NCBI RefSeq assembly: GCF_003344865.1
Contig: NZ_CP031165.1
Coordinates: 5,275,910-5,339,909 of the forward strand
Direction: 5' to 3'
DNA from: Euzebya pacifica
Lineage (GTDB): Bacteria; Actinomycetota; Nitriliruptoria; Euzebyales; Euzebyaceae
DNA length: 64,000 nucleotides
Positions within the stretch are counted from its first letter, which is position 1. Each line of letters starts with the position of its first letter. The translations under genes and the position numbers were made by a program. Below, piece after piece: positions 1 through 64,000 of this stretch. The notes below the pieces were generated by a model. It had not been told where the DNA came from and made no database searches. It saw nothing but the letters and a program-made list of their open reading frames with translations.

Positions 1-1233
1 GTGGCTGAGGGCGCGCACGAAGCGTTCGCCGTCGGGGCTGTCGACCAGGCCCTTCAGCCGGACGGTCGGCTCGTGCAGCAGCGTGTTGAGGATGCCCTTG
101 GTGAGGGCGTCGACGGCGTCCCGCTGGGCGTCGTCCAGCCCGGAGAGCTTCGCCTTGAGGCGGTCGAGCTCGGCCAGGCGGACCACCTCGGCACGCTGGC
201 GCAGCGCGGAGATGGTCGGGCCGGCCTGGACACCCCGGGACCAGGCCAGGAAGTCGTCGGCCTCCTGGGCAACGATGGCGCGCGCGTCGCGGACGGCGTC
301 GCCGGTCGGGCCCTGGGCGACGACGGAGCGCATGGACTCGATGTCGACGACGCTGACGCCGGGGATCGCATGGACGTCGGTGTCGATGTCGCGGGGGACG
401 GCCAGGTCGACCAGCACCAGCGGCCGGTCGGGCCGCTGCTGCATGGCGCGGCGGACGTCGTGCACGGTGATGACCGGCTGGGAGGCGTCGGTGGAGGTGA
501 TCGCGAGGTCGGCGGCAGCCAGCAGGGCCGGCAGCTCGTCCAGCCCGTGGGCGGATCCGCCGATCCGTTCGACCAGGCCGTCGGCCTTCTCCACCGTGCG
601 GTTGGCGACGGCGACGTGGGCGGCGTCCTCGGCGATGCGGGTGCCGGCCATGCCGCCGATCTTGCCGGCGCCGACGACCAGGACGTTGGGGGCCTCGGAG
701 GTCAGGTACTGCTCGGCGGTGGCGAGGGCGAGGTCGACGATCGAGGCGGCCCCGTCGGCGATGCCGGTCTCCGACCGGGTGCGACGGCCCACGCGGACGG
801 CCTGGCGGAACACGCGGTTGAGGACCGGCCCCGCCGCACCCTCCTCCAGCGCGTCGGCGAAGGCCTGGCGAACCTGCGCGTGGATCTGTCGTTCGCCGAC
901 GACCATGGACTCCAGGCCGCTGGCGACGGCGAACAGGTGCTCGGCGGCCTCGCGGTCGAAGCGGTCGTAGGTCAGGTGGGCGAACGTCGTCGGGTCCAGG
1001 CCGCCCCACTCGGCGAGGTGATCACGGACGTCCGCCATGCCGCCGTGGTACCGGGTGACGTTGGCGTACACCTCGACCCGGTTGCACGTGGACAGCACAA
1101 CGGCCTCCTGTACGTGTTCGCGTTGCGTCAGCGACAGGAGGGCTTTGGCGGTCAGGTCAGCGGGAACGGCGAGACGCTCGAGGACGTCGATGGGGGCCGT
1201 TCGGTGGCTGAGACCGAGGACGAGGAGAGTCAT
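1..1233 (-). CDS. hemA: Glutamyl-tRNA reductase, 3' end outside the window
   Basis: Makes glutamate-1-semialdehyde from glutamyl-tRNA with NADPH, the first committed step of C5 tetrapyrrole (heme, corrin) synthesis in the cytosol. 411 codons are visible. The N-terminus starts MTLLVLGLSHRTAP, the family signature, and the catalytic Cys is in STCNR (Cys50). GLESMVVGERQI follows near residues 106-117. The NADPH-binding Rossmann motif VVGAGKIGG starts near 187, followed by the long C-terminal dimerisation helices (SALRQRAE... LNTLLHEP). The reading frame is still open at base 1, so only the last residues are missing. The start is the ATG at 1233, where homology begins. No other hem genes are visible; they would lie to the left. 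Confidence 0.95.
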   Translation of the reverse strand, partial: MTLLVLGLSHRTAPIDVLERLAVPADLTAKALLSLTQREHVQEAVVLSTCNRVEVYANVTRYHGGMADVRDHLAEWGGLDPTTFAHLTYDRFDREAAEHLFAVASGLESMVVGERQIHAQVRQAFADALEEGAAGPVLNRVFRQAVRVGRRTRSETGIADGAASIVDLALATAEQYLTSEAPNVLVVGAGKIGGMAGTRIAEDAAHVAVANRTVEKADGLVERIGGSAHGLDELPALLAAADLAITSTDASQPVITVHDVRRAMQQRPDRPLVLVDLAVPRDIDTDVHAIPGVSVVDIESMRSVVAQGPTGDAVRDARAIVAQEADDFLAWSRGVQAGPTISALRQRAEVVRLAELDRLKAKLSGLDDAQRDAVDALTKGILNTLLHEPTVRLKGLVDSPDGERFVRALSH

Positions 1234-1363
1234 GGGCGGCACCCAGAGGGTAACGACGCGGCGACGGCAACGCCAACGTGACAAAAGGTGCTGATGGAGC
1301 CGGGTGTCGACCGGTGCCTACGATGGCTGCACCACATCGACCGGACCGAGAGGAGCCTCCTTC

Positions 1364-1648
1364 GTGGACGAGACCACACGACGTCGACTGGTTCGGGTCG
1401 GCGGCGGTGTCGCCTACCTGGCGGTGCTCGCCGCGTTGCTGCTGACACCCTCCCCCGGGACCGCGGTGACGGTGGCGTCGATGGCCTGGATCGCGCTGGG
1501 CCTGGTCCTCTGGATCCGGGCGATCCCCTCACCGAGCCGTCGCCGCTACAAGGAGGCCCGCCGGTCCCACGCCGAGCAGCGGGCACGGGGCACACAGCCG
1601 CAGCAGCAACGCACCCGGGGGCGGCGCGGGGACAACCCGCACCGCTGA
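1364..1648 (+). CDS. Small two-helix membrane protein, unknown function
   Basis: A 94-residue protein divergent from hemA. A basic N-terminus (ETTRRRLVRV) is followed by two hydrophobic segments at about residues 12-31 and 36-54, then a strongly basic, Gln/Arg-rich cytoplasmic-looking tail. The GTG start at 1364 has AGGAG at 1351-1355 with 8 nt spacing, and a -10-like TACGAT lies at 1319-1324. It matches no family I can name. The layout (two helices plus positive tail) resembles many small actinobacterial membrane proteins of unknown role. It is supported by the ribosome-binding site and hydrophobic pattern, not by homology. Confidence 0.6.
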   Translation: MDETTRRRLVRVGGGVAYLAVLAALLLTPSPGTAVTVASMAWIALGLVLWIRAIPSPSRRRYKEARRSHAEQRARGTQPQQQRTRGRRGDNPHR

Positions 1649-1678
1649 GCCCGGCGTCGCCCACGTAGTCGGCTCGCC

Positions 1679-2830
1679 TCAGGAGAGCAGCATGCGGGAG
1701 ATGACCATCTTCTGGATCTCCGTGGTGCCGCCACCGATGGAGGACAGCTTGGCGTCGCGCCAGGCCCGCTCGACCGGGAAGTCCTTGATGTAGCCCCAGC
1801 CACCGTGGACCTGGATGGCGTTGTCGGCGTTCTCCAGGGCGCACTTGGCGATGAACGCCTTGGCCATCGACGCCTCCATCATGTGCTCCAGGCCCTGGTC
1901 CTTGAGCCATGCGCCCTGCCGCAGCATCAGGCGGCTGGCCTCGAGGTTCATCTTCATGTCGGCGAACTTGTGCCCGATCGCCTGGAAGTGCGCGATGGGC
2001 TTGCCGAACGCCTCCCGCTGCTTGGCGTAGGCGATGGCGTCGTCGAGGCCACGCTGCATGCCGCCGATGGCCGAGCCGAGCATCACCGTGCGTTCCCAGT
2101 CGAAGCACTCGAAGCCGACGGCCCACAGGGCCGATCCCTCGGCGCCGAGGCGGGCGCTGTCGGGAACCCGGACGTCCTCCATGATCATCTCGCTGGTGGG
2201 CGAGGACCGGTTGCCCATCTTGTCCAGGTGGTTGCCGACGCTCAGGCCGGGGGTGTCGGCGTCGAGCACGAAGGCGGTCATGCCGGCACCGGCGGAGGCG
2301 TCGGGATCGGTACGGACCACGACGGTGAAGACGTCACAGACCGGCCCGTTGGTGATGAAGGTCTTGGTGCCGTTGAGGATCCAGTGGTCGCCGTCCCGGA
2401 CGCCCCTGGAGGTCAGCGAAGCGGTGTCGGACCCGGCGTCCGGTTCGGTGATGCCGAACGCCCCGATCCACTCACCGGACGCCAGCTTGGGCAGGTACTT
2501 GGCCTTCTGCTCGGGCGTCCCGTGCAGGTCGATCGGCTTGGAGCCGATCACCAGGTGGGCCCCCATCGACAGGCCGAGGCCCGCGTCGTGTCCACCGTAG
2601 GCCAGCGCCTCGAGCGCCAGGCCCGTGTCGAGGGCGCCCGCGCCGCCACCGCCGTACTCCTCGGAGATGCAGATGCCGGTCAGCCCGACCTCGCCGCAGG
2701 CATCCCAGACCGCACGGTCGAACCGCCCCTCCCTGTCCCGGGCGCCCGCCTCGGGTTCGACCACGTCGCGCGCGAACGCGACCAACGACTCGTGCAGCTG
2801 CTGCTGTTCGTCCGACAGGGTGAAGTCCAC
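1679..2830 (-). CDS. Acyl-CoA dehydrogenase
   Basis: A 383-residue FAD flavoenzyme that makes trans-2-enoyl-CoA from acyl-CoA and passes electrons to ETF. The full fold is present: N-terminal helical domain, the FAD/substrate motif GAFGITEPDAGSD (about 123-135), FITNG (158-162), middle beta domain, and C-terminal four-helix bundle with QVHGGWGYIKDFPVER. The residue usually holding the catalytic Glu in MCAD-type enzymes is replaced (SIGGGTTEIQ). Glu246 in FDWERTV sits where isovaleryl- and long-chain-type enzymes carry the base. A short- or branched-chain substrate is therefore possible but not proven. It is monocistronic, with an inverted repeat 30 bp upstream that may be its operator. Confidence 0.93.
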   Translation of the reverse strand: MDFTLSDEQQQLHESLVAFARDVVEPEAGARDREGRFDRAVWDACGEVGLTGICISEEYGGGGAGALDTGLALEALAYGGHDAGLGLSMGAHLVIGSKPIDLHGTPEQKAKYLPKLASGEWIGAFGITEPDAGSDTASLTSRGVRDGDHWILNGTKTFITNGPVCDVFTVVVRTDPDASAGAGMTAFVLDADTPGLSVGNHLDKMGNRSSPTSEMIMEDVRVPDSARLGAEGSALWAVGFECFDWERTVMLGSAIGGMQRGLDDAIAYAKQREAFGKPIAHFQAIGHKFADMKMNLEASRLMLRQGAWLKDQGLEHMMEASMAKAFIAKCALENADNAIQVHGGWGYIKDFPVERAWRDAKLSSIGGGTTEIQKMVISRMLLS

Positions 2831-2859
2831 GTGGCGCTCCGGGAGGTTCGAGTGACAAG

Positions 2860-2888
2860 CTGAGACAGAAAGACTTTCGTTGTCTCAG
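2860..2888. promoter_or_regulatory. Inverted-repeat operator candidate upstream of the acyl-CoA dehydrogenase
   Basis: A perfect 8-bp arm pair, CTGAGACA (2860-2867) and TGTCTCAG (2881-2888), encloses a second near-symmetric pair GAAAG/CTTTC around a central A. It sits 30 bp before the dehydrogenase ATG (minus strand) and is AT-richer than its surroundings. This is the usual place and size for a TetR-family fatty-acid regulator site. Which regulator binds cannot be told from the sequence. Confidence 0.5.
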
Positions 2889-2950
2889 AGCCTCGCGTAC
2901 TGCCCATGTCGCTGTCCAGCCGATCCCGTCGGTGACGAAACGCCGACACC

Positions 2951-2980
2951 TTCCCTCGGCGACCCCGACGTTCCTATACT
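2951..2980 (+). promoter_or_regulatory. Sigma70-like promoter of the CWB2 surface protein
   Basis: TATACT at 2975-2980 is a strong -10 element for this genome. A weak TTCCCT lies 18 bp upstream at 2951-2956. It predicts a leader of about 38 nt before the ATG at 3025. Confidence 0.5.
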
Positions 2981-3024
2981 GCCCACGGGGGCCCGTTGAG
3001 GGGGCCACGAACGAAGGCGTGGAG

Positions 3025-5802
3025 ATGACCGTCCGTACTCGCGTGGGTGTTCGAGGGACCACCACGGTCCTGCTGGGGGCGCTGGTCGCGGCCCTGCTGG
3101 CCGTCGCACCGGCGACCGCCCAGCCGGAGGCGCCGGCCGACCTGCTGCAGGTCATCAAGGACGACGACAGCCCGTCCAACGTCGAGCTGGTGGTGCGCCT
3201 CAGCGAGGCCACCCCGCGCACCGACGTGCGGCGGGTGGCGATCAGCCGTGACGACCAGTTCGCCGACGCGTTGGCGTCCGGGGTGCTGCAGGACGACTCA
3301 CCGTTGTTGATGGTGCCCTCCGACGGGGAGGTCCCGACGCGGGTGCTCGACGAGATCCGTCGACTGGGGGCACAGGAGGCCGTGATCCTGGGCGGCAACG
3401 CTGCGGTCTCCGACGACGTGGAGGCGCAGTTCCAGCAGGCCGGGCTGCAGACCGCCCGACGCCAGGGCGGCAGCCGCTTCGAGACGGCCATCGAGATCGC
3501 CCGGGCCGAGGCCCCGGAGGCCACGACCGCGATCCTCGCCAGGGCCGGTGCCAGCGACCCGAACAACCCGACCCAGGGGTTCGCCGACGCGCTTGCCTCG
3601 GGCGCCATGGCAGCGGAGAACGGCTGGCCGATCCTGCTGACCGACACCAACGCCCTGACCGCCGCCACCCGCGAGTACATGAGCGACTCCTCCATCGAAC
3701 GGGTCCTGATCATCGGCGGCACCGCCGCGGTCTCGGCGGCCGTCGAGGACGAGGTCCGCAGCATGGTCGGCTCGACCGAGCGCATCGCCGGAGACTCCCG
3801 CGCAGGCACGGCCATCGAGATCGCCAAGGAGCTGGGCGTCGACGACGCCGGCGACACCGACCGTGTCGTGCTGGTCGACGGCACCAGCCCCAACGGGTTC
3901 GCCGGCGGGTTCGCCGCCGCCGGACACGCCGCCGTGCTCGACGCGCCCATCGTGCTGGCCGACGGCATCATGCTGCCGCCCGAGACCGAATCGTTCCTGT
4001 CGACCGGCGCGGCGTTCGCGCAGGCCGGCGACCCTGTGGCGGTTACCTGCGTGGTCCATCCGCTGGCCTGCGACGGCGGTCGCGAGGAGCTCGGCCTGGT
4101 CGCCTTCCCGCTGCTGGACGTCAACCCACCGATCAACTCCCTGGTCCAGCCAGGCCAGTCCGTGCAGGTCACCCTGACCCCGGTCGAGGAGGGCGCCAAC
4201 ACGCCCGTGACCGTCAAGGGATCGTGCCTGGACGGGCAGCAGGACCTGGTCACCGACGGCAGCGGACGGACCTCGTTCGTGCTGGCCGAGGCCTTCCCGC
4301 CGTTCAGCACCTGCAGCCTCGACGTGACCTGGGGGCAGGAGGACGCCCGGGTCCAGCAGGGATACTCCTACGCCCTCGACCCCGACCTGGGGCGCGGCGA
4401 CGGGGTCACGGTGTCCTCCTCGATCTTCAGCTTCGGCGCCGAGATCCCCTCGACCCCGCTGTACGTGGCGGACCGGATCAGCTGTTCGGGACCCGCCGGG
4501 GACGAGGCACACGAGGACGCCACCTACGAGGCCAGCTACCTGCACGAGGACTTCTTCGTCGAGACCTTCGGGCTGACGTCGTTCCCGCTGGAGGCGTTGC
4601 CCGGCGACACGTGCACCGCCGAGGCGCAGGTGCCCAGCGGCCTGGACAGCAGCGTGCTGTGGGGCGTCTACTCGTGGAGCGACGCCGGGCTGCGCAACCC
4701 GTTGGCGTTGGGCCGCGGCACGACCGCCACCTTCGACTTCGACGACATCGGCTCCGTCGCCGACGTGAGCGTGGTGTGGATCCTGCGGGTCGACACCACC
4801 GAGATCGGGACACCGCCCAGCCCGCCGGAGGGCGTGACCGGTCAGGTCTTCAACCCCGAGAACCTGCAGATCACGTGCGACGGCGTGCTGATCGAACCCG
4901 ACCTGTCGTTCCAGGCCCCGGGCGCGACCTGCAACGTCGCCGCCGACCCCTCCGGCCGCCAGATCCTCGTGGTGGAGCCCGGCCGACCGCTGGTCCCCTC
5001 GACGACCGCATCCTTCACCGCGCCGACGTCGGCGTTCACGACGGCCGTCTACACCGTGCTGATCGACCGCAGCGGCGCGATGGCCGGCGGTGGCGGCGCG
5101 GCCGGCTGCGTGGACGCCCCCGAGCTGCCGTTCTCCACGATCACCCCCGGCCTGACCACCCCGGGCGCCCCCTCGGCGTACAGCACCTTCTTCGGGTTCG
5201 CCGACGAGGCGCTGCGCTTCCGTGCCGACAACCAGTACGGCGACTTCGAGCTCGGCCTCGACCCGGTGATGCACCTCTACGCCCCCGACGGCACGTTGTT
5301 GCTCTCCAACGACGACGGCGACAGCCTGCTCAACAGCCGCATCGACGCGGTCCTGCCCGAGGAGGGGCTGTATTGCATCGAGGTCACCGGCTTCGGCGGC
5401 ACCACCGGCAACTTCCTGCTCGTGGCCGACCCGGCGCCCGTCTTCGGCGACAGCCAGGTGCTGTCCCCCGAGCTGCAGACCTACAGCTACGTCTACTCCG
5501 GCTCGGCGGGTGACCCGCTGGTGGTCGAGATGCGCGTCCCCGGCTTCGAGGCCACCGACCCGCTGCTGGCCATCTTCGACAGCCAGGGCAACCTGCTGGC
5601 CACCGACGACGACGGCGGCGGCTTCCCCAACGCCCGCCTCGAGTTCGTGGTGCCCGCCGACGGGGACTACCAGATCGTGGCCGCCGTCTACGGCGAGACC
5701 TACGGGCCGTACCTGCTGGAGGCGTCGTTCCCGACCGCGGTCCCCCCGGCCGCCTTCGCCGCGGCCGGCCCCGGCGGCCCGTCCATCACCCCCACCGGCT
5801 GA
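3025..5802 (+). CDS. Secreted cell-wall-binding repeat 2 (CWB2) protein with PPC-like domains
   Basis: A 925-residue exported protein. A signal peptide (about 1-33, ending ATAQ) precedes roughly three CWB2-type repeats (about 55-340) with characteristic phrases such as FADALASG, VLIIGGTAAVS and RFETAIEIA. These repeats anchor proteins non-covalently to the wall in other Gram-positives. A long Ig/beta-rich middle follows. Two C-terminal repeats of about 95 residues resemble bacterial pre-peptidase C-terminal domains, with Asp-rich loops (SNDDGD, TDDDGGG) that suggest calcium binding. I start at the ATG at 3025 because the signal peptide begins there and GGAG precedes it. The gene converges with a secreted metallopeptidase 6 bp away. 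A surface or adhesion role is inferred. Confidence 0.85.
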   Translation: MTVRTRVGVRGTTTVLLGALVAALLAVAPATAQPEAPADLLQVIKDDDSPSNVELVVRLSEATPRTDVRRVAISRDDQFADALASGVLQDDSPLLMVPSDGEVPTRVLDEIRRLGAQEAVILGGNAAVSDDVEAQFQQAGLQTARRQGGSRFETAIEIARAEAPEATTAILARAGASDPNNPTQGFADALASGAMAAENGWPILLTDTNALTAATREYMSDSSIERVLIIGGTAAVSAAVEDEVRSMVGSTERIAGDSRAGTAIEIAKELGVDDAGDTDRVVLVDGTSPNGFAGGFAAAGHAAVLDAPIVLADGIMLPPETESFLSTGAAFAQAGDPVAVTCVVHPLACDGGREELGLVAFPLLDVNPPINSLVQPGQSVQVTLTPVEEGANTPVTVKGSCLDGQQDLVTDGSGRTSFVLAEAFPPFSTCSLDVTWGQEDARVQQGYSYALDPDLGRGDGVTVSSSIFSFGAEIPSTPLYVADRISCSGPAGDEAHEDATYEASYLHEDFFVETFGLTSFPLEALPGDTCTAEAQVPSGLDSSVLWGVYSWSDAGLRNPLALGRGTTATFDFDDIGSVADVSVVWILRVDTTEIGTPPSPPEGVTGQVFNPENLQITCDGVLIEPDLSFQAPGATCNVAADPSGRQILVVEPGRPLVPSTTASFTAPTSAFTTAVYTVLIDRSGAMAGGGGAAGCVDAPELPFSTITPGLTTPGAPSAYSTFFGFADEALRFRADNQYGDFELGLDPVMHLYAPDGTLLLSNDDGDSLLNSRIDAVLPEEGLYCIEVTGFGGTTGNFLLVADPAPVFGDSQVLSPELQTYSYVYSGSAGDPLVVEMRVPGFEATDPLLAIFDSQGNLLATDDDGGGFPNARLEFVVPADGDYQIVAAVYGETYGPYLLEASFPTAVPPAAFAAAGPGGPSITPTG

Positions 5803-5808
5803 CCCCCA

Positions 5809-8019
5809 TCAGGGGCGGCGGCGGACGGCCAACCACCCGGCGGGCAGGGCCGGGAGGACCAGCGCGAGGCCCGGAAGCGCTTGCCCGGTCGCCCCGGCGT
5901 CGGTGACGACCACCGTCGCGGTGGCGCTGACGGCCTCGCCGGTCAGCTCGGAGGTGGCGGTCAACGTGACCCCGTGGGCCCCCGTGCTGCCCTCCGCCAG
6001 CCCGACGTGGACCTGCACGGTGGTGCCGCCCAGCGCGGCGACCTCGACGTACTCGTACGGCAGACGGTGCTCCAGGGCGGTGTCGACGGAGAGGCGGGAG
6101 ATGTCGGTGATGCCGATGTTGGCCAGATCGAACTCGATGGTCGCCACCTCGCCCAGCGGCACCGTCGTGTCCGTGCTGCCGGCCACCGTGGTCGCGGGGT
6201 CGATGGGGCCGTGGCCGTCGAGGGACCGCACGGCCACGCGGTAGCTCCCGATCGACAGGGGGTCCTCGGCGTCGTGCTCGGTGGTCAGGACGTAGAACTG
6301 CAGCCCGTTGGCCTCGTCGGTCCAGGTGTTCACCACGCCCTCGCCGGTCCCGGCGTGGAACAGCGCGTCAGCCAGCTGGCGGGCGTCACCCAGGGAGATC
6401 GCGGCTCGGGTGCCGTCGGGACGGACGAAGTCGTAGACCTCGCGGCCCTCGTGTTCGCCGACGCCGGTCACGGTGTTGATGTCCTCGGGGTGGGCGTCGA
6501 TCGCCCACATGAACGGCGCGAGGTCCACACCGGTCTTGTTCTTGGCGATCAGGACGCCGTGGTCGGGGGTGTAGGAGTCGTGGCCCATGCGGTCCACGAC
6601 CTCGACGGTGTAGTTGTCGTAGCCGCCCCGGTCGCACTGGAGGTCGTTGGAGCTGCAGCTGCCCTGATCGTCGCCGAACTCCACGACGATCCCGTGCAGG
6701 CCGATGTCGTCGGTGACCGGGGCCAGCGGGTAGGCGCGCGGGAAGATGTCGGCGGCGACCGGTCCGGTGGCGGCCAGCACCTGCGGGGTGACGGTCAGGA
6801 CCTCGTGCGGCGGGGTGAAGCCCAGGCGGATCTTGTTGCGCAGCATGTGGTGGGAGCCCATCGAGGCGCCCTGGGTGGCGGGGATCTGCCAGCGGGTGTG
6901 CGCGCCACCGGGACCGTTGAAGGCGCCGCGGGACAGCATCGCCCACGGTCCGGTGTAGGAACGCCCCGGGTTGTAGGGGTTGTTGTAGTTGTCGAGCACC
7001 CCGAAGATGTGGCTCAGCTCGTGGGCGAAGACCGCCGACCCGTCGTTCTCGCCCTGGGTGGACGACACGCCCGGGATCGCGTGGGACCAGATGCCCTCGG
7101 CCGCTGCCCACGAGGTCCAGTCGACGTACCGCGTGCCGGCGGCGTTGGGGCAGTCGCTGTCGCACATGCCCAGCTCCTGCTGGACCGGGGCGGGTGGGCC
7201 GAAGCGGTCGGTGACGGCCTCTGGGCCGTCGAACATGATCTCGCCGAACTCCTGCCAGGTGCCCGACTCGTCGTAGCCGGCGTGGACCAGCCAGCGGAAG
7301 TCGTAGTCCTCGGCGTTGAAGGCCATGCCCGTGACGGTGTCGGCGGCGGCGGCCTGGATCAGCTCGGCGTCGAAGCCCCCGAAGAGCCCGCCGACGATCG
7401 GGAGGGAGCCCTCGCCGCACGAGTCGCCCTGCGGGCACTGGTTGCCGGCACCGCCGGCGTCCCCACCCCCCATGCCGTACTCGTGTTCCTTGCCGGTCAT
7501 GCGGTAGGGGCCGAACGGGGTGGCCTCCACACCGATCAGGCCGTAGGAGTCCTCCAGCCAGTACTCGTTGACGGTGTGCCCGTAGTTGACCTCGCTGGGC
7601 TCGTTGACGATGAGGTCGGTGTAGAACTCGCCGACGTCCTCGCGTGCGATGCCACCCACGGTGGGGTTGGCGAGCGGACCGTCGAAGCCCGGGACACGGT
7701 CGGCCCAGTCCTGGTCGACACCGAAGACGTCGGTCCCTGCATCCTGGGTCACGACGAAGTCGCGGTCCTGGAAGTCACCGAAGATCATCGCCGCACGGAT
7801 GGGCTTGACCGCCTGGCGTTCGGGGTCGGTCCAGTCCACCCCCGGGATGGGCCGGTAGTCCTCGATCGTCTGCCACTCCGGCAGCTCCCACGACTGCGGG
7901 TCGACGGGCGCGGGGAAGTCCAACGGCGGCGGACCCACCACCTGGGCACCGGACGCGATCGGAAGGAGGGCGAGCGCGGCAACGACGGACGCGGCCAGCA
8001 CGGGACGAAGACGGGGCAT
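5809..8019 (-). CDS. Secreted M6-like zinc metallopeptidase with C-terminal membrane anchor
   Basis: A 736-residue exported protease. An N-terminal signal peptide ends near SGAQ (about residue 25). The zinc motif HELSHIFGVLDN (His333, Glu334, His337, Asp343) is an extended HExxHxxGxxD site as in M6 (immune inhibitor A-like) and related metzincin-like peptidases. The C-terminal part is beta-rich, possibly CARDB-like (GEVATIEFDLANIGITD). The last residues form a hydrophobic stretch followed by RRRP, a simple membrane-retention tail with no sortase LPxTG. It lies downstream of the thioesterase gene on the same strand (49 bp). The function as an extracellular protease is well supported; the substrate is unknown. 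Confidence 0.85.
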   Translation of the reverse strand: MPRLRPVLAASVVAALALLPIASGAQVVGPPPLDFPAPVDPQSWELPEWQTIEDYRPIPGVDWTDPERQAVKPIRAAMIFGDFQDRDFVVTQDAGTDVFGVDQDWADRVPGFDGPLANPTVGGIAREDVGEFYTDLIVNEPSEVNYGHTVNEYWLEDSYGLIGVEATPFGPYRMTGKEHEYGMGGGDAGGAGNQCPQGDSCGEGSLPIVGGLFGGFDAELIQAAAADTVTGMAFNAEDYDFRWLVHAGYDESGTWQEFGEIMFDGPEAVTDRFGPPAPVQQELGMCDSDCPNAAGTRYVDWTSWAAAEGIWSHAIPGVSSTQGENDGSAVFAHELSHIFGVLDNYNNPYNPGRSYTGPWAMLSRGAFNGPGGAHTRWQIPATQGASMGSHHMLRNKIRLGFTPPHEVLTVTPQVLAATGPVAADIFPRAYPLAPVTDDIGLHGIVVEFGDDQGSCSSNDLQCDRGGYDNYTVEVVDRMGHDSYTPDHGVLIAKNKTGVDLAPFMWAIDAHPEDINTVTGVGEHEGREVYDFVRPDGTRAAISLGDARQLADALFHAGTGEGVVNTWTDEANGLQFYVLTTEHDAEDPLSIGSYRVAVRSLDGHGPIDPATTVAGSTDTTVPLGEVATIEFDLANIGITDISRLSVDTALEHRLPYEYVEVAALGGTTVQVHVGLAEGSTGAHGVTLTATSELTGEAVSATATVVVTDAGATGQALPGLALVLPALPAGWLAVRRRP

Positions 8020-8068
8020 ACCCGGGCTGTTCGACGTCCCTCCCGTCAGTTCCTGCCTCGGCCGACCC

Positions 8069-8521
8069 CTACGAGCCGTGCCGGCGCAGCTGGTAGCGGT
8101 TGGTCGTCACGCAGACGACGTTGCCCTCGGCATCGGTCAGCTCGCAGTCCCACTCGAAGTCGGCCTTGCCGTTGGCATCGGCTTCCGCCGACACCCGGGC
8201 GACCTCCTCCGGCGAGATCGAGACCTCAACGGAGATGTCGGTGGACGCCAGCTTGACGAACTTGATCTCCATCCCCTTGACGATGGGGTAGTAGGTCGCC
8301 GCGTCGAAGGTGGACAGGAACAGCGCCCCGCCGGGGATCTCGGCCAGGGTGAACAGCGCCCCGGCGTACATCGTCCCGATGTGGTTGGTGTTGGGTTCGA
8401 GCGGGCAGGTCATCCGCACTCGGCCCGGCTCGATGTGGTCGAGGCGCAGCCCCATGCGCTCCACGAAGGGAAAGGCCTTCTCGACGAGGGGACGGATCGT
8501 GGTCATCAGGTCGTCGCTCAT
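8069..8521 (-). CDS. Hotdog-fold thioesterase-like protein (DUF4442/PaaI type)
   Basis: A 150-residue single-domain protein. The segment NHIGTMYAGALFTLAE is the helix and nucleophile region of the hotdog fold found in YiiD-C/DUF4442 and PaaI-type acyl-CoA thioesterases. The later strands KGMEIKFVKLAS and ADFEWDCELTDAEGNVV fit the same fold. The start at 8521 (MSDDLM) is where homology begins and leaves a 72-bp divergent promoter region shared with clpB. The natural thioester is unknown. Confidence 0.8.
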   Translation of the reverse strand: MSDDLMTTIRPLVEKAFPFVERMGLRLDHIEPGRVRMTCPLEPNTNHIGTMYAGALFTLAEIPGGALFLSTFDAATYYPIVKGMEIKFVKLASTDISVEVSISPEEVARVSAEADANGKADFEWDCELTDAEGNVVCVTTNRYQLRRHGS

Positions 8522-8554
8522 GGCCGCAGAGCATGACACACCCGGTCGGAGAAA

Positions 8555-8575
8555 CCTGAGCGCGATGGGCTCAGG
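8555..8575. promoter_or_regulatory. HAIR-like HspR operator before clpB
   Basis: A perfect 7-N7-7 inverted repeat, CCTGAGC (8555-8561) and GCTCAGG (8569-8575). It has the exact geometry of the actinobacterial HspR element (CTTGAGT-N7-ACTCAAG) and differs at positions 2 and 7 of each arm. It covers the expected -35/spacer region upstream of TATCTT (8581-8586). Occupancy would block the promoter until heat stress, as described for HspR in Streptomyces and mycobacteria. A second, imperfect site, TTTGAGC-N7-ACTCAAG, lies at 8600-8620 inside the first codons of clpB. Confidence 0.7.
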
Positions 8576-8580
8576 TCTGC

Positions 8581-8586
8581 TATCTT
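8581..8586 (+). promoter_or_regulatory. -10 element of clpB implying a leaderless transcript
   Basis: TATCTT ends 7 nt before the clpB ATG (8594), so transcription should begin at or within a base or two of the start codon. No Shine-Dalgarno is present between them. Confidence 0.55.
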
Positions 8587-8593
8587 CACCAAC

Positions 8594-11182
8594 ATGAACT
8601 TTGAGCGCTTCACACTCAAGTCGCGCGAAGCGGTGGCGGCCTCCGTGCAGGACGCCGAGCGGCGCGGCAACCCCGAGGTCCGACCGGGCCACCTGCTGCA
8701 CGCCCTGATCCAGCAGACCGAGGGTCCGGTCATCCCGATCCTCGACCGCGTCGGCGTCACGCCGACGACGATCCGCCGCCTGGCCGAGGACCAGATCGCC
8801 ACGTCGCCGACCGCACGCGGCGCCACCGGCCAGCCCAAGCTGTCACAGGTCCTGATCACCGTCCTCGACGACGCCGAGGAACGTGCCGGCCAGCTGAACG
8901 ACGAGTACACGTCGACCGAGCACCTGCTGCTGGCGCTGGTGGCGGGCAAGAACCCGACTGGCAAGGCGCTGCGCGACGCGGGCCTGGACGAGGAGGGCGT
9001 CCTGGCCGGGCTGAAGGAGGTCCGCGGCAACCAGCGGGTCACCTCTGCCACCCCGGAGGGCACCTACGAGGCCCTGGAGAAGTACGCCCAGGACCTGACG
9101 CTGCTGGCGCAGGACGGCAAGCTCGACCCGGTCATCGGCCGCGACGAGGAGATCCGTCGGGTCATCCAGGTCCTGTCCCGCCGCACCAAGAACAACCCCG
9201 TGCTGATCGGCGAACCCGGCGTGGGCAAGACCGCCATCGTGGAGGGGCTGGCGCAGCGCATCGTCGCTGGCGACGTCCCCGAGGGACTGAAGGACAAGCG
9301 CCTCGTGGCGCTGGACCTCGGCGCGATGATCGCCGGTGCGAAGTACCGCGGTGAGTTCGAGGAGCGACTGAAGGCCGTCCTCACCGAGATCGAGGCCAGC
9401 GAGGGCCAGCTGATCACCTTCATCGACGAGCTGCACACCATCGTCGGGGCCGGCAAGGCCGAAGGGTCGATGGATGCCGGCAACATGCTCAAGCCCATGC
9501 TCGCCCGTGGCCAGCTGCGCATGATCGGTGCGACCACCCTGAAGGAGTACACCGACATCGAGGGTGACAAGGCCCTGGAGCGCCGGTTCCAGCCGGTCAA
9601 GGTCGGCGAACCCACCCTCGACGACACCGTCGCCATCCTCCGTGGGCTCAAGGAACGCTACGAGGTCCACCACGGCGTGCGGATCACCGACGCCGCGCTG
9701 GTCGCCGCCACCCGGCTGTCCGACCGCTACCTGACCGACCGGTTCCTGCCCGACAAGGCCATCGACCTCGTCGACGAAGCGACCAGCCGCCTGCGCATCG
9801 AGATCGACTCGATGCCGGCCGAGATCGACGTGCTCGACCGGCGGGCCAAGCAGCTGGAGATCGAGAAGGCGGCGCTCGAGGGCGACGAGACCGCCACCGA
9901 ACGCCTCGCGACCATCGCCGACGAGCTGGAAGCCCTGCACGGCGAGCTCGGCACGCTGCGCGCCCGGTGGGACCGCGAGAAGGACGCCATCCACACGGTG
10001 TCCGGGCTGAAGGGCGAGATCGAGCAGGCCCGCGAACACCTGGAGAAGGCCAAGCGCGAGGGTGACTTCGCCACGGCCGGTGAGCTGGAGTACGGCCGGA
10101 TCCCGAACCTGGAGGAGCGGGTCGAGCAGGCAGCCGCCGCGCTGGCGGAGCTGCAGGCCGACGGTGGGCTGCTGAAGGAGGAGGTCGACGCCAGCGACAT
10201 CGCCGCTGTCGTCGCCAAGTGGACGGGCATCCCGACCGACCGCCTGCTGGAGGGCGAGCGGGACAAGCTGGTCAACCTCGAGGCCCACCTCTCCGAACGA
10301 GTCGTGGGCCAGGCCGAAGCGGTCACCGCCGTCGCCGACGCCGTTCGCCGCTCCCGAGCGGGGCTGGCCGACCCCGATCGACCGGTCGGCTCCTTCCTCT
10401 TCCTCGGTCCCACCGGCGTGGGCAAGACCGAGCTGGCCCGCACCCTCGCCGACTACCTGTTCAACGACGAACGGGCGATGGTCCGCATCGACATGGGCGA
10501 GTTCGGCGAGAAGCACACCGTCTCGCGGCTGCTCGGCGCGCCCCCCGGGTACGTCGGCCACGACGAGGGTGGGCAGCTGACCGAGCCGGTCCGCCGCCGC
10601 CCCTACTCCGTGGTGCTGCTCGACGAGGTCGAGAAGGCCCACCCCGACGTGTTCAACGCGCTGCTGCAGCTGCTGGACGACGGCCGCCTCACCGACGGGC
10701 AGGGCCGCACCGTCGACTTCCGCAACACCGTCGTGATCATGACGTCCAACCTCGGCAGCCAGCACATCCTCGACCCCACGGAATCGGAGGAAGTGCGGGG
10801 CGAGAAGGTCATGGCCGAGGTGCGCAGCCACTTCCGCCCCGAGTTCCTCAACCGCCTCGACGAGATCCTGATCTTCCACCGGCTGGACCGCGATGCCCTG
10901 CGCCGCATCGTCGACGTGCAGCTGGCCCGGGTCGCCGACCGGTTCGCCCAGCGCGACCTGGCCCTGGACGTCACCGACGGCGCGAAGGACTGGCTCGCCG
11001 ACCGCGGCTTCGACCCCATCTACGGTGCACGCCCCCTCAAGCGGGTCCTGCGCAAGGAGCTGGAGGACAAGGTGGCCCTGCTGCTCCTCGACGGCCACCT
11101 CGACGACGGCGACACCGTCCGTGTCGACGTCGACGGCGCCGGGCTCGTGATCGACGCCGGTCCGCCCACCCTCTCGGCGTAA
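8594..11182 (+). CDS. clpB: ATP-dependent disaggregase ClpB
   Basis: A cytosolic Hsp100 chaperone that threads aggregated proteins through a hexameric pore together with DnaK. 862 residues, the normal length. Order of domains: N-terminal Clp repeats (1-145), AAA-1 with Walker A GEPGVGKT (206-213) and Walker B ITFIDE, a coiled-coil middle domain (about 400-520), AAA-2 with Walker A GPTGVGKT (605-612) and Walker B VVLLDE, then a C-terminal small domain. No ClpP-binding IGF-type loop is expected in ClpB and none is obvious. Regulation by HspR is inferred from the operator just upstream. dnaK, grpE and hspR are not in the window, unlike mycobacteria where clpB lies near them. Confidence 0.97.
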
Positions 11183-11195
11183 ACGAACATCGTCG

Positions 11196-11227
11196 ACGTG
11201 GCGGTGGGAACCGACCCACCGCCACGT
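11196..11227 (+). terminator. Terminator hairpin after clpB
   Basis: A 13-bp perfect stem (11196-11208 with 11215-11227) and a 6-nt loop AACCGA begin 14 nt after the clpB stop. There is no U-tract, as is usual for very GC-rich actinobacteria. Confidence 0.7.
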
Positions 11228-11284
11228 CCTCGGAGGGGGTGCTTGGATGGCCGGTTGGTCGTCGATGACGGTCAGCCGAGGGGA

Positions 11285-11398
11285 GTTCACCTCGCAGTCA
11301 CCCGCTCGTTCACCATTCGTTCACGCGGCGCACGAACTGTCTCCTTGGGTCACGCGTGCAGTGCCGGCCCGGTGGTCCGTGTTCACCCAACGTCCACG
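11285..11398. promoter_or_regulatory. PHO boxes (PhoP sites) upstream of pstS
   Basis: Two separate direct-repeat pairs with the 11-nt period of the Streptomyces PHO box. The first is GTTCACC at 11308-11314 with GTTCACG at 11319-11325; an extra GTTCACC at 11285 and a degraded AGTCACC at 11296 precede it. The second is GTTCACC at 11381-11387 with GTCCACG at 11392-11398. In Streptomyces such units (GTTCACC plus 4 nt) are bound by phosphorylated PhoP to activate pst genes under phosphate starvation. The remaining 113 nt before pstS are leader sequence. Confidence 0.75.
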
Positions 11399-11443
11399 CA
11401 CCGATCGGTCGACAGACACACACCGCACGCAGACTTCCGCCTA

Positions 11444-11465
11444 GCCAACTACCTCTGTAGTTGGC
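11444..11465 (+). promoter_or_regulatory. Leader hairpin before pstS
   Basis: GCCAACTA (11444-11451) pairs perfectly with TAGTTGGC (11458-11465) around a 6-nt loop, 47 nt before the pstS start codon. It could be an operator, a stabilising 5' hairpin, or a transcription pause. It is AT-richer than neighbouring sequence and therefore unlikely to be chance GC pairing. Confidence 0.45.
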
Positions 11466-11511
11466 GGACCCCCTCTGGGGACCACCCCGACCTTCAGGAG
11501 AAGAATCCATC

Positions 11512-12567
11512 ATGCGATACAACTGGCGCACCCTGCTGGCGCTCATCGCGCTGCTGGCCATGGTTGCCACCGCCTGCGCGTCCGACGACACCGCCGCCGA
11601 GGACGACTCCGCTGCCGCCGACGACACCGCCGAGACCAGCGAGGACGAGGCTGCTGACGACGAGGCTGCCGACGACGACATGGCCGAGGAAGAGCCTGCT
11701 GACGAGGAGCCCGCTGGCGACCTCTCCGGCTCCATCGAGGTCGACGGCTCCTCCACCGTGGCGCCGCTGACCGACGCGATCGCCGAGGAGTACGCCGGCG
11801 TCTCCCCCGACGTCATCGTCAACATCGGTGTCTCCGGCACCGGCGGTGGCTTCGAGCGCTTCTGCGACGAGGGCTCCACCGACATCTCCAACGCCTCGCG
11901 CCCGATCAAGGACGAAGAGGCCCAGGCCTGTGCCGACAACGGGATCGAGTTCACCGAGGTCCGCGTCGGCACCGACGCCCTCACCATGGTCACCAACCCG
12001 GCCACCGAGTTCCTGTCCTGCCTGACCACCGACGAGCTCATCACGCTGTGGGGCCCCGACGGTGCCGCCACCTGGGACCAGGTCAACCCCGAGTTCCCGG
12101 CCGAGCCCGTCGAGATCTTCGCGCCCGACGCCGACTCCGGCACCTACGACTTCTTCAACGAGACCATCCTGGAACCGTCGGAGATCGAGGAGCCCCGTCA
12201 GGACTACAACTCCTCCGCTGACGACAACGTCATCGCGCAGGGCGTCCAGGGCACCCCCGGCTCCTGGGGCTACTTCGGCTTCGCCTACTTCGTCAACAAC
12301 CCCGACGGCGTGAAGGCCATCGCCTACGACGCCGGCAACGGCTGCGTCGAGCCCTCCGTCGAGACCGCCCAGGACGACAGCTACGGCCTGACCCGTCCGC
12401 TGTTCATCTACGTCCGCAACGACGCCCTGGCCAAGGCCGAGGTCGCCGACTTCGTCACCTTCTACCTCGACACCGTCAACGAGGTCATCGAAGAGGTCGG
12501 GTACGTCCCCGCCCCGGACTCCGTCATCGAGGAAGCCCGCGCCGGCGTCGAGGCCGAGCTGGGCTAG
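11512..12567 (+). CDS. pstS: Phosphate ABC transporter substrate-binding lipoprotein PstS
   Basis: Captures inorganic phosphate outside the membrane and delivers it to PstCA. 351 residues. The signal peptide ends in lipobox VATAC (Cys22), so the mature protein is lipid-anchored. An extremely acidic Asp/Glu/Ala linker (about 23-70) follows. Binding-site motifs are GSSTVAPLT, SGTGGGF, SRPIK and DSGTYDFF, which are the phosphate-contacting loops of PstS. The start at 11512 (MRYNWRT) is chosen because GGAGAAG precedes it and the signal peptide begins there; an in-frame earlier codon adds nothing recognisable. First gene of the pst operon, controlled by the PHO boxes. Confidence 0.96.
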   Translation: MRYNWRTLLALIALLAMVATACASDDTAAEDDSAAADDTAETSEDEAADDEAADDDMAEEEPADEEPAGDLSGSIEVDGSSTVAPLTDAIAEEYAGVSPDVIVNIGVSGTGGGFERFCDEGSTDISNASRPIKDEEAQACADNGIEFTEVRVGTDALTMVTNPATEFLSCLTTDELITLWGPDGAATWDQVNPEFPAEPVEIFAPDADSGTYDFFNETILEPSEIEEPRQDYNSSADDNVIAQGVQGTPGSWGYFGFAYFVNNPDGVKAIAYDAGNGCVEPSVETAQDDSYGLTRPLFIYVRNDALAKAEVADFVTFYLDTVNEVIEEVGYVPAPDSVIEEARAGVEAELG

Positions 12568-12631
12568 TCACCGGCGGAATCGTTGAGGAGACGGACCCCA
12601 TACGTTCACCTCCCCGACACCTTTGACACCC

Positions 12632-12660
12632 GGCCGGGTCGGTAGCATGCCGACCCGGCC
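12632..12660 (+). terminator. Intercistronic hairpin between pstS and pstC
   Basis: A perfect 11-bp stem (12632-12642 with 12650-12660) and loop TAGCATG, 65 nt after pstS. A hairpin here normally allows pstS mRNA to outnumber the permease message by partial termination or by protecting a 3' end. Just before it, GTTCACC (12604) and the weaker CGACACC (12615) are spaced by 11 nt and could be a degraded internal PHO box. Confidence 0.6.
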
Positions 12661-12696
12661 GTGTCGATTCCGCGACTCCCGCTGGGTGCACATTCC

Positions 12697-13674
12697 ATGA
12701 CCACCACATCCCCGCCGTCGCCGACGAACCCGCTGTCGCGCAAGCGCTCGGTCGTCGGCGAGACCGTGATCCACAACCTGCTCCGTGCCGCCGGAGCGAT
12801 CTCGATCCTGACGACCATCGGTATCGTCTTCGTCCTGTTCAGCGAGGCCTTCCAGCTGTTCCTGGACGTGTCGATCGTCGACTTCTTCACCGACACCGCC
12901 TGGCGCCCGTTCGTCTCCCCGGACTCGCCGTCCTTCGCCATCGGCATCTTCGCCCTGATCCAGGGCACCCTCATGGTCACCGTCATCGCGATGCTCGTCG
13001 CGATCCCCCTCGGCCTGGCCTCCGCCGTCTACCTCGCCGATTACGCGCCGCAGCGCGTTCGCAAGGTCCTCAAGCCGATCCTCGAGGTGCTGGCCGGTGT
13101 GCCGACCGTCGTGCTCGGCTACTTCGCCCTGACCGCCATGACGCCCGCGCTGCGCGCGATCCTGGGCGAGGGCACCGTCGACTTCTTCAACCCCTTCTCC
13201 GCCGGCATCGTGATGGGCATCATGATCGTGCCCACGATCGCGTCGCTGTCGGAGGACGCCATGAGCGCCGTGCCGGACTCGCTGCGGATGGGCGCCTATG
13301 GCCTGGGTGCCACCAAGCGCCAGGTCGTCACCCAGATCGTGTTCCCCGCCGCGCTGTCCGGCATCGTCGCCGCCATCATCCTGGCGATCGGACGTGCGGT
13401 CGGCGAGACGATGATCGTGGCCCTTGCCGGCGGCAACCTCGCCCCGGACCTGGCCGGGACCGCCGACCAGGTGGTCAACCCCGACATCTTCAACCCGTTC
13501 AAGCAGGTCCAGACGATGACGGCCTACATCGTGCAGGCCATCGGCGGCGAGGCGACCCGAGGGTCGGTGACGTACCGCTCGATCTTCGCGGTCGGCGCCA
13601 CGCTGTTCCTGATGACCTTCTCCCTCAACATCGCTGCCCAGCGGTTCGTGCGGCGATTCCGCGAGGTCTACTGA
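12697..13674 (+). CDS. pstC: Phosphate ABC transporter permease PstC
   Basis: An inner-membrane permease that pairs with PstA to pass phosphate. About 325 residues with a cytoplasmic N-terminus, six membrane spans and the ABC-interaction loop (DSLRMGAYGLGATKRQVV). The GTG at 12661 would add 12 residues but lies directly on the end of the hairpin stem. The ATG at 12697 leaves a conventional Ser/Pro-rich N-tail, so I prefer it. It shares an A with pstA (ATGA overlap at 13674), so translation is coupled. Confidence 0.93.
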   Translation: MTTTSPPSPTNPLSRKRSVVGETVIHNLLRAAGAISILTTIGIVFVLFSEAFQLFLDVSIVDFFTDTAWRPFVSPDSPSFAIGIFALIQGTLMVTVIAMLVAIPLGLASAVYLADYAPQRVRKVLKPILEVLAGVPTVVLGYFALTAMTPALRAILGEGTVDFFNPFSAGIVMGIMIVPTIASLSEDAMSAVPDSLRMGAYGLGATKRQVVTQIVFPAALSGIVAAIILAIGRAVGETMIVALAGGNLAPDLAGTADQVVNPDIFNPFKQVQTMTAYIVQAIGGEATRGSVTYRSIFAVGATLFLMTFSLNIAAQRFVRRFREVY

Positions 13675-14594
13675 TGAGCTCCCCCGCCACCGTCATCCGC
13701 AAGCACCACGAGGACCTCGACCTCAAGTCGTCCCCGAAGAAGCGCGCCCGTGCGCGCCGGTTCGAGCTGGTGCTCATCGCCGCCACCGTCGTCTCGGTCC
13801 TGGTCCTCGCCTGGCTGCTGTTCGACATCCTCGCCGACGGCGCCGGCCGCCTGAACCTCGACCTGCTGACGGAGTACACCTCTCGCCGTCCCGAGGACAC
13901 CGGCATCCGCGCCGGCATCACCGGCACCCTCTCGCTGATGGTGCTCGTGGGCCTCATCGCCTTCCCTGTCGGCGTGGCCGCAGCGCTCTACCTCGAGGAG
14001 TTCGCTGCCGAGAACCGCTTCACCCGGCTGGTCGAGGCCAACATCAACAACCTGGCCGGCGTCCCCTCGGTCGTGTACGGCCTGCTGGGCTTCGGCATCT
14101 TCGCCCAGATCTTCGGGGGGATCCCCGGGTTCGGCCGCAGCCTGCTCACCGGTGCGCTCACCCTGAGCCTGCTGGTCCTCCCCGTCATCATCGTCGCGTC
14201 CCGCGAGTCACTGCGTGCCGTGCCCCAGGATCTCCGCAACGGCGGCCTGGCGCTCGGGGCCACCCCCATCCAGGTGGCGTTCACCATCACCCTCCCCGCG
14301 GCCATGTCGGGCGTGCTGACCGGCACGATCCTGGCCCTGTCCCGCGCGATCGGCGAGACCGCGCCGATCCTCGTCGCCGGTGCCGTCTTCAGCCGACGGG
14401 CCGACAACGTCCCGTGGGCGTTCGGCGACAACTACTCCGCCCTGCCGATCCAGATCTACGACTTCGTCAAGCGACCCCAGCCCGAGTTCCAGATCGAGGT
14501 CTCGGCCGCCGGCATCATCGTGCTGATGGTCCTCCTCCTCGGCATGAACTCGATCGCGATCTTCCTCCGCAACAAGTACTCGAAGGACTCCTAG
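13674..14594 (+). CDS. pstA: Phosphate ABC transporter permease PstA
   Basis: The second phosphate permease, 306 residues, with six predicted membrane helices. The cytoplasmic EAA-type loop (QDLRNGGLALGATPIQVAFTI) contacts PstB. Family phrases such as NLAGVPSVVYGLLG and LALSRAIGETAPILVAGA are clear. It overlaps pstC by one base and is followed 2 nt later by pstB, so pstCAB form one translational unit. Confidence 0.95.
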   Translation: MSSPATVIRKHHEDLDLKSSPKKRARARRFELVLIAATVVSVLVLAWLLFDILADGAGRLNLDLLTEYTSRRPEDTGIRAGITGTLSLMVLVGLIAFPVGVAAALYLEEFAAENRFTRLVEANINNLAGVPSVVYGLLGFGIFAQIFGGIPGFGRSLLTGALTLSLLVLPVIIVASRESLRAVPQDLRNGGLALGATPIQVAFTITLPAAMSGVLTGTILALSRAIGETAPILVAGAVFSRRADNVPWAFGDNYSALPIQIYDFVKRPQPEFQIEVSAAGIIVLMVLLLGMNSIAIFLRNKYSKDS

Positions 14595-14596
14595 CG

Positions 14597-15494
14597 ATGC
14601 CCGAGCACACCGAAACCGCCACCCAGACCGCCGCGCCCGAGATCTCCGTCTCCTCGGGCCTCCGCACGCCGAAGGCCGCCGCCGAGTCCGGTCCCGAGAC
14701 TGCCAAGGACATCGTGTTCTCCCTCCGGGACGTGACGGTCTCCTACGGGGACTTCCCTGCCATCCGGGAGGTCGACATGGACATCCGGGGAGAACGAGAT
14801 CACGGCGTTCATCGGCCCGTCCGGCTGCGGCAAGTCCACGCTGCTGCGGGCGTTCAACCGCACCAACGACCTGATCCCGTCCTCGCACATGAAGGGCGCC
14901 ATCGACTACCACGGGCACAACCTGTACGGCGAGGACGTCGACCCCGTCGAGGTGCGTCGTCGGATCGGCATGGTGTTCCAGAAGCCCAACCCGTTCCCGA
15001 AGTCCATCTACGACAACGTCGCCTACGGTCCCCGTGCTCTGGGGATGAAGGGCAACATGGACGACGTCGTGGAGGAGTCGCTGCGCGGCGCCGCCATCTG
15101 GGACGAGGTCAAGGACAAGCTCGACCAGTCCGGCTACAGCCTGTCGGGTGGTCAGCAGCAGCGCCTCTGCATCGCGCGGGCGATCGCCGTCAAGCCCGAG
15201 GTCATCCTCATGGACGAGCCGTGCTCCGCCCTCGACCCGGTGGCGACCCACCGCATCGAGGACCTGATGGCCGACCTCAAGTCCACCTACACGATCGTCA
15301 TCGTGACCCACAACATGCAGCAGGCGGCACGTGCGTCGGACCGCACGGCCTTCTTCACGACCGAGGTCGTCGAGGACTCCACGGGCCACGACCACCGCTC
15401 GGGTCGCCTCGTCGAGTACGGCCCCACGGAGAACCTGTTCACCAACCCCGAGGACCAGCGCACACAGGACTACGTGACCGGCCGGTTCGGCTAG
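14597..15494 (+). pseudogene. pstB: Phosphate ABC transporter ATPase PstB, interrupted by a one-base frameshift
   Basis: Should energise PstCA. The first 64 codons from the ATG at 14597 encode an extended N-tail and the start of the ATPase ([20 protein letters not shown]). At 14787-14790 a run of four G replaces the expected three, so the frame is lost. In the next frame everything else is intact to the stop at 15492: Walker [10 protein letters not shown] (codons from 14814), Q-loop FQKPNPFP, signature LSGGQQQR, Walker B VILMDEP and the H-loop. Removing one G restores a normal 298-residue PstB. The cause is either a homopolymer sequencing error or a real recent mutation; the perfectly preserved downstream frame favours an error or a very young lesion. 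A fragment could start at the ATG at 14889 but would lack Walker A. Confidence 0.85.
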
Positions 15495-15527
15495 GTCCAC
15501 CGCGCCACCTCGGCGCCGTCTTCCGCG

Positions 15528-15558
15528 CAACGCCCCCGACCTCGTGTCGGGGGCGTTG
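15528..15558 (+). terminator. Terminator hairpin ending the pst operon
   Basis: A perfect 13-bp stem (15528-15540 with 15546-15558), loop CTCGT, 33 nt after the pstB stop. The rest of the gap (15559-15738) holds a -10-like TACGGT at 15649-15654 inside the imperfect palindrome GTCACC/GGTGAC (15634-15657), a plausible promoter for the next operon. Confidence 0.75.
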
Positions 15559-15738
15559 CCGTTGGGCGACGTGTGAACCGGTGGTACCGGGGGGAGACAG
15601 AGGATGCAGGACGGATCGCTACGCAACACATCCGTCACCTGGGTTCGCTACGGTGACTGATGCTGCGTCACCGACGACTGCAGGACGCCCGACGTCCGAC
15701 ACCCCGATCCCGAGGAGGCGGTCCCACTGGAGGCCCGC

Positions 15739-17220
15739 ATGTGGCATGGCTACCGCAGCGACGGCTGCTTCGACGAGATGATCGACGGTGACGGGCGGCC
15801 ACGCGCCGAGTGCGCCAACCTCGTCGACATGTTGGGCAGGCTCGATGACCTGACCCAGCGCCAGGAGGACGCGGAGCTCGCCATCAAGACGATGGGGATC
15901 AGCTTCACCGTCTACTCCGAGGGGGAGAACATCGACCGGGCCTGGCCCTTCGACATCATCCCGAGGGTGATCTCCACCCGCGAGTGGGATGGGGTGTCCA
16001 AGGGCCTGATCCAGCGCCTGACGGCCCTCAACATGTTCATCGACGACCTGTACCACGACCAGCGGATCATCACCGACGGCGTGTTTCCCGCGCACGTGCT
16101 GAAGGGGTCGGTCAACTTCCGACCCGAGTGCGTGGGGGCCAACCCCAAGGGTGGCATCTGGGCCCACATCTCCGGCAGCGACCTCGTCCGCGACGCAGAG
16201 GGCACGATGTACGTGCTGGAGGACAACCTGCGGGTCCCGTCGGGGGTCAGCTACATGCTGGAGAACCGGGCCATCACCAAGCGGGTCCTCGGCGAGGCGT
16301 TCCAGGGCCTCGACATCCACCCCGTCGACAGCTATCCCAACGCCCTGCGCGACATGTTGGCCGACCTGTCACCCCGGCCCGGCGAGCAACCCGTCATCTG
16401 CGTGCTGACGCCCGGCGTGTTCAACAGCGCCTACTTCGAGCACGCCTTCCTCGCCCAGGAGATGGGCGCCCACCTCGTGGAGGGCAACGACCTGTTCGTT
16501 GACGCCGACGACTGCGTGCAGATGCGCACGATCAACGGCTCGGTGCGCGTCGACGTCATCTATCGCCGGATCGACGACGCGTTCCTCGACCCCGAGGCGT
16601 TCCTGCCCGACTCCGCGCTCGGCGTGCCAGGACTGATGCGGTCGTGGAAGGCGGGCAAGGTCGCGCTGGCCAACGCCCCGGGGGCCGGTGTCGCCGACGA
16701 CAAGGTCGTCTACGCCTACGTGCCCGACATCATCCGCTTCTACCTCGACGAGGATCCGCTGATCCCCAACGTGCCGACCTACCTCTGTGACGACGACCGA
16801 CAGCGGGCGTGGGTGCTGGACCACCTCGACGAGCTGGTCGTGAAGCCGGCCAACGAGTCGGGCGGCTACGGGCTGTTCATCGGTCCCAAGTCCACCGCGC
16901 AGGAGAAGGAGGACGTGGCCGCGGCGATCCAGGCCGACCCACGCAACTACATCGCACAGCCCACCCTCACCCTCTCGACGGCGCCGACGCTGCGCGACGG
17001 CCGTGTCGTTCCACGCCACCTGGACCTGCGCCCCTTCATCCTGTCCGGTCCGCGGCCCTACGTGACCAACGGCGGATTGACGCGGGTGGCGTTCACCGAG
17101 GGCTCGCTGGTCGTCAACTCCTCTCAGGGCGGCGGGAGCAAGGACACCTGGGTGCTGGACCCGACGCCAGAGACCACCACCGCCGCGCCCCTCGCGCAGG
17201 CCCAGGGGGAAGGACGCTGA
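15739..17220 (+). CDS. Circularly permuted ATP-grasp protein (DUF404/DUF407 type)
   Basis: A 493-residue predicted peptide-bond-forming ligase. In this superfamily the ATP-grasp core is circularly permuted, and comparative genomics predicts amino-acid or peptide ligation. Visible landmarks: VLEDNLRVPSGVSYMLENR (about 155-173), NSAYFEHAFLAQEMGAHLVEG, the DVIYRRIDD segment, ELVVKPANESGGYGLFIG (ATP-binding lysine and Gly-rich loop, near 367-384) and the C-terminal RPFILSG...GGLTRVAF. ATG 15739 has CTGGAGG at 8-nt spacing. First gene of a five-gene cluster: its partner alpha-E gene starts 2 nt after its stop. No substrate is experimentally established for this family that I can cite. Confidence 0.9.
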   Translation: MWHGYRSDGCFDEMIDGDGRPRAECANLVDMLGRLDDLTQRQEDAELAIKTMGISFTVYSEGENIDRAWPFDIIPRVISTREWDGVSKGLIQRLTALNMFIDDLYHDQRIITDGVFPAHVLKGSVNFRPECVGANPKGGIWAHISGSDLVRDAEGTMYVLEDNLRVPSGVSYMLENRAITKRVLGEAFQGLDIHPVDSYPNALRDMLADLSPRPGEQPVICVLTPGVFNSAYFEHAFLAQEMGAHLVEGNDLFVDADDCVQMRTINGSVRVDVIYRRIDDAFLDPEAFLPDSALGVPGLMRSWKAGKVALANAPGAGVADDKVVYAYVPDIIRFYLDEDPLIPNVPTYLCDDDRQRAWVLDHLDELVVKPANESGGYGLFIGPKSTAQEKEDVAAAIQADPRNYIAQPTLTLSTAPTLRDGRVVPRHLDLRPFILSGPRPYVTNGGLTRVAFTEGSLVVNSSQGGGSKDTWVLDPTPETTTAAPLAQAQGEGR

Positions 17221-17222
17221 CG

Positions 17223-18326
17223 ATGCTGCTGTCACGACTCGCGGAGAACATCTACTGGGCCGGCCGCTACCTGGAGCGTGCCGAGGACACCGCGCGCCTG
17301 GTGAAGGTCCACACCGAGCTGTACCTGGACCTGCCGCAGGCCACGTCCATGGGCTGGAACCCGCTGCTGGCGGTCACCGGGTCCGGCGACGCCTACGACG
17401 AGCACGTGCGCCGCAACGGGGCCGACGTCGACCTCAGCGAGGAGCTGCGCGTGGTGACGTTCCTCACCACCTCCCAGGACAACCCGAGCTCGGTGCTGTC
17501 GTGCCTGAACGCCGCCCGCGCCAACCTGCGATCGGTCCGTGCGCTGCTGCCCCGCTCCGGCTGGGAACAGGTCAACCACCTGCACCTGTGGGCCCGTGAC
17601 ACGCAGGGCAAGGCGGTTCCGCGACGCAGCCGGACCGAGTGGGCCAACGACCTGATCCGCAAGTGCCAGACGGTCACCGGGCTGCTGAGCGGCACGATGA
17701 GCCACGACGAGAGCTACCGGTTCCTGGAGGTCGGCCGCCACCTCGAGCGCGCCGACATGACCACCCGTGTGCTGGACGTGCAGGCCCACGTGCTGCTGCA
17801 GCAGATCACCGCCGGGTCCACCTACGCCGATGTCACCTGGATGTCGGTGCTGAAGTCCCTCTCGGCGATGCAGATGTTCCGTCGTGTCGCCCGTGCCGGC
17901 GTCTCCGGCAGCCGGGCCCTCAACTTCCTGCTCTGTGATCGGGAGTTCCCCCGCTCGGTCGCCCACTGCCTGGTCGAGCTCGACCGTGGCCTGCGCCTCC
18001 TGCCGAACTCCGCCACGGTCATCACCGCCGTCGGCGATGCCCTGATCCGGCTGGACCGGGCCGACCTCGACGTGCACCTCAAGGCCATGGCCCCCGGCGA
18101 GCTGCACGACTTCATGGACCGCCTGCAGACCGACATCGGCCACGTGCATGCCACGGCGTCCGACACCTGGTTCGCGCCACCGCCGGTGACCGTGCCGGAG
18201 CCCGAGCCCGCGATGACCGAGTCGACCCCGGCCGCGCCCGCCGGGGCCAGCCAGTCCCAGTCCGTCGGCAACGGCCAGCAGACCCAGCGCCAGTCGGCAG
18301 CACGTGCCGTGCCCAGCTCGACCTGA
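17223..18326 (+). CDS. Alpha-E domain protein (DUF403)
   Basis: A 367-residue, almost wholly helical protein starting MLLSRLAENIYWAGRYLERAEDTARL, the diagnostic N-terminus of the alpha-E family, with conserved histidine/glutamate-rich helices (FLEVGRHLERADMTTRVLDV). A Pro/Gln-rich tail follows residue 325. In other genomes it is encoded with, or fused to, circularly permuted ATP-grasp proteins; here both arrangements occur (compare 21943-24504). The role is thought to be an accessory or helper subunit of the ligase. The 2-bp spacing from the preceding gene indicates coupled expression. Confidence 0.9.
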   Translation: MLLSRLAENIYWAGRYLERAEDTARLVKVHTELYLDLPQATSMGWNPLLAVTGSGDAYDEHVRRNGADVDLSEELRVVTFLTTSQDNPSSVLSCLNAARANLRSVRALLPRSGWEQVNHLHLWARDTQGKAVPRRSRTEWANDLIRKCQTVTGLLSGTMSHDESYRFLEVGRHLERADMTTRVLDVQAHVLLQQITAGSTYADVTWMSVLKSLSAMQMFRRVARAGVSGSRALNFLLCDREFPRSVAHCLVELDRGLRLLPNSATVITAVGDALIRLDRADLDVHLKAMAPGELHDFMDRLQTDIGHVHATASDTWFAPPPVTVPEPEPAMTESTPAAPAGASQSQSVGNGQQTQRQSAARAVPSST

Positions 18327-18372
18327 TCCCCCCACTTCCCTCTCCCCTCCCACACCGCCAGGAGCCCCACGC

Positions 18373-21300
18373 ATGGCCATCCATGTCGCCCTGACCCACC
18401 GCACCACCTACACCTACGACCGGCCCGTCGGGCTCGGTCCCCACGTGGTCCGGCTGCGCCCCGCCGCGCACACCCGCACACCGATCCTGTCCTACTCGCT
18501 GAAGGTCGTGCCCGAGGACAACTTCCTCAACTGGCAGCAGGACCCGTTCGGCAACTACATGGCCCGGCTGGTCTTCCACGAGAAGACCGAGAAGCTGGAG
18601 TTCGTCGTCGACCTCGTGGCCGACATGACGACGATCAACCCGTTCGACTTCTTCGTCGACGAGTACGCCGAGACCTACCCCTTCACCTACGAGCCGTCGC
18701 TCAAGCGTGACCTGGCCGTCTACCTCGAGGGCGACGAACCCGGTCCGCTGCTGACGGAGTGGATGAACGATCGCGTTCGCGACATCGTGCCCACGCGCGA
18801 CGGCAACGAGGGCATGCGGACCATCGACTTCCTGGTCGAGCTCAACCGCCGGGTGCAGAGCGACATCGGCTACACCACCCGTATGGAGCCGGGGGTGCAG
18901 GACCCCGAGGAGACGCTGGACAAGGCGCTCGGGTCCTGCCGCGACTCGGGCTGGTTGCTGGTGCAGATCCTGCGTCGGCTGGGACTGGCGTCCCGGTTCG
19001 TCTCGGGCTACCTGGTGCAGCTGACCGCCGACGTGAAGTCCCTCGACGGCCCCAGCGGTCCCGAGAAGGACTTCACCGACCTGCACGCGTGGACCGAGGT
19101 CTACCTGCCGGGCGCCGGCTGGGTGGGCATGGACCCCACGTCCGGCCTGTTCGCCGGTGAGGGCCACATCCCGCTGGCGGCCACGCCCGAACCGCGCTCG
19201 GCTGCGCCGGTCGAGGGGGCCGTCGACGAGGCAGAGGTGGAGTTCGACCACGCCAACCTGGTCACCCGCATCCACGAGGACCCACGGGTCACCAAGCCCT
19301 ACACCGTCCAGCAGTGGAAGGACGTCGACGCGCTCGGCCGGCAGGTCGACGCCGACCTGAAGGCCGGCGATGTCCGGCTGACCCAGGGCGGCGAGCCGAC
19401 CTTCGTGTCCATCGACGACATGGAGGCGGAGGAGTGGAACACCGCCGCGGACGGCTTCCACAAGCGCGAACGGGCATGGGACCTGTCCCAGCGGCTGTTC
19501 ACCCGGTTCGCCGACGGTGGCCTGATCCACCACGGCCAGGGCAAGTGGTACCCGGGCGAACCCCTCCCGCGCTGGCAGACCGGCCTGTACTGGCGCACCG
19601 ATGGCCAGACCCTGTGGAGCGACCCCGAGCTGCTGGGATCGCCGTGGGATCCGTCGACCGCGACGGCCAAGGACGCCGAGGAGATGGCCCGCCGTATCGC
19701 GGCCTCCTTCGGGGTGCCCGAGGACAACGTGCACGCTGCGTGGGAGGACGAGCTGTACCGGTTGTGGAAGGAGTCCACGCTGCCGGTCGGTGAGGCCCCG
19801 GAGGTCGACATCGACCCCGACGACGACCGGCTCGTCGACCCCGACGAACGGCGTCGCCTGCTGGATGCCATCGACAAGCGCGACCTCAACCCCAACGGCT
19901 TCGCGGTGCCGCTGCACCACGACGGCCTGGGTTGGGCGACCGCCCGCTGGGAGTTCCGACGTGGCCGCCTCGTGCTGATGCCCGGCGACTCGCCGATGGG
20001 CCTGCGCCTGCCCCTCCCCGGCCTGTCGTGGCACGACCCGAAGGTCCAGCCCGAACGCTCGACGTTCGACCAGCTGTTCCTCCAGCGGCCGACCGGGGAC
20101 CCCCTGACCGCCCAGCAGTACGGCCAGCCGATGACCCCGGGTGCCACGCCCGGCGACGGTGACGCCGGCGACGGCTCGGCCGGCCGGGGGGGCAACGGCG
20201 CGATCGGGGCCGAACCCACCCCTGGGGGGTCACCGGCACGATCCGCCGGATCGGGGCGGTCCGACGAGCGCGGATCCGACCGGGGCCCCTCCGACGGGCG
20301 CGACGCCCGGATGCTCCCCATCCAGAACGGCCCCTTCAGCGCCATGTGCGTGGAGGTCCGTGACGGCCGGCTGCACGTGTTCTTCCCACCCCTGACCCAC
20401 CTCGAGCACACCCAGGACGTCCTCGAGGTCGTCGAGGACGCCGCCGCCGACATGGGCGTGCAGGTCGTGCTGGAGGGCTACACGCCGCCCAGCGACCCGC
20501 GCCTGCGCAACCTCGTCGTGGCCCCCGACCCGGGCGTCATCGAGGTCAACGTCCACCCGGCGGCGGACTGGGACGACCTGTCCACGATCGTCAACGGGGT
20601 CTACGAGGACGCCCACCACGCCCGCCTCGCGACCGAGAAGTTCGACCTCGACGGCAGCCACACCGGCTCGGGCGGTGGCAACCACATCACCATCGGTGCC
20701 GAGACGCCGGCGGACTCCCCGCTCCTGCGGCGCCCCGACCTGCTGCAGTCGATGGTCACCTACTGGCAGCACCACCCGTCGTTGTCGTACTTGTTCTCCG
20801 GCAAGTTCATCGGCCCGACCTCGCAGGCGCCACGCGTCGACGAGGGCCGTGACGAGACGCTCTACGAGCTGGAGACCGCCTTCGCCGAGATGGGTCGACA
20901 GGCCGAGCTGCACGGGGGCCAGCCGCCCGCCTGGGTCGTCGACCGGTCGCTGCGCCACCTGCTGACCGACCTGACGGGCAACACCCACCGGGCCGAGTTC
21001 TGCATCGACAAGCTGTTCAGCCCCGACAGCGAGCGCGGCCGCCTCGGCCTGCTGGAGCTGCGTGGCTTCGAGATGCCGCCGCACGCACAGATGTCGCTGG
21101 TGCAGGCGCTTCTCGTCCGCTCGTTGGTCAGCCGGTTCTGGAAGGAGCCCTACGCCGGCCCGATGGTCCGTTGGGGCGGGCTGCTGCACGACCGGTTCCT
21201 CCTCCCCTGGTTCGCCCAGGCCGATGCCCACGAGGTCGTCGCCGACCTGCAGGGCCACGGCTACGACTTCCAGACGTCGTGGCTGGACCCGTTCGTGGAG

Positions 21301-21891
21301 TTCCGCTTCCCACGGCTGGGCACCGCCGTCGTCAACGACGTCGAGATCGAGCTGCGCAAGGCCGTCGAGCCGTGGCACGTCTTGGGTGAGGAGGCCACCG
21401 GACAGGGCACCGCCCGGTTCGTGGACTCCTCCGTCGAACGCGTCCAGGTGAAGGTGAGCGGACTGACCCCCACACGTCACATCGTGACCTGCAACGGGGC
21501 CCCCGTTCCGCTGACCCCGACCACCGAAGCCGGGACCTCCGTCGGCGCCGTTCGCTTCAAGGCCTGGCAGCCGCCGTCGGGCCTGCACCCGACGATCGGG
21601 ATCCACTCGCCGTTGACGTTCGACGTCATCGACCGGTGGAGCCGGCGCTCGCTCGGCGGCGCGCGGTACCACGTCGTCCACCAGGGCGGCATGGGCTACG
21701 ACCGCATGCCCGTCAACCCGCTGGAAGCCGACTCACGACGGGTCAACCGCTTCGAGGTCCTCGGCCACACGCCGGGCCCCGTCGACATCGAGCAGCTCGA
21801 CCGTTGGGGAGCCCGCGACGGCGGTGAGTATCCTCGAACCCTTGACCTCCGCCGCCCTCGCCCCGCGTCCGGTCACGCCCGCGAGGCGTGA
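18373..21891 (+). CDS. Large transglutaminase-like protein with DUF2126 C-terminus
   Basis: 1172 residues. The N-terminal transglutaminase N domain (HRTTYTYDRPVGLGPHVVRLRP) precedes a transglutaminase/papain-like core with the full triad Cys189 (GSCRDSGW), His238 (DLHAWTEV) and Asp254 (MDPT). From about 330 onward the DUF2126 region (LTQGGEPTFVS, GGNHITIG, RPDLLQSM, LELRGFEMPPHAQMS) completes the protein. Residues of roughly 590-646 are a Gly/Ser/Asp low-complexity insert, probably a surface loop. In this gene neighbourhood the cysteine core is predicted to act as a peptidase or transpeptidase opposing or finishing the ATP-grasp ligase. Start ATG 18373 follows CCAGGAG; no signal peptide, so cytosolic. 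Confidence 0.92.
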   Translation: MAIHVALTHRTTYTYDRPVGLGPHVVRLRPAAHTRTPILSYSLKVVPEDNFLNWQQDPFGNYMARLVFHEKTEKLEFVVDLVADMTTINPFDFFVDEYAETYPFTYEPSLKRDLAVYLEGDEPGPLLTEWMNDRVRDIVPTRDGNEGMRTIDFLVELNRRVQSDIGYTTRMEPGVQDPEETLDKALGSCRDSGWLLVQILRRLGLASRFVSGYLVQLTADVKSLDGPSGPEKDFTDLHAWTEVYLPGAGWVGMDPTSGLFAGEGHIPLAATPEPRSAAPVEGAVDEAEVEFDHANLVTRIHEDPRVTKPYTVQQWKDVDALGRQVDADLKAGDVRLTQGGEPTFVSIDDMEAEEWNTAADGFHKRERAWDLSQRLFTRFADGGLIHHGQGKWYPGEPLPRWQTGLYWRTDGQTLWSDPELLGSPWDPSTATAKDAEEMARRIAASFGVPEDNVHAAWEDELYRLWKESTLPVGEAPEVDIDPDDDRLVDPDERRRLLDAIDKRDLNPNGFAVPLHHDGLGWATARWEFRRGRLVLMPGDSPMGLRLPLPGLSWHDPKVQPERSTFDQLFLQRPTGDPLTAQQYGQPMTPGATPGDGDAGDGSAGRGGNGAIGAEPTPGGSPARSAGSGRSDERGSDRGPSDGRDARMLPIQNGPFSAMCVEVRDGRLHVFFPPLTHLEHTQDVLEVVEDAAADMGVQVVLEGYTPPSDPRLRNLVVAPDPGVIEVNVHPAADWDDLSTIVNGVYEDAHHARLATEKFDLDGSHTGSGGGNHITIGAETPADSPLLRRPDLLQSMVTYWQHHPSLSYLFSGKFIGPTSQAPRVDEGRDETLYELETAFAEMGRQAELHGGQPPAWVVDRSLRHLLTDLTGNTHRAEFCIDKLFSPDSERGRLGLLELRGFEMPPHAQMSLVQALLVRSLVSRFWKEPYAGPMVRWGGLLHDRFLLPWFAQADAHEVVADLQGHGYDFQTSWLDPFVEFRFPRLGTAVVNDVEIELRKAVEPWHVLGEEATGQGTARFVDSSVERVQVKVSGLTPTRHIVTCNGAPVPLTPTTEAGTSVGAVRFKAWQPPSGLHPTIGIHSPLTFDVIDRWSRRSLGGARYHVVHQGGMGYDRMPVNPLEADSRRVNRFEVLGHTPGPVDIEQLDRWGARDGGEYPRTLDLRRPRPASGHAREA

Positions 21892-21942
21892 CCCCTCGGC
21901 GGTGCCTGCCCTGACTGCTGACCACGCGGTCCCGGAGGTCGC

Positions 21943-24504
21943 GTGACGTCGGTGCTCGACGGGCCTGCCGAGCCCGCCGACACCACGGACGCCGCCAACG
22001 AGATGACGGCCCCCGACGGCAGCATCCGTCCGGGGTGGGACGGGCTGCACCGGGCCGTGGAGGCCATGGACCTGCGGCAGCAGCGTCGGCTTCGTCGTGA
22101 GGTCGCACGCCTGCTGGAGGACGACGGGGTCACCTATCACGTCCCCGGGACCGGCAAGCGGCTGGCGTGGCAGCTCGACCCCCTCCCCCTCATCATCAGC
22201 GGGGAGGAGTGGGCGGGGATCGAAGCCGGCATCGTCCAGCGCGCCGAGCTGCTGAACCTGGTGTTGGCCGACCTCTACGGCCCCCGGACCCTGCTCGCCA
22301 AGGGCCTGCTGCCCGCCCGGCTGGTCCACGACCATCCGGGGTTCCTTCGGGCCATGCACGGCGTGCACCTGCACGGCCCGCAGCAGCTGTTCACCTACGC
22401 CGCCGACCTGGCGCGCATGCCCGATGGGGCGATGGTCGTCCTGGGCGAGCGCACGCAGGCGCCGTCGGGTGCGGCCTACGCGCTGCAGAACCGGATCGTG
22501 ACCTCCCGGGTGATGGGGCAGCTGCACCGCACCAGCCACGTCCAGCGCCTGGCCCCTTACTTCCGCGCACTGCGACGGGGGCTGCAGCAGGTGGCCCCCG
22601 GCGACGTGACGTTGCCCCGCACCGTCCTGCTCTCCCCCGGCTCGCGCAACGAGACGGCGTTCGAACATGCCCTCCTGGCCGCCCGCCTGGGCCTGTCGTT
22701 GGTGGAGGGCAGCGACCTGCAGGTCCGCGACGGACGGGTGTGGCTGCGCAGCCTCGGCCATCCCGAACCCGTCGACGTGATCGTCCGCCGCATCGACGAG
22801 GAGTGGTGTGACCCCCTGGAGCTGCGGCCGGACTCGCTGATCGGCGTCCCCGGGCTGGTCAACGCCGTCCGCAACGGCACCGTCGCCGTCGTCAACACCC
22901 TCGGCAGCGGCGTGCTGGAGAACCCGGCGCTGCAGGCGTTCCTGCCGGGGCTGGCCCAGCACCTCCTGGGCCAGTCGCTGCGGCTGCCGTCGGTCCAGAC
23001 GGTGTGGCTCGGAGACGAGGAGGGCCGTCGCGAGGTCATGGCGTCCCCCCGCGAGTGGCTGTTCAAGCCGACGGCCCGCACGGCCGGCCGGGACAACACC
23101 ATCGTCGGGTCGGGCCTCGACGACCGTGGCGTGCTGGCCCTGCGCGCACGCGTGGCCGCGGCGCCCCACCGCTGGGTCGCCCAGGAACCCGCCTCGCCCG
23201 CCCGCTCGCCGTCCATCGGCACCGACGGGATCGTCGACCGGCGCACCGTGCTGCGGACCTTCGCCGTGGCCGACGGGTCGTCCTACACCGTCATGCCCGG
23301 CGGGCTGACCCGTGTGGCGCCCGACGACGGCATCATCATCGCCAACCACCAGGGTGCGTGGTCCAAGGACACGTGGGTGCTCGGCGACGCCCACCAGCCC
23401 GTCACCGGCTTCTGGAGCGACGGTGGTGCCGACGACCCGGTCGTCCCGGACGCCACGATGCCGTCCCGTGCGGCAGAGAACCTGTACTGGCTGGGACGCT
23501 ACGCCGAGCGGGCCGAGGGTGTCGCCCGCCTGCTGCGCGAGATCGAGGCCAGGCGGACCGAGTTCCACGAGGCCACCAGCGGACCGGGCGTTGCCTGCAT
23601 CACCGCGCTGCTCCAGGCCGTCACCCAGGTCACCACGACCTATCCCGGGTTCGTCGGCCCCGGCGCGGAGCGGCGGCTGGCCAGCCCACAGGCCGAGCTG
23701 ACGAGCCTGGCCAGCAACGAGGCCCGCCCGGGCACCCTCGCCCACGCGATCCGCAACCTGCTCGACAGCGTCGACGTCGTGCGCGACCAGCTCTCCGGCG
23801 ACACGTGGCTGGTCGTCGTCGACCTGCAGCGCCGCCTGCTGCGGACCGACCCAGCCGACCGGATGCCGACCGCCGAGCCCGGCGAGCTGCTCCTCGACGA
23901 CATGGCTCGGGTCCTCCACGGCCTGCTGTCCATCCAGGGCCTGGCCGCGGAGAACATGATCCGCGATGCCGGTTGGCGGTTCATGGACGCCGGACGGCGG
24001 ATCGAGCGGGGACTGCAGATCCTTGCCCTGCTGCGGGCGACCACCACCCACGTGCGGGAGGACGCGGCAGACGGGCTGGTCGCCGAGTCCGTCCTGCGCG
24101 TCGCCGAGTCGATCATCACCTATCGCCGTCGGTACCGGTCGACGGCGCGGGTCTCGACGCTGCTCGACCTGCTGCTCGTTGACCCCGACAATCCCCGCTC
24201 GCTGACCTACCAGTTCGACCGGCTCGCCGAGGACCTGACGATGTTGCCCGGCCACCCCGGAGCGGGCCGTGTGTCGGCCACCGAACGTCCGGTGCTAGAG
24301 GCGTCGACGGCCCTGCGGGTCGCCGACACCGACCACCTCGCCAGCGACCAGTCCGATCAGGTGCGCGGCGAGCTCGACGACTTCCTCAGCCACCTGTACG
24401 GCCTCATGTCGCGGGCGGCCGAAGAGGTCCGCCGGGCACACTTCACCCACCTCGCGCCGCAGCGGACCATGCGCGCCGACACCAGCGGAGGGGTACGGAC
24501 ATGA
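21943..24504 (+). CDS. Fusion of circularly permuted ATP-grasp and alpha-E domains
   Basis: An 853-residue two-domain protein. Residues about 30-480 are a second circularly permuted ATP-grasp ligase (QAPSGAAYALQNRIVTSRVM, VDVIVRRIDEEWCDP, WLFKPTARTAGRDNTIVG). From Met506 a second alpha-E domain begins (RAAENLYWLGRYAERAEGVARLL). The fusion shows that the separate products of 15739 and 17223 are likely partners too. GTG 21943 is preceded by GGAGG; the stop overlaps the next start (ATGA at 24501). Compared with the stand-alone ATP-grasp protein the sequence is well diverged, so the two ligases may use different substrates. Confidence 0.92.
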   Translation: MTSVLDGPAEPADTTDAANEMTAPDGSIRPGWDGLHRAVEAMDLRQQRRLRREVARLLEDDGVTYHVPGTGKRLAWQLDPLPLIISGEEWAGIEAGIVQRAELLNLVLADLYGPRTLLAKGLLPARLVHDHPGFLRAMHGVHLHGPQQLFTYAADLARMPDGAMVVLGERTQAPSGAAYALQNRIVTSRVMGQLHRTSHVQRLAPYFRALRRGLQQVAPGDVTLPRTVLLSPGSRNETAFEHALLAARLGLSLVEGSDLQVRDGRVWLRSLGHPEPVDVIVRRIDEEWCDPLELRPDSLIGVPGLVNAVRNGTVAVVNTLGSGVLENPALQAFLPGLAQHLLGQSLRLPSVQTVWLGDEEGRREVMASPREWLFKPTARTAGRDNTIVGSGLDDRGVLALRARVAAAPHRWVAQEPASPARSPSIGTDGIVDRRTVLRTFAVADGSSYTVMPGGLTRVAPDDGIIIANHQGAWSKDTWVLGDAHQPVTGFWSDGGADDPVVPDATMPSRAAENLYWLGRYAERAEGVARLLREIEARRTEFHEATSGPGVACITALLQAVTQVTTTYPGFVGPGAERRLASPQAELTSLASNEARPGTLAHAIRNLLDSVDVVRDQLSGDTWLVVVDLQRRLLRTDPADRMPTAEPGELLLDDMARVLHGLLSIQGLAAENMIRDAGWRFMDAGRRIERGLQILALLRATTTHVREDAADGLVAESVLRVAESIITYRRRYRSTARVSTLLDLLLVDPDNPRSLTYQFDRLAEDLTMLPGHPGAGRVSATERPVLEASTALRVADTDHLASDQSDQVRGELDDFLSHLYGLMSRAAEEVRRAHFTHLAPQRTMRADTSGGVRT

Positions 24505-25499
24505 CCTTCGCCGTCGTCCACCGGACGACCTACACCTACGAGTCGGAGGTGTCGGCCAGCTACGGCGAGGCCCACCTGCTGCCCCGTTCGATGCCGGGCC
24601 AACGCGTCCAGTCCGCCGAGCTGACCGTCACCCCGACCCCCGGCACGCTGGACGAGCGGTTGGACTGGTTCGGCAACCGCACCCACTTCTTCGAGCTGTC
24701 GTCGGGCCACACCCGCCTGTCGGTGACCGCGTCCAGCCTCGTCGAGGTCACCCGCCAGCCGATCGGCGACCAGCTGCTGGCCAGCCAACCGTGGGAGTCC
24801 GTCCGGGACCGGCTCGCCGGCGGACCCGGAGGCGGGGACCCGGCGTCGGTGCTGGCCGCCACCGAGTTCGTGATCGCCTCGGAGCAGGCGCCCTCGACCG
24901 CTGCGGCGGCCGCCTACGCCCTTCCCTCCTTCCGTCCCGGTCGTCCCGTCCTGGAGGCGGTGGAGGAGCTGTCCTCGCGCATCCACCGCGACTTCGAGTT
25001 CCATCCGGGGGCGACGACCGTCGGCACCCCCGTCGACGACGTGCTCCGGCGTCGGACGGGCGTCTGCCAGGACTTCGCCCACCTGACCATCGCGTCCCTG
25101 CGCGCCCTGGGGCTGGCCGCCCGCTACGTCTCGGGTTACCTGGAGACCGACCCGCCGCCGGGGAAGCCCAAGCTGCAGGGCGCCGACGTGTCTCATGCCT
25201 GGGCGTCGGTGTTCGTGCCCGACATCGGCTGGGTCGACATCGATCCGACCAACGACCAGTTCGTGGGCGACCGCTACATCACGACCGCGTGGGGCCGCGA
25301 CTACGGTGATGTCGCGCCGCTGAAGGGCGTCATCTTCACCGACGGGGACACCCAGCGCCTGGAGGTCAGCGTCGACGTGCGACGCGTCCGTCCGGCCGAC
25401 ACTCCCCCGCCCGGTTCGGCACTGCCCGGTTCAGCACTGCCCGGTCCCGCACCGCAGCCGATGGTGCAGCAGCAGTCGCAGAGCGGGTTCGACGTCTGA
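24501..25499 (+). CDS. Transglutaminase-like cysteine protein
   Basis: A 332-residue protein with an N-terminal transglutaminase N domain (HRTTYTYESEVSASYGEAHLLPR) and a papain-like core whose triad is complete: Cys189 in GVCQDFAH, His232 in VSHAWASV, Asp248 in DIDPTN. The last 35 residues are a Pro/Gln-rich tail with a repeated PGSALPGSALPG. It shares ATGA with the fusion gene, so stoichiometric expression is likely. In related clusters the pairing of ATP-grasp, alpha-E and this protein is recurrent, and an amide-cleaving or transamidating step is predicted. No secretion signal. Confidence 0.9.
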   Translation: MTFAVVHRTTYTYESEVSASYGEAHLLPRSMPGQRVQSAELTVTPTPGTLDERLDWFGNRTHFFELSSGHTRLSVTASSLVEVTRQPIGDQLLASQPWESVRDRLAGGPGGGDPASVLAATEFVIASEQAPSTAAAAAYALPSFRPGRPVLEAVEELSSRIHRDFEFHPGATTVGTPVDDVLRRRTGVCQDFAHLTIASLRALGLAARYVSGYLETDPPPGKPKLQGADVSHAWASVFVPDIGWVDIDPTNDQFVGDRYITTAWGRDYGDVAPLKGVIFTDGDTQRLEVSVDVRRVRPADTPPPGSALPGSALPGPAPQPMVQQQSQSGFDV

Positions 25500-25509
25500 C
25501 CCACGCTCC

Positions 25510-25515
25510 TACACT
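25510..25515 (+). promoter_or_regulatory. -10 element of the hydrolase gene implying leaderless start
   Basis: TACACT lies 6 nt before the GTG at 25522, with no Shine-Dalgarno of normal spacing, so the transcript probably starts at or next to the start codon. Confidence 0.45.
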
Positions 25516-25521
25516 CGGGGG

Positions 25522-26784
25522 GTGACCACCATGGAGCCGACCACGACCAACCTGCCGGCGACGACCGGACACGACGCGCTGGACGGGCTGGCCGACCTGC
25601 TGCCGCAGGTCTGGCAGGACGTGGTCGTGGACACCATCCGGGAGGTCCACCGGGCCGTGGCCGACCGGGCCTTCCGGGTCGTCCCGGGTTCCCAGCCGAT
25701 CAAGGTGGTGCACGACGGGGTCGCCGACGCCGTCTACGGCACGTTGCGCATGGCGGGAACGGGTGCGAAGACCGCGCTGCGAGCGGTTGTGCGGGCCGGG
25801 GCGACCACGAGGGACCCGGCGATGCTGGAGCGCAGCCGCGGCTGGCGGTCGTCCGTGGCGATCCTCAACGGGGTGCTGGGCGACCTGCTGGACGAGCAGC
25901 GCAACCCGCTGGCCATCCAGATGGCCCCGCGCGTGGGCGGCCGGGACGTGCGCATGTCCCGCGAGGGGCTGGCGGCGGCCTACCCCGAGGCCACGGGGCG
26001 GGTGGCGGTCTTCGTGCACGGGTTGGTGGAGAACGAGGAGTCGTGGCAGTTCCGTGCAGCCGAACGCGGCGGGACCTACCCCGAGCTGCTCGCACGGGCC
26101 GGCATCACGCCGGTCCTCGTGCGGTTCAACACCGGCAAGCACATCTCCGACAACGCCCTGGAGATGGCCGACCTGCTCGACCGCCTTGTCGATCGCTGGC
26201 CCGTGCCGGTGGAGGAGATGCTGCTGGTCGGCCACTCGATGGGTGGGCTCGTCCTGCGCGGTGCGGCCGACATCGGGGCGGCCAGCGGGCTGGGGTGGAC
26301 CGGCCTGGTCCGCAACGTCGTACTGCTCGGTACCCCCAACGAGGGAGCGGTGCTGGAGAAGGTCGCCAACGCCGGCGCCTGGATGCTGGCCACGGTGCCC
26401 GAGATGGCCCCGTTCGGGGCGATCCTCAAGCGACGCAGCGCCGGGATCAAGGACCTGCGCCACGGGTACGTGCGCGCCGCGGACTGGGCGGAGCAGGACC
26501 CCGACGGCCGCCGCAGCCGCACGGCATCCGACACCGAGCCGTGGGAGGGCGTCACCATCCACAACATCGGCGCGACGATCACCCACGATCACACCCACCC
26601 CATGGGGCACGCCCTCGGCGACCTGCTGGTCCGCTGGGACTCCGCCCGGGCGGACGGCCGCCCGTGGGCCCGGTCCGCGTCGGTCACCCATGTGGGCGGT
26701 ACCGACCACTTCGGCCTGCTGAACCACCCCGTGGTCAGCGACCTCCTCGCCGATCTGACCATGGGTCGCCCGCCCACCACCTGA
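25522..26784 (+). CDS. Alpha/beta-hydrolase, lipase/PGAP1-like
   Basis: A 420-residue cytosolic-looking protein. Residues 1-150 are a helical extension containing several basic segments. The hydrolase core begins RVAVFVHGLVENEESW, has the nucleophile elbow GHSMGG (Ser239) and ends with a candidate histidine in GTDHFGLLNHP. This arrangement resembles lipases and the PGAP1-type acyl hydrolases often found in actinobacteria as esterases of unknown substrate. The gene starts 22 bp after the transglutaminase gene but appears to have its own promoter. Confidence 0.8.
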   Translation: MTTMEPTTTNLPATTGHDALDGLADLLPQVWQDVVVDTIREVHRAVADRAFRVVPGSQPIKVVHDGVADAVYGTLRMAGTGAKTALRAVVRAGATTRDPAMLERSRGWRSSVAILNGVLGDLLDEQRNPLAIQMAPRVGGRDVRMSREGLAAAYPEATGRVAVFVHGLVENEESWQFRAAERGGTYPELLARAGITPVLVRFNTGKHISDNALEMADLLDRLVDRWPVPVEEMLLVGHSMGGLVLRGAADIGAASGLGWTGLVRNVVLLGTPNEGAVLEKVANAGAWMLATVPEMAPFGAILKRRSAGIKDLRHGYVRAADWAEQDPDGRRSRTASDTEPWEGVTIHNIGATITHDHTHPMGHALGDLLVRWDSARADGRPWARSASVTHVGGTDHFGLLNHPVVSDLLADLTMGRPPTT

Positions 26785-26818
26785 CCCGATTGACCGTCGT
26801 CCGCGAACGGAGCCAGCC

Positions 26819-27634
26819 GTGAACCCGCGCCGAACACGTCGTACCTTCCTCACCGACCTTGGGCGGACCGCAGCGGGCGTGGTGGTCGTCGGGTTCGCCG
26901 GTGCCTGCTCCAGCGACGACCAGCCGGTCCTGCAGGCAACCGCAGCGGGCCCGACCCCCGCGGCGGACCCGACCGCGGCTGACTCGACCCCCACGGCGGA
27001 CCCAGCCACCGCGTCGGACGACGCCACCTCGGCCGATGCGGGGCAGATCGTCCCCTACACCGTCGACCTGGACTTCGTGGCCGCCTTCGTGCTGGTCCGC
27101 GGGGGCGAGGCCGCGATCGTCGACACCGGCGTCGCGGGGAGCGAGGGCGCGATCGAGGCCGTGCTGGCCGAGGCCGGCGTCGGTTGGGGGGAAGTGGGCC
27201 ACGTGATCCTCACCCACCAGCACGGCGACCACGCGGGCAGCCTCGAGGCCGTGGCCGGGCTGGCGTCGGGGGCGGCCCTGTACGGCGGCGCCGCCGACAT
27301 CCCCAACATGACCGCCCCGCGGGAGATCAGCGCGGTCGGGGACGGCGACACGGTCTTCGACCTGGCGATCATCGAGACACCGGGCCACACCGCAGGGCAC
27401 CTGAGCGTGCACGATCCCGCGTCGCGGCTGCTGATCACCGGTGATGCCCTCGTCGGGGAGGGCGGCGCCCTCTCCGGGCCGGCGTCGCAGTTCTCCGCCG
27501 ACATGGCGACCGCGATCACCAGCGTCGGCAAGCTGGCCGAGCTGGACGTCCAGCGGACCCTGGTCAGCCACGGCTTCCCCGTCGAGGGAGGAACCGCCGA
27601 GCTGGTCGCCCTTGCCGAGCAGCTGGGCGGCTGA
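26819..27634 (+). CDS. Exported metallo-beta-lactamase-fold hydrolase (Tat/lipoprotein)
   Basis: 271 residues. The N-terminus carries a twin-arginine-like RRTFLTDLGR motif, a hydrophobic stretch and the lipobox-like GFAGAC, followed by an Ala/Thr/Pro/Asp linker to about residue 75. The MBL fold shows the metal motif THQHGDHAG (His133, His135, Asp137, His138), a third histidine in TPGHTAGH and an Asp in ITGDAL, so a binuclear site is intact. This is the glyoxalase II/lactonase-like subset rather than a beta-lactamase. GTG 26819 is the last possible start that keeps the signal. Confidence 0.85.
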   Translation: MNPRRTRRTFLTDLGRTAAGVVVVGFAGACSSDDQPVLQATAAGPTPAADPTAADSTPTADPATASDDATSADAGQIVPYTVDLDFVAAFVLVRGGEAAIVDTGVAGSEGAIEAVLAEAGVGWGEVGHVILTHQHGDHAGSLEAVAGLASGAALYGGAADIPNMTAPREISAVGDGDTVFDLAIIETPGHTAGHLSVHDPASRLLITGDALVGEGGALSGPASQFSADMATAITSVGKLAELDVQRTLVSHGFPVEGGTAELVALAEQLGG

Positions 27635-27715
27635 CGTGTCACCGCGGCGCAGTCGGGAACGTTGAGGGCACACCCGGCGTCGGACCCACCGAGTCCCGAC
27701 ACCGAAGGAGCCCCC

Positions 27716-28237
27716 ATGACTCGTCGACTCCCCCTTCCCCTGCACCTCGCCACCGTGGCGCTGCTGCTGGTGGCAGCCGTCGGCCTGGCCTCCTGTGCCG
27801 AGGACGCCGCACGGTCCGATGTCGGGCTGGACAGCCCCGCCAACGAAACAGTCCCAGCCGAAGGGTCCACCGCCAACGGGGCCGATGACCTCGTCGGCGA
27901 CGCCCGCCAGGCGATCGGCCAGTGGGTCCTCCTCGAGGGAACGGTCGACGGCGAGGCCATCGACGTCCCCGGCGGCGAGCAGATCACGATGGAGATCACC
28001 CGGACGCAGGTCGTCGGCGCCTCCGCCTGCAACCAGTACTCGGCCACCGCGACGATCGACGGGGACGAGATGACCGTCGACGCGCCGACCACCACACGGA
28101 TGCTGTGCGCCGATGACGCCATGGCGGCCGAGTCCGCCTACATCGACGGCCTCCAGCGCATCACGTCCCTCGACAGCGACGGTGAGGAGCTCGTGCTCAC
28201 CGGTGACGGCGTGGAGCTGCGCTTCGTCGCCGCCTGA
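27716..28237 (+). CDS. META-domain lipoprotein (HslJ-like)
   Basis: A 173-residue putative lipoprotein: signal peptide with lipobox GLASC, a short Ser/Glu/Thr linker, then a META domain recognised by WVLLEG, GASACNQYSA and TTRMLCADD...E..Y. META domains occur in HslJ and secreted stress proteins; their biochemical role is not clear. ATG 27716 has GAAGGAG 6 nt upstream, preferred over the earlier in-frame TTG at 27662. Confidence 0.8.
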   Translation: MTRRLPLPLHLATVALLLVAAVGLASCAEDAARSDVGLDSPANETVPAEGSTANGADDLVGDARQAIGQWVLLEGTVDGEAIDVPGGEQITMEITRTQVVGASACNQYSATATIDGDEMTVDAPTTTRMLCADDAMAAESAYIDGLQRITSLDSDGEELVLTGDGVELRFVAA

Positions 28238-28257
28238 CGTCCCGAACGGGCGGGACG
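28238..28257 (+). terminator. Short terminator hairpin after the META lipoprotein
   Basis: CGTCCCG (28238-28244) pairs with CGGGACG (28251-28257), loop AACGGG, immediately after the stop codon. Confidence 0.5.
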
Positions 28258-28356
28258 AGTTGCCCCTTCCAGCGGTCCGCCCGCGAACGTAGACTGCGCC
28301 ACCGCCGCACGCGGCCTCCTGCGCGCTCCCGACAGGGAGAAGGGAACGGCCCCCTG

Positions 28357-29925
28357 ATGGTCACGACACTGCTCGGCCATGTCGCCGTCAACCCACGGGG
28401 CACCGCGTTGGTCGACGCCCGCGGCGTCACCACGTGGTCGGTCCTCAACGATCGCTGCAACCGCTGGATCTGGGTCCTGCGCGGCCTCGGCATCGGCCCG
28501 GGCGACCGCGTCGCGGTCATGGCCGGCAACCGCAGGGAATCGTGGGAGGTGTTCCTCGCCTGCCTCCACACCGGCGTGGTCGTCGTCCCCGTCAGCTGGG
28601 AGCTGGACGTCGAGGGCGTCGCCCACATCCTCCGCCACTCCGGCGCTCGCGTCCTCGTCGTGGAGTTCGCGACGGTCGACATCGCCATGCTGGCCGTCAC
28701 CCACGTCGACACCGTCGAGGCCGTCCTCGACCTCGACGCACCGATCGATCAGGCGCGGTCGGCCGAGCATGCGCTGGCGCAGGTTCCCGCGGTCGAGCCG
28801 GACGGGCAGGTCGCGGGCGGCCCGATGTTCTACACCTCGGGGACCACCGGCGCGGCCAAGGGGGTCCTGTCGGCGGGACTCGGCGGCGCCGGGCAGCCCG
28901 TGGAGTCCCTGGCTGCAACCGCCGCGGCCGTCTGCGGCGGGGTCGGCTTCCCCCCTGACGGCACGGCCATGATCGTGGGCCCGTCCTACCACTCCGGGCA
29001 GTTCGTCCTGGCGACGTTCCCGCTGCTGTTCGGGCAGACGCTGGTCATCCACCGGGCGCCCGACCCGGCCGCCGTCCTCCGCGAGATCGATCGGCGCCAG
29101 GTCACGAACCTGCTGCTGCTGCCCAAGGACTTCATCGACCTGCTGGCGTTGCCCGACCGGGTCCGCGACGGCTTCTCCGGCCGCTCTCTGCGTGTGGTCC
29201 TCCACGGCGGCGCGCCGTGCCCGCCGGACGTGAAGCGGCGGATGATCGAGTGGTTCGGTCCGGTCGTCACCGAGTACTACGGGGCCACCGAGGGCGGGCT
29301 GTTCGCGTTGGCGTCATCCGCGGAGTGGGCACGCGTCCCCGGGACCGTGGGCCGTGTCCTGCCGTTCCTCGAGTGCCGGGTCGTCGATGCCGCCGGGCAG
29401 GAGGTCGAGACCGGGCAAGAAGGCGTCCTGTACTTCCGCAACCGGTCAGGTGCCGCGTTCAGCTACCACGGCGATCCCGACCGAACGGCGGCCGCGCACC
29501 TCGAACCGGGGCTCTTCACCGTCGGCGACGTTGGCCACCTCGACGCCGACGGCTTCCTGTTCGTGTCCGGGCGGGAGGCGCACCTGCTGACCGTGGAGGG
29601 GCAACGCGTCCACCCCAACCGCGTCGAGCAGGTGCTGTCGGCCCATGCCGCGGTGGCCGACGTCGCCGCGTTCGCCGGACCCCACCCCTCGGGCCCGGGC
29701 GACTGCATCCACCTCGCCGTGATTCCCGTCGCCGACCAGTCGGGCGCAACGAACGCCGACACCGTGGTGGACGACCTGCTCGTGTTCGCCGCCGAACGCC
29801 TGCCGGCCGCGGCGGTGCCGCGCCGGATCCACGTGGTCGACACGATCCCCAGGTCCAGCGCAGGGAAGATCCTGCGCCACGAGCTCCGCACCACGCTGGC
29901 GGAACGGCCCTACACGACCTCGTAG
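28357..29925 (+). CDS. AMP-dependent acyl-CoA synthetase/ligase
   Basis: A 522-residue adenylate-forming enzyme (ANL superfamily). Motifs in order: P-loop FYTSGTTGAAKG (about 156-167), YYGATEGG (about 308), the hinge VSGREAHLLTVEGQRVHPNRVE and the C-terminal catalytic lysine in SSAGKILR. It should activate a carboxylate with ATP and CoA. The exact acid cannot be predicted. ATG 28357 has GGGAGAAGGGA upstream. Its 3' end overlaps the 3' end of the convergent DUF3237 gene by 16 bp. Confidence 0.88.
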   Translation: MVTTLLGHVAVNPRGTALVDARGVTTWSVLNDRCNRWIWVLRGLGIGPGDRVAVMAGNRRESWEVFLACLHTGVVVVPVSWELDVEGVAHILRHSGARVLVVEFATVDIAMLAVTHVDTVEAVLDLDAPIDQARSAEHALAQVPAVEPDGQVAGGPMFYTSGTTGAAKGVLSAGLGGAGQPVESLAATAAAVCGGVGFPPDGTAMIVGPSYHSGQFVLATFPLLFGQTLVIHRAPDPAAVLREIDRRQVTNLLLLPKDFIDLLALPDRVRDGFSGRSLRVVLHGGAPCPPDVKRRMIEWFGPVVTEYYGATEGGLFALASSAEWARVPGTVGRVLPFLECRVVDAAGQEVETGQEGVLYFRNRSGAAFSYHGDPDRTAAAHLEPGLFTVGDVGHLDADGFLFVSGREAHLLTVEGQRVHPNRVEQVLSAHAAVADVAAFAGPHPSGPGDCIHLAVIPVADQSGATNADTVVDDLLVFAAERLPAAAVPRRIHVVDTIPRSSAGKILRHELRTTLAERPYTTS

Positions 29926-30428
29926 ATGTCGTAGTGGATCGTGCCGGCATCGACGACGGCACGGCCGACGCTCAGGATGGTGTTGAGCCACAGGTAGCGC
30001 GGGTCACCGGTCTCGAAGATCGGGGCGGCGTACAGCGGCTTGGTTCCCACCCCCAGGGAGTGGTCGGTCCGGCCGTAGTAGCGGACGAAGACCAGGGCGT
30101 CGTCGTGGGTGCGGATCGTGAACTGCACGTCGATGTGGGCCGATCCGTCAGGCCCCTCCAGCAGCCAGTCGATGGCGCTGGGACCGACCAGACGTCCCGA
30201 CAGCCGCTCCCCCTCGTAGACCACGTCGGTCATCTCGATCAGCACCCGACGGCCCCGTGGCGTGTCGGCCTGCACGATGGCCTCCCCGAGCGTGATGCGG
30301 CCTGTGGTGAGGGGCACCAAGCGAGGCATGACCCCGACCAGCGCGACGTCCTCGGGTGGTGCCGGCGCCTGCAGCGCCGTCTGGACCCTCGCTGCCCGCA
30401 GGGCCGAGCCCTCGGGTGAATCCGTCAC
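29910..30428 (-). CDS. DUF3237-family protein
   Basis: A 172-residue soluble protein. Phrases such as GRRVLIEMTDVVYEGERLSGRLVGPSAIDWLLEGPDGSAHIDVQFTI (read from about residue 55) and YLWLNTILSVG...YDIYEVV match the small beta-barrel DUF3237 family, often found beside acyl-CoA ligases and aromatic degradation genes. Start is a GTG at 30428 with GAGGAG 6 nt upstream; reading further upstream gives an untypical, Arg/Ser-rich extension. Its function is unknown. Confidence 0.75.
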   Translation of the reverse strand: MTDSPEGSALRAARVQTALQAPAPPEDVALVGVMPRLVPLTTGRITLGEAIVQADTPRGRRVLIEMTDVVYEGERLSGRLVGPSAIDWLLEGPDGSAHIDVQFTIRTHDDALVFVRYYGRTDHSLGVGTKPLYAAPIFETGDPRYLWLNTILSVGRAVVDAGTIHYDIYEVV

Positions 30429-30552
30429 GTCGCCTCCTCGTTGCCTCGACGAACCGAATGAACAGCGCGCCTCGGCGACCGGAAGGAGGACGAGTCGTGG
30501 GAGGGATACTACTGCGGTCCGCCGACGTCCATCCGGGCTCGGGGAGGGTCGA

Positions 30553-32199
30553 TCAGGGGCGTCGTCGACGCGAGGGCAGCAGCGCCGTTGCACCGAGGGC
30601 CACCGCGCCCAGGGCCAGCGCATCGGTGGGCAGTTCGGTGTGGCCGTCCAGCGGCAGGACCGACCCGTCGGTGGACACGGTGACCTGCTCGCCGAGGGGA
30701 ACGGCGTCGTCGACCGGAGTGCCCCAGCGGCCCCAGGTGTTGCCCTCGTCGACGGCCAGCGGCTCGACGTCCTCGATGCCCTCGACCTCGATGATCCACA
30801 GGCCACGGCCCGGGGCGTTGGTGTCCTTGCCGGTCGCGCCGTACTCGAAGGACGAGCCGTACACGTAGCCGTGCCACGCGTAGGCGGAGAAGAAGCCGGA
30901 CTCGGCGGGCTCGAAGAACGCGTGGGAGGTGGGGGTGCCGGTCACGCCGTCGACGACGGGGGTGTAGTCGGCGATCTCGATACCGGCGTCGTACCAGCCA
31001 CCGACCATCAGGTTGGTGTCGCGGACGAAACCGTAGAAGTGGCTGGTGCAGAACTCGCCGTTGGTGTCGGTCGGCGAGAACGTGCCGGTCACCACGGGCA
31101 GCTGGGGGACGTCGACGTTGTAGAACCACGTCGCGCCGATGGGGTGGGCGGCGTTCTTGCCGCCGGTGCACACGGCCTCGGGCGTGCCGGCCGCGGCCCC
31201 GGCAGTTTCGTCACCGAGGACCAGCGTGCGCTCGTCGGGGGTGAACCGCGAGCCGTGGTGGATGCTGATCCCGGGGTTGGGGATGACGGCGACCTCCGTC
31301 GGGGTCCGCGGGTCCGATAGGTCCCAGATGTAGGACGCGGTGATGCCCGCGCAGGCGTACAGCTGTCGGGTCGGGGCGATGCCGGAGTCGTGGCAGCCGT
31401 CCATCGCCGTCGGCGACCAGTCGCGGACCGACTTGATGGTGATGGCTTCGGGGAAGTCGGGCTGGCCGGCCTTGCCGACCTGGCCGGCGGCGCGGAGCTC
31501 GTCGAGCTTCTTGAGGTCGACGAATCCCCACGGCGGGTCGACGGAGTTGAACTCGGCCATGTTCAGGTAGACCAGCCCCTCGGGGCCGTTGATGGTCAGG
31601 TTGTGCACGCCGGAGGGGATGCCGTGGTCGCTGCCGAAGAAGGCGACCAGGCGTGGGCGGGCGGGGTCGGTGATGTCGAAGACCCGGACACCCCTGTCAC
31701 CGGGGGCCTCGTCGAGGTTGGCGGGATCGGTGGGGTCGCCGTCCTGGCAGGCACGCGCCGAGCCGTCCCACACCTGGATGGCGTAGTTCTCCCACACGCC
31801 CGCGTCGGAATGGAACCCGCCGCACGTCGATGCCGCCAGCAGCGCCGGCGTGGTCGGGTCGGTCACGTCGATGATCGACAGGCCCGGTACCGCGGTGCCG
31901 CCCATGACGACGATGTCCTTGGTGTCGTCGATGACCTCGCCGTTCCAGACCTGGCGGCCGTCGCGGCGCTGGAACTGCATGTCGGAGGTGGCGGCGACCG
32001 GCAGGCTCGCGACGAAGTCGACGTTGTCGCTCTGCCGGGTGATGTCGACGTCGGCGACGTCCGTGATGGCCTCCACGTCGCTGGCGATGTCGTAGGTCCC
32101 GTCCCACCAGTCCGAGGCGGGGTGGGCCATGGCGGTGCCGGGGACGGTGGCCACCAGCCCGACGACGAGCAGGAGCAGTGCGAGCGCGCGAGTCCTCAT
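30553..32199 (-). CDS. Exported LVIVD-repeat protein with C-terminal membrane anchor
   Basis: 548 residues. Signal peptide (1-25, ending AMA), then repeated segments of the LVIVD type (GLSIIDVTDPTTPALLA, GVRVFDITDPARPRLVA, SYIWDLSDPRTPTEVA), which build a beta-propeller on the cell surface. Several histidines (GVHNLTING, SIHHGSRF) lie in propeller loops. The C-terminus is a hydrophobic segment ending SRRRRP, a stop-transfer tail. No enzymatic signature. It follows a 15-bp tandem repeat on its upstream side. Confidence 0.8.
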   Translation of the reverse strand: MRTRALALLLLVVGLVATVPGTAMAHPASDWWDGTYDIASDVEAITDVADVDITRQSDNVDFVASLPVAATSDMQFQRRDGRQVWNGEVIDDTKDIVVMGGTAVPGLSIIDVTDPTTPALLAASTCGGFHSDAGVWENYAIQVWDGSARACQDGDPTDPANLDEAPGDRGVRVFDITDPARPRLVAFFGSDHGIPSGVHNLTINGPEGLVYLNMAEFNSVDPPWGFVDLKKLDELRAAGQVGKAGQPDFPEAITIKSVRDWSPTAMDGCHDSGIAPTRQLYACAGITASYIWDLSDPRTPTEVAVIPNPGISIHHGSRFTPDERTLVLGDETAGAAAGTPEAVCTGGKNAAHPIGATWFYNVDVPQLPVVTGTFSPTDTNGEFCTSHFYGFVRDTNLMVGGWYDAGIEIADYTPVVDGVTGTPTSHAFFEPAESGFFSAYAWHGYVYGSSFEYGATGKDTNAPGRGLWIIEVEGIEDVEPLAVDEGNTWGRWGTPVDDAVPLGEQVTVSTDGSVLPLDGHTELPTDALALGAVALGATALLPSRRRRP

Positions 32200-32239
32200 G
32201 TCCCCCGGTTCGACGTCGAGGAGCCGGATTCCTGCCCGG

Positions 32240-32299
32240 ACCGGTTCGACGGGGACCGGTTCGACGGGGGCCGGTTCGACGGGGGCCGGTTCGACGTCG
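32240..32299. repeat. 15-bp tandem repeat (four copies)
   Basis: Four consecutive 15-bp units built on CCGGTTCGACGGGG begin at 32241, 32256, 32271 and 32286; the last ends GTCG instead of GGGG. A fifth related copy (CCGGTTCGACGTCG) sits at 32205, next to the start codon of the LVIVD gene. The array lies in the 110-bp space between two minus-strand genes, upstream of the LVIVD gene. Confidence 0.85.
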
Positions 32300-32309
32300 G
32301 GCGGGCCGA

Positions 32310-34118
32310 TCAGCGCGGGTCGATGAACCTGCCCCCGCGTGGGATCGGGCCGCAGGCCCGGAGGGCGGCGACGATCCGCGAGCGGGTGTCGGCCGGATCG
32401 ATGACGTCGTCGATCTCCGCGAACGTGGCGATGTTGAGCCCCTCGGCGTTGGTGTGGGCGAGGTCGATCAGCTCCGCCTCGCGTGCCGCACGCTGCTCGG
32501 CGTCCTCGATGGCCTCCAGCTCCCGGCGGAACCCCAGTCGCACCGCCCCCTCCAGGCCCATGGGGCCGAGCTCGGCGGTCGGCCAGCCCAGCGTCATGAC
32601 CGGCACCTTCAGGTGGCCACCGAACATCGCCTGCGCGCCCAGGCCGTAGCCCTTGCGGGTGATGACCGTGACGATCGGTACCGACAGGGCGGCGCCGGTG
32701 ACGAAGAGCCGGCTGAACCGTCGAACGCCCGCGTCGGCTTCGGCCTCGGGACCGACCATGAAGCCGGGTGTGTCGCACAGCACGACGACCGGCAAGCCGT
32801 GCGCGTCGCACAGCTGCAGGTGCCGGGCCGCAACGTCAGCACCTTCGGCGTCGATGGCCCCGCCGAGGTGGGTGGGCACGTTGGCGATGATGCCGACCGG
32901 CCGGCCCTCGATCCGCGCGAAGGCCGTCAGCATGCCGGGCGCATGGCCCTCGCGGAGCTCGAGCACGCTGTCGGTGTCGGCGAGGGTCGCCAGCACCTGC
33001 CGCATGTCGTAGACGCGCTTGCGGTTCTCCGGTACGGCGTCGCGGAGCGCCGACTGGTCGGCGCAGCGCCACTCCTCCACCGTGCCCTGGGTGTAGCCGA
33101 GGTACCGCTTGGCGACGGCGACCGCCTCGGCCTCGTCGTCGACCACCACGTCGACGACCCCGTTGGCCGCCTGGACCTCGATCGGGCCGATGTCCTCGGG
33201 TGCCACGACCCCGAGACCACCCCCCTCGATCATCGCCGGACCGGCCATGCCCAGGTTCGAGGACCGCGTCGCCACGATCAGGTCGGCGCACCCGGCCAGC
33301 GCGGCGTTGCCGGCGAAGCAGCGACCGTTGACGATCGCCACGGTCGGCATGCGCCCTGACAACCGGGCGAACAACGCGAAGGCCTCGGCGTCCAACCAGG
33401 AGCCGCCCAGGTTGTCGGTGTCGCCCGGACGTCCGCCCCCACCCTCGGCGAAGACCACGACGGGCAGGCCGAGCCGCTCGGCAAGCGCGAAGAGCCGGTC
33501 CTTCTTGGTGTGGTTGGCCTGGCCCTGGGTCCCGGCGAGGACGGTGTAGTCGTAGGCGGCCACGGCCACCTGGCTCGTGTCGACGCCGAACAGGTCGGCG
33601 TTGACGGTGCCGATGCCGGTGATCAGGCCGTCGGCGGGCGTGCGCGCGATCAGCTCGTCGAGGTCGCGTCGGCTGCGCTGGGCGGCGATCGCGAGGCCGC
33701 CGTACTCGGTGAAGGACCCCTCGTCGAGCAGGTCCTCGACGTTCTCCCGGGCGGTGCGGAACCCCAGCGCGTGACGCCTGGCGACCGCGTCCGGGCGGGC
33801 GTCGTCGAGCAGCATGGCCTGTCGACGGTGCACGGCCGCGAGGTCGGCTCGCTCGTCCTGCGGGGTGTCGGTCGGCCGCGGTCCCGGTGGCGGTTCGGCC
33901 GTGGCGGGTGCGAGCGTGACCAACGCCTGCCCGACCTCCACCGGGTCGCCTGCGGCGACGTGGAGGTGATCCACGACGCCGTCCGTCGAGGCGACGACGG
34001 GCTGCTCCATCTTCATGATCTCGAGGAAGAGGAGGGTCGCGCCGGCGGTGACCGGCTGGCCCTCCTCCACCAGCAGGTGGGCGACGGTGGCGGCGATCGG
34101 GCTGGTGACTGTGGTCAT
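32310..34118 (-). CDS. Acyl-CoA carboxylase: N-terminal biotinyl domain fused to carboxyltransferase
   Basis: 602 residues. Residues 1-72 are a biotin-carrier domain with the modification motif EIMKMEQP (biotinyl Lys36). A linker leads to a complete carboxyltransferase: alpha/beta crotonase-fold halves with GTQGQANHTKKDR, NGRCFAGNAAL, GLGVVAPEDIGP, the CoA-binding LCDTPGFMVG and the C-terminal GAVRLGF. It should move CO2 from biotin to an acyl-CoA such as acetyl-, propionyl- or a longer CoA. The biotin carboxylase subunit that would load the biotin is not in the window. ATG 34118 has GGAGAGGGG at a 7-nt spacing; a GTG two codons upstream is less well placed. Confidence 0.88.
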   Translation of the reverse strand: MTTVTSPIAATVAHLLVEEGQPVTAGATLLFLEIMKMEQPVVASTDGVVDHLHVAAGDPVEVGQALVTLAPATAEPPPGPRPTDTPQDERADLAAVHRRQAMLLDDARPDAVARRHALGFRTARENVEDLLDEGSFTEYGGLAIAAQRSRRDLDELIARTPADGLITGIGTVNADLFGVDTSQVAVAAYDYTVLAGTQGQANHTKKDRLFALAERLGLPVVVFAEGGGGRPGDTDNLGGSWLDAEAFALFARLSGRMPTVAIVNGRCFAGNAALAGCADLIVATRSSNLGMAGPAMIEGGGLGVVAPEDIGPIEVQAANGVVDVVVDDEAEAVAVAKRYLGYTQGTVEEWRCADQSALRDAVPENRKRVYDMRQVLATLADTDSVLELREGHAPGMLTAFARIEGRPVGIIANVPTHLGGAIDAEGADVAARHLQLCDAHGLPVVVLCDTPGFMVGPEAEADAGVRRFSRLFVTGAALSVPIVTVITRKGYGLGAQAMFGGHLKVPVMTLGWPTAELGPMGLEGAVRLGFRRELEAIEDAEQRAAREAELIDLAHTNAEGLNIATFAEIDDVIDPADTRSRIVAALRACGPIPRGGRFIDPR

Positions 34119-34218
34119 GTGCACGCCCCTCTCCTACGCGACCCCGCCGTCAACGGCAAGCCACACCGACGTCGGGGTAGGGTCCCCGCGACCGAGCCGG
34201 CGATCCACGGGGGCACCC

Positions 34219-34389
34219 ATGGCACAACGCATCGAGTACGCAGTCGTCATCAACCACGAGGAGCAGTACTCCATCTGGCCCGAGGGCGAACGGCTGCCGA
34301 AGGGCTACCGGGCGGTCCGGAAGGGCCCTGCCGATGACTGCATCAGGCACCTCGAGGACCTGCTGCGCGAACGCGGGACGCAGGGCTAG
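34219..34389 (+). CDS. Orphan MbtH-like protein
   Basis: A 56-residue protein whose middle matches the MbtH signature (VVINHEEQYSIWPEGERLPKGY, residues 9-30). MbtH proteins bind and stabilise NRPS adenylation domains. Here the third conserved tryptophan is Tyr, and the C-terminal WTDMRP segment is missing; the tail ends HLEDLLRERGTQG. No NRPS or siderophore gene lies in the window. It could be a stand-alone regulator of an adenylating enzyme elsewhere. ATG 34219 follows a G-rich stretch (CACGGGGGCACC). Confidence 0.75.
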   Translation: MAQRIEYAVVINHEEQYSIWPEGERLPKGYRAVRKGPADDCIRHLEDLLRERGTQG

Positions 34390-34442
34390 CCCTGCCCCTG
34401 CGGCGATCGGGCGGTCCCGGAGCTGGGTAGCCTGCGATCACG

Positions 34443-35339
34443 ATGCCGTCCGACCCCGTACCCCGCCTCGAGCTGCCGACGCCCGTGGCCGAGGGTCCGC
34501 TGCGCAGCTCGACGGTGGACGAGCTGGCCGACGTCATGCGGGGCCGGCGGACGCTCGTGCTGACGGGCGCCGGGATCTCCACGGACTCGGGCATCCCCGA
34601 CTATCGAGGTGACGGTCGGTCGGCCCGGACATCGGTGCCGATCACGTATCGCGAGTTCATGGACGACCCCGAGGCCCGTCGGCGCTACTGGGCCCGGAGC
34701 CAGGCGGGATACCGACACGTGGGGACGGTCGACCCCAACGACGGCCACCGGTCGGTGACCGCGCTGCAGCAGGCCGGTCTGGTCGCCGGGGTGGTCACCC
34801 AGAACGTCGACCGACTGCACCAGCAGGCCGGCACCGTGGACGTGGTCGACCTGCACGGGCGGATCGACCGGGTGATCTGCACCAGCTGCGGTACGCGTTC
34901 ACCCCGTGACCAGCTGGCCGAGCGGCTGGCACAGGCGAATCCGCAGTACGACGCCCTGCTCGACGTGGTGTCGACCCCGTTCCAGCCCGACGGCGACGCC
35001 GACGTGGCCGCGCAGCTGTTCGAGGCGTTCGTCGTCGTCGACTGCTTGGTGTGCGGCGGCCTGCTGAAGCCGGACGTGGTGTTCTTCGGCGAGTCGATGC
35101 CCCGCGAACGGCGCGACCACGCCTCGGCGCTGCTGCGGGACGCCGACGGAATCCTGGTCCTCGGGTCCTCGCTGGCGGTGATGAGCGGCTACCGCCTGGT
35201 CCTCCAGGCCGACCGGGCCGGACAGGCCGTGTCGATCCTCACCCGTGGTCCCTCACGCGCCGACCACCTCGCCGACGTCCGCCTCGACGCCCCGCTGACC
35301 CCGACCCTCCACGCCCTGATCGGCGCGATCGGGGCCTGA
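34443..35339 (+). CDS. NAD-dependent protein deacylase, Sir2 family
   Basis: A 298-residue sirtuin. Motifs in order: GAGIS (42-46), IPDYRG, TQNVDRLH (119-126), catalytic His138 in DLHGR, a complete zinc site (Cys146, Cys149, Cys201, Cys204), KPDVVFFGE and the GSSLAVMSGYR NAD segment. It removes acetyl or longer acyl groups from lysine, giving O-acyl-ADP-ribose and nicotinamide. The sequence features are closer to the SIRT4-like (class II) group than to CobB. The last residues and stop codon (IGAIGA) are written by the first copy of the 17-nt repeat described at 35322. Confidence 0.93.
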   Translation: MPSDPVPRLELPTPVAEGPLRSSTVDELADVMRGRRTLVLTGAGISTDSGIPDYRGDGRSARTSVPITYREFMDDPEARRRYWARSQAGYRHVGTVDPNDGHRSVTALQQAGLVAGVVTQNVDRLHQQAGTVDVVDLHGRIDRVICTSCGTRSPRDQLAERLAQANPQYDALLDVVSTPFQPDGDADVAAQLFEAFVVVDCLVCGGLLKPDVVFFGESMPRERRDHASALLRDADGILVLGSSLAVMSGYRLVLQADRAGQAVSILTRGPSRADHLADVRLDAPLTPTLHALIGAIGA

Positions 35340-35464
35340 GTCGCCCAGGCGCGACGTTCGGCACGATCGGGGCCTGCGTCGGCGGCCCGGGGCGGCCCGG
35401 GCGGCACGTGGGTACGGGCGCGATCGGGGCCTGACCCACCTCCACGTGGGTACCGGCACGATCG
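35322..35464. repeat. Paired 17-nt repeats, 38-nt period, after the sirtuin gene
   Basis: GGCRCGATCGGGGCCTG occurs at 35322-35338, 35360-35376 and 35417-35433, with a truncated fourth copy (first 10 nt, GGCACGATCG) at 35455-35464. The spacing inside each pair is exactly 38 nt (35322 to 35360; 35417 to 35455). The first member of each pair has GGCGC, the second GGCAC. The 21-nt spacers form hairpins (GTCGC/GCGAC; ACCCAC/GTGGGT). The same pair occurs at 53718/53756. Confidence 0.8.
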
Positions 35465-35470
35465 TCGGGT

Positions 35471-37099
35471 CTAACGAGGGTGGATGGTCACCGGCAGGTC
35501 GTCGGTCGGCTCCGGCAGCGCCTTCCACCCCATCTCCGGTTCGTAGCCGGGTGCCACCTCGAACCGGCGGGTCAGCAGCAGGCGGTGCCACATCGCCTTG
35601 GTCTCCAGCTGGGCGAAGGCGAACCCGATGCACTTGTGGGCGCCGGCGCCGAACGGGTAGTAGAGGTGCTTGTGCTGCTTGTGCTCCTCCCGGCCCTCCT
35701 CGAAGCGGCCCGGGTCGAAGGTGTCGGGGTCGGTCCAGTACTCCGGCAGGCGGTGGGTGGCCGGGTTCATGACCGCGATCCACGTGCCCTCCGGGATGTA
35801 GTAGTCGCCCAACGCCGTGTCCCGGACGGCCTGGCGGACCATCACGGGGACGGGCGGCCACAACCGCATGACCTCGTTCATCACCAGCTCGATGGCGGTC
35901 AGGGACTTGAGGTCCTCGGGCCGCAGCGGCCCGTCGCCGAGCGCGGCGGACTCCGCGTACGCCCGCTCCTGCCACTCGGGGTGGGCGGCGAAGCCCCAGG
36001 CCATCATCGCCATGGCCAGCGTGGTGGTGTCGTGGGCCGCGAACCACATGAAGTTCATGTGGCGCACGATCTCCTCGTCGGTGAACGCCGAGCCGTCGTC
36101 GTCGCGTGCATGGACCATGGCCGAGAACAGGTCGTCCCCGTCACCGGCCCGCTTGTCGTCGAGCTGCGACCGCAGCCACCGCGTGACGTCGTCGTAGCCG
36201 TTGCGTCCCCGCCCCCAAAGCGACCCGGGCAGGTCCATGCGGAGGAACTCCGTGGCCGCCCGCGGCTGGGCGTGGAACCCTGCGAGCAGGTGGTCGCGGC
36301 TGGGCCGGTCCAGCTCGACGCCGAGGAACACGTCGGCAGCAACCCGCATCGCCAGGTCCTTCATGCGCTGGTACAGCGTGGTCGGCCCTTCGGTCGGCCA
36401 CGAGGCGTCGAGGTCGGCGGAGATGCGGCGGTCCATTCCCTCCAGGTAGCCCCGCAGGCGCTTCGGGGTGAAGGCCGACTGCATGATCCGACGGTGGTCG
36501 AGGTGCTCCTGGAAGCTCAGCAGCATCAGCCCGCGGTCGAAGAACTTGCCGATCAGCTCCTGCCAGCCGTCGTTGGAGAAGTCCTTGTCGGCGTTGACGA
36601 GGATCTGTCCGGCCTCGTCGGGGCCCATGACGAACACCGCCCGGCGCCCGGCCAGCTGCTGCCAGAAGACCGGGCCGAAGCGTTCGTTGGACTCCATCAG
36701 CCAGCGGACGCGGTCGCCGGTCAGGTCGCGAATGCAGCCCAGCACCGGATCCCCGGCGTGGCCGGGAACCGGACGCAGGCCGCTGCCGACGGGTGGTGCG
36801 GCGAGGCTGTGTTCGTACGGCAGCGCGATGTCGCGCGTCCAGGACACCACCGAGGACGGGGTCGCCTCGCGGACCACGCCGAGAACCTGACCGGGGGCCT
36901 TGACGAGGAACCGACCGGTCGCACGGACACGTCGCGCGGTGTGTCGCGCACCGTCGCGAGCCCGGTCGACCGGTCCCGTTCCGATGCTCGGTCCGACCGG
37001 ACGCGGCCGGGGGGCGGCCACTGCGCCGTCGCTGGGGGACGTCGGTGCGTCCCCGGACGTGTCGGCTGACGGGTCGAGCGGGGCGGTGGGTACGGACAT
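35471..37099 (-). CDS. Cytochrome P450
   Basis: A 542-residue P450 with an unusually long N-terminus (about 110 residues, Pro/Arg-rich, no membrane helix). The oxygen-activation motif AAHDTT (I-helix), NEVMR (ExxR), and heme loop FGAGAHKCIG (Cys490) are all present. It resembles CYP families that hydroxylate lipids or terpenoids, but the substrate cannot be inferred. The start at ATG 37099 is supported by the position of the divergent promoter region. It needs separate ferredoxin partners, none of which are in the window. Confidence 0.92.
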   Translation of the reverse strand: MSVPTAPLDPSADTSGDAPTSPSDGAVAAPRPRPVGPSIGTGPVDRARDGARHTARRVRATGRFLVKAPGQVLGVVREATPSSVVSWTRDIALPYEHSLAAPPVGSGLRPVPGHAGDPVLGCIRDLTGDRVRWLMESNERFGPVFWQQLAGRRAVFVMGPDEAGQILVNADKDFSNDGWQELIGKFFDRGLMLLSFQEHLDHRRIMQSAFTPKRLRGYLEGMDRRISADLDASWPTEGPTTLYQRMKDLAMRVAADVFLGVELDRPSRDHLLAGFHAQPRAATEFLRMDLPGSLWGRGRNGYDDVTRWLRSQLDDKRAGDGDDLFSAMVHARDDDGSAFTDEEIVRHMNFMWFAAHDTTTLAMAMMAWGFAAHPEWQERAYAESAALGDGPLRPEDLKSLTAIELVMNEVMRLWPPVPVMVRQAVRDTALGDYYIPEGTWIAVMNPATHRLPEYWTDPDTFDPGRFEEGREEHKQHKHLYYPFGAGAHKCIGFAFAQLETKAMWHRLLLTRRFEVAPGYEPEMGWKALPEPTDDLPVTIHPR

Positions 37100-37144
37100 C
37101 GGTTCGGCTCCTCGGGCGTGGACCCCAACCGTAACCACCAGCGC

Positions 37145-37171
37145 TTTACAGATCAAGGGTGTTTGTAAAGT
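37145..37171. promoter_or_regulatory. Inverted repeat in the P450/permease divergent region
   Basis: CTTTACA (37145-37151) and TGTAAAG (37165-37171) form a 7-N13-7 palindrome in one of the few AT-rich patches of the window. It lies 46 bp before the P450 start and 133 bp before the divergent permease. It is a good candidate for a dimeric repressor (TetR- or MarR-like) operator. Confidence 0.55.
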
Positions 37172-37303
37172 CGGCCCTCGCGTCAGAAGTTGTGGCAACG
37201 CCGGGGTCGCAACGAACCTAGACTCACCGTCGATGGGTGCCCCCCGCCGGATCGGCGCCCGCTCCGCTGGCCAGCGATGGCCTGCTCGAGGGAGCGGACA
37301 CAG

Positions 37304-38224
37304 GTGAACGCGAGGTCCTTCGCCACTCGGCTGGTCTGGACCGTCGTCTCCATGCTGGCGTTCCTGACGGTGATGCACGCGGTGTTCTACCTGCTGCCCG
37401 GCGACCCCGTTCGTGCGCTCTTCGGGTTCCGTTCCCCCGGCGAGGAGCTGCTGTCGGAGCTGCGCGAGGCGTTCCGGCTCGACGACCCCTATCCCGTGCA
37501 GCTCGGCCGTTACCTGGCCGGGCTCGTGACGGGCGATCTCGGCCCGGTCTACCGCCTCTCGCCCAACGGGTTGTCCGCCTCCGGTACCACGGTCAGCGGC
37601 GTGGTCTGGGCGTCAGTGCCGTCCACGCTGCGCATGGTGGGACTCGCCGTCGTGCTGCAGACCGCCGTCGGCACCGCCCTCAGCGGCGTGCTCTCGGGCG
37701 TGTCCGGACGTCGAGCGGTCGCGTTCAAGGCCGGGGTGGCGCTGCTGATCGCCGTGCCGTCCTTCGTGCTTGCGAGCCTTGCCCAGATCGGCGTGCCGTG
37801 GCTGGTCGACGCGCTCGGACTGCTGGCCGGCGCCGCGTTCCTGGCAGCCGTCCCGAGCGGCATGGTCGCCCTGATCGGCTATCCGTTGGTCCGCGACACC
37901 CGACGGTCGGACTTCGCCCGCCGCGCGTTCGCCAGCGGCATGTCCGATCGGCGAGTGCGGTGGATCCACACCATGCGCCCCACCATGGGGACCATGGTGA
38001 CCCTGGGCGCGGCCGAGACCGGCAACCTGCTGACCGCCGCCGTGCTGGTCGAGCCGATCCTGGGGCGGCAGGGGCTCGGGTCGGTGCTGATCGCCGCGAT
38101 GAACGCCAGGCAGGGGCCGACGATCCTCGGGGCTGTGGGCACGGCGTTCGTGCTGGTCGCCACCATGAACCTCGCGGCCGACCTCCTGACGATGCGGCTG
38201 GACCCCCGCATCGACGCGCTGTAG
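37304..38224 (+). CDS. Orphan ABC-type peptide/nickel permease (DppB type)
   Basis: A 306-residue membrane protein of the DppB/OppB family: N-terminal helix followed by the LPGDPVRALFG motif typical of DppB, then about five further helices and the cytoplasmic EAA-like segment FARRAFASGMSDRRVRWIHTMRPT. GAAETGNLLTAAVLVEPILGRQGLGSVLIAAM is the conserved end. The second permease, ATPases and binding protein that normally complete the importer are absent. GTG 37304 has GGAG at about 9 nt. The stop is adjacent to the GTG of the kinase gene, so the two are co-translated. Confidence 0.85.
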   Translation: MNARSFATRLVWTVVSMLAFLTVMHAVFYLLPGDPVRALFGFRSPGEELLSELREAFRLDDPYPVQLGRYLAGLVTGDLGPVYRLSPNGLSASGTTVSGVVWASVPSTLRMVGLAVVLQTAVGTALSGVLSGVSGRRAVAFKAGVALLIAVPSFVLASLAQIGVPWLVDALGLLAGAAFLAAVPSGMVALIGYPLVRDTRRSDFARRAFASGMSDRRVRWIHTMRPTMGTMVTLGAAETGNLLTAAVLVEPILGRQGLGSVLIAAMNARQGPTILGAVGTAFVLVATMNLAADLLTMRLDPRIDAL

Positions 38225-39703
38225 GTGTCGATCCGCGACGACCTGCCCCGGACCGTTCGTCGGACGGTCCAGCTGTCGGCGCTTCCGGTGGGGTCGATCG
38301 GCGACAAGTTGGTGGGACTGTCCCGGCGGGTCGGAGGGGCAGATGCCGACACCGTCCGAGCCGACCTGCGCCAGCGCGCGGCCGACCGGATGCGATCGGT
38401 CCTCGGTGATGCGAAGGGTGGTGCGCTGAAGGCCGGCCAGCTGCTGTCGACGGTGGACGCCCTCTTCCCCGCTGACCCCGACGCGACCTGGGCACGTGCC
38501 CTCGCGGCGTTGCCCGCCGACAACCCTGCCCTGCCGTTCGCGCTGGTCGAGCCGGTGCTGGCGGCCGAGCTGGGCGACCGCTGGCGACGCCGGTTCGACA
38601 CGTTCGAGGAACGAGCGGTGGCGGCGGCCTCCATCGGGCAGGTCCACCGGGCCACGTTGCCCGACGGCCGCGCGGTGGCGGTCAAGGTGCAGTACCCCGA
38701 CGTCGCCGAGGCGCTGAAGGTCGACCTGGCGATCGTCTCGGTGATGACGCGGTTGGCCTCGACGGTGGCACCGGGAATGGCGTTGCCGCCGCTGGTTGCG
38801 GAGATGCGCGAGCGGCTGGTGGAGGAGCTGGACTACCGTCGCGAGGCCGATGTGCAACGGGCGTTCGCGACGGCCCACGCGGACAACCCCGGTGTGGTGA
38901 TCCCGGCGGTGCACCTCGCCACCCGCCGTGTGCTGGTGATGGACTGGCTGGACGGGATCCCGTTCACCGCGCTGGCCACAGGGGCCGTGTCGGGTTCTTG
39001 CGACGGGCGGCCCGCAACCCGACAAGCGGACGGCCACGACGTGGCCGAACGGCACCGCATGTCGGGCAACGACGACGGGCGGCCCGAAACCCGACACGCC
39101 GTCGACCACGCCGTCGACCAGGGCACGAGGGACGCGGCCGGGCGGGCGTGGACGCGGTTCCTCCTGTCGGGGCCGGAGCTGGCCGGCTGGCTGCACACCG
39201 ACCCGCACCCCGGCAACTTCCGCTGGTTCCCACCGGAGGGCCAGGACCGCGACCCCGACGACCCCCGGTCCGGGCGGCTGGGCGTGCTGGACTTCGGGTC
39301 GGCGCTGCCCATGCCCGACGGCATGCCTCGCACGTTCGGCCGGCTCATCTCCCTCCTCCGGGAGGAGGACGCCGAGACCACCCTCGCGGGGCTCCGGGCC
39401 GAGGGGTTCGTGCGACCCGGGGCCGACGTCGACGCCGTCAAGCTGCGCGACTACCTGGCGCCGTTCTCCGAACCGAGCCGCCACGACACCTTCACGTTCT
39501 CACCGGAGTGGCTGCAGGGGCAGTTCGGCCGGCTGGGCGATCCCCGCAACCCCGACTTCGCGGTCGCCCTGCAGCTGACGATGCCGGCCGAGCACCTGTT
39601 CACCCACCGGGTGTGGCTCGGCATCGTCGGCGTCCTCTGCCGCCTGCACGCCACCCTCGACATCGAGGCCGATGTCCGCCGCTGGCTACCGGGGCTCGAG
39701 TAG
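38225..39703 (+). CDS. ABC1/UbiB-family atypical kinase with in-frame repeat insertion
   Basis: 492 residues. Conserved features: KGGALKAGQLLS (the KxGQ motif near 65), AAASIGQVHRATLPDGRAVAVKVQ (Ala-rich loop and catalytic Lys), EELDYRREADV, DPHPGNF (catalytic loop) and LDFGSA (metal site). UbiB-like kinases act on prenyl-lipid or quinone metabolism. Between DGIPFTALATGA and the helix before DPHPGNF a segment of about 45 residues (roughly 255-300) is encoded largely by two copies of a 37-nt palindromic element. The catalytic elements remain in frame. GTG 38225 abuts the stop of the permease gene. Confidence 0.9.
   Translation: MSIRDDLPRTVRRTVQLSALPVGSIGDKLVGLSRRVGGADADTVRADLRQRAADRMRSVLGDAKGGALKAGQLLSTVDALFPADPDATWARALAALPADNPALPFALVEPVLAAELGDRWRRRFDTFEERAVAAASIGQVHRATLPDGRAVAVKVQYPDVAEALKVDLAIVSVMTRLASTVAPGMALPPLVAEMRERLVEELDYRREADVQRAFATAHADNPGVVIPAVHLATRRVLVMDWLDGIPFTALATGAVSGSCDGRPATRQADGHDVAERHRMSGNDDGRPETRHAVDHAVDQGTRDAAGRAWTRFLLSGPELAGWLHTDPHPGNFRWFPPEGQDRDPDDPRSGRLGVLDFGSALPMPDGMPRTFGRLISLLREEDAETTLAGLRAEGFVRPGADVDAVKLRDYLAPFSEPSRHDTFTFSPEWLQGQFGRLGDPRNPDFAVALQLTMPAEHLFTHRVWLGIVGVLCRLHATLDIEADVRRWLPGLE
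38988..39096. repeat. Two 37-nt palindromic elements within the kinase gene
   Basis: Elements at 38988-39024 and 39060-39096, 72 nt apart (24 codons). Both have the layout TGTCGGG-N6-CGACGGGCGGCCC-N4-CCCGACA. Their arms pair perfectly over 7-9 bp. They are read in the same frame: the encoded peptides are SGSCDGRPATRQ and SGNDDGRPETRH. Between them lies CGGCCAC-GAC-GTGGCCG, another hairpin. A third copy is at 44107-44143. Confidence 0.85.
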
Positions 39704-39726
39704 CCGCGGATACATCGGGCGGGGGG

Positions 39727-40398
39727 TCAGGTCCACAGGCCGGGTCGCTCGGCATCGACCCACCGGTACAGCAGGTCGCGTCCGGCCAGCTCGGCGTCGA
39801 CCTCCGACCGTGGCAGGCCGTCGCGGAACTGCTGGATGTGCCGCAGCTCGTGGCCCAGCACGAAGACGATGTCGTCCTCCGGCAGGGCGATTATCGTCGG
39901 GCCGGCCGTCTTGGCTCGGTGGTAGGTCCGCTCGGCCGGCAGCTGCCCTTCGGCCACGACCTGCGGCACCTTCAGGGTGACCAGGTACCGGGTGCCGACG
40001 GGGAGGCTCTTCGGGAACGGGACACCGTCGTAGGCCCGCCCGCTGACCCAGTACCGCGTGCGGTCCAGCGGCACGATCCGGCTGCCACCGCGACACAGCT
40101 CGAGGTCACGCTTGCGGCGGTACAGATGGCCGGGGCCAACCGCCGCCCCCTCGACGTAGGACTCGTCGGCGTTGTGGCGCAGCGGGCAGTCGGGCCGCCA
40201 GCACTGGGTGAACCAAACCCGTTTTACCCCGTGCCGCTTGACGTTGATCGCCACCCCCGTCAGGTCGAACGGGATCATGTCCAGGGCCGCCTCGACCACC
40301 CGGTCGACGTCGACGGGGAGGGTGTGGACGACGCTGAGGTGCGGTCCGGCCGACGAGCGGCCGGCCGAGCCGATCGAGGGTCGTGGTGCTCGTGCCAT
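39727..40398 (-). CDS. Putative zincin-like protein, family not recognised
   Basis: A 223-residue protein with no signal peptide. Near the C-terminus, VFVLGHELRHIQQFRDGLPRSEVDAE holds HExxH (His183, Glu184, His187) followed by Glu199/Glu203, the spacing of a gluzincin-type third ligand. Several cysteines are in the middle (CWRPDCPL, 66-72; LCRGG, 101-105). The N-terminal half is beta-rich. Possible metallopeptidase of short-range substrate, or a non-proteolytic zinc protein. I cannot assign a family by eye. Confidence 0.65.
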   Translation of the reverse strand: MARAPRPSIGSAGRSSAGPHLSVVHTLPVDVDRVVEAALDMIPFDLTGVAINVKRHGVKRVWFTQCWRPDCPLRHNADESYVEGAAVGPGHLYRRKRDLELCRGGSRIVPLDRTRYWVSGRAYDGVPFPKSLPVGTRYLVTLKVPQVVAEGQLPAERTYHRAKTAGPTIIALPEDDIVFVLGHELRHIQQFRDGLPRSEVDAELAGRDLLYRWVDAERPGLWT

Positions 40399-40457
40399 GT
40401 CTGCACCCTGTCACGACCCTGTGACGTCCGCCGCACGTCCTGCGGCGGACCTGTGGA

Positions 40458-42383
40458 TTACGGCTTCGGCCAGTCAGAGAAGACCGTGTCGCCGGCCGCG
40501 ACGTCGACCAGCGGCAGGTGCAGGACGGTGCCGTCGAAGTCGTCCCCGCCGAGGAAGACGTTCGTGAAGCCGCCGGGGTTGCCGGGCAGCGCCCACACCG
40601 TGTTGGAGGACTGCAGGATCATGCCGATGCGGTGGCCCGCCGGGACGACGTAGTCCTCGGGCAGGAACTCCACGTCGGCGCGGAACATGCCGCTCGGCGC
40701 ACCGGCCGAGGACTCCAGCCCCTCGCGGTAGTCCACGTTCAGGAAGCCGCGCTGGATGGTCTTGTATCGGTCGTTGGCGTCGATGTCGACCAGGATGGGG
40801 GTGATGTGGGTGCCGGAGATCGGGCCCAGCAGGGAGAAGTAGCCCTCGAGGACCGCCGAGCCGGCGATGCGGACGTCCCGGCCCAGCGGGGTCGTGGAGA
40901 ACGCCAGGGAGTAGTAGCCCTGCCCACCGAGCACGGCGGCCTTCTCGCCGTCGTTGGACCAGGGGTCGGTGCGGGAGATCTCCTCCGTCGAGGTGCCCGT
41001 GTCCAGCCACCCGGAGGTCGCGCCGTAGCTGCCCGAGCGTCCGGCCAGCGGACCGGCGAAGGCGTTGGTGTAGGACAGCTCGCCCACCTCACCGGTGCCG
41101 GGGCCGGGGATGCAGACCGGCGTGCAGTCGAGGTCCTGCTCGTAGGTGCGGTTGAGGAACAGCGAGGTGGTCTGGGTGGTGGCCGGTGGCCAGGTCTCGG
41201 AGAACGCGACCACACCGCCGCCGGAGGTCGTCTCGGTCTGGGAGCGCACGTGGGGGAAGCTCTCCACGACCGTCGCCCCTGCGTCCGCCGCGCTGCCCTC
41301 CAGCAGGTGGGCCCGCCAGAAGTTGTCGCGGAGCGTGGTGTAGCCGTCGCCGCTGCCGTTGGCGTGGCGGGACTGCGTCATCCACATCCGCAGGTCGAAC
41401 CCGTTCCCCTCGACCACGTCCGGCGTGGTGGGGTCGTCGGCGTACGGCGCGAGGGCCTCGTACAGGTACGTCGCCTCGTACTGCTTGACGTTGTAGTCGT
41501 TCCAGCCGTGGACGATCAGGGTGTTGGTCGTCCAGTCCTCGGCGTGGGTGGTGAAGTCCCGCTCGACCCAGAAGTCGGTGTAGTCGGGGTTGCGGCTGTA
41601 GGCCTGCATCTCGTGCTCGACGGCGTCGCACTCCGCAGCGCGGTCGGTGATCGACTCGGGCTCGTCGAGGTGGACGGTGTCCCCGAAGCCGTGGTCGAAC
41701 AGCAGCGGGGTGTCGAAGCCCTCGTCGGTCGCGGACTCGGAGTTGAGGAAGAAGCGCGCACCGTCCGAGTAGGCGTAGCCGTACCAGTGGCTGATCGCGG
41801 CGATGGGCACGATGGCCTTCAGCGGGGTGGTGCCGTCGGCGTCGATGGACGAACCGCGCTCGTCGGTCCACATGTCGAGCGGGGCGCCGGCGACCATGTT
41901 GGCCGTGGTGCCGTCGTAGGAGACGCCGGTCAGGCCGACCCGGCCGTTGCTCCAGTCCAGGAAGTTGCCGTCACGGTCGGGGATGTCGCCGGCCAGGAAA
42001 CGGATGGCGTCGACGCCGGCCTTCTGCTCGTTGTACCCGCCGTAGTCCCAGCAGCCGGTCGATCCCCGGGTGCCCAACACGTCGACGGCCGCCTCGGCGA
42101 TGCCCTCGGCCATCAGCCCGTTGCCGACGACCGTGCCCGTGCCCGTCGGGTCACCCAGGGTGTTGTAGGGCGACATGGACGCCTTGACGCCCTGGCCCGT
42201 GGCGTCGAAGGAGTCGTCGCGCCGGACCTCCACACGGATGTACTCCGTGGTGTCGTCGGGCAGGGTGGTCGGCACGTAGTGGACCGAGGTCACAGTGGCA
42301 GCCGACGACGGCAGCGCCGGAAGCACCAGCAGGGACAGCATGGCGAGGCCAGCGAGGAGGACACGAACGGGACGAGAGCTCAT
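40458..42383 (-). CDS. Secreted S15-type X-Pro dipeptidyl-peptidase
   Basis: 641 residues. A signal peptide (1-29, ending SSAA) leads to the alpha/beta hydrolase core with nucleophile elbow GVSYDG (Ser155), an acid in VHGWND and a histidine in SRHANGSGDG. The C-terminal jelly-roll (YFSLLGPISGTHITPILVDI, HRIGMILQSS) is the galactose-binding-like domain of PepX/CocE proteins. It should release X-Pro dipeptides or hydrolyse esters outside the cell. Its secretion and the other exported proteases here suggest growth on protein substrates. Confidence 0.9.
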   Translation of the reverse strand: MSSRPVRVLLAGLAMLSLLVLPALPSSAATVTSVHYVPTTLPDDTTEYIRVEVRRDDSFDATGQGVKASMSPYNTLGDPTGTGTVVGNGLMAEGIAEAAVDVLGTRGSTGCWDYGGYNEQKAGVDAIRFLAGDIPDRDGNFLDWSNGRVGLTGVSYDGTTANMVAGAPLDMWTDERGSSIDADGTTPLKAIVPIAAISHWYGYAYSDGARFFLNSESATDEGFDTPLLFDHGFGDTVHLDEPESITDRAAECDAVEHEMQAYSRNPDYTDFWVERDFTTHAEDWTTNTLIVHGWNDYNVKQYEATYLYEALAPYADDPTTPDVVEGNGFDLRMWMTQSRHANGSGDGYTTLRDNFWRAHLLEGSAADAGATVVESFPHVRSQTETTSGGGVVAFSETWPPATTQTTSLFLNRTYEQDLDCTPVCIPGPGTGEVGELSYTNAFAGPLAGRSGSYGATSGWLDTGTSTEEISRTDPWSNDGEKAAVLGGQGYYSLAFSTTPLGRDVRIAGSAVLEGYFSLLGPISGTHITPILVDIDANDRYKTIQRGFLNVDYREGLESSAGAPSGMFRADVEFLPEDYVVPAGHRIGMILQSSNTVWALPGNPGGFTNVFLGGDDFDGTVLHLPLVDVAAGDTVFSDWPKP

Positions 42384-42454
42384 GCGCCTACTGTTCGCGG
42401 TCCACCGACCGGATTCCTGCTGACCGGTCGAGCAAACGAGGAGGAGGAACGACG

Positions 42455-43492
42455 GTGCGCGGAGTGGTGTTCCAGGGTCCCGAACGGGTCGAGGTCGCAG
42501 AGGTCCCCGACCCGCGGGTGGTCGAGCCGACCGACGCGGTGATCGCGGTGACCCGTGCCGGCCTGTGCGGTTCGGACCTGCACCCGTGGACCGGTACCGA
42601 ACCCGCTGCGGCCGGGGTCGTGTGCGGGCACGAGGCCGTCGGCCGAGTCGTCGCCGTGGGCGCCGACGTCCGCACGGTCACACCCGGGGACGACGTCATC
42701 GCCTGCTTCACCACCTCGTGCGGACGCTGTGGCCCGTGCAGGGAGGGGTTGACCGCCCGGTGCGTGCACGGCCAGCTGCTCGGGTGGGCCCCGCCCGGCC
42801 GGCCCGCCGAGGGGCTGCACGGCGCGCAGGCGCAGCTGCTGCGGGTGCCGCTGGCCGACGGGACGCTCGTCCATCGCCCGGGCGACATCAGCGACGACGC
42901 CGCGGTGCTGCTGGCCGACAACGCCCCGACCGCCTGGTACGCCGCCCGTCGGGCCGAGGTTGCCGACGGCGCCCGCGTCGGCGTGATCGGTCTCGGCGCG
43001 GTCGGGCTGTGCGCGGTGGCGTCGTGTCTCGCGCTGGGTGCGTCGGCCGTCGTTGCGGTCGACCCGGTGCCCTCGCGCCGGGCTGCGGCCGATCGCCTCG
43101 GGGCCAGCACGAGCGCACCGGACGACGAGGGCCTCGTCGCTGCGGGGCTGGACGCCGTGATCGACGCCGCCGGGCCCCCGTCCGCGCAACGGCTGGCCGC
43201 CGCGATGGTCCGCCCCGGTGGCATCGTGTCGATCATCGCGGTGCAGACGGCCGAGGCGTTCGGCATCTCTCCGGTCACCGCCTACGACCGAAACCTGACA
43301 ATCCGGGCGGGCCGTGCCCCGGTCAGGGCGATGCTGGAGGAGGTCCTGCCGGCGATCACCGCGGGCAGCCTCCGGTTGCCGGTCGAGGAGGTCGTGACCC
43401 ATCCGGGCCTGCCACTGGCCGACGCCCCCGAGGCCTACGCCCGGTTCGCCGCCCGCGAGGACCGGATGGTCAAGGTCACGTTCGCGCCCTGA
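42455..43492 (+). CDS. Zinc-dependent alcohol dehydrogenase-like oxidoreductase
   Basis: A 345-residue MDR-superfamily enzyme. Catalytic zinc ligands Cys38 (GLCGSD) and His59-Glu60 (GHE) are present. The structural zinc lobe uses Cys89, Cys92, Cys95 and Cys103. The Rossmann motif GLGAVG starts near 174, and VDPVPSRR suggests NAD rather than NADP preference. Substrate unknown. GTG 42455 has GAGGAGGAAC upstream. It is divergent from the S15 peptidase with a 71-bp shared promoter region. Confidence 0.9.
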   Translation: MRGVVFQGPERVEVAEVPDPRVVEPTDAVIAVTRAGLCGSDLHPWTGTEPAAAGVVCGHEAVGRVVAVGADVRTVTPGDDVIACFTTSCGRCGPCREGLTARCVHGQLLGWAPPGRPAEGLHGAQAQLLRVPLADGTLVHRPGDISDDAAVLLADNAPTAWYAARRAEVADGARVGVIGLGAVGLCAVASCLALGASAVVAVDPVPSRRAAADRLGASTSAPDDEGLVAAGLDAVIDAAGPPSAQRLAAAMVRPGGIVSIIAVQTAEAFGISPVTAYDRNLTIRAGRAPVRAMLEEVLPAITAGSLRLPVEEVVTHPGLPLADAPEAYARFAAREDRMVKVTFAP

Positions 43493-43496
43493 TCCT

Positions 43497-43551
43497 CGAC
43501 CGTCCAGGGCGCGAGGGGGGCCGGTCCGTGGACGGGGCGGATGGACGGTCG
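43497..43551 (+). terminator. Stem-loop after the dehydrogenase gene
   Basis: CGACCGTCC (43497-43505) pairs with GGACGGTCG (43543-43551), enclosing a GC-rich 37-nt loop, 4 nt after the stop codon. It may act as terminator or be a chance stem in GC-rich DNA. Confidence 0.4.
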
Positions 43552-43612
43552 GCCCGGCAGGGTGCATGCGGCGACGGTTACGATCGTGTGCCCGATCCGA
43601 CCGGAGCCATCG

Positions 43613-44086
43613 ATGTCTGCCGCCCCCGCCATGCCGACCGACCTGACGCTCGCGCTGGCCGACGCCGAGGGCCGCTGCATGGACGCCCACGGCGACGCGG
43701 CCGAGGTGCTGCTGCAGATGATCGGCAGGCTCGTCGCCAGGCACCACCCCGACGCGACGGGCCTGGCAGTGAGCCACCAGCCCCAGCGTTCCGGCTGGCA
43801 CGTCGTCTCCGTCGTCACCCGCCACGGGTCGGTGCCGTCGGGTCTGCCGGTCGCCGGACAGGAGCCGTCGGAGGCCCGTTGGATCGCGGGCCAGCTCGAC
43901 GTGCTGGTCACCCGCCTCGACGACCACCTGCGCGCGGTCGGCCGCACGCTGCCCGTCGACGACCCCAACGGCGGGCGACGCCTCCCCCTCCCCGGCATGG
44001 AGGCCCCGACCCTGCTGCTGTCGCTGGACATCACCGCCCCCGCACCCCGCACCTCGGCCGGCCCCACCCTCTTCGCCGCCAGCTGA
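43613..44086 (+). CDS. Small protein of unknown function
   Basis: A 157-residue soluble protein, mixed alpha/beta, with no motif I recognise. Conserved-looking stretches: EVLLQMIGRLVARHHPDA, EARWIAGQLDVLVTRLDDHL, PTLLLSLDITAPAP. A -10-like TACGAT at 43578-43583 precedes it. Start ATG 43613 chosen over an in-frame ATG at 43541 because codons before it read as Arg/Pro-rich non-coding-like sequence. Confidence 0.5.
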   Translation: MSAAPAMPTDLTLALADAEGRCMDAHGDAAEVLLQMIGRLVARHHPDATGLAVSHQPQRSGWHVVSVVTRHGSVPSGLPVAGQEPSEARWIAGQLDVLVTRLDDHLRAVGRTLPVDDPNGGRRLPLPGMEAPTLLLSLDITAPAPRTSAGPTLFAAS

Positions 44087-44106
44087 CCCAGCCCAACCCC
44101 GACGCT

Positions 44107-44143
44107 TGTCGGGCGATCACGACGGGCGGCCCACAACCCGACA
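44107..44143. repeat. Third copy of the 37-nt palindromic element
   Basis: TGTCGGG-N6-CGACGGGCGGCCC-N4-CCCGACA, identical in length and in its 27 constant positions to the two copies in the kinase gene. Here it is intergenic, between two convergent genes, 6 nt before the stop codon of the glycosyltransferase, where it could act as a bidirectional terminator. Confidence 0.8.
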
Positions 44144-44149
44144 CGCGGG

Positions 44150-45877
44150 TCAGGGGGCCAGCTCGGCCCGCAGCGCCTCGGCCTCCTCGCGCAGGGCCGG
44201 ATCGACGTGGCCCAGCGTCAACCCGTGGGCCAGGATCTCGCGGGCGGCGTCCCGCTCACCGTGGGACCCCAGTGCCCTGGCCATGGCCACCCCTCGCGCC
44301 GGGTTGGTGACCGCCGACAGCACCAGCAGCTCCAGCGCCGCCGGGGCCAGCTGACCCACGAGCTCCACCAAGCCGGCGAACAGGGCCGGGTCGACCACGG
44401 CAGCGACGGCCTCCACCCCGTGGCGACCACGATCGTCGTCGAACAGCTCGACCAGCACCGCGGCGCTCAGCAGCCGATCGGTGGCGTCCAGCGTCTCGCT
44501 CGACACCCGGTTGGCCAGCGGGCAGTGGGCCGACAACCCCGCGGCGCGAGCGCGGGCAGACCACTTGACTGCTTGCTCGAGGTGCAGCTGGTCGGACACG
44601 AGCGGCGCGAAGGCCACCGTCATGGCGCTGCCCGGGTACGCCTCGTCGAGCCCCTCCAGCAGCTCCGACACGCCGGGCCCGGGGGCTGCGGCCAGCTCGG
44701 CCAGGACCAGCCGGCAGCGGTCGACGTCGCCGACCAGGTCCAGCAGCACGACCACCCTGTCGAGCTGGCCGAGCTCGTGGTACGCGGCGACGAGCTGCGG
44801 CCAGATCCGCATCGCCCCCTCACCTGCGGCCTCCAGCAGATGGGCCACGCCCTCGCGGGTCCGGCCGGCATCGAGCAGCGCCAGCCCGAGGTCGGCGCGG
44901 ACGCGTTCGGCCGCCGCCCCCACGCCGTCGTCGTGCGGCACGACGCCGGCGTTCCCCGCGGCCGCGGCCAGCGCCGACTCGTAGGCCGCCACGAACGCGT
45001 CGACCCGTCCGAGCGCCACCAGCACCTCGGCCCGGACCACGTCGACAGCGCCGGCGAACCGCGACGCGTCCTGCAACGCGTCCACCCACGACAACGCCTC
45101 CTCCGCACGGCCCAGCGCCACCAGCGCGGCGGCGCCGTGGGCCAGCGCCGTCCGCCGGACGAACCCGTCGTCGGCGTGGCGGGCCTCCTCGAAGCGCACC
45201 ATCGCCTCCTCCATCCGTCCGGCGGCCGCGAGGGTGCGGCCCAGGTCGACCACGCCGCGCAGCCCGGCGCCGTCGGCGATCGCTGCCTCGCAGATCCGGA
45301 TGTTGCGCTCGGTCTTGCCGCGTTCGTCGACGATCCGCTGGATGTAGCCCCAGTGCCCGATCGTGGCCAGCGACGTCCGCTCCACCTGCAGGGTCGCATC
45401 CGACCGGTTGGGACGGACCTCCTCGTGCAGCCGACCCTCGTAGCGGATCCGGCGGCGCCGCAGGACCCGCAGGCTCTGGTGGGACATGCCCACCGTGCCC
45501 ACCTCGTCCCGGTAGCTGTCGACGGTGACCTGCAGGGCGTCTGCCCGGGAACGCCGAAGGGTCCGTCGCAGGCCCGCAACGTCGTGCACGAACAGCACCT
45601 CGTCGGCATCCACGACCACCGCCCAACGGCCCGTGCAGTGGTCCAGCACCTCGTTGCGCGACCTGCCGAAGTCGTCGTACCACTCGCCCTCCACGACCCG
45701 GGCACCGGTCGCCCGGGCCAGCTCGACGGTCCGGTCGATCGACCCGGTGTCCAGCACGACCACTTCGTCGACGACGCCCTCCAGGGAGGCGAGGCACCGC
45801 TGGATGACCGCCTCCTCGTCGCGGACGATGATGGCGGCCGACAGCAGCGGTGCCGGTGGGGGCGACGTGCGGGACAT
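44150..45877 (-). CDS. Family 2 glycosyltransferase with C-terminal TPR-like repeats
   Basis: 575 residues. The GT-A domain (about 10-190) starts LLSAAIIVRDEEAVIQRCLASL, has LDTGSIDRT and the metal-binding DxD in VVDADEV. The remainder is Ala-rich alpha-helical repeat sequence, TPR-like (LGRTLAAAGRMEEAMVRFEEARHAD; AHGAAALVALGRAEEALSWVDAL). The same layout is found in SunS/EpsE-like and actinobacterial cell-surface GT2 proteins. No membrane helix. Acceptor unknown. Confidence 0.85.
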   Translation of the reverse strand: MSRTSPPPAPLLSAAIIVRDEEAVIQRCLASLEGVVDEVVVLDTGSIDRTVELARATGARVVEGEWYDDFGRSRNEVLDHCTGRWAVVVDADEVLFVHDVAGLRRTLRRSRADALQVTVDSYRDEVGTVGMSHQSLRVLRRRRIRYEGRLHEEVRPNRSDATLQVERTSLATIGHWGYIQRIVDERGKTERNIRICEAAIADGAGLRGVVDLGRTLAAAGRMEEAMVRFEEARHADDGFVRRTALAHGAAALVALGRAEEALSWVDALQDASRFAGAVDVVRAEVLVALGRVDAFVAAYESALAAAAGNAGVVPHDDGVGAAAERVRADLGLALLDAGRTREGVAHLLEAAGEGAMRIWPQLVAAYHELGQLDRVVVLLDLVGDVDRCRLVLAELAAAPGPGVSELLEGLDEAYPGSAMTVAFAPLVSDQLHLEQAVKWSARARAAGLSAHCPLANRVSSETLDATDRLLSAAVLVELFDDDRGRHGVEAVAAVVDPALFAGLVELVGQLAPAALELLVLSAVTNPARGVAMARALGSHGERDAAREILAHGLTLGHVDPALREEAEALRAELAP

Positions 45878-45899
45878 GCCTGCAGTCTCGTCGGTCCTC

Positions 45900-45905
45900 T
45901 AGCGT
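45900..45905 (+). promoter_or_regulatory. -10 element implying leaderless start of the LLM oxidoreductase
   Basis: TAGCGT ends 7 nt before GTG 45913; no Shine-Dalgarno is present. Confidence 0.4.
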
Positions 45906-45912
45906 GTCGGCC

Positions 45913-46932
45913 GTGAAGCTCGACACCATCACCTACGGCCATCCGCTCACCGACATCGGCGAGGTGGTCCGCACCGCCGAGTCGCGCGGCTACGACGCCT
46001 GGTTGACCTCCGAGGTCCAGTACGACCCCTTCCTGCCCTGCGCCGTGGCGGCGGTGGCAACCGAGCGGATCCAGCTGGGCACGGCGATCACCGTTGCCTT
46101 CGCCCGCAACCCGATGACGGTCGCCCAGTCGGCGCACAACATCCAGCAGGCGCTGGGCGAGCGGCCGTTCCTGCTGGGGCTGGGGTCCCAGATCAAGCCG
46201 CACATCACCAAGCGGTTCTCCCAGACCTGGCCGGACCGGCCGGCCGCGGCGATGCGCGAGTTCGTCCAGGCGCTGCACGCCATCTGGTCGTGCTGGAACG
46301 ACGGGGAGGAGCTGGCGTTCCGCGGCGAGTACTACACCCACTCGATCATGACGCCGATGTTCACGCCGCCCCCGAACCCGGTCACCCCGAAGGTGTGGCT
46401 GGCCGCCGTCGGACCGGGCATGACCCGCGTCGCCGGCGAGGTCGCCGACGGCATCATCTGTCACGGCTTCACCACCGCCACCTACTTCACCGAGACGACC
46501 CTGCCCGCGGTGGAGGAGGGCGTCGGGCGTGTGGAGGGCCGGACCCGCGCCGACGTCGAGGTGGTGCTGCCGCCCTTCGTGATCACCGGCTACACCGACG
46601 AGCAGCGGGCGGGGGCCCGTCAGGCGGTCCTGCAGCAGATCGGCTTCTACGGCTCGACCCCTGCGTACAGGCCGGTGCTGGAGGCCCACGGCTGGGGCGA
46701 GCTGGGCGAGGAGTTGCATCGCCTGTCCCGCAACGACGGCTGGGCCCGGATGCCCGAGGTCATCGACGACGAGGTCGTGGACGCCTTCGCCATCGTGGCG
46801 GACCCCGACGTGCTGGGCGAGGCCATCGTCGAACGGTTCGGCGGCGCAGCCGATCGCATCCAGCTCGGCGAGGCCTACGGCCTGTCCGACGCGCACCTGA
46901 CCCACGTCCGCGAGGTCCTCGCCGACGCCTGA
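45913..46932 (+). CDS. LLM-class (F420-dependent type) oxidoreductase
   Basis: 339 residues of the luciferase-like monooxygenase TIM barrel. Phrases supporting this are IGEVVRTAESRGYDAWLTSEVQYDPFLPCAVAAVATERIQLGTAI (from residue 16), NPMTVAQSAHNIQQALGERPFLLGLGSQ, and PKVWLAAVGPGMTRVAGEVADGI. Actinobacterial members of this subgroup usually use F420 rather than FMN, which is inference here. GTG 45913 is taken as start because of the adjacent -10 element and the family N-terminus VKLDTITYG. Confidence 0.85.
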   Translation: MKLDTITYGHPLTDIGEVVRTAESRGYDAWLTSEVQYDPFLPCAVAAVATERIQLGTAITVAFARNPMTVAQSAHNIQQALGERPFLLGLGSQIKPHITKRFSQTWPDRPAAAMREFVQALHAIWSCWNDGEELAFRGEYYTHSIMTPMFTPPPNPVTPKVWLAAVGPGMTRVAGEVADGIICHGFTTATYFTETTLPAVEEGVGRVEGRTRADVEVVLPPFVITGYTDEQRAGARQAVLQQIGFYGSTPAYRPVLEAHGWGELGEELHRLSRNDGWARMPEVIDDEVVDAFAIVADPDVLGEAIVERFGGAADRIQLGEAYGLSDAHLTHVREVLADA

Positions 46933-46972
46933 CACCGACCCGGGCCAGCGGGCGGCTTCGTCCACGGGATGA

Positions 46973-47980
46973 TCAGGCGGTGGTCGGTTCGTCGTCCTCC
47001 AGGTAGCTGGTGACGCCTTCGCTGGCCGACAGCCGCATCGCCTCGGCAACCCGAACGGCGGCAAGGCCGTCCCGCATCGTCACGATGTCGGCCGGCTCTC
47101 CCAGCACCGCATCGCGGAAGGCCAGCATCTCCGTCATCAGCGGTTCGGGCTTGGGGATCGAGTAGCGGATCACGTCGCCTTCGGAGACGCCCCGGAAACG
47201 GGTCAGCTCCTCCCACTCGTTGACCTCCGAGCCGTTGGCGTGGAAGGTCAGGTCGGCGGTCACGGTGTCGGCGATCAGTGCGCCGGCCTCGCCGAGGGCG
47301 GCGATCTCGCGCTCCTTGTACGGCGACAACCAGTTGACGAGGTGGTTGGTGACCGTGCCGTCGGCCAGCACGCCGGTGGCGGCGACCAGGTCCTCGTGCG
47401 GCCGACCGGTCTTGTGGGCGGTCCGTGCGCTGATGGCCGCCACCGACGACCCGCCGACCCAGGCCGTCAGGTCGACGTCATGGGTGGCCAGGTCGAGGAT
47501 GACGCCGACATCCATGATGCGGACGGGGAACGGGCCCTGACGGCGCGTGGCGATCTGGTAGAGCTCGCCCAGCAGCCCGTCCTCCAGCTTGGTCCGCATC
47601 GCCTGCAGCGCCGGGTTGAACCGTTCGATGTGGCCGACGGCGCCGACCAACCCGGCGGCCTCGAACGCCTCGGTGATCCTTGTCGCCGCATCGAGGGTGT
47701 GGGCCAACGGCTTCTCCACCAGCGTGGGGATCCCGGCCTCGGCCAGCCGCATCGCGACCTGCTCGTGATGTTCGGTGGGCGCGGACAGGACCGCCATGTC
47801 CAGCCCGGCCTCGATGAGCTGCTCGTCGCTGATGAAGACCCGACCGCCCTGGGCTGCACCGTGCGGGTCACCGGACGGGTCGGCCACCCCGACGAAGTCG
47901 ATCCCGTCCATGGTGCGCAGCACCCGGACGTGGTGGCGGCCCATGGTCCCCAACCCGATCACGCCTGCTCGCAGCACCAT
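46973..47980 (-). CDS. Gfo/Idh/MocA oxidoreductase, WlbA-like sugar-nucleotide dehydrogenase
   Basis: 335 residues. NAD-binding Rossmann motif VIGLGTMGRHHVRVL, the family EKP signature in TLVEKPLAHT (catalytic Lys), GHIERFNPAL and the DVGVILDLATHDVDL segment. The last matches UDP-N-acetylglucosamine(uronate) 3-dehydrogenases (WlbA/WbpB group). It shares ATGA with the upstream acetyltransferase gene, which supports a common pathway to a 3-acylamino sugar nucleotide. The required 3-aminotransferase is not in the window. Confidence 0.85.
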   Translation of the reverse strand: MVLRAGVIGLGTMGRHHVRVLRTMDGIDFVGVADPSGDPHGAAQGGRVFISDEQLIEAGLDMAVLSAPTEHHEQVAMRLAEAGIPTLVEKPLAHTLDAATRITEAFEAAGLVGAVGHIERFNPALQAMRTKLEDGLLGELYQIATRRQGPFPVRIMDVGVILDLATHDVDLTAWVGGSSVAAISARTAHKTGRPHEDLVAATGVLADGTVTNHLVNWLSPYKEREIAALGEAGALIADTVTADLTFHANGSEVNEWEELTRFRGVSEGDVIRYSIPKPEPLMTEMLAFRDAVLGEPADIVTMRDGLAAVRVAEAMRLSASEGVTSYLEDDEPTTA

Positions 47981-48570
47981 CAGCCCTCCGCGGCCATGGT
48001 GCCGTCGGTCAGGCGATGGACCGTGCCGTCCTCTCGGCAGGTCCAGCGGCCGTCCTCGGGGTCGACGTCGAGCCGCCCGCCGCAGGCGCAGACCCAGCCG
48101 AGCTGACGCGCCGGGACCCCCGCGACCAGCGCGTGGTCGGGCACGTCCTTGGCCACGGTTGCGCCGGCAGCGGCCATGGCCCAGCGTCCCACGGTGACGC
48201 CGGCGACGACGATCGCGCCGGCACCGATGGCTGCGCCGTGGCGGATGGTGACGCCGGCAGCGGCCCAGTCCGAGCCGCGCTTGAGCTGGCCGTCGGGTGA
48301 GATCGACCGCGGTCGCAGGTCGTTGGTGAGGATCACGGCGGGGCCGATGAACACCCCGTCCTCCAGCGTCGCCGGCGCGTACAGCAGCGCGTTGTTCTGC
48401 ACCTTGCAGCGGTCACCGAGCACCACCCCGGTGTCGACGAACGCCCCTCGTCCGACGATGCACTCCTTGCCCAGCCGGGCCCCGTCCCGGACCTGCGCGA
48501 GGCCCCAGACCATGGTGCCCTCGCCGATCTGGGCGTCCTCGGCAACGGTGGCGTCTGGGTCGATCCGCAT
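47980..48570 (-). CDS. Left-handed beta-helix N-acetyltransferase (WlbB/WbpD-like)
   Basis: 196 residues made of hexapeptide repeats (IGEGTMVWGLAQVRDGARLGKECIVGRGAFVDTGVVLGDRCKVQ from about 16), the hallmark of LbH acyltransferases. The family phrase NNALLYAPATLEDGVFIGPAVILTND matches enzymes that acetylate the 3-amino group of UDP-2-acetamido-3-amino sugars. A C-terminal extension of about 40 residues contains CACGG and TCR, a possible small zinc-binding ribbon not part of the helix. First gene of a two-gene operon with the dehydrogenase. Confidence 0.87.
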   Translation of the reverse strand: MRIDPDATVAEDAQIGEGTMVWGLAQVRDGARLGKECIVGRGAFVDTGVVLGDRCKVQNNALLYAPATLEDGVFIGPAVILTNDLRPRSISPDGQLKRGSDWAAAGVTIRHGAAIGAGAIVVAGVTVGRWAMAAAGATVAKDVPDHALVAGVPARQLGWVCACGGRLDVDPEDGRWTCREDGTVHRLTDGTMAAEG

Positions 48571-48685
48571 GGTCGCCGGATCCTACGACCTGCGCACACG
48601 GGCCGGGGTGAGGCCGCGGCGATCACTGTCTCGATCCTTGCTGTGGGAAGAGGAAACCCGCCCTACGGCGGCGAACAGGCCGTCC

Positions 48686-49153
48686 ATGCGCTCCATCACC
48701 CTTGCCCTGTCCATCCTCGCCGTCCTGGCCGTCGCCCTGCCTGCGACGGCCGACCCCGTCCTGAACGCCCCCTGCGCCAACCCCAACAACCTGCCCGTCG
48801 TGACGACGGCCGACGGGGTCACCGCCGACGTCGACACCCCGATCGGGCTGCCCCTCGTCGACGTGCAGACCGTCTCGGGCGGCAGCTACCTGGTCGACCT
48901 CGCCGGTGTGGAGGAGAACGTCAAGAAGACCGTGACCGTGACCCTGTCGTGGACCAACGGGATCCTCGACGACCTGACGGACTACGACATGATCGTCAAC
49001 GGCGTCACCTACAACGCGTCCGACACCAGGGAGACCGCGAGCCTGTCCATGGGTCACTGCAGGACCATCAACGTGGAGGAGATCTACGCGTTCATCGGGA
49101 CCCCGGCCGACAGCCTGACCCTCGACCTGAGCATCTCCTCCTTCCCCTTCTAG
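48686..49153 (+). CDS. Small secreted protein, unknown function
   Basis: 155 residues: signal peptide (1-22, cleaved near PATAD), then a compact beta-rich domain. Two cysteines (APCANPN, GHCRTIN) could form a disulfide. The pattern TVTVTLSWTNGILDDLTDYDMIVNG recalls a galactose-binding or PPC-like sandwich. No clear family. The 115 bp before it contains no strong Shine-Dalgarno. Confidence 0.6.
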   Translation: MRSITLALSILAVLAVALPATADPVLNAPCANPNNLPVVTTADGVTADVDTPIGLPLVDVQTVSGGSYLVDLAGVEENVKKTVTVTLSWTNGILDDLTDYDMIVNGVTYNASDTRETASLSMGHCRTINVEEIYAFIGTPADSLTLDLSISSFPF

Positions 49154-49177
49154 GCAGGGTTCTTCCCGGAACGGGGC

Positions 49178-50677
49178 TCACGACTCGAGCTGGTCGGCGA
49201 CCGTTGCCTTCACGACCTTGCCCATCGCGTTGCGCGGCAGGGCGTCGACCAGATGGATGGACTTCGGGATCTTGAACGGGGCGAGGTGTCCCCTGCACCA
49301 CTCCCGCAGCGCATCGGTGTCCAGATCCGGTTCGACCGGGACCACGGCGGCAACGATGCGCTGTCCCCAGTCCGGATCGGCCAGCCCGACGACGGCGCAC
49401 TCGGCGACCCCGGGGTGGCCGAGCAGGACGTTCTCGACGTCGAGGGCCGACACCTTCTCCCCGCCGGTCTTGAGGATGTCGACCGAGCTCCGGCCCAGGA
49501 TGCGATAGCGGCCGTCCCGGCGCGTGGCGATGTCGCCGGTCCTGAACCAGCCGTCATCGGTGAAGGACGCGGCCGTGGCCTCGGGCCGACGCCAGTACTC
49601 CAGGAACACGGTGTCGCCGCGCACCTGGATCTCCCCGGGCAGATGCCCCTCGACCTCGACGCCGTCCTCGTCGACGAGGCGCACCTCCACCCCCGGCATG
49701 GGGAATCCGACGCTTCCCGCCACCCGGTCGCCGTGCAGCGGGTTCGACAGGGCCATGCCGAGCTCGGACATGCCGTACCGCTCGAGCAGCGTGTGTCCGC
49801 TGATCTCCTCCCAGCGACGCATCGTGGGCACGGGGAGCGCGGCGGACCCCGAGACCATCAGCCGCAGGCCGCGGACCCCGGTGGTCAGCCGGTCGCGTTC
49901 GGCTGGTCCTGCGGCGGTCCAGTGATCGATCAGCCGCCGGTAGATCGTGGGCACGGCCATGTAGAGCGTGAGGTCGCCGCTGGCCAGGCGCTCCCACGTC
50001 GCGGCGGCGTCGAACCGCGCGTGCATCTCGACGGTGGCCCCGACCCACAGGCTGCAGCCCACCACGTTGAGGATCCCGTGGAGGTGGTGCAGCGGCAGGT
50101 CGAGCACGGTTCGGTCGGTGGACGAGAACGCCCACGCCTCGACCAACGAGCCGATCTGCGCCTCCAGGTTGCCGTGGGTGCTGACCACACCCTTTGGCCG
50201 ACCGGTCGTGCCGCTGGTGTAGATCATCAGCGCAGGACGGTCCAGCGGCACGGTCGGCAGCGGGCCGGATGCACCCTGCAGCGCGTCGTCGACCCGGAGC
50301 CACCGAAGGCCCCGGTCCTCGACGAGCGGCTCGAGCAGGCCGGCGTGTGCAGCCTCGCCGACCACGACGGTCGGGTCCGCGTCGTCGAGCACGTAGGCGA
50401 GCTCGGCGGGCGGATGGGACAGGCACAGCGGAACGGCCGTACCACCGGCACGCCAGATGCCCCACTGCACGGCCACGTGCTGGAACGAGGGGGTGACCAT
50501 GAAGGCCACACGTTCGCCGTCGAGGTCGGAGCGGCCGTCCAGCAGGGTGTGAGCGACGCGGCTGGACGCATCAAGCAGCTCGGCGTAGTCGTGGGTCCGT
50601 CCGCCGTCGACGATCGCGGTCCGGTCGGCGTGCTGGGCTGCGCGTTCCCACAGCAACCCTGGGGTGTGGTCGGTCAC
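49178..50677 (-). CDS. Acyl-CoA synthetase, malonyl-CoA synthetase/ACSF3-like
   Basis: A 499-residue ANL enzyme: P-loop YTSGTTGRPKG, LERYGMSELGM, GWFRTGDIATRRDGRYRILGRSSVDILKTGGEKVSALDVE-type hinge (from about residue 385) and catalytic Lys in NAMGKVVK. The phrase GRSSVDILKTGGEKVSALDVE is close to that of MatB/ACSF3 malonyl- or methylmalonyl-CoA synthetases, so short dicarboxylates are the best guess. It is followed by folP on the same strand with 10 bp between stop and the next stop region; the two are probably co-transcribed from the folP side. Confidence 0.85.
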   Translation of the reverse strand: MTDHTPGLLWERAAQHADRTAIVDGGRTHDYAELLDASSRVAHTLLDGRSDLDGERVAFMVTPSFQHVAVQWGIWRAGGTAVPLCLSHPPAELAYVLDDADPTVVVGEAAHAGLLEPLVEDRGLRWLRVDDALQGASGPLPTVPLDRPALMIYTSGTTGRPKGVVSTHGNLEAQIGSLVEAWAFSSTDRTVLDLPLHHLHGILNVVGCSLWVGATVEMHARFDAAATWERLASGDLTLYMAVPTIYRRLIDHWTAAGPAERDRLTTGVRGLRLMVSGSAALPVPTMRRWEEISGHTLLERYGMSELGMALSNPLHGDRVAGSVGFPMPGVEVRLVDEDGVEVEGHLPGEIQVRGDTVFLEYWRRPEATAASFTDDGWFRTGDIATRRDGRYRILGRSSVDILKTGGEKVSALDVENVLLGHPGVAECAVVGLADPDWGQRIVAAVVPVEPDLDTDALREWCRGHLAPFKIPKSIHLVDALPRNAMGKVVKATVADQLES

Positions 50678-50687
50678 GAGCCCTCCC

Positions 50688-51551
50688 CTACGCGAGTCCG
50701 CGGACGGTCCGCACCGGGTCGCGCCAGCCGAGGATGACCTCGGCCATGCGCACGGCGCGGACGGTTCGTTGTGTCTCGTGGACCCGCACCATGCGGGCGC
50801 CGAGCGTCATGCTGACGACCGCCGCCCCGATGGAGGCGTCGACCCGCTCGGCCAGCGGCAGGTCCAGCGACTCGCCGATGAAGTCCTTGTTGGACAGCGC
50901 GACCAGCACCGGTCGGCCGAGCTCGGCCAGGACCGGCAGGTTCCGCGTCACCTCCAGGGAGTGGAGGGTGTTCTTGCGGAAGTCGTGGCCGGGGTCGACC
51001 ACGATCCGGTCGCGGTCCACCCCCGCGGCGGTCGCCCGGTCCAGCAGCCGCGCCAGCTCGTCGCGGACCACGGTCGTCACGTCGGGGTGGTAGTGGTTGC
51101 GCATCGGCCGCTGGCGGATGTCGCCGCCGGAGTGCATGACCACCAGCGCGGCGTCGTGCGCGGCGACGACCCCGGCGAGGTCGGGGTCCGACAGGCCCGA
51201 GGTGTCGTTGATCAGGTCCGCCCCGGCCGACAGGGCCGCGTCGGCGACCTCGGCCCGGAAGGTGTCGATCGACAGCGGGGCGTCGCTGCGCCGCCGGAAC
51301 GCCTCGACGAAGGGGACGATGCGGTCCAGCTCGGCGGCGGTGTCGACGTCCTCACCCGGACCGGCCTTGACCCCGCCCACATCGACGAGGTCCGCCCCCT
51401 CCTCCACCTGTGCCAGGGCGTGGTCGACGGAGGCCTCCAGCGCGTAGGTGGCCCCGCGGTCGTAGAACGAGTCGGGCGTCCGGTTGACGATCGCCATCAC
51501 GGCCATGCGTCGGTGCAGGTCGAGGGTGGTGGCGCCGAGTCGCAGCAGCAT
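50688..51551 (-). CDS. folP: Dihydropteroate synthase
   Basis: Joins p-aminobenzoate to 6-hydroxymethyl-dihydropterin pyrophosphate in folate synthesis. 287 residues in a TIM barrel. Signature NRTPDSFYDRG lies near residue 22, followed by GADLVDVGG, SIDTFRAEVADAAL, LINDTSGLSDP, DPGHDFRKN and SNKDFIGESL. ATG 51551 has AGGA at an 8-nt spacing; an ATG three codons upstream (51560) is possible. Other folate genes are absent, and in many actinobacteria a second folP exists, so it may be a paralogue. Divergent from carD with an 80-bp gap. Confidence 0.93.
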   Translation of the reverse strand: MLLRLGATTLDLHRRMAVMAIVNRTPDSFYDRGATYALEASVDHALAQVEEGADLVDVGGVKAGPGEDVDTAAELDRIVPFVEAFRRRSDAPLSIDTFRAEVADAALSAGADLINDTSGLSDPDLAGVVAAHDAALVVMHSGGDIRQRPMRNHYHPDVTTVVRDELARLLDRATAAGVDRDRIVVDPGHDFRKNTLHSLEVTRNLPVLAELGRPVLVALSNKDFIGESLDLPLAERVDASIGAAVVSMTLGARMVRVHETQRTVRAVRMAEVILGWRDPVRTVRGLA

Positions 51552-51617
51552 GGCCCGCATCCTGCCAGCCCGACCCGTTTTCGGCGCAGCCAGCAGAGCG
51601 AACCGTCGGACGCGCCG

Positions 51618-51623
51618 TAGGTT
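51618..51623 (+). promoter_or_regulatory. -10 element of carD
   Basis: TAGGTT ends 8 nt before the ATG of carD; the intervening bases GGGAAGGT are too close to serve as a standard Shine-Dalgarno, so a leaderless or near-leaderless transcript is likely. Confidence 0.4.
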
Positions 51624-51631
51624 GGGAAGGT

Positions 51632-52138
51632 ATGGCACTCGAACCCGGCGACGATGTCGTCCACTCGATCCACGGTCCCGGCCGTGTCGTGGCTGTGCAG
51701 ATGCGCGACACCCCTGACGGCCCCGTGGAGTACGTCACGATCGAGGTGGGCGACATGCGCATCCTCATCCCCACGAGCGAGGTGGAGGCGGTCGGCGTAC
51801 GCGACCCGATCAGCGAGGAGGACGCCGAGGCGATCCTCGAGCTGCTCGCCGAGGACCCCCTGAAGGACCCGGGACACTCCGCCCGACGTCGTCGCAACCA
51901 GAAGCGGCTGCTCGACGGTGACGCCGCGGCGCTGGCCAAGATCGTCCGCAGCCTGCAGGCGCTCCGCGAGGACCGCGACAAGCCGCTGGCGATGCGCGAC
52001 AAGGACCACCTCCGGTCGGCCACCGCGAAGCTTGCGGGTGAGCTGGCCATCGCCCTGAAGGTCACCGAGGAGGAGGCGGCCTCGTTGATCGAACGCGCCA
52101 CCGCCACCGACGAGGCCGAGGCCGACGCGGAGGCCTGA
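51632..52138 (+). CDS. carD: CarD-family transcription regulator (RNA-polymerase binding)
   Basis: 168 residues. An N-terminal Tudor-like RNAP-interaction domain (MALEPGDDVVHSIHGPGRVV... IEVGDMRILIPTSEVEAVGVR) is followed by a helical DNA-binding domain (KRLLDGDAAALAKIVRSLQALRED). CarD stabilises sigma-A open complexes and is essential in mycobacteria; its residues and length match. In mycobacteria carD lies by ispD/ispF; here it is next to folP. The tail after 155 is acidic. Confidence 0.92.
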   Translation: MALEPGDDVVHSIHGPGRVVAVQMRDTPDGPVEYVTIEVGDMRILIPTSEVEAVGVRDPISEEDAEAILELLAEDPLKDPGHSARRRRNQKRLLDGDAAALAKIVRSLQALREDRDKPLAMRDKDHLRSATAKLAGELAIALKVTEEEAASLIERATATDEAEADAEA

Positions 52139-52160
52139 CCCGCCTCTCCCCGGACGACGA

Positions 52161-52186
52161 ACGGCCGACCCCGTGGGGTCGGCCGT
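52161..52186. terminator. Bidirectional terminator between carD and a convergent gene
   Basis: A 12-bp perfect stem (52161-52172 with 52175-52186), 22 nt after the carD stop and 18 nt before the end of the convergent gene. Confidence 0.75.
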
Positions 52187-52203
52187 CCTGCTGTCGGGGT
52201 CGT

Positions 52204-52905
52204 TCAGCCGGTGGTGACGGTGATGGTCCCGGACCCCATGTGGGTCTCGTAGGGGATCGTGACCGTGCCGAACAGGGCGGTGGCCCCGTCGTAGGTGAAC
52301 GTGGCACCGGCGGGCATGCCGGAGGCCGGGCCGTCACCGGAGGAGAACTTCTCGCCACGGACGAAGCCGTACTGGTCGGTGTCGTTGACGAAGACGAGGC
52401 GCTGGCCGGAGCGGATCTCGACGTCGAGGTCGCCGCTGAGCAGGACCTGCTGTGCCTCGAAGCCGGCGTAGTCGAAGGGCACGTTGGCGCCCGACGCCGG
52501 GTAGATGGTGGCGTGGGTCGAGCCGAGGGGGATGATGCCGGCCTCACCGTCGACGCCGGTGCCGACGAACTCGCCGGATGCCGTCGGGGTTGCGTTCAGC
52601 CCGCCCGGGTCGGAGTAGAAGATGATGTCGAGGTCGGCATCGACGCTGGAGGTCAGCTCGAAGGTGCCCCCGACGGTCGCGGGGTCGACCTCGAAGAACC
52701 AGCTGACGACGCCCTGTGCCTCGGGGCCGACGAACATGGCGGAGCGGGTGTGTCGGGTCACCGGCTGCGCGGCCTTGGTCGGGTTGGGCACCAGGACGGA
52801 GCCCGAGATGGCCTGTGCCACCGCGGGTTCGACGTCGGCGGACGCCGGGACGGCGATCATCGCCGCGAGCAGGGCAGCGGCAAGGAGCAGTCGGATGGTT
52901 CGCAT
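52204..52905 (-). CDS. Secreted protein with cupredoxin-like C-terminus lacking copper ligands
   Basis: 233 residues, signal peptide 1-23. The last 65 residues have a cupredoxin-like pattern: RLVFVNDTDQYGFVRG, a Gly-rich middle and FGTVTIPYETHMGSGTITV at the end. A Cys is expected before the His in blue-copper proteins; here it is Tyr/Glu, and the first His is also missing, so a metal site is unlikely. The N-terminal part is a separate beta domain. Function unknown; possibly a structural cell-surface domain. Confidence 0.6.
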   Translation of the reverse strand: MRTIRLLLAAALLAAMIAVPASADVEPAVAQAISGSVLVPNPTKAAQPVTRHTRSAMFVGPEAQGVVSWFFEVDPATVGGTFELTSSVDADLDIIFYSDPGGLNATPTASGEFVGTGVDGEAGIIPLGSTHATIYPASGANVPFDYAGFEAQQVLLSGDLDVEIRSGQRLVFVNDTDQYGFVRGEKFSSGDGPASGMPAGATFTYDGATALFGTVTIPYETHMGSGTITVTTG

Positions 52906-52992
52906 CGGTCGACCTTTCGTGAATCGGGTTCGGTTCCACGTTCGACATCACCCGTGTCCACTCCTTCCGGGACCTCGGCTACCGTCGTGACC

Positions 52993-53691
52993 GTGCTCGT
53001 CGTCGCCATCCCGTCCACCGCCCTCGTGCTGCCGTCGGTCCGCACCGGCGGCGATGCCGCGATCCACTCCCTGCGCGACGAGGTCGAACGCGTCCTGGCC
53101 GACGTGGCCGGTGTGGTGGTCGTGATGGCTGCGGACCCCGCTGCCGACGACGGAGCGGTGTCTCTGTACCCACCGGACGGTGTCGTGCACCTGGGTGGGC
53201 TCGGCCTGCCGGAGGCCACGACCCGGGTCGACGGGGCACCGGAGGGCCTGCCGGTGGTCGAGGCCCATCCGGGCGCCGACCTCGCGGTCCTGGCCTGCGC
53301 CGTGGGTCGGGTCGAGGGGGTTGGGTCGGTCATCGCCGTCGGCCTGCCCGCCTCGAGCGCCGGGGTCACCGAGACCATGGCGTGGCTTGCGGGACTGGAC
53401 GGGGTCGACGCCCTCGTGGTCGCCGGCGACCTGTCGGCGGGACACGGCCCCAAGCCGCCTCGCCCCTCGGTCGGCGAGCAGCGTGCCGCAGCGTACGACC
53501 ACGCCGTCGTGGCAGGCGTGCGGGCAGGGGTGCTCGAAGCCGAGCTCGTGGCCGACGCCGAGGGGACCGCAGCACGCGGCGTCCCCGCGCTGGCCGTCGC
53601 CGTCGGCCTGTCCGGCCCGGCCGAACGGGTCACCCATCAGGTGGTCGACGGCGTGGGCAGCCTGATCGCCCGCTGGCCCGACCGCGCCTGA
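52993..53691 (+). CDS. Class III extradiol dioxygenase-like protein
   Basis: About 232 residues. The opening MLVVAIPSTALVLPSVRTGGDAAIHSL and the ending GLSGPAERVTHQVVDGVGSLIARW follow the layout of an actinobacterial family with the LigB-like fold (PF02900-type, Rv2728c group), often near mia or dap genes. The iron-binding histidines of true extradiol enzymes are not obvious, so catalysis is doubtful. GTG 52993 is selected because TACCGT (52980-52985) is 7 nt upstream; an in-frame GTG lies 6 nt earlier. Confidence 0.5.
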   Translation: MLVVAIPSTALVLPSVRTGGDAAIHSLRDEVERVLADVAGVVVVMAADPAADDGAVSLYPPDGVVHLGGLGLPEATTRVDGAPEGLPVVEAHPGADLAVLACAVGRVEGVGSVIAVGLPASSAGVTETMAWLAGLDGVDALVVAGDLSAGHGPKPPRPSVGEQRAAAYDHAVVAGVRAGVLEAELVADAEGTAARGVPALAVAVGLSGPAERVTHQVVDGVGSLIARWPDRA

Positions 53692-53717
53692 GGGGTTCGC
53701 CCGTCCCCCGCCCGGTC

Positions 53718-53772
53718 GGCGCGATCGGGGCCTGCGTCGCGGTGGGGCGATGATCGGCACGATCGGGGCCTG
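53718..53772. repeat. Paired 17-nt repeat upstream of the BNR protein
   Basis: GGCRCGATCGGGGCCTG at 53718-53734 (GGCGC form) and 53756-53772 (GGCAC form), 38 nt apart, in the same order and spacing as at 35322/35360. The spacer has GTCGC and GCGA that could pair. It ends 41 nt before the start of the next gene. Confidence 0.8.
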
Positions 53773-53813
53773 CGGGGCAGGAGTTCGGGCCGTCCGCGGC
53801 GAACCCCACGGCC

Positions 53814-56345
53814 ATGCAGAGCCTCCTCTCCCCTCGTCGTCCCCTGACCGCGCTGGCCGCCATCGCGCTGCTGGTGCTCGGGCTGGCCGTCACGACCCTC
53901 CTCCCCCGTGGCCAGGCGACCCCGCTCGCCGACCCACGGCTGGACCTGCCGCCCCTCCAGGCGCCGGGTGAGTGGTTCGACTCCCAGCGCGGGGTGGAGG
54001 GCGCCAGCATCGACTACGCCGGCACGCTGGCGGAGTCCGCCGCGATCGCCGAGCGGACCCGTGCGATCGACCCGGCGGTGGCCGGCCTGGAGTGGGACCT
54101 GCTCGGCCCGACCGAGATCGGCGGCCGTGTCGTGGACCTCGCGCTGGTCCCCGGTCGCCCCGACGAGGTGTGGGTGGCCACGGCCTCCGGTGGCGTGTGG
54201 CACTCCGCCGACGCCGGCAGCACCTACTCCCCGCGGTGGGACCCCGAGCTGACCCAGGCCCTCGGCGCCATGGCCGCCGGCCCCGACGGGACGCTCTACG
54301 TCGGCACGGGTGAAGCGAACCCCGGCGGCGGCTCGGTCGTCTACGGCGGCACCGGGCTGTACGTCTCCCGCGACGACGGCGCCAGCTGGCAGCTGTCGGG
54401 GCTGCCCGAGTCCGGCGCGTTCGGCCGGATCGTCGTGGACCCCAGCGACGGCGACACGGTGTACGCCGCAGCCGCTGGTGACCTGTTCGTGCCCGGCGGC
54501 GAGCGCGGCCTGTACCGCTCCCCCGACGCCGGCCAGACGTGGGAGCTGATCTTCCCCCAGGCCGACACGGTCCTGCCGAACCGCGAGACCACCGGCGCGG
54601 TCGACGTGGCCGTCGACCCGTCGGACTCCGACCGGATCCTCGTCGCCATGTGGGACCACCACCGCACCCCCGAGAAGCGCGTCTACGCCGGCCCCGGTTC
54701 GTCGGTGTGGCTGACCGAGGACGGCGGCACCACGTGGGCGCACGTCACCGACATCGCCCTGGACGAGGGCGACCGGACGCGCAACGACCTCGAGGACCGG
54801 CTCTACACCCCCGGTGAGGAGACCGGCCGCATCGGCGTGGCGTTCGCCCCCTCCGACCCCAGCCGCGTCTACGCGATGATCGCCAACACCCTCGACGGCA
54901 CCCACGGGGCGTGGTTCAGCTCCGACGACGGCGGCCGGTCGTTCACCCGCAGCGAGCCGTTCGGGCTGGCCGCCAACAACTCCTCCTACGGCTGGTGGTT
55001 CGCACGGATCTTCGTCGACCCCCGCAACGCCGACCACCTGTACGCAGCGGGGCTGGAGGTCATCGAGTCCCTCGACGGCGGCAGCACCTTCCTCCCCCAG
55101 TCCAACACCACCGCGCTGGTCGTCACCGGCGCCAACCAGGCCATCGTGCACTCCGACCAGCACGCCATGGTGTGGTCACCCGACGTGCCCGGGCTGGTCT
55201 ACCTCGGCAACGACGGCGGCGTCTACCGCTCGGCGGCCAACGGTGCCGCCGGGACCTGGGTGACCGGCGTCTCGCAGGGCTGGACGCAGCACTACTCCGT
55301 CGACGTCGACGAGCAGACCGCCCAGTACGTCGTCACGGGACTGCAGGACAACCTGTGCATGCACCACGTCGGCGACGTCGAGGCCGGCAGCGCCGCGTGG
55401 ATGAAGTACGGCTTCTGCGGTGACGGCATCGTGACGCGAGTCGATCCGGGTGACCCGACGACGACGTACTACTGCTCGCAGTACGGCGGCTGCGGTCGCG
55501 CGAAGGCCGGCGCACCCCTGCTGGTCGGCGGCATGCGGATGCCCAGCGACCGCTACGGCTGGCTGGCCGACATCCAGTTCGACCCCACCGACCCCGACAC
55601 GATCTACACCGCTGGGGCCCAGCTGCACCGCTCGACCAACGAGGGCACGGCGTTCACCACGATCTCGGGTGACCTGTCGTCCCAGCCCGAGCAGACCGAC
55701 CCCAACACCGGCTACCGTCTGCGGGGGGTCGTGACGACGATCGCCACCCACCCCGACGGCGACACCGTCTGGGTCGGCACCGACGAGGGACGGCTGTGGG
55801 TCACCCACTCCGCCTCGACCCTGCCGCCGGTCAGCCGTGGCGCGATGCAGGCCAACGGTGACGGCTGGACGCTGGTGGACGACGGCGACACGACGACCAC
55901 GACCGACAACGACGGCGACCTGGGCCTGCCCGAGCGGACCTGGATCACCGCCATCACCACAGACCCCGCCGACCCGACCGGCAACACGGCGTGGGTGGCC
56001 TACTCGGGCTTTCGCCAGGGCGAGGAGGGTGCGCAGCTGTTCCGCACGACCGACGGTGGCGACACGTTCACCAACGTCTCCGGTGACCTCCCCGGCGCAC
56101 CGATCAACGACGTGATCCTGGTCGACGGCGACCCGATGGTGGCTACCGACGTCGGCGTCTTCCTGTCGACCGATGGCGGCGACTCCTGGCTGCGTGTCGG
56201 CGACCTGCCGGCCGTCCCGGTGCTCGAGCTGCGCCACCACGTGGGCACCAACACCCTGACCGCAGCTACGTTCGGCCACGGCATCCGCCGGACGACGTTG
56301 CCGGGCGATCAGGCGGTCGGGCTCGAGCTTGCCCTGCACGACTGA
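53814..56345 (+). CDS. Exported BNR-repeat / sortilin-like beta-propeller protein
   Basis: 843 residues. An N-terminal signal anchor (1-32) precedes at least seven segments with the BNR/Asp-box pattern SxDxGxTW (HSADAGSTY, VSRDDGASW, RSPDAGQTW, LTEDGGTTW, SSDDGGRSF, ESLDGGSTF, RTTDGGDTF, STDGGDSW). These build two seven-bladed propellers as in VPS10/sortilin and xyloglucanases. The catalytic Asp pair of GH74 is not evident. Extracellular binding or glycan role is inferred. There is a terminator at its end. Confidence 0.85.
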   Translation: MQSLLSPRRPLTALAAIALLVLGLAVTTLLPRGQATPLADPRLDLPPLQAPGEWFDSQRGVEGASIDYAGTLAESAAIAERTRAIDPAVAGLEWDLLGPTEIGGRVVDLALVPGRPDEVWVATASGGVWHSADAGSTYSPRWDPELTQALGAMAAGPDGTLYVGTGEANPGGGSVVYGGTGLYVSRDDGASWQLSGLPESGAFGRIVVDPSDGDTVYAAAAGDLFVPGGERGLYRSPDAGQTWELIFPQADTVLPNRETTGAVDVAVDPSDSDRILVAMWDHHRTPEKRVYAGPGSSVWLTEDGGTTWAHVTDIALDEGDRTRNDLEDRLYTPGEETGRIGVAFAPSDPSRVYAMIANTLDGTHGAWFSSDDGGRSFTRSEPFGLAANNSSYGWWFARIFVDPRNADHLYAAGLEVIESLDGGSTFLPQSNTTALVVTGANQAIVHSDQHAMVWSPDVPGLVYLGNDGGVYRSAANGAAGTWVTGVSQGWTQHYSVDVDEQTAQYVVTGLQDNLCMHHVGDVEAGSAAWMKYGFCGDGIVTRVDPGDPTTTYYCSQYGGCGRAKAGAPLLVGGMRMPSDRYGWLADIQFDPTDPDTIYTAGAQLHRSTNEGTAFTTISGDLSSQPEQTDPNTGYRLRGVVTTIATHPDGDTVWVGTDEGRLWVTHSASTLPPVSRGAMQANGDGWTLVDDGDTTTTTDNDGDLGLPERTWITAITTDPADPTGNTAWVAYSGFRQGEEGAQLFRTTDGGDTFTNVSGDLPGAPINDVILVDGDPMVATDVGVFLSTDGGDSWLRVGDLPAVPVLELRHHVGTNTLTAATFGHGIRRTTLPGDQAVGLELALHD

Positions 56346-56373
56346 CGGGACGTCACTCCACGCGACGTCCCGT
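56345..56373 (+). terminator. Terminator after the BNR protein
   Basis: ACGGGACGTC (56345-56354) pairs perfectly with GACGTCCCGT (56364-56373) around a 9-nt loop; the stem begins at the last base of the stop codon. Confidence 0.7.
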
Positions 56374-56428
56374 TCGGAGGGAACAGGGCCGGACGGCGAC
56401 GAGGCCGGAGTGGGCCCCATGGGGTCGG

Positions 56429-56584
56429 CGGGACCGGACGGGGCACGTGTGCGATCGGGGGCTTGTCCGGCGGGATTCTTCGCACGGCCGGCAGCGGCGT
56501 GTGCGATCGACCGCCTCTGGAGCGGGTGAGGCCGCACGACCGGCAGGGGCGTGCGGGATCCCCTCCCCACCCGGCCGTGCATCG
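56429..56584. repeat. Degenerate 52-nt tandem repeat (three units)
   Basis: Three consecutive units begin at 56429, 56481 and 56533. Each has 18 nt of related sequence (CGCACGGCCGGCAGCGGC in unit 2, CGCACGACCGGCAGGGGC in unit 3) followed by GTGTGCGATC (units 1 and 2) or GTGCGGGATC (unit 3). Units 2 and 3 match at about 24 of the first 28 positions. The array lies in the 300-bp gap before the thiolase gene; the rest of the gap shows no gene. Confidence 0.6.
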
Positions 56585-56647
56585 CGCACGACGCCATCGT
56601 GTGGTCCACTTCTGGGTCCAGCCATCGAACGCACGGATGGGGACGAC

Positions 56648-57877
56648 ATGGGCAGCGACACCGGCATCTGGATCCTCGGCGGGTACCAGACCGACTTCGC
56701 ACGCAACTTCGGTCGCGAGGGCAAGGGCGTCCACGACCTGGTGCAGGAGGCGGTGGAGGGCACCCTGGCCGACGCCGGCACCCGCGCCGCCGACATGGAG
56801 GTCATCCACGTCGGCAACGCCTTCGGCCAGCTGTTCACCGGGCAGGGACACCTCGGCGCCATGCCCGCCACGGTCGTGCCCGAGCTGTGGGGTGTCCCGG
56901 CATCCCGCCACGAAGCCGCCTGCGCGTCGGGCAGCATCGCGACCCTCTCGGCCATGGCCGACCTCGAGGCCGGCCGGTACGGCTGCGCCCTCGTCGTCGG
57001 TGCCGAGATCGAGAAGACCGTGCCCGGCGACACCGCCGCCGCGCACCTCGGCGCGGCCGCGTGGGTCGGCCACGAGGGCGAGGACGCCACGTTCGTCTGG
57101 CCGTGGATGTTCTCCGCGCTGGCCGACGAGTACGACCGTCGCTACGGCCTGGACGATGCGCACCTCCGCGCCATCGCCGAGCTGAACCACCGCAACGCCA
57201 AGGCCAACCCCCTGGCCCAGGCCCGTGGCTGGACCTTCGACGAGAAGTCCTTCAGCGACGACGACGAGCACAACCCCGTGGTCGACGGCCGCACCCGCCG
57301 CACCGACTGCAGCCAGGTCACCGACGGCGGCGCAGGGGTGGTCCTGGCCACCGACGGATGGGTCAGGGAGCATCCCGAGGTCCTCCGTCGCGGTACCGCC
57401 GTCCGGATCCTCGGATGGGGCCACCGGACCGTTGGCCTGCCACTGGCCGCCAAGACCCAACGCGAGGACGGCCCCTACGTCCTCTCCCACGTCGCCGACA
57501 CCATCCGGGATGCGTTCGACCGGGCAGGTGTCGCCGAGGCCACCGACCTCGACGGGATCGAGACCCACGACTGCTTCTCCATGTCGGAGTACATGGCCAT
57601 CGACCATTTCGGCATCACCCCGCCCGGAGACAGCTGGAAGGCCATCGAGGCCGGCGACCTCGAGCGTGACGGCCGGATCCCGGTGAACCCCAGCGGCGGC
57701 CTGATCGGCGGCGGGCACCCCGTTGGCGCCACGGGCGTGCGGATGCTGGTCGACGCCAGCCGCCAGGTCACCGGTCGGGCCGGCGAGACCCAGGTCGAGG
57801 ATGCGTCGCGCTTCGCCACGCTCAACATCGGCGGCTCGACGGCGACCACCTGCGCGTTCGTCGTCGGCCGCGCCTGA
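56648..57877 (+). CDS. Thiolase-family acetyl-CoA acyltransferase
   Basis: 409 residues. Active-site Cys92 in HEAACASGS, HDCFS and the C-terminal GGLIGGGHPVGATG motif (His-acting loop), ending GGSTATTCAFVV. These fit the thiolase superfamily, closest in style to acetyl-CoA acetyltransferase/SCPx-like thiolases used in sterol and fatty-acid degradation. Start ATG 56648 with GGGGACG upstream. The next gene begins 42 bp downstream, so they may be co-transcribed. Confidence 0.88.
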   Translation: MGSDTGIWILGGYQTDFARNFGREGKGVHDLVQEAVEGTLADAGTRAADMEVIHVGNAFGQLFTGQGHLGAMPATVVPELWGVPASRHEAACASGSIATLSAMADLEAGRYGCALVVGAEIEKTVPGDTAAAHLGAAAWVGHEGEDATFVWPWMFSALADEYDRRYGLDDAHLRAIAELNHRNAKANPLAQARGWTFDEKSFSDDDEHNPVVDGRTRRTDCSQVTDGGAGVVLATDGWVREHPEVLRRGTAVRILGWGHRTVGLPLAAKTQREDGPYVLSHVADTIRDAFDRAGVAEATDLDGIETHDCFSMSEYMAIDHFGITPPGDSWKAIEAGDLERDGRIPVNPSGGLIGGGHPVGATGVRMLVDASRQVTGRAGETQVEDASRFATLNIGGSTATTCAFVVGRA

Positions 57878-57919
57878 CCGTACCCACACCTGCATCCCCA
57901 CCGAGGAACCCCTGACACG

Positions 57920-59416
57920 ATGGACATCGAGCTGGTCGGCCGCGCGCTGACGACCCTTCCCGAGGATGACGACCACCCCTACCGCAGCGGGCCCTGGCGA
58001 CCGCAGGTCGAGGAGTTCCGGGCGGACGACCTGGAGGTCATCGGCGACCTGCCGACCGACCTCGACGGTGTCTACCTGCGCAACACCGAGAACCCGGTGC
58101 ACCCGGCCATCCAGCGCTACCACCCCTTCGACGGGGACGGCATGGTCCACATGGTGGGCTTCAGGGACGGCACGGCCTTCTACCGCAACCGGTTCGTCCG
58201 CACCGCCGGGTTCGAGGCCGAGCAGGACGCCGGCCGGTCGCTGTGGGCCGGTATCGCAGAGGACCCCCGCGTCGCCGAGCGCGAGGGATGGGGCGCCCGC
58301 GGCCGCATGAAGGACGCGTCGAGCACCGACATCGTCGTGCACGCCGGGCAGGCCCTCACCTCCTTCTACCAGTGCGGTGACCTCTACCGACTCGACCCCC
58401 TGACCCTGCAGACCATGGGGCGGGCGACGTGGGACGGCCGCTTCCCCGCCGAGGGCGTGTCGGCCCACCCGAAGGTCGACGACCGCACCGGCGAGATGTT
58501 GTTCTTCAACTACGGCAAGGAGGCCCCGTACATGCACTACGGCGTCGTCGACGCCGACAACCGCCTGGTGCACTACACCGACATCCCGCTGCCGGGTCCA
58601 CGCCTGCCCCACGACATGGCGATCACCGAGAACTACGCCATCCTCAACGACCTGCCGTTGCACTGGGACGAGGACCTGCTGAAGAAGGGCGTCCACGCCG
58701 CCCGGATGCACGATGCCCCCACCCGGTTCGCCGTCATCCCCCGCCGGGGGACGTCGACGGACATCCGCTGGTTCGAGGCCGACCCCACCTACGTCCTGCA
58801 CTGGACCAACGCCTACGAGGACGGCGAGGAGATCGTGCTGGAGGGCTTCTACCAGGACAACCCGGTGCCGGATCCCCCCAAGGAGGACCGCATGCGGATG
58901 TTCCGCTACCTGGCCCTCGACGTCATGCAGACCCGCCTGCACCGTTGGCGCTTCGACCTCCGCACCGGTCGGACCCGCGAGGAGCACCTGCGCGAGGAGC
59001 ACACCGAGTTCGGGATGATCAACGAAGGGCACCTCGGGCGCGACTACCGCTACGTCTACGCCGCCACCGCCAAGCCGGGCTGGTTCCTGTTCGACGGGCT
59101 GGTCAAGCACGACGTCAAGACCGGACACGACGAGCGGTTCGCCCTCGAGGAAGGGGTGTTCTGCTCCGAGACGGTCATGGCCCCCCGCGTGGGCGCGACG
59201 GCCGAGGACGACGGCTACCTAGTCACTCTCACGATCGACACCAACCGGGACTGCTCGGAGGCCCTCGTGCTGGATGCCGCGAACCCGGCCGACGGGCCGA
59301 TCGCGCGGGTTCGCCTGCCCCAGCGGATCAGCAGCGGCACTCACGCGACCTGGGCCTCGGGGGAGGAGATCCCCGGCTGGTTCGACGTGGAACGCGCCGC
59401 AGACGCCGTGACCTGA
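57920..59416 (+). CDS. Carotenoid oxygenase (RPE65/lignostilbene dioxygenase family)
   Basis: 498 residues. The four iron-binding histidines are placed as in the family: His183 (SAHPK), His231 (LPHDMA), His294 (LHWTNAY) and His475 (GTHATW). Conserved NTENPVHPAIQRYHPFDGDGMVH at residues 55-77. It should cleave a C=C bond of a carotenoid, apocarotenoid or stilbene with O2. No carotenoid synthesis gene is close, unless the desaturase-like protein at the right edge is a carotenoid hydroxylase. ATG 57920 is used; no strong Shine-Dalgarno. Confidence 0.92.
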   Translation: MDIELVGRALTTLPEDDDHPYRSGPWRPQVEEFRADDLEVIGDLPTDLDGVYLRNTENPVHPAIQRYHPFDGDGMVHMVGFRDGTAFYRNRFVRTAGFEAEQDAGRSLWAGIAEDPRVAEREGWGARGRMKDASSTDIVVHAGQALTSFYQCGDLYRLDPLTLQTMGRATWDGRFPAEGVSAHPKVDDRTGEMLFFNYGKEAPYMHYGVVDADNRLVHYTDIPLPGPRLPHDMAITENYAILNDLPLHWDEDLLKKGVHAARMHDAPTRFAVIPRRGTSTDIRWFEADPTYVLHWTNAYEDGEEIVLEGFYQDNPVPDPPKEDRMRMFRYLALDVMQTRLHRWRFDLRTGRTREEHLREEHTEFGMINEGHLGRDYRYVYAATAKPGWFLFDGLVKHDVKTGHDERFALEEGVFCSETVMAPRVGATAEDDGYLVTLTIDTNRDCSEALVLDAANPADGPIARVRLPQRISSGTHATWASGEEIPGWFDVERAADAVT

Positions 59417-59498
59417 CGCCCTCCCTGTCGCCCTGCACCTGCACGGGCCGCCACCGCGACGATGACCGACCCCGACGGGCCGTGGCACCATTCGGTGG

Positions 59499-59987
59499 GT
59501 GCGCATCCACCTCCTCCTCGCCCTGTCGTTGTGCACGATCCTCGTGGGGTGTGCGGATGAGACGGCGCCCGTCGCGATGGACCCCAACGCCCCGCCCACG
59601 GGACCGCTGACGGCCCTGGCGGAGTGCGAGGAACCGCTGGACGCCGAACCGTTCGACCCGGTCGAGGGTGCCGAGCTGCATCCGGAGGCAGTAGTCGACT
59701 CGGTGACGCCGCAGGGGCCCCTGACCAGCATGACCGCCTACGTCCCCGTCACCCCGGTCAACATCCGGCTGTGGTACGAGAACCGCGACGACCTCGAGAT
59801 CATCATCATCGAGGACGAGGTGTTCGAGGCCGAGCTGCTCGTCTCCAACGGCGAGCACCGCACGTACGTGAAGGCCTCGGCGATCTGCCAGACGGGATCG
59901 ACGATGGTGGCCACGGTCGCCGAGGAGCTGGCCGCGGCCGAGCTGCCGGTTCCTGCCGGAGCGGTCGACGCCCTGCCCACGGACTGA
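59499..59987 (+). CDS. Small lipoprotein, unknown function
   Basis: 162 residues: a signal peptide with lipobox LVGC (Cys18) and an acidic mature domain (PLDAEPFDPVEGAELHPE, RDDLEIIIIEDEVFEAELLV). Two further cysteines (AECEEP, AICQTG) may form a disulfide. No family recognised. GTG 59499 is preceded by a GGTGG stretch. Confidence 0.65.
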   Translation: MRIHLLLALSLCTILVGCADETAPVAMDPNAPPTGPLTALAECEEPLDAEPFDPVEGAELHPEAVVDSVTPQGPLTSMTAYVPVTPVNIRLWYENRDDLEIIIIEDEVFEAELLVSNGEHRTYVKASAICQTGSTMVATVAEELAAAELPVPAGAVDALPTD

Positions 59988-60054
59988 CCCGGCCCACCCC
60001 GCACGAAGCCGGACTCGTCCGTCGCGGACAGCCGGGATCCGGCAGACTGCGGCA

Positions 60055-61038
60055 ATGGACGAGCCAGACCGCACCCTGCCCGACGGCTACGAGGACCAGC
60101 TCGGTCACGGCGCGCTGACCTTCGCGGATCGGCCGTTGCTGACCGGCACGGCCGACCTCGACCGCTGGCAGCCGGACGTCGCGATCGTGGGTGCCCCGCT
60201 GGACATCAACACGACGAACAAACCCGGCGCACGATTCGGGCCGCGGGCGTTGCGTGCCGAGGCCGACCACCCGGGCGCCTACCACCTGGACCTGCGGATC
60301 GAGGTGTTCGACCACCTCGAGGTCGTCGACTACGGCGACGCGATGTGCCCGCACGGGCAGTCGGAGGTGGGGCTGGCCAACATCCGCCAGCGGGTGCTGG
60401 AGGTCGCCAGCCGCGGCATCGTGCCGGTCGTCATCGGCGGGGACCACTCCATCACGTGGCCCAGCGTCGAGGCGGTGGCCGAGGCCCACGGGTGGGGGTC
60501 GATCGGCGTCGTGCACTTCGATGCCCACGCCGACACCGCCGACCGGATCGACGGCAACGCGGCCAGCCACGGCACCCCGATGCGACGGTTGATCGAGTCC
60601 GGCGCGGTCCTCGGACGCAACTTCGTCCAGGTCGGGCTGCGCGGCTACTGGCCGCCCGCCCACGTCTTCGACTGGATGCAGGAGCAGGGGATGCGCTGGC
60701 ACCTCATGCAGGAGGTGTGGGAGCGCGGTGCCCCGGCGGTCATGGCCGACGCCGTCGCCGAGGCCATGGAGGGCTGCGACGCCCTGTACCTGTCGGTCGA
60801 CATCGACGTGCTCGACCCCGGGTTCGCGCCGGGTACGGGCACCCCCGAACCGGGTGGCATGGCCCCCGCGGACCTCCTGCGAGCGGTGAGGAAGCTGGCC
60901 CTGGAGACCAACCTCGTCGGCATGGACATCGTGGAGGTCTCACCGCCCTACGACCACGCGCAGCAGACGGTCAACAACGCCCACCGGGTGGTCATGGAGT
61001 TCCTCGCCGGACTGGCCGTCCGGCGCCGGGACGGATGA
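60055..61038 (+). CDS. Ureohydrolase (agmatinase/guanidino-acid hydrolase family)
   Basis: 327 residues, an arginase-fold binuclear manganese enzyme. Metal ligands: His131 (GGDHS), Asp156, His158 and Asp160 (DAHAD), Asp249 and Asp251 (SVDIDVLDPG). It hydrolyses a guanidino compound to urea and an amine. Length and the AMCPHGQSEV loop suggest agmatinase or guanidinobutyrase/guanidinopropionase rather than arginase. A weak CAGACT hexamer 6 nt before ATG 60055 hints at a leaderless start. Confidence 0.92.
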   Translation: MDEPDRTLPDGYEDQLGHGALTFADRPLLTGTADLDRWQPDVAIVGAPLDINTTNKPGARFGPRALRAEADHPGAYHLDLRIEVFDHLEVVDYGDAMCPHGQSEVGLANIRQRVLEVASRGIVPVVIGGDHSITWPSVEAVAEAHGWGSIGVVHFDAHADTADRIDGNAASHGTPMRRLIESGAVLGRNFVQVGLRGYWPPAHVFDWMQEQGMRWHLMQEVWERGAPAVMADAVAEAMEGCDALYLSVDIDVLDPGFAPGTGTPEPGGMAPADLLRAVRKLALETNLVGMDIVEVSPPYDHAQQTVNNAHRVVMEFLAGLAVRRRDG

Positions 61039-61120
61039 CCCGGCGCCGTTCGGCTGAGCGGACGTGTGGCGCACGCGTCCTACCCTTGGCGCCTCATCCC
61101 GCTCGACCCTGGATCCCGCC

Positions 61121-61939
61121 GTGTCCAACCCCCGCCGTCTGTTCCTGCCTGCCCTTGCGCTCCTTGCCGCCATCGGGCTGGCTGCCGCTGCGTTCCTCGG
61201 GGGTGACGAGCCGGCGCTGGTCGATGCGGCCGATCCAGCGGTGGCCACCCCCGCCGACACCCCACCAGCAGGCGACTCGACTCCAGCAACCGAGGCCGCC
61301 GCCGTTCCCGACGACCGCCCGTCGCGCGAGCGCATGACGCCGCTTCGTGTCGACCAGCCCGGCATGACGATCGGGGACCCCGACGCCCCCCTGGTGATGG
61401 TGGCCTTCGAGTCCTTCGGCTGCCTGTGGTGCGGTAACTTCCACCGCCTGACCATGCCCGGGGTCATGACCGACTGGGTCGACACCGGCCTGCTGCGGAT
61501 CGAGACCCGCATGCTGCCCTACGAGGACCGCGCCGTCCCGGGCGCACGGATCGGCATGGCCGCGGGGTTGCAGGACCGCTACTGGCCGCTGGCCGAGCAC
61601 CTCTATCCCTTCATCTCCGGTGGCGGCGAACCGCCCGTGGGCCGTGACCTCACCGAGGCCGAGCTCGGCGCCTACCGCGAACGCCAGACCGAGGAGGCGC
61701 TGCTGGCGCAGGTCGAGGGCGTCGCCGACGAGATCGACCTGGACTGGGACCGCTTCCTGGCCGACTACGCCTCCGCCGAGGTCGCCACGCTGGTCCAGCG
61801 AGACCAGCAGCTTGCCTACCAGCTCGGCTTCACCGGCACGCCCGCGCTGGTCGTCAACGGCGTGCCGATGGGCGGCTACGCCAGCCCCGAGCGCTTCGAC
61901 GAGTTCCTGACCGGCGTGCACGACGCCACGATGGGCTGA
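61121..61939 (+). CDS. Membrane-anchored DsbA-like thioredoxin-fold protein
   Basis: 272 residues: N-terminal signal-anchor (about 6-26), Pro/Ala/Thr-rich linker to about 80, then a DsbA-like thioredoxin domain with redox-active CxxC in FGCLWCGNF (Cys101, Cys104) and the cis-Pro loop FTGTPALVVNG. Acts outside the membrane as a thiol oxidase or reductase. It is 3 bp upstream of a CcdA-like gene, which usually supplies electrons to such a protein, so a reductive role is likely. GTG 61121 begins the anchor; a GTG at 61064 in the same frame is possible. Confidence 0.88.
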   Translation: MSNPRRLFLPALALLAAIGLAAAAFLGGDEPALVDAADPAVATPADTPPAGDSTPATEAAAVPDDRPSRERMTPLRVDQPGMTIGDPDAPLVMVAFESFGCLWCGNFHRLTMPGVMTDWVDTGLLRIETRMLPYEDRAVPGARIGMAAGLQDRYWPLAEHLYPFISGGGEPPVGRDLTEAELGAYRERQTEEALLAQVEGVADEIDLDWDRFLADYASAEVATLVQRDQQLAYQLGFTGTPALVVNGVPMGGYASPERFDEFLTGVHDATMG

Positions 61940-61942
61940 CCG

Positions 61943-62776
61943 GTGCCGCTCGGCGCCGATGTCGGCTACGTCGCTGCGCTCGTCGGCGGGGTGCTCGCCT
62001 TGCTCAGCCCATGCGGGGCGCTGCTCCTCCCCTCCTTCTTCGCCTACGCCTTCGACAGCTCGGGCCGCCTGCTCGCCCGCACGGGCGTGTTCTGGCTGGG
62101 GCTCGTCACCACGCTGGTCCCCCTGGGCGTGTCGGCGTCGGCCGCCACCCGGCTGGTCAGGACCAACCAGGACACCGTTGTCGCCGTCGCGGCCGGGCTG
62201 GTGATCGTGCTCGGCGTCGTCACGGCGTTGGGCGGTGGGTTCGTGCTGCTGCCGTCCCGTCTCTCCTCGCGCACCGCACCGGCGGAGGGGAGCGGGCCCT
62301 GGGGCGTCTACGTGCTGGGGCTGGCCTACGGCCTGACGGGGTTCTGCACCGGCCCGATCCTCGGGTCGATCCTGGTGCTGGCCGCGGCCGGCGGACAGCC
62401 CCTGCGGGGCGGGGCGCTGCTGGCGGTGTACGCCGTCGGCATGGTCGTCCCCCTCATCGTCCTCGCCCTGCTGTGGGAACGGATCGGCGACCGGGTGCTG
62501 CGCATGCTCAGGGGACGCGAGCTGCAGGTCGGACGGCTTCGCCTGCACACGACGTCCCTCGTCTCCGGCCTCCTGCTGATCGCCGTCGGCGTCCTGCTGC
62601 TGGTCGGTGGCGGGTCGCTGGTGGAGTCCCCCGACCTCGCGCTGCTCGGCGCCCGGGCGGAGGAATGGGCTCGGACCGTCGGCGCCCGTGTGCCCGATCG
62701 TGCGCTGGCCGTCGTCGCCGTCGTCGCGGCGCTGTGGTGGTTCGTCGCCCGCCTCCGCGAGGGCCCCGACCGCTGA
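61943..62776 (+). CDS. CcdA/DsbD-like transmembrane thiol electron carrier
   Basis: 277 residues with six to seven membrane helices. The two conserved cysteines that shuttle electrons across the membrane are Cys24 (LLSPCGALLLP) and Cys135 (LTGFCTGPI). Length matches CcdA plus an extra C-terminal helix. It passes reducing equivalents from cytosolic thioredoxin to extracytoplasmic thiol proteins, here most likely the adjacent DsbA-like protein. The spacing of 3 bp implies coupled translation. Confidence 0.9.
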   Translation: MPLGADVGYVAALVGGVLALLSPCGALLLPSFFAYAFDSSGRLLARTGVFWLGLVTTLVPLGVSASAATRLVRTNQDTVVAVAAGLVIVLGVVTALGGGFVLLPSRLSSRTAPAEGSGPWGVYVLGLAYGLTGFCTGPILGSILVLAAAGGQPLRGGALLAVYAVGMVVPLIVLALLWERIGDRVLRMLRGRELQVGRLRLHTTSLVSGLLLIAVGVLLLVGGGSLVESPDLALLGARAEEWARTVGARVPDRALAVVAVVAALWWFVARLREGPDR

Positions 62777-62813
62777 GGCGGAATGCCGCCCCTCCCATCG
62801 GGGTTGGGCGGAC

Positions 62814-63539
62814 ATGGCCGACGTTGCGTTCTGGTTCGATCCTGTCTGTCCGTTCGCGTGGATGACCAGCAAGTGGGTGCGGCTGGTCGCCGAGCAACGG
62901 GAGTACGACGTGGAGTGGCGGCTGATCTCGCTGCGCCTGCTCAACAGCCACGTCGACTACGACGCGCACTTCCCACCGGAGTACGAGGAGGGGCACACCT
63001 CCGGCCTGCGGATGCTCCGTGTCGCCGCGAAGGCCCGTGCCGACCACGGGTCGGCAGCCCTCGGTCCGCTCTACGAGGCGTTCGGGGCCCACATCTGGGA
63101 CATCGACCCGCCTGCCGACGAGCTCGAGCACCGGAAGTGGTTGGGGACACCGGATCACGTGGCCCCCGTGCTGGCACAGGCGGGGTTGCCCGTCGACCTG
63201 GTCGACGCCCTGGACGACGAATCCTGGGACGAGGAGATCCGTGCGGAGACCGACCTGGCGCTGTCGCTGACCGGCAAGGACGTCGGCACGCCGATCATCC
63301 AGTTCCAGCCGCCGGACGGGGTGGCGTTCTTCGGCCCGGTGATCAGCCGACTGCCCTCCCCCGACACCGCCGTCGAGCTGTGGGACCACGTCATCGGCCT
63401 CGCCGGATACGCCGGCTTCGCCGAGATGAAGCGCAGCCTTCGCGAGCGACCGCAGCTTCGTGTCTGGGGCCACACCGACGACGCGGGCGCCGGTGCACAG
63501 GAGGACTGGCACGGCGGGTCCCGCCGCCAGAAGCGCTGA
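62814..63539 (+). CDS. Mycothiol-dependent nitroreductase-like DsbA family protein (Rv2466c type)
   Basis: 241 residues, cytosolic. The N-terminus VAFWFDPVCPFAWMTSKW and the later ISLRLLNSH, GTPIIQF and VAFFGPVISRLP match Rv2466c of mycobacteria, a mycothiol-dependent thioredoxin-like reductase. There the active site is CPWC; here it is CPFA, so the second Cys is absent (Cys12 only). A monothiol mechanism with mycothiol is possible. The C-terminal RVWGHTDDAGAGAQEDWHGGS extension is not in Rv2466c. Confidence 0.85.
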   Translation: MADVAFWFDPVCPFAWMTSKWVRLVAEQREYDVEWRLISLRLLNSHVDYDAHFPPEYEEGHTSGLRMLRVAAKARADHGSAALGPLYEAFGAHIWDIDPPADELEHRKWLGTPDHVAPVLAQAGLPVDLVDALDDESWDEEIRAETDLALSLTGKDVGTPIIQFQPPDGVAFFGPVISRLPSPDTAVELWDHVIGLAGYAGFAEMKRSLRERPQLRVWGHTDDAGAGAQEDWHGGSRRQKR

Positions 63540-63575
63540 TGGTCAGGACGCGCTGAGGGTCAGGCGGGGCGCCGC

Positions 63576-64000
63576 TCAGGCAGGGGTGGGCGCCGCGTCG
63601 GCAAGGCCGCGGATGGCCCGGTAGTCCTCGGGATCCATCGGCCGTCCCGACACCGTCGACAGCGCCGGGTCGTGGGCGAGGTAGGCCTCCTCACCGTTCC
63701 GCCACGCCTCCACGTACCGATAGAACGGCACGATCGGGTGGACGTGGTGCAGCAGGTGGTAGTTCTGGCTGAACAGCAGCGGGGTCAGCACCTTCTCCCA
63801 TCCGATGATGTTGCGGGTCGACTGCAGCCGCCGGTCGGTGGTGGTGCCGTCGAGGCCGTGGTGGGGCAGCCAGTCGAACCACCAGGCCAGCACGACCAGG
63901 GCGATGCGCTGGGGGACGACGTACAGCAGCAGCAGCTCGGGACCGAATCCGGCCACCACCAGCCCGACGATGGCGCCGATCGCGACGACCGCCACCACGA
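63576..64000 (-). CDS. Fatty-acid desaturase-like protein, C-terminal part
   Basis: The last 141 residues are visible; the N-terminal part lies beyond the right edge. A hydrophobic span is followed by FDWLPHHGLDG and by YHLLHHVHP, a HxxHH-type histidine box of membrane di-iron desaturases and hydroxylases. The TTTDRRLQSTRNI segment is typical of the family. The substrate may be a fatty acid or a carotenoid (beta-carotene hydroxylase/ketolase-like); the visible part cannot decide. Confidence 0.85.
   Translation of the reverse strand, partial: VVAVVAIGAIVGLVVAGFGPELLLLYVVPQRIALVVLAWWFDWLPHHGLDGTTTDRRLQSTRNIIGWEKVLTPLLFSQNYHLLHHVHPIVPFYRYVEAWRNGEEAYLAHDPALSTVSGRPMDPEDYRAIRGLADAAPTPA

Follow-up and report, generated by a model that had tools for sequence, protein, structure and literature searches.

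Dispersed 37-nt palindromic elements, within genes and between convergent genes, in Euzebya pacifica

Introduction

Why should the same palindrome lie twice inside the gene of an atypical kinase, where it is translated, and a third time between two convergent genes? The question is raised by a stretch of 64,000 nucleotides from the genome of Euzebya pacifica (NZ_CP031165.1, positions 5,275,910 to 5,339,909), below called the window, in which an initial annotation had described three 37-nt elements and proposed for them a mobile or spreading REP-like family that is tolerated within genes. The features concerned are the following, all numbered within the window.

38225..39703, + strand: ABC1/UbiB-type atypical kinase gene, host of the insertion (open reading frame and PF03109)
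38981..39115, + strand: ABC1 insertion, approximate limits from comparison with orthologues (residues ~253-297)
38988..39024, + strand: type A element, first of the direct pair, translated in the ABC1 gene as VSGSCDGRPATRQA
39025..39059, + strand: pair spacer of 35 nt (start-to-start distance 72 bp, reading frame preserved)
39060..39096, + strand: type A element, second of the pair, translated in the same frame as MSGNDDGRPETRHA
43541..44086, + strand: open reading frame (ORF list) with its stop 20 bp ahead of the intergenic copy
44107..44143, + strand: single type A element between convergent genes, 20 bp past one stop and 6 bp off the other
44150..45877, - strand: convergent open reading frame (ORF list), its end 6 bp beyond the intergenic copy

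Results

All three copies match TGTCGGG-N6-CGACGGGCGGCCC-N4-CCCGACA without a mismatch, and shuffled windows contain on average 0.01 matches (maximum 1); the common length and layout first reported are thus exact. Each inverted arm extends over about 11 bp (CGCGTGTCGGG/CCCGACACGCG), and a 37-bp copy with its extended arms measures about 45 bp. The ABC1 reading frame is open throughout its 492 amino acids (PF03109, E = 3e-49) and carries both palindromes in one frame, while the third copy fills the gap between the convergent ORF ends at 44086 and 44150, both as the initial annotation had it. Rfam gave no gathering matches in the window and, near related loci, subthreshold miRNA matches only.

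The palindromes are not confined to this region. With up to three mismatches allowed, 64 copies were counted in the two contigs of the 6.37-Mb genome, 32 on each strand and all on the larger contig, against none for the reversed pattern used as control, and this whole-genome search bears out the dispersed REP-like family that had been anticipated. Each element consists of 27 fixed and 10 variable positions, and most copies form direct pairs, 72 or 73 bp from start to start; the typical unit, R-S-R, places two 37-bp copies in the same orientation around a spacer that is almost always 35 or 36 bp long and differs in sequence at almost every locus. A CRISPR mini-array was considered and set aside on account of the ten variable positions per repeat, the dispersed pairs and the copies inside genes. 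The exact type A pattern was found in none of 84,980 GTDB genomes, a set from which the own and very near genomes were possibly left out; the second replicon had no match in the plasmid collection, and a search of the open-access literature returned no description of these repeats. Two further repeats of the same genome were seen in passing: a different direct repeat with 72-bp spacing (CGGCGCGATCGGGGCCCAACCCACCC; L171, G000:C1 about 1171761), outside the palindrome family, and tandem palindromes of type D (TGTCGGATCAGTCGACC...) with a spacing of exactly 50 bp (L271:1391-1527 and L271:4991-5127; G000:C1 about 1075290 and 1078890).

Intergenic copies favour the 3' ends of genes. Eighteen of the 35 intergenic sites in this genome (G000) lie in convergent gaps, against 13% of all gaps of at least 40 bp (p = 4e-8), a figure that is approximate because the genes were called with a simple codon-usage caller and a few elements themselves enlarge the gaps; stops are often 4-33 bp from the elements. 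In Actinoplanes lutulentus, with a dialect of its own, the corresponding counts are 22/39 and 17/139 (p = 5e-8); the convergent bias is weaker in G015 and absent in G001. The orientation of intergenic copies relative to co-directional genes appears biased in G000, whereas no such bias is seen in the sister species of the same genus (G002). The placement at 3' ends, mainly in convergent or unidirectional gaps, is that known for REPs.

Some copies lie inside genes. In ABC1, the insert at residues ~253-297 is missing from nine of the ten orthologues aligned, namely G001, G003 and seven order-level genomes, so the conserved stretch that would have marked a normal insertion is not there; in the sister species, the site is occupied by a different dialect, type B. 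AlphaFold2 models the insert as a disordered loop, with pLDDT below 50 at residues 255-294, between two helices. Whereas the orthologue comparison covers ABC1, in-frame status was established for four further genes: QueA, the C-terminus of a prolyl oligopeptidase, a 527-aa protein with no Pfam match, and an ORF uniting two ABC-2 permease halves (L071:724-2439 in the own genome, L126 in G002), where an in-frame palindrome pair serves as the linker, in opposite orientation, and is of type A in one species and of type B in the other. With at least five such genes, the suggested likeness to the palindromic elements of Rickettsia is upheld. All five hosts use one frame relative to the palindrome ends (x-S-...-R-H/Q-A/T), the exception being the C-terminal extension of an EamA transporter (L017), read in another frame. 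In all six coding pairs, from three genes in the two species and of type A or B, the copies are 72 bp apart, and both stay in frame because of this spacing.

Comparison with the sister species gives the family a history. Among 40 relatives, the type A motif occurs in G002 alone, with 30 mostly single copies; type B has 28 copies there, mostly paired at the same spacing, and six in the own genome. Judged by the flanking genes, many element sites are orthologous between the two species, and at about eight of these, ABC1 included, a type A pair in one species faces a type B or B-like pair in the other. At five dialect-switched loci, the AA at positions 9-10 that is typical of B-like copies survives in 7 of 12 type A copies, whereas elsewhere it is seen in 4 of 53 (p = 3e-4), which suggests that the dialect changed in place rather than through independent insertions. 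One site of the own genome (L020) is cleanly empty in G002, and gain or loss has therefore continued after the species split. The expansion of the family predates that split, after which many copies have been passed down without a change of locus. In the deeper relative G001, one of about 20 sites is shared, which we estimate to be not beyond chance, and in 400 kb of the noncarrier G003 there are no repeats of this kind at the same spacing. The same 400 kb (G003:C1:1-400000, L143-L162) contains a repeat around GAGGTCAGGTTCCCCACC, occurring up to six times and unrelated to the palindromes.

Fixed and variable positions within the same copies provide a clean internal control showing selection on the motif itself. 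At ten orthologous, noncoding sites with type A in both species, fixed positions are 96% identical (259.5/270) and variable positions 71% (71/100; Fisher p ~7e-11), whereas random cross-species pairs of copies give 94% and 42%; the excess at the variable positions means that orthologous copies share descent. Fourfold sites in neighbouring genes are 55-79% identical between the species, and a neutral simulation run under the same cut-off for detection yields 73%, never 95%, so the conservation of the fixed positions is not an artefact of ascertainment. The variable positions drift at a near-neutral rate and the fixed ones are under strong purifying constraint. Mean mismatches are about 1.1 both in G000, with mostly pairs, and in G002, with mostly singles, within the cut-off of three; since the G002 singles are no less conserved than pairs, pairing is not a strict requirement. 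Taken as sequence, the motif is inherited and constrained and lacks the look of fresh spread: with fixed positions held while variable ones drift, the copies do not appear to be spreading at present, and the spreading family of the initial annotation finds no support here.

Its proposed RAYT (TnpA-REP) partner did not turn up either: the profile Y1_Tnp (PF01797) has no match in the own genome or in 14 of the 15 relatives tested, and in G012 it matches a short open frame of 77 aa only. What the own genome does have is an IS30-family element with rve and HTH_38 domains, present in about ten copies or parts (G000:C1:127333-128573 and others, L276-L286). At least six copies with readable flanks interrupt a 37-nt element (type A, B or D) at the same point, about 15 nt in, and the insertions leave 3-bp repeats; one further copy adjoins an element instead of interrupting it.

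Elements with other interiors and spacings share the 37-nt TGTCG...CGACA frame in relatives and in Actinoplanes lutulentus. The bare frame TGTCG-N27-CGACA occurs 135 times in the own genome, 74 times in G002, 22 in G001, 102 in G015, 25 in G017 and 24 in G022, while the reversed control gives 0-7 in every genome, and pair spacings in this wider class cluster at 40, 50, 60-62 and 72-74 bp. In Actinoplanes lutulentus, at least 45 loci show a spacing of 61/62, and the copies of this species combine the fixed dyad TGTCGA.TT..GG..CG.A.CG..CC..AA.TCGACA with free bases between, without covariation. The same species carries dispersed noncoding repeats of about 540 bp (L324:7328-7876 and alike), which contain the palindrome pair along with a long hairpin that is almost perfect (GCCGTAGCTCAGATAGGTCATC); no coding gene was seen in these longer repeats. 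Types A and B, whose core has no dyad symmetry, likewise show no base-pair covariation at variable positions, which leaves a REP-type RNA or single-stranded DNA hairpin unsupported for them and favours recognition as double-stranded DNA. Covariation is present in the element types of G001 and G008, and a hairpin role may be conceivable within the wider class.

Discussion

Our preferred explanation, which we put at about even odds of being right as a whole, is that the palindromes are a REP-like family of dispersed DNA elements, with a sequence family specific to this and the sister species, and belong to a class outside the RAYT systems: their copies would be paired, double-stranded sites for a putative protein at gene 3' ends, the in-frame copies being tolerated by-products. 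The putative protein would read the largely dyad-symmetric site as double-stranded DNA, and the phased pair would bind it on one face of the helix. Acting at gene 3' ends, it would most plausibly serve, where genes converge, as a barrier to transcription or supercoiling or as a sink for them. The original copying would have been the work of a system different from a Y1/RAYT transposase, and the in-frame copies would be old insertions that survived not through any need of the protein for them but because the peptide encoded in the frame used is soluble and unstructured. To our knowledge, neither a source nor a reader is known for REP-like repeats lacking a RAYT; two sister species with the same sites in two dialects now offer a concrete basis for finding the recognising protein.

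Other explanations have to be weighed against these data. The copies could be a selfish miniature transposon in the manner of REP/REPIN or IS200/605 MITEs, recently active with a transposase supplied in trans, their conservation reflecting recent copying; dispersed copies, doublets, copies inside genes, taxon-specific dialects and the single site that is cleanly empty in the sister species would all fit. We nevertheless consider it rather improbable, given that Y1_Tnp is missing from the own genome and from nearly all class-carrying relatives, that the variable positions record descent (71% against 42% in random pairs) with the fixed ones undecayed, that spacers differ at almost every locus, unlike those of fresh copies, and that the doublets are direct, with none of the inverted layout.

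Less probable still are bidirectional terminators or 3'-UTR hairpins acting as RNA, to which the location between convergent stops, the GC-rich palindromic arms and the covarying dialects of G001 and G008 would point. A terminator can do without a shared sequence, whereas here 27 positions are fixed; types A and B do not covary, no U-tract was seen, and for two of the three window copies the predicted folding is no better than that of shuffled sequence. We give virtually no credence to the ABC1 segment being an ordinary protein insertion with the palindrome a codon-level coincidence: the frame is open and encodes an SGxxDGRPxTR peptide, as such an insertion would, but dozens of copies of this DNA motif lie outside genes, and the absence of the segment from nine of ten orthologues already contradicts it. 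The paired-site explanation may have a wider frame. As a tentative proposal, and one more doubtful than the explanation itself, the elements may represent an undescribed class across Actinomycetota, of 37-bp genome-specific sites with constant TGTCG/CGACA ends in tandem pairs at about helical-turn spacing, whose putative DNA-binding reader would have a recognition code that shifts between lineages; orthologous sites would then change their dialect together, with their location and pairing retained.

Compared with the REPs of the GTAG and CGTC superfamilies (PMC3733652), the elements are alike in being palindromes within the range of 20-40 bp, present in dozens of copies and as dimers, near the 3' ends of convergent ORFs and sometimes in genes; CGTC families also occur without a dedicated transposase. 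They differ in having no unpaired GTAG/CGTC tag, the TGTCG end being paired with CGACA in every dialect (for the wider class, this is fixed by the search pattern itself), and in their direct head-tail dimers, which the survey found absent, under-represented or negligible. Lack of a RAYT, the fixed 37-nt length, the phased spacing and the occurrence in Actinobacteria, which are not among the phyla listed in that survey, set them further apart. With REPINs (PMC3116915), they share the doublet as common unit and a spacer less conserved than the repeats; REPIN doublets, however, are inverted and tied to a RAYT, and REPIN singlets are more degenerate, whereas here the doublets are direct, without a RAYT, and singlets are equally conserved. 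Insertion at one fixed point of the palindrome recalls the IS families that target REPs, among them IS3, IS110, IS4, IS256 and IS5 (PMC1525189), the IS30 family being outside those named. The Rickettsia palindromic elements, reviewed in PMC10969869, are similar in lying in frame within unrelated genes and encoding a tolerated peptide, but they are about 150 bp long; ours differ in phylum, sequence and size, and most copies are intergenic and constrained. In-frame palindromic insertions are now extended to a high-GC actinobacterium.
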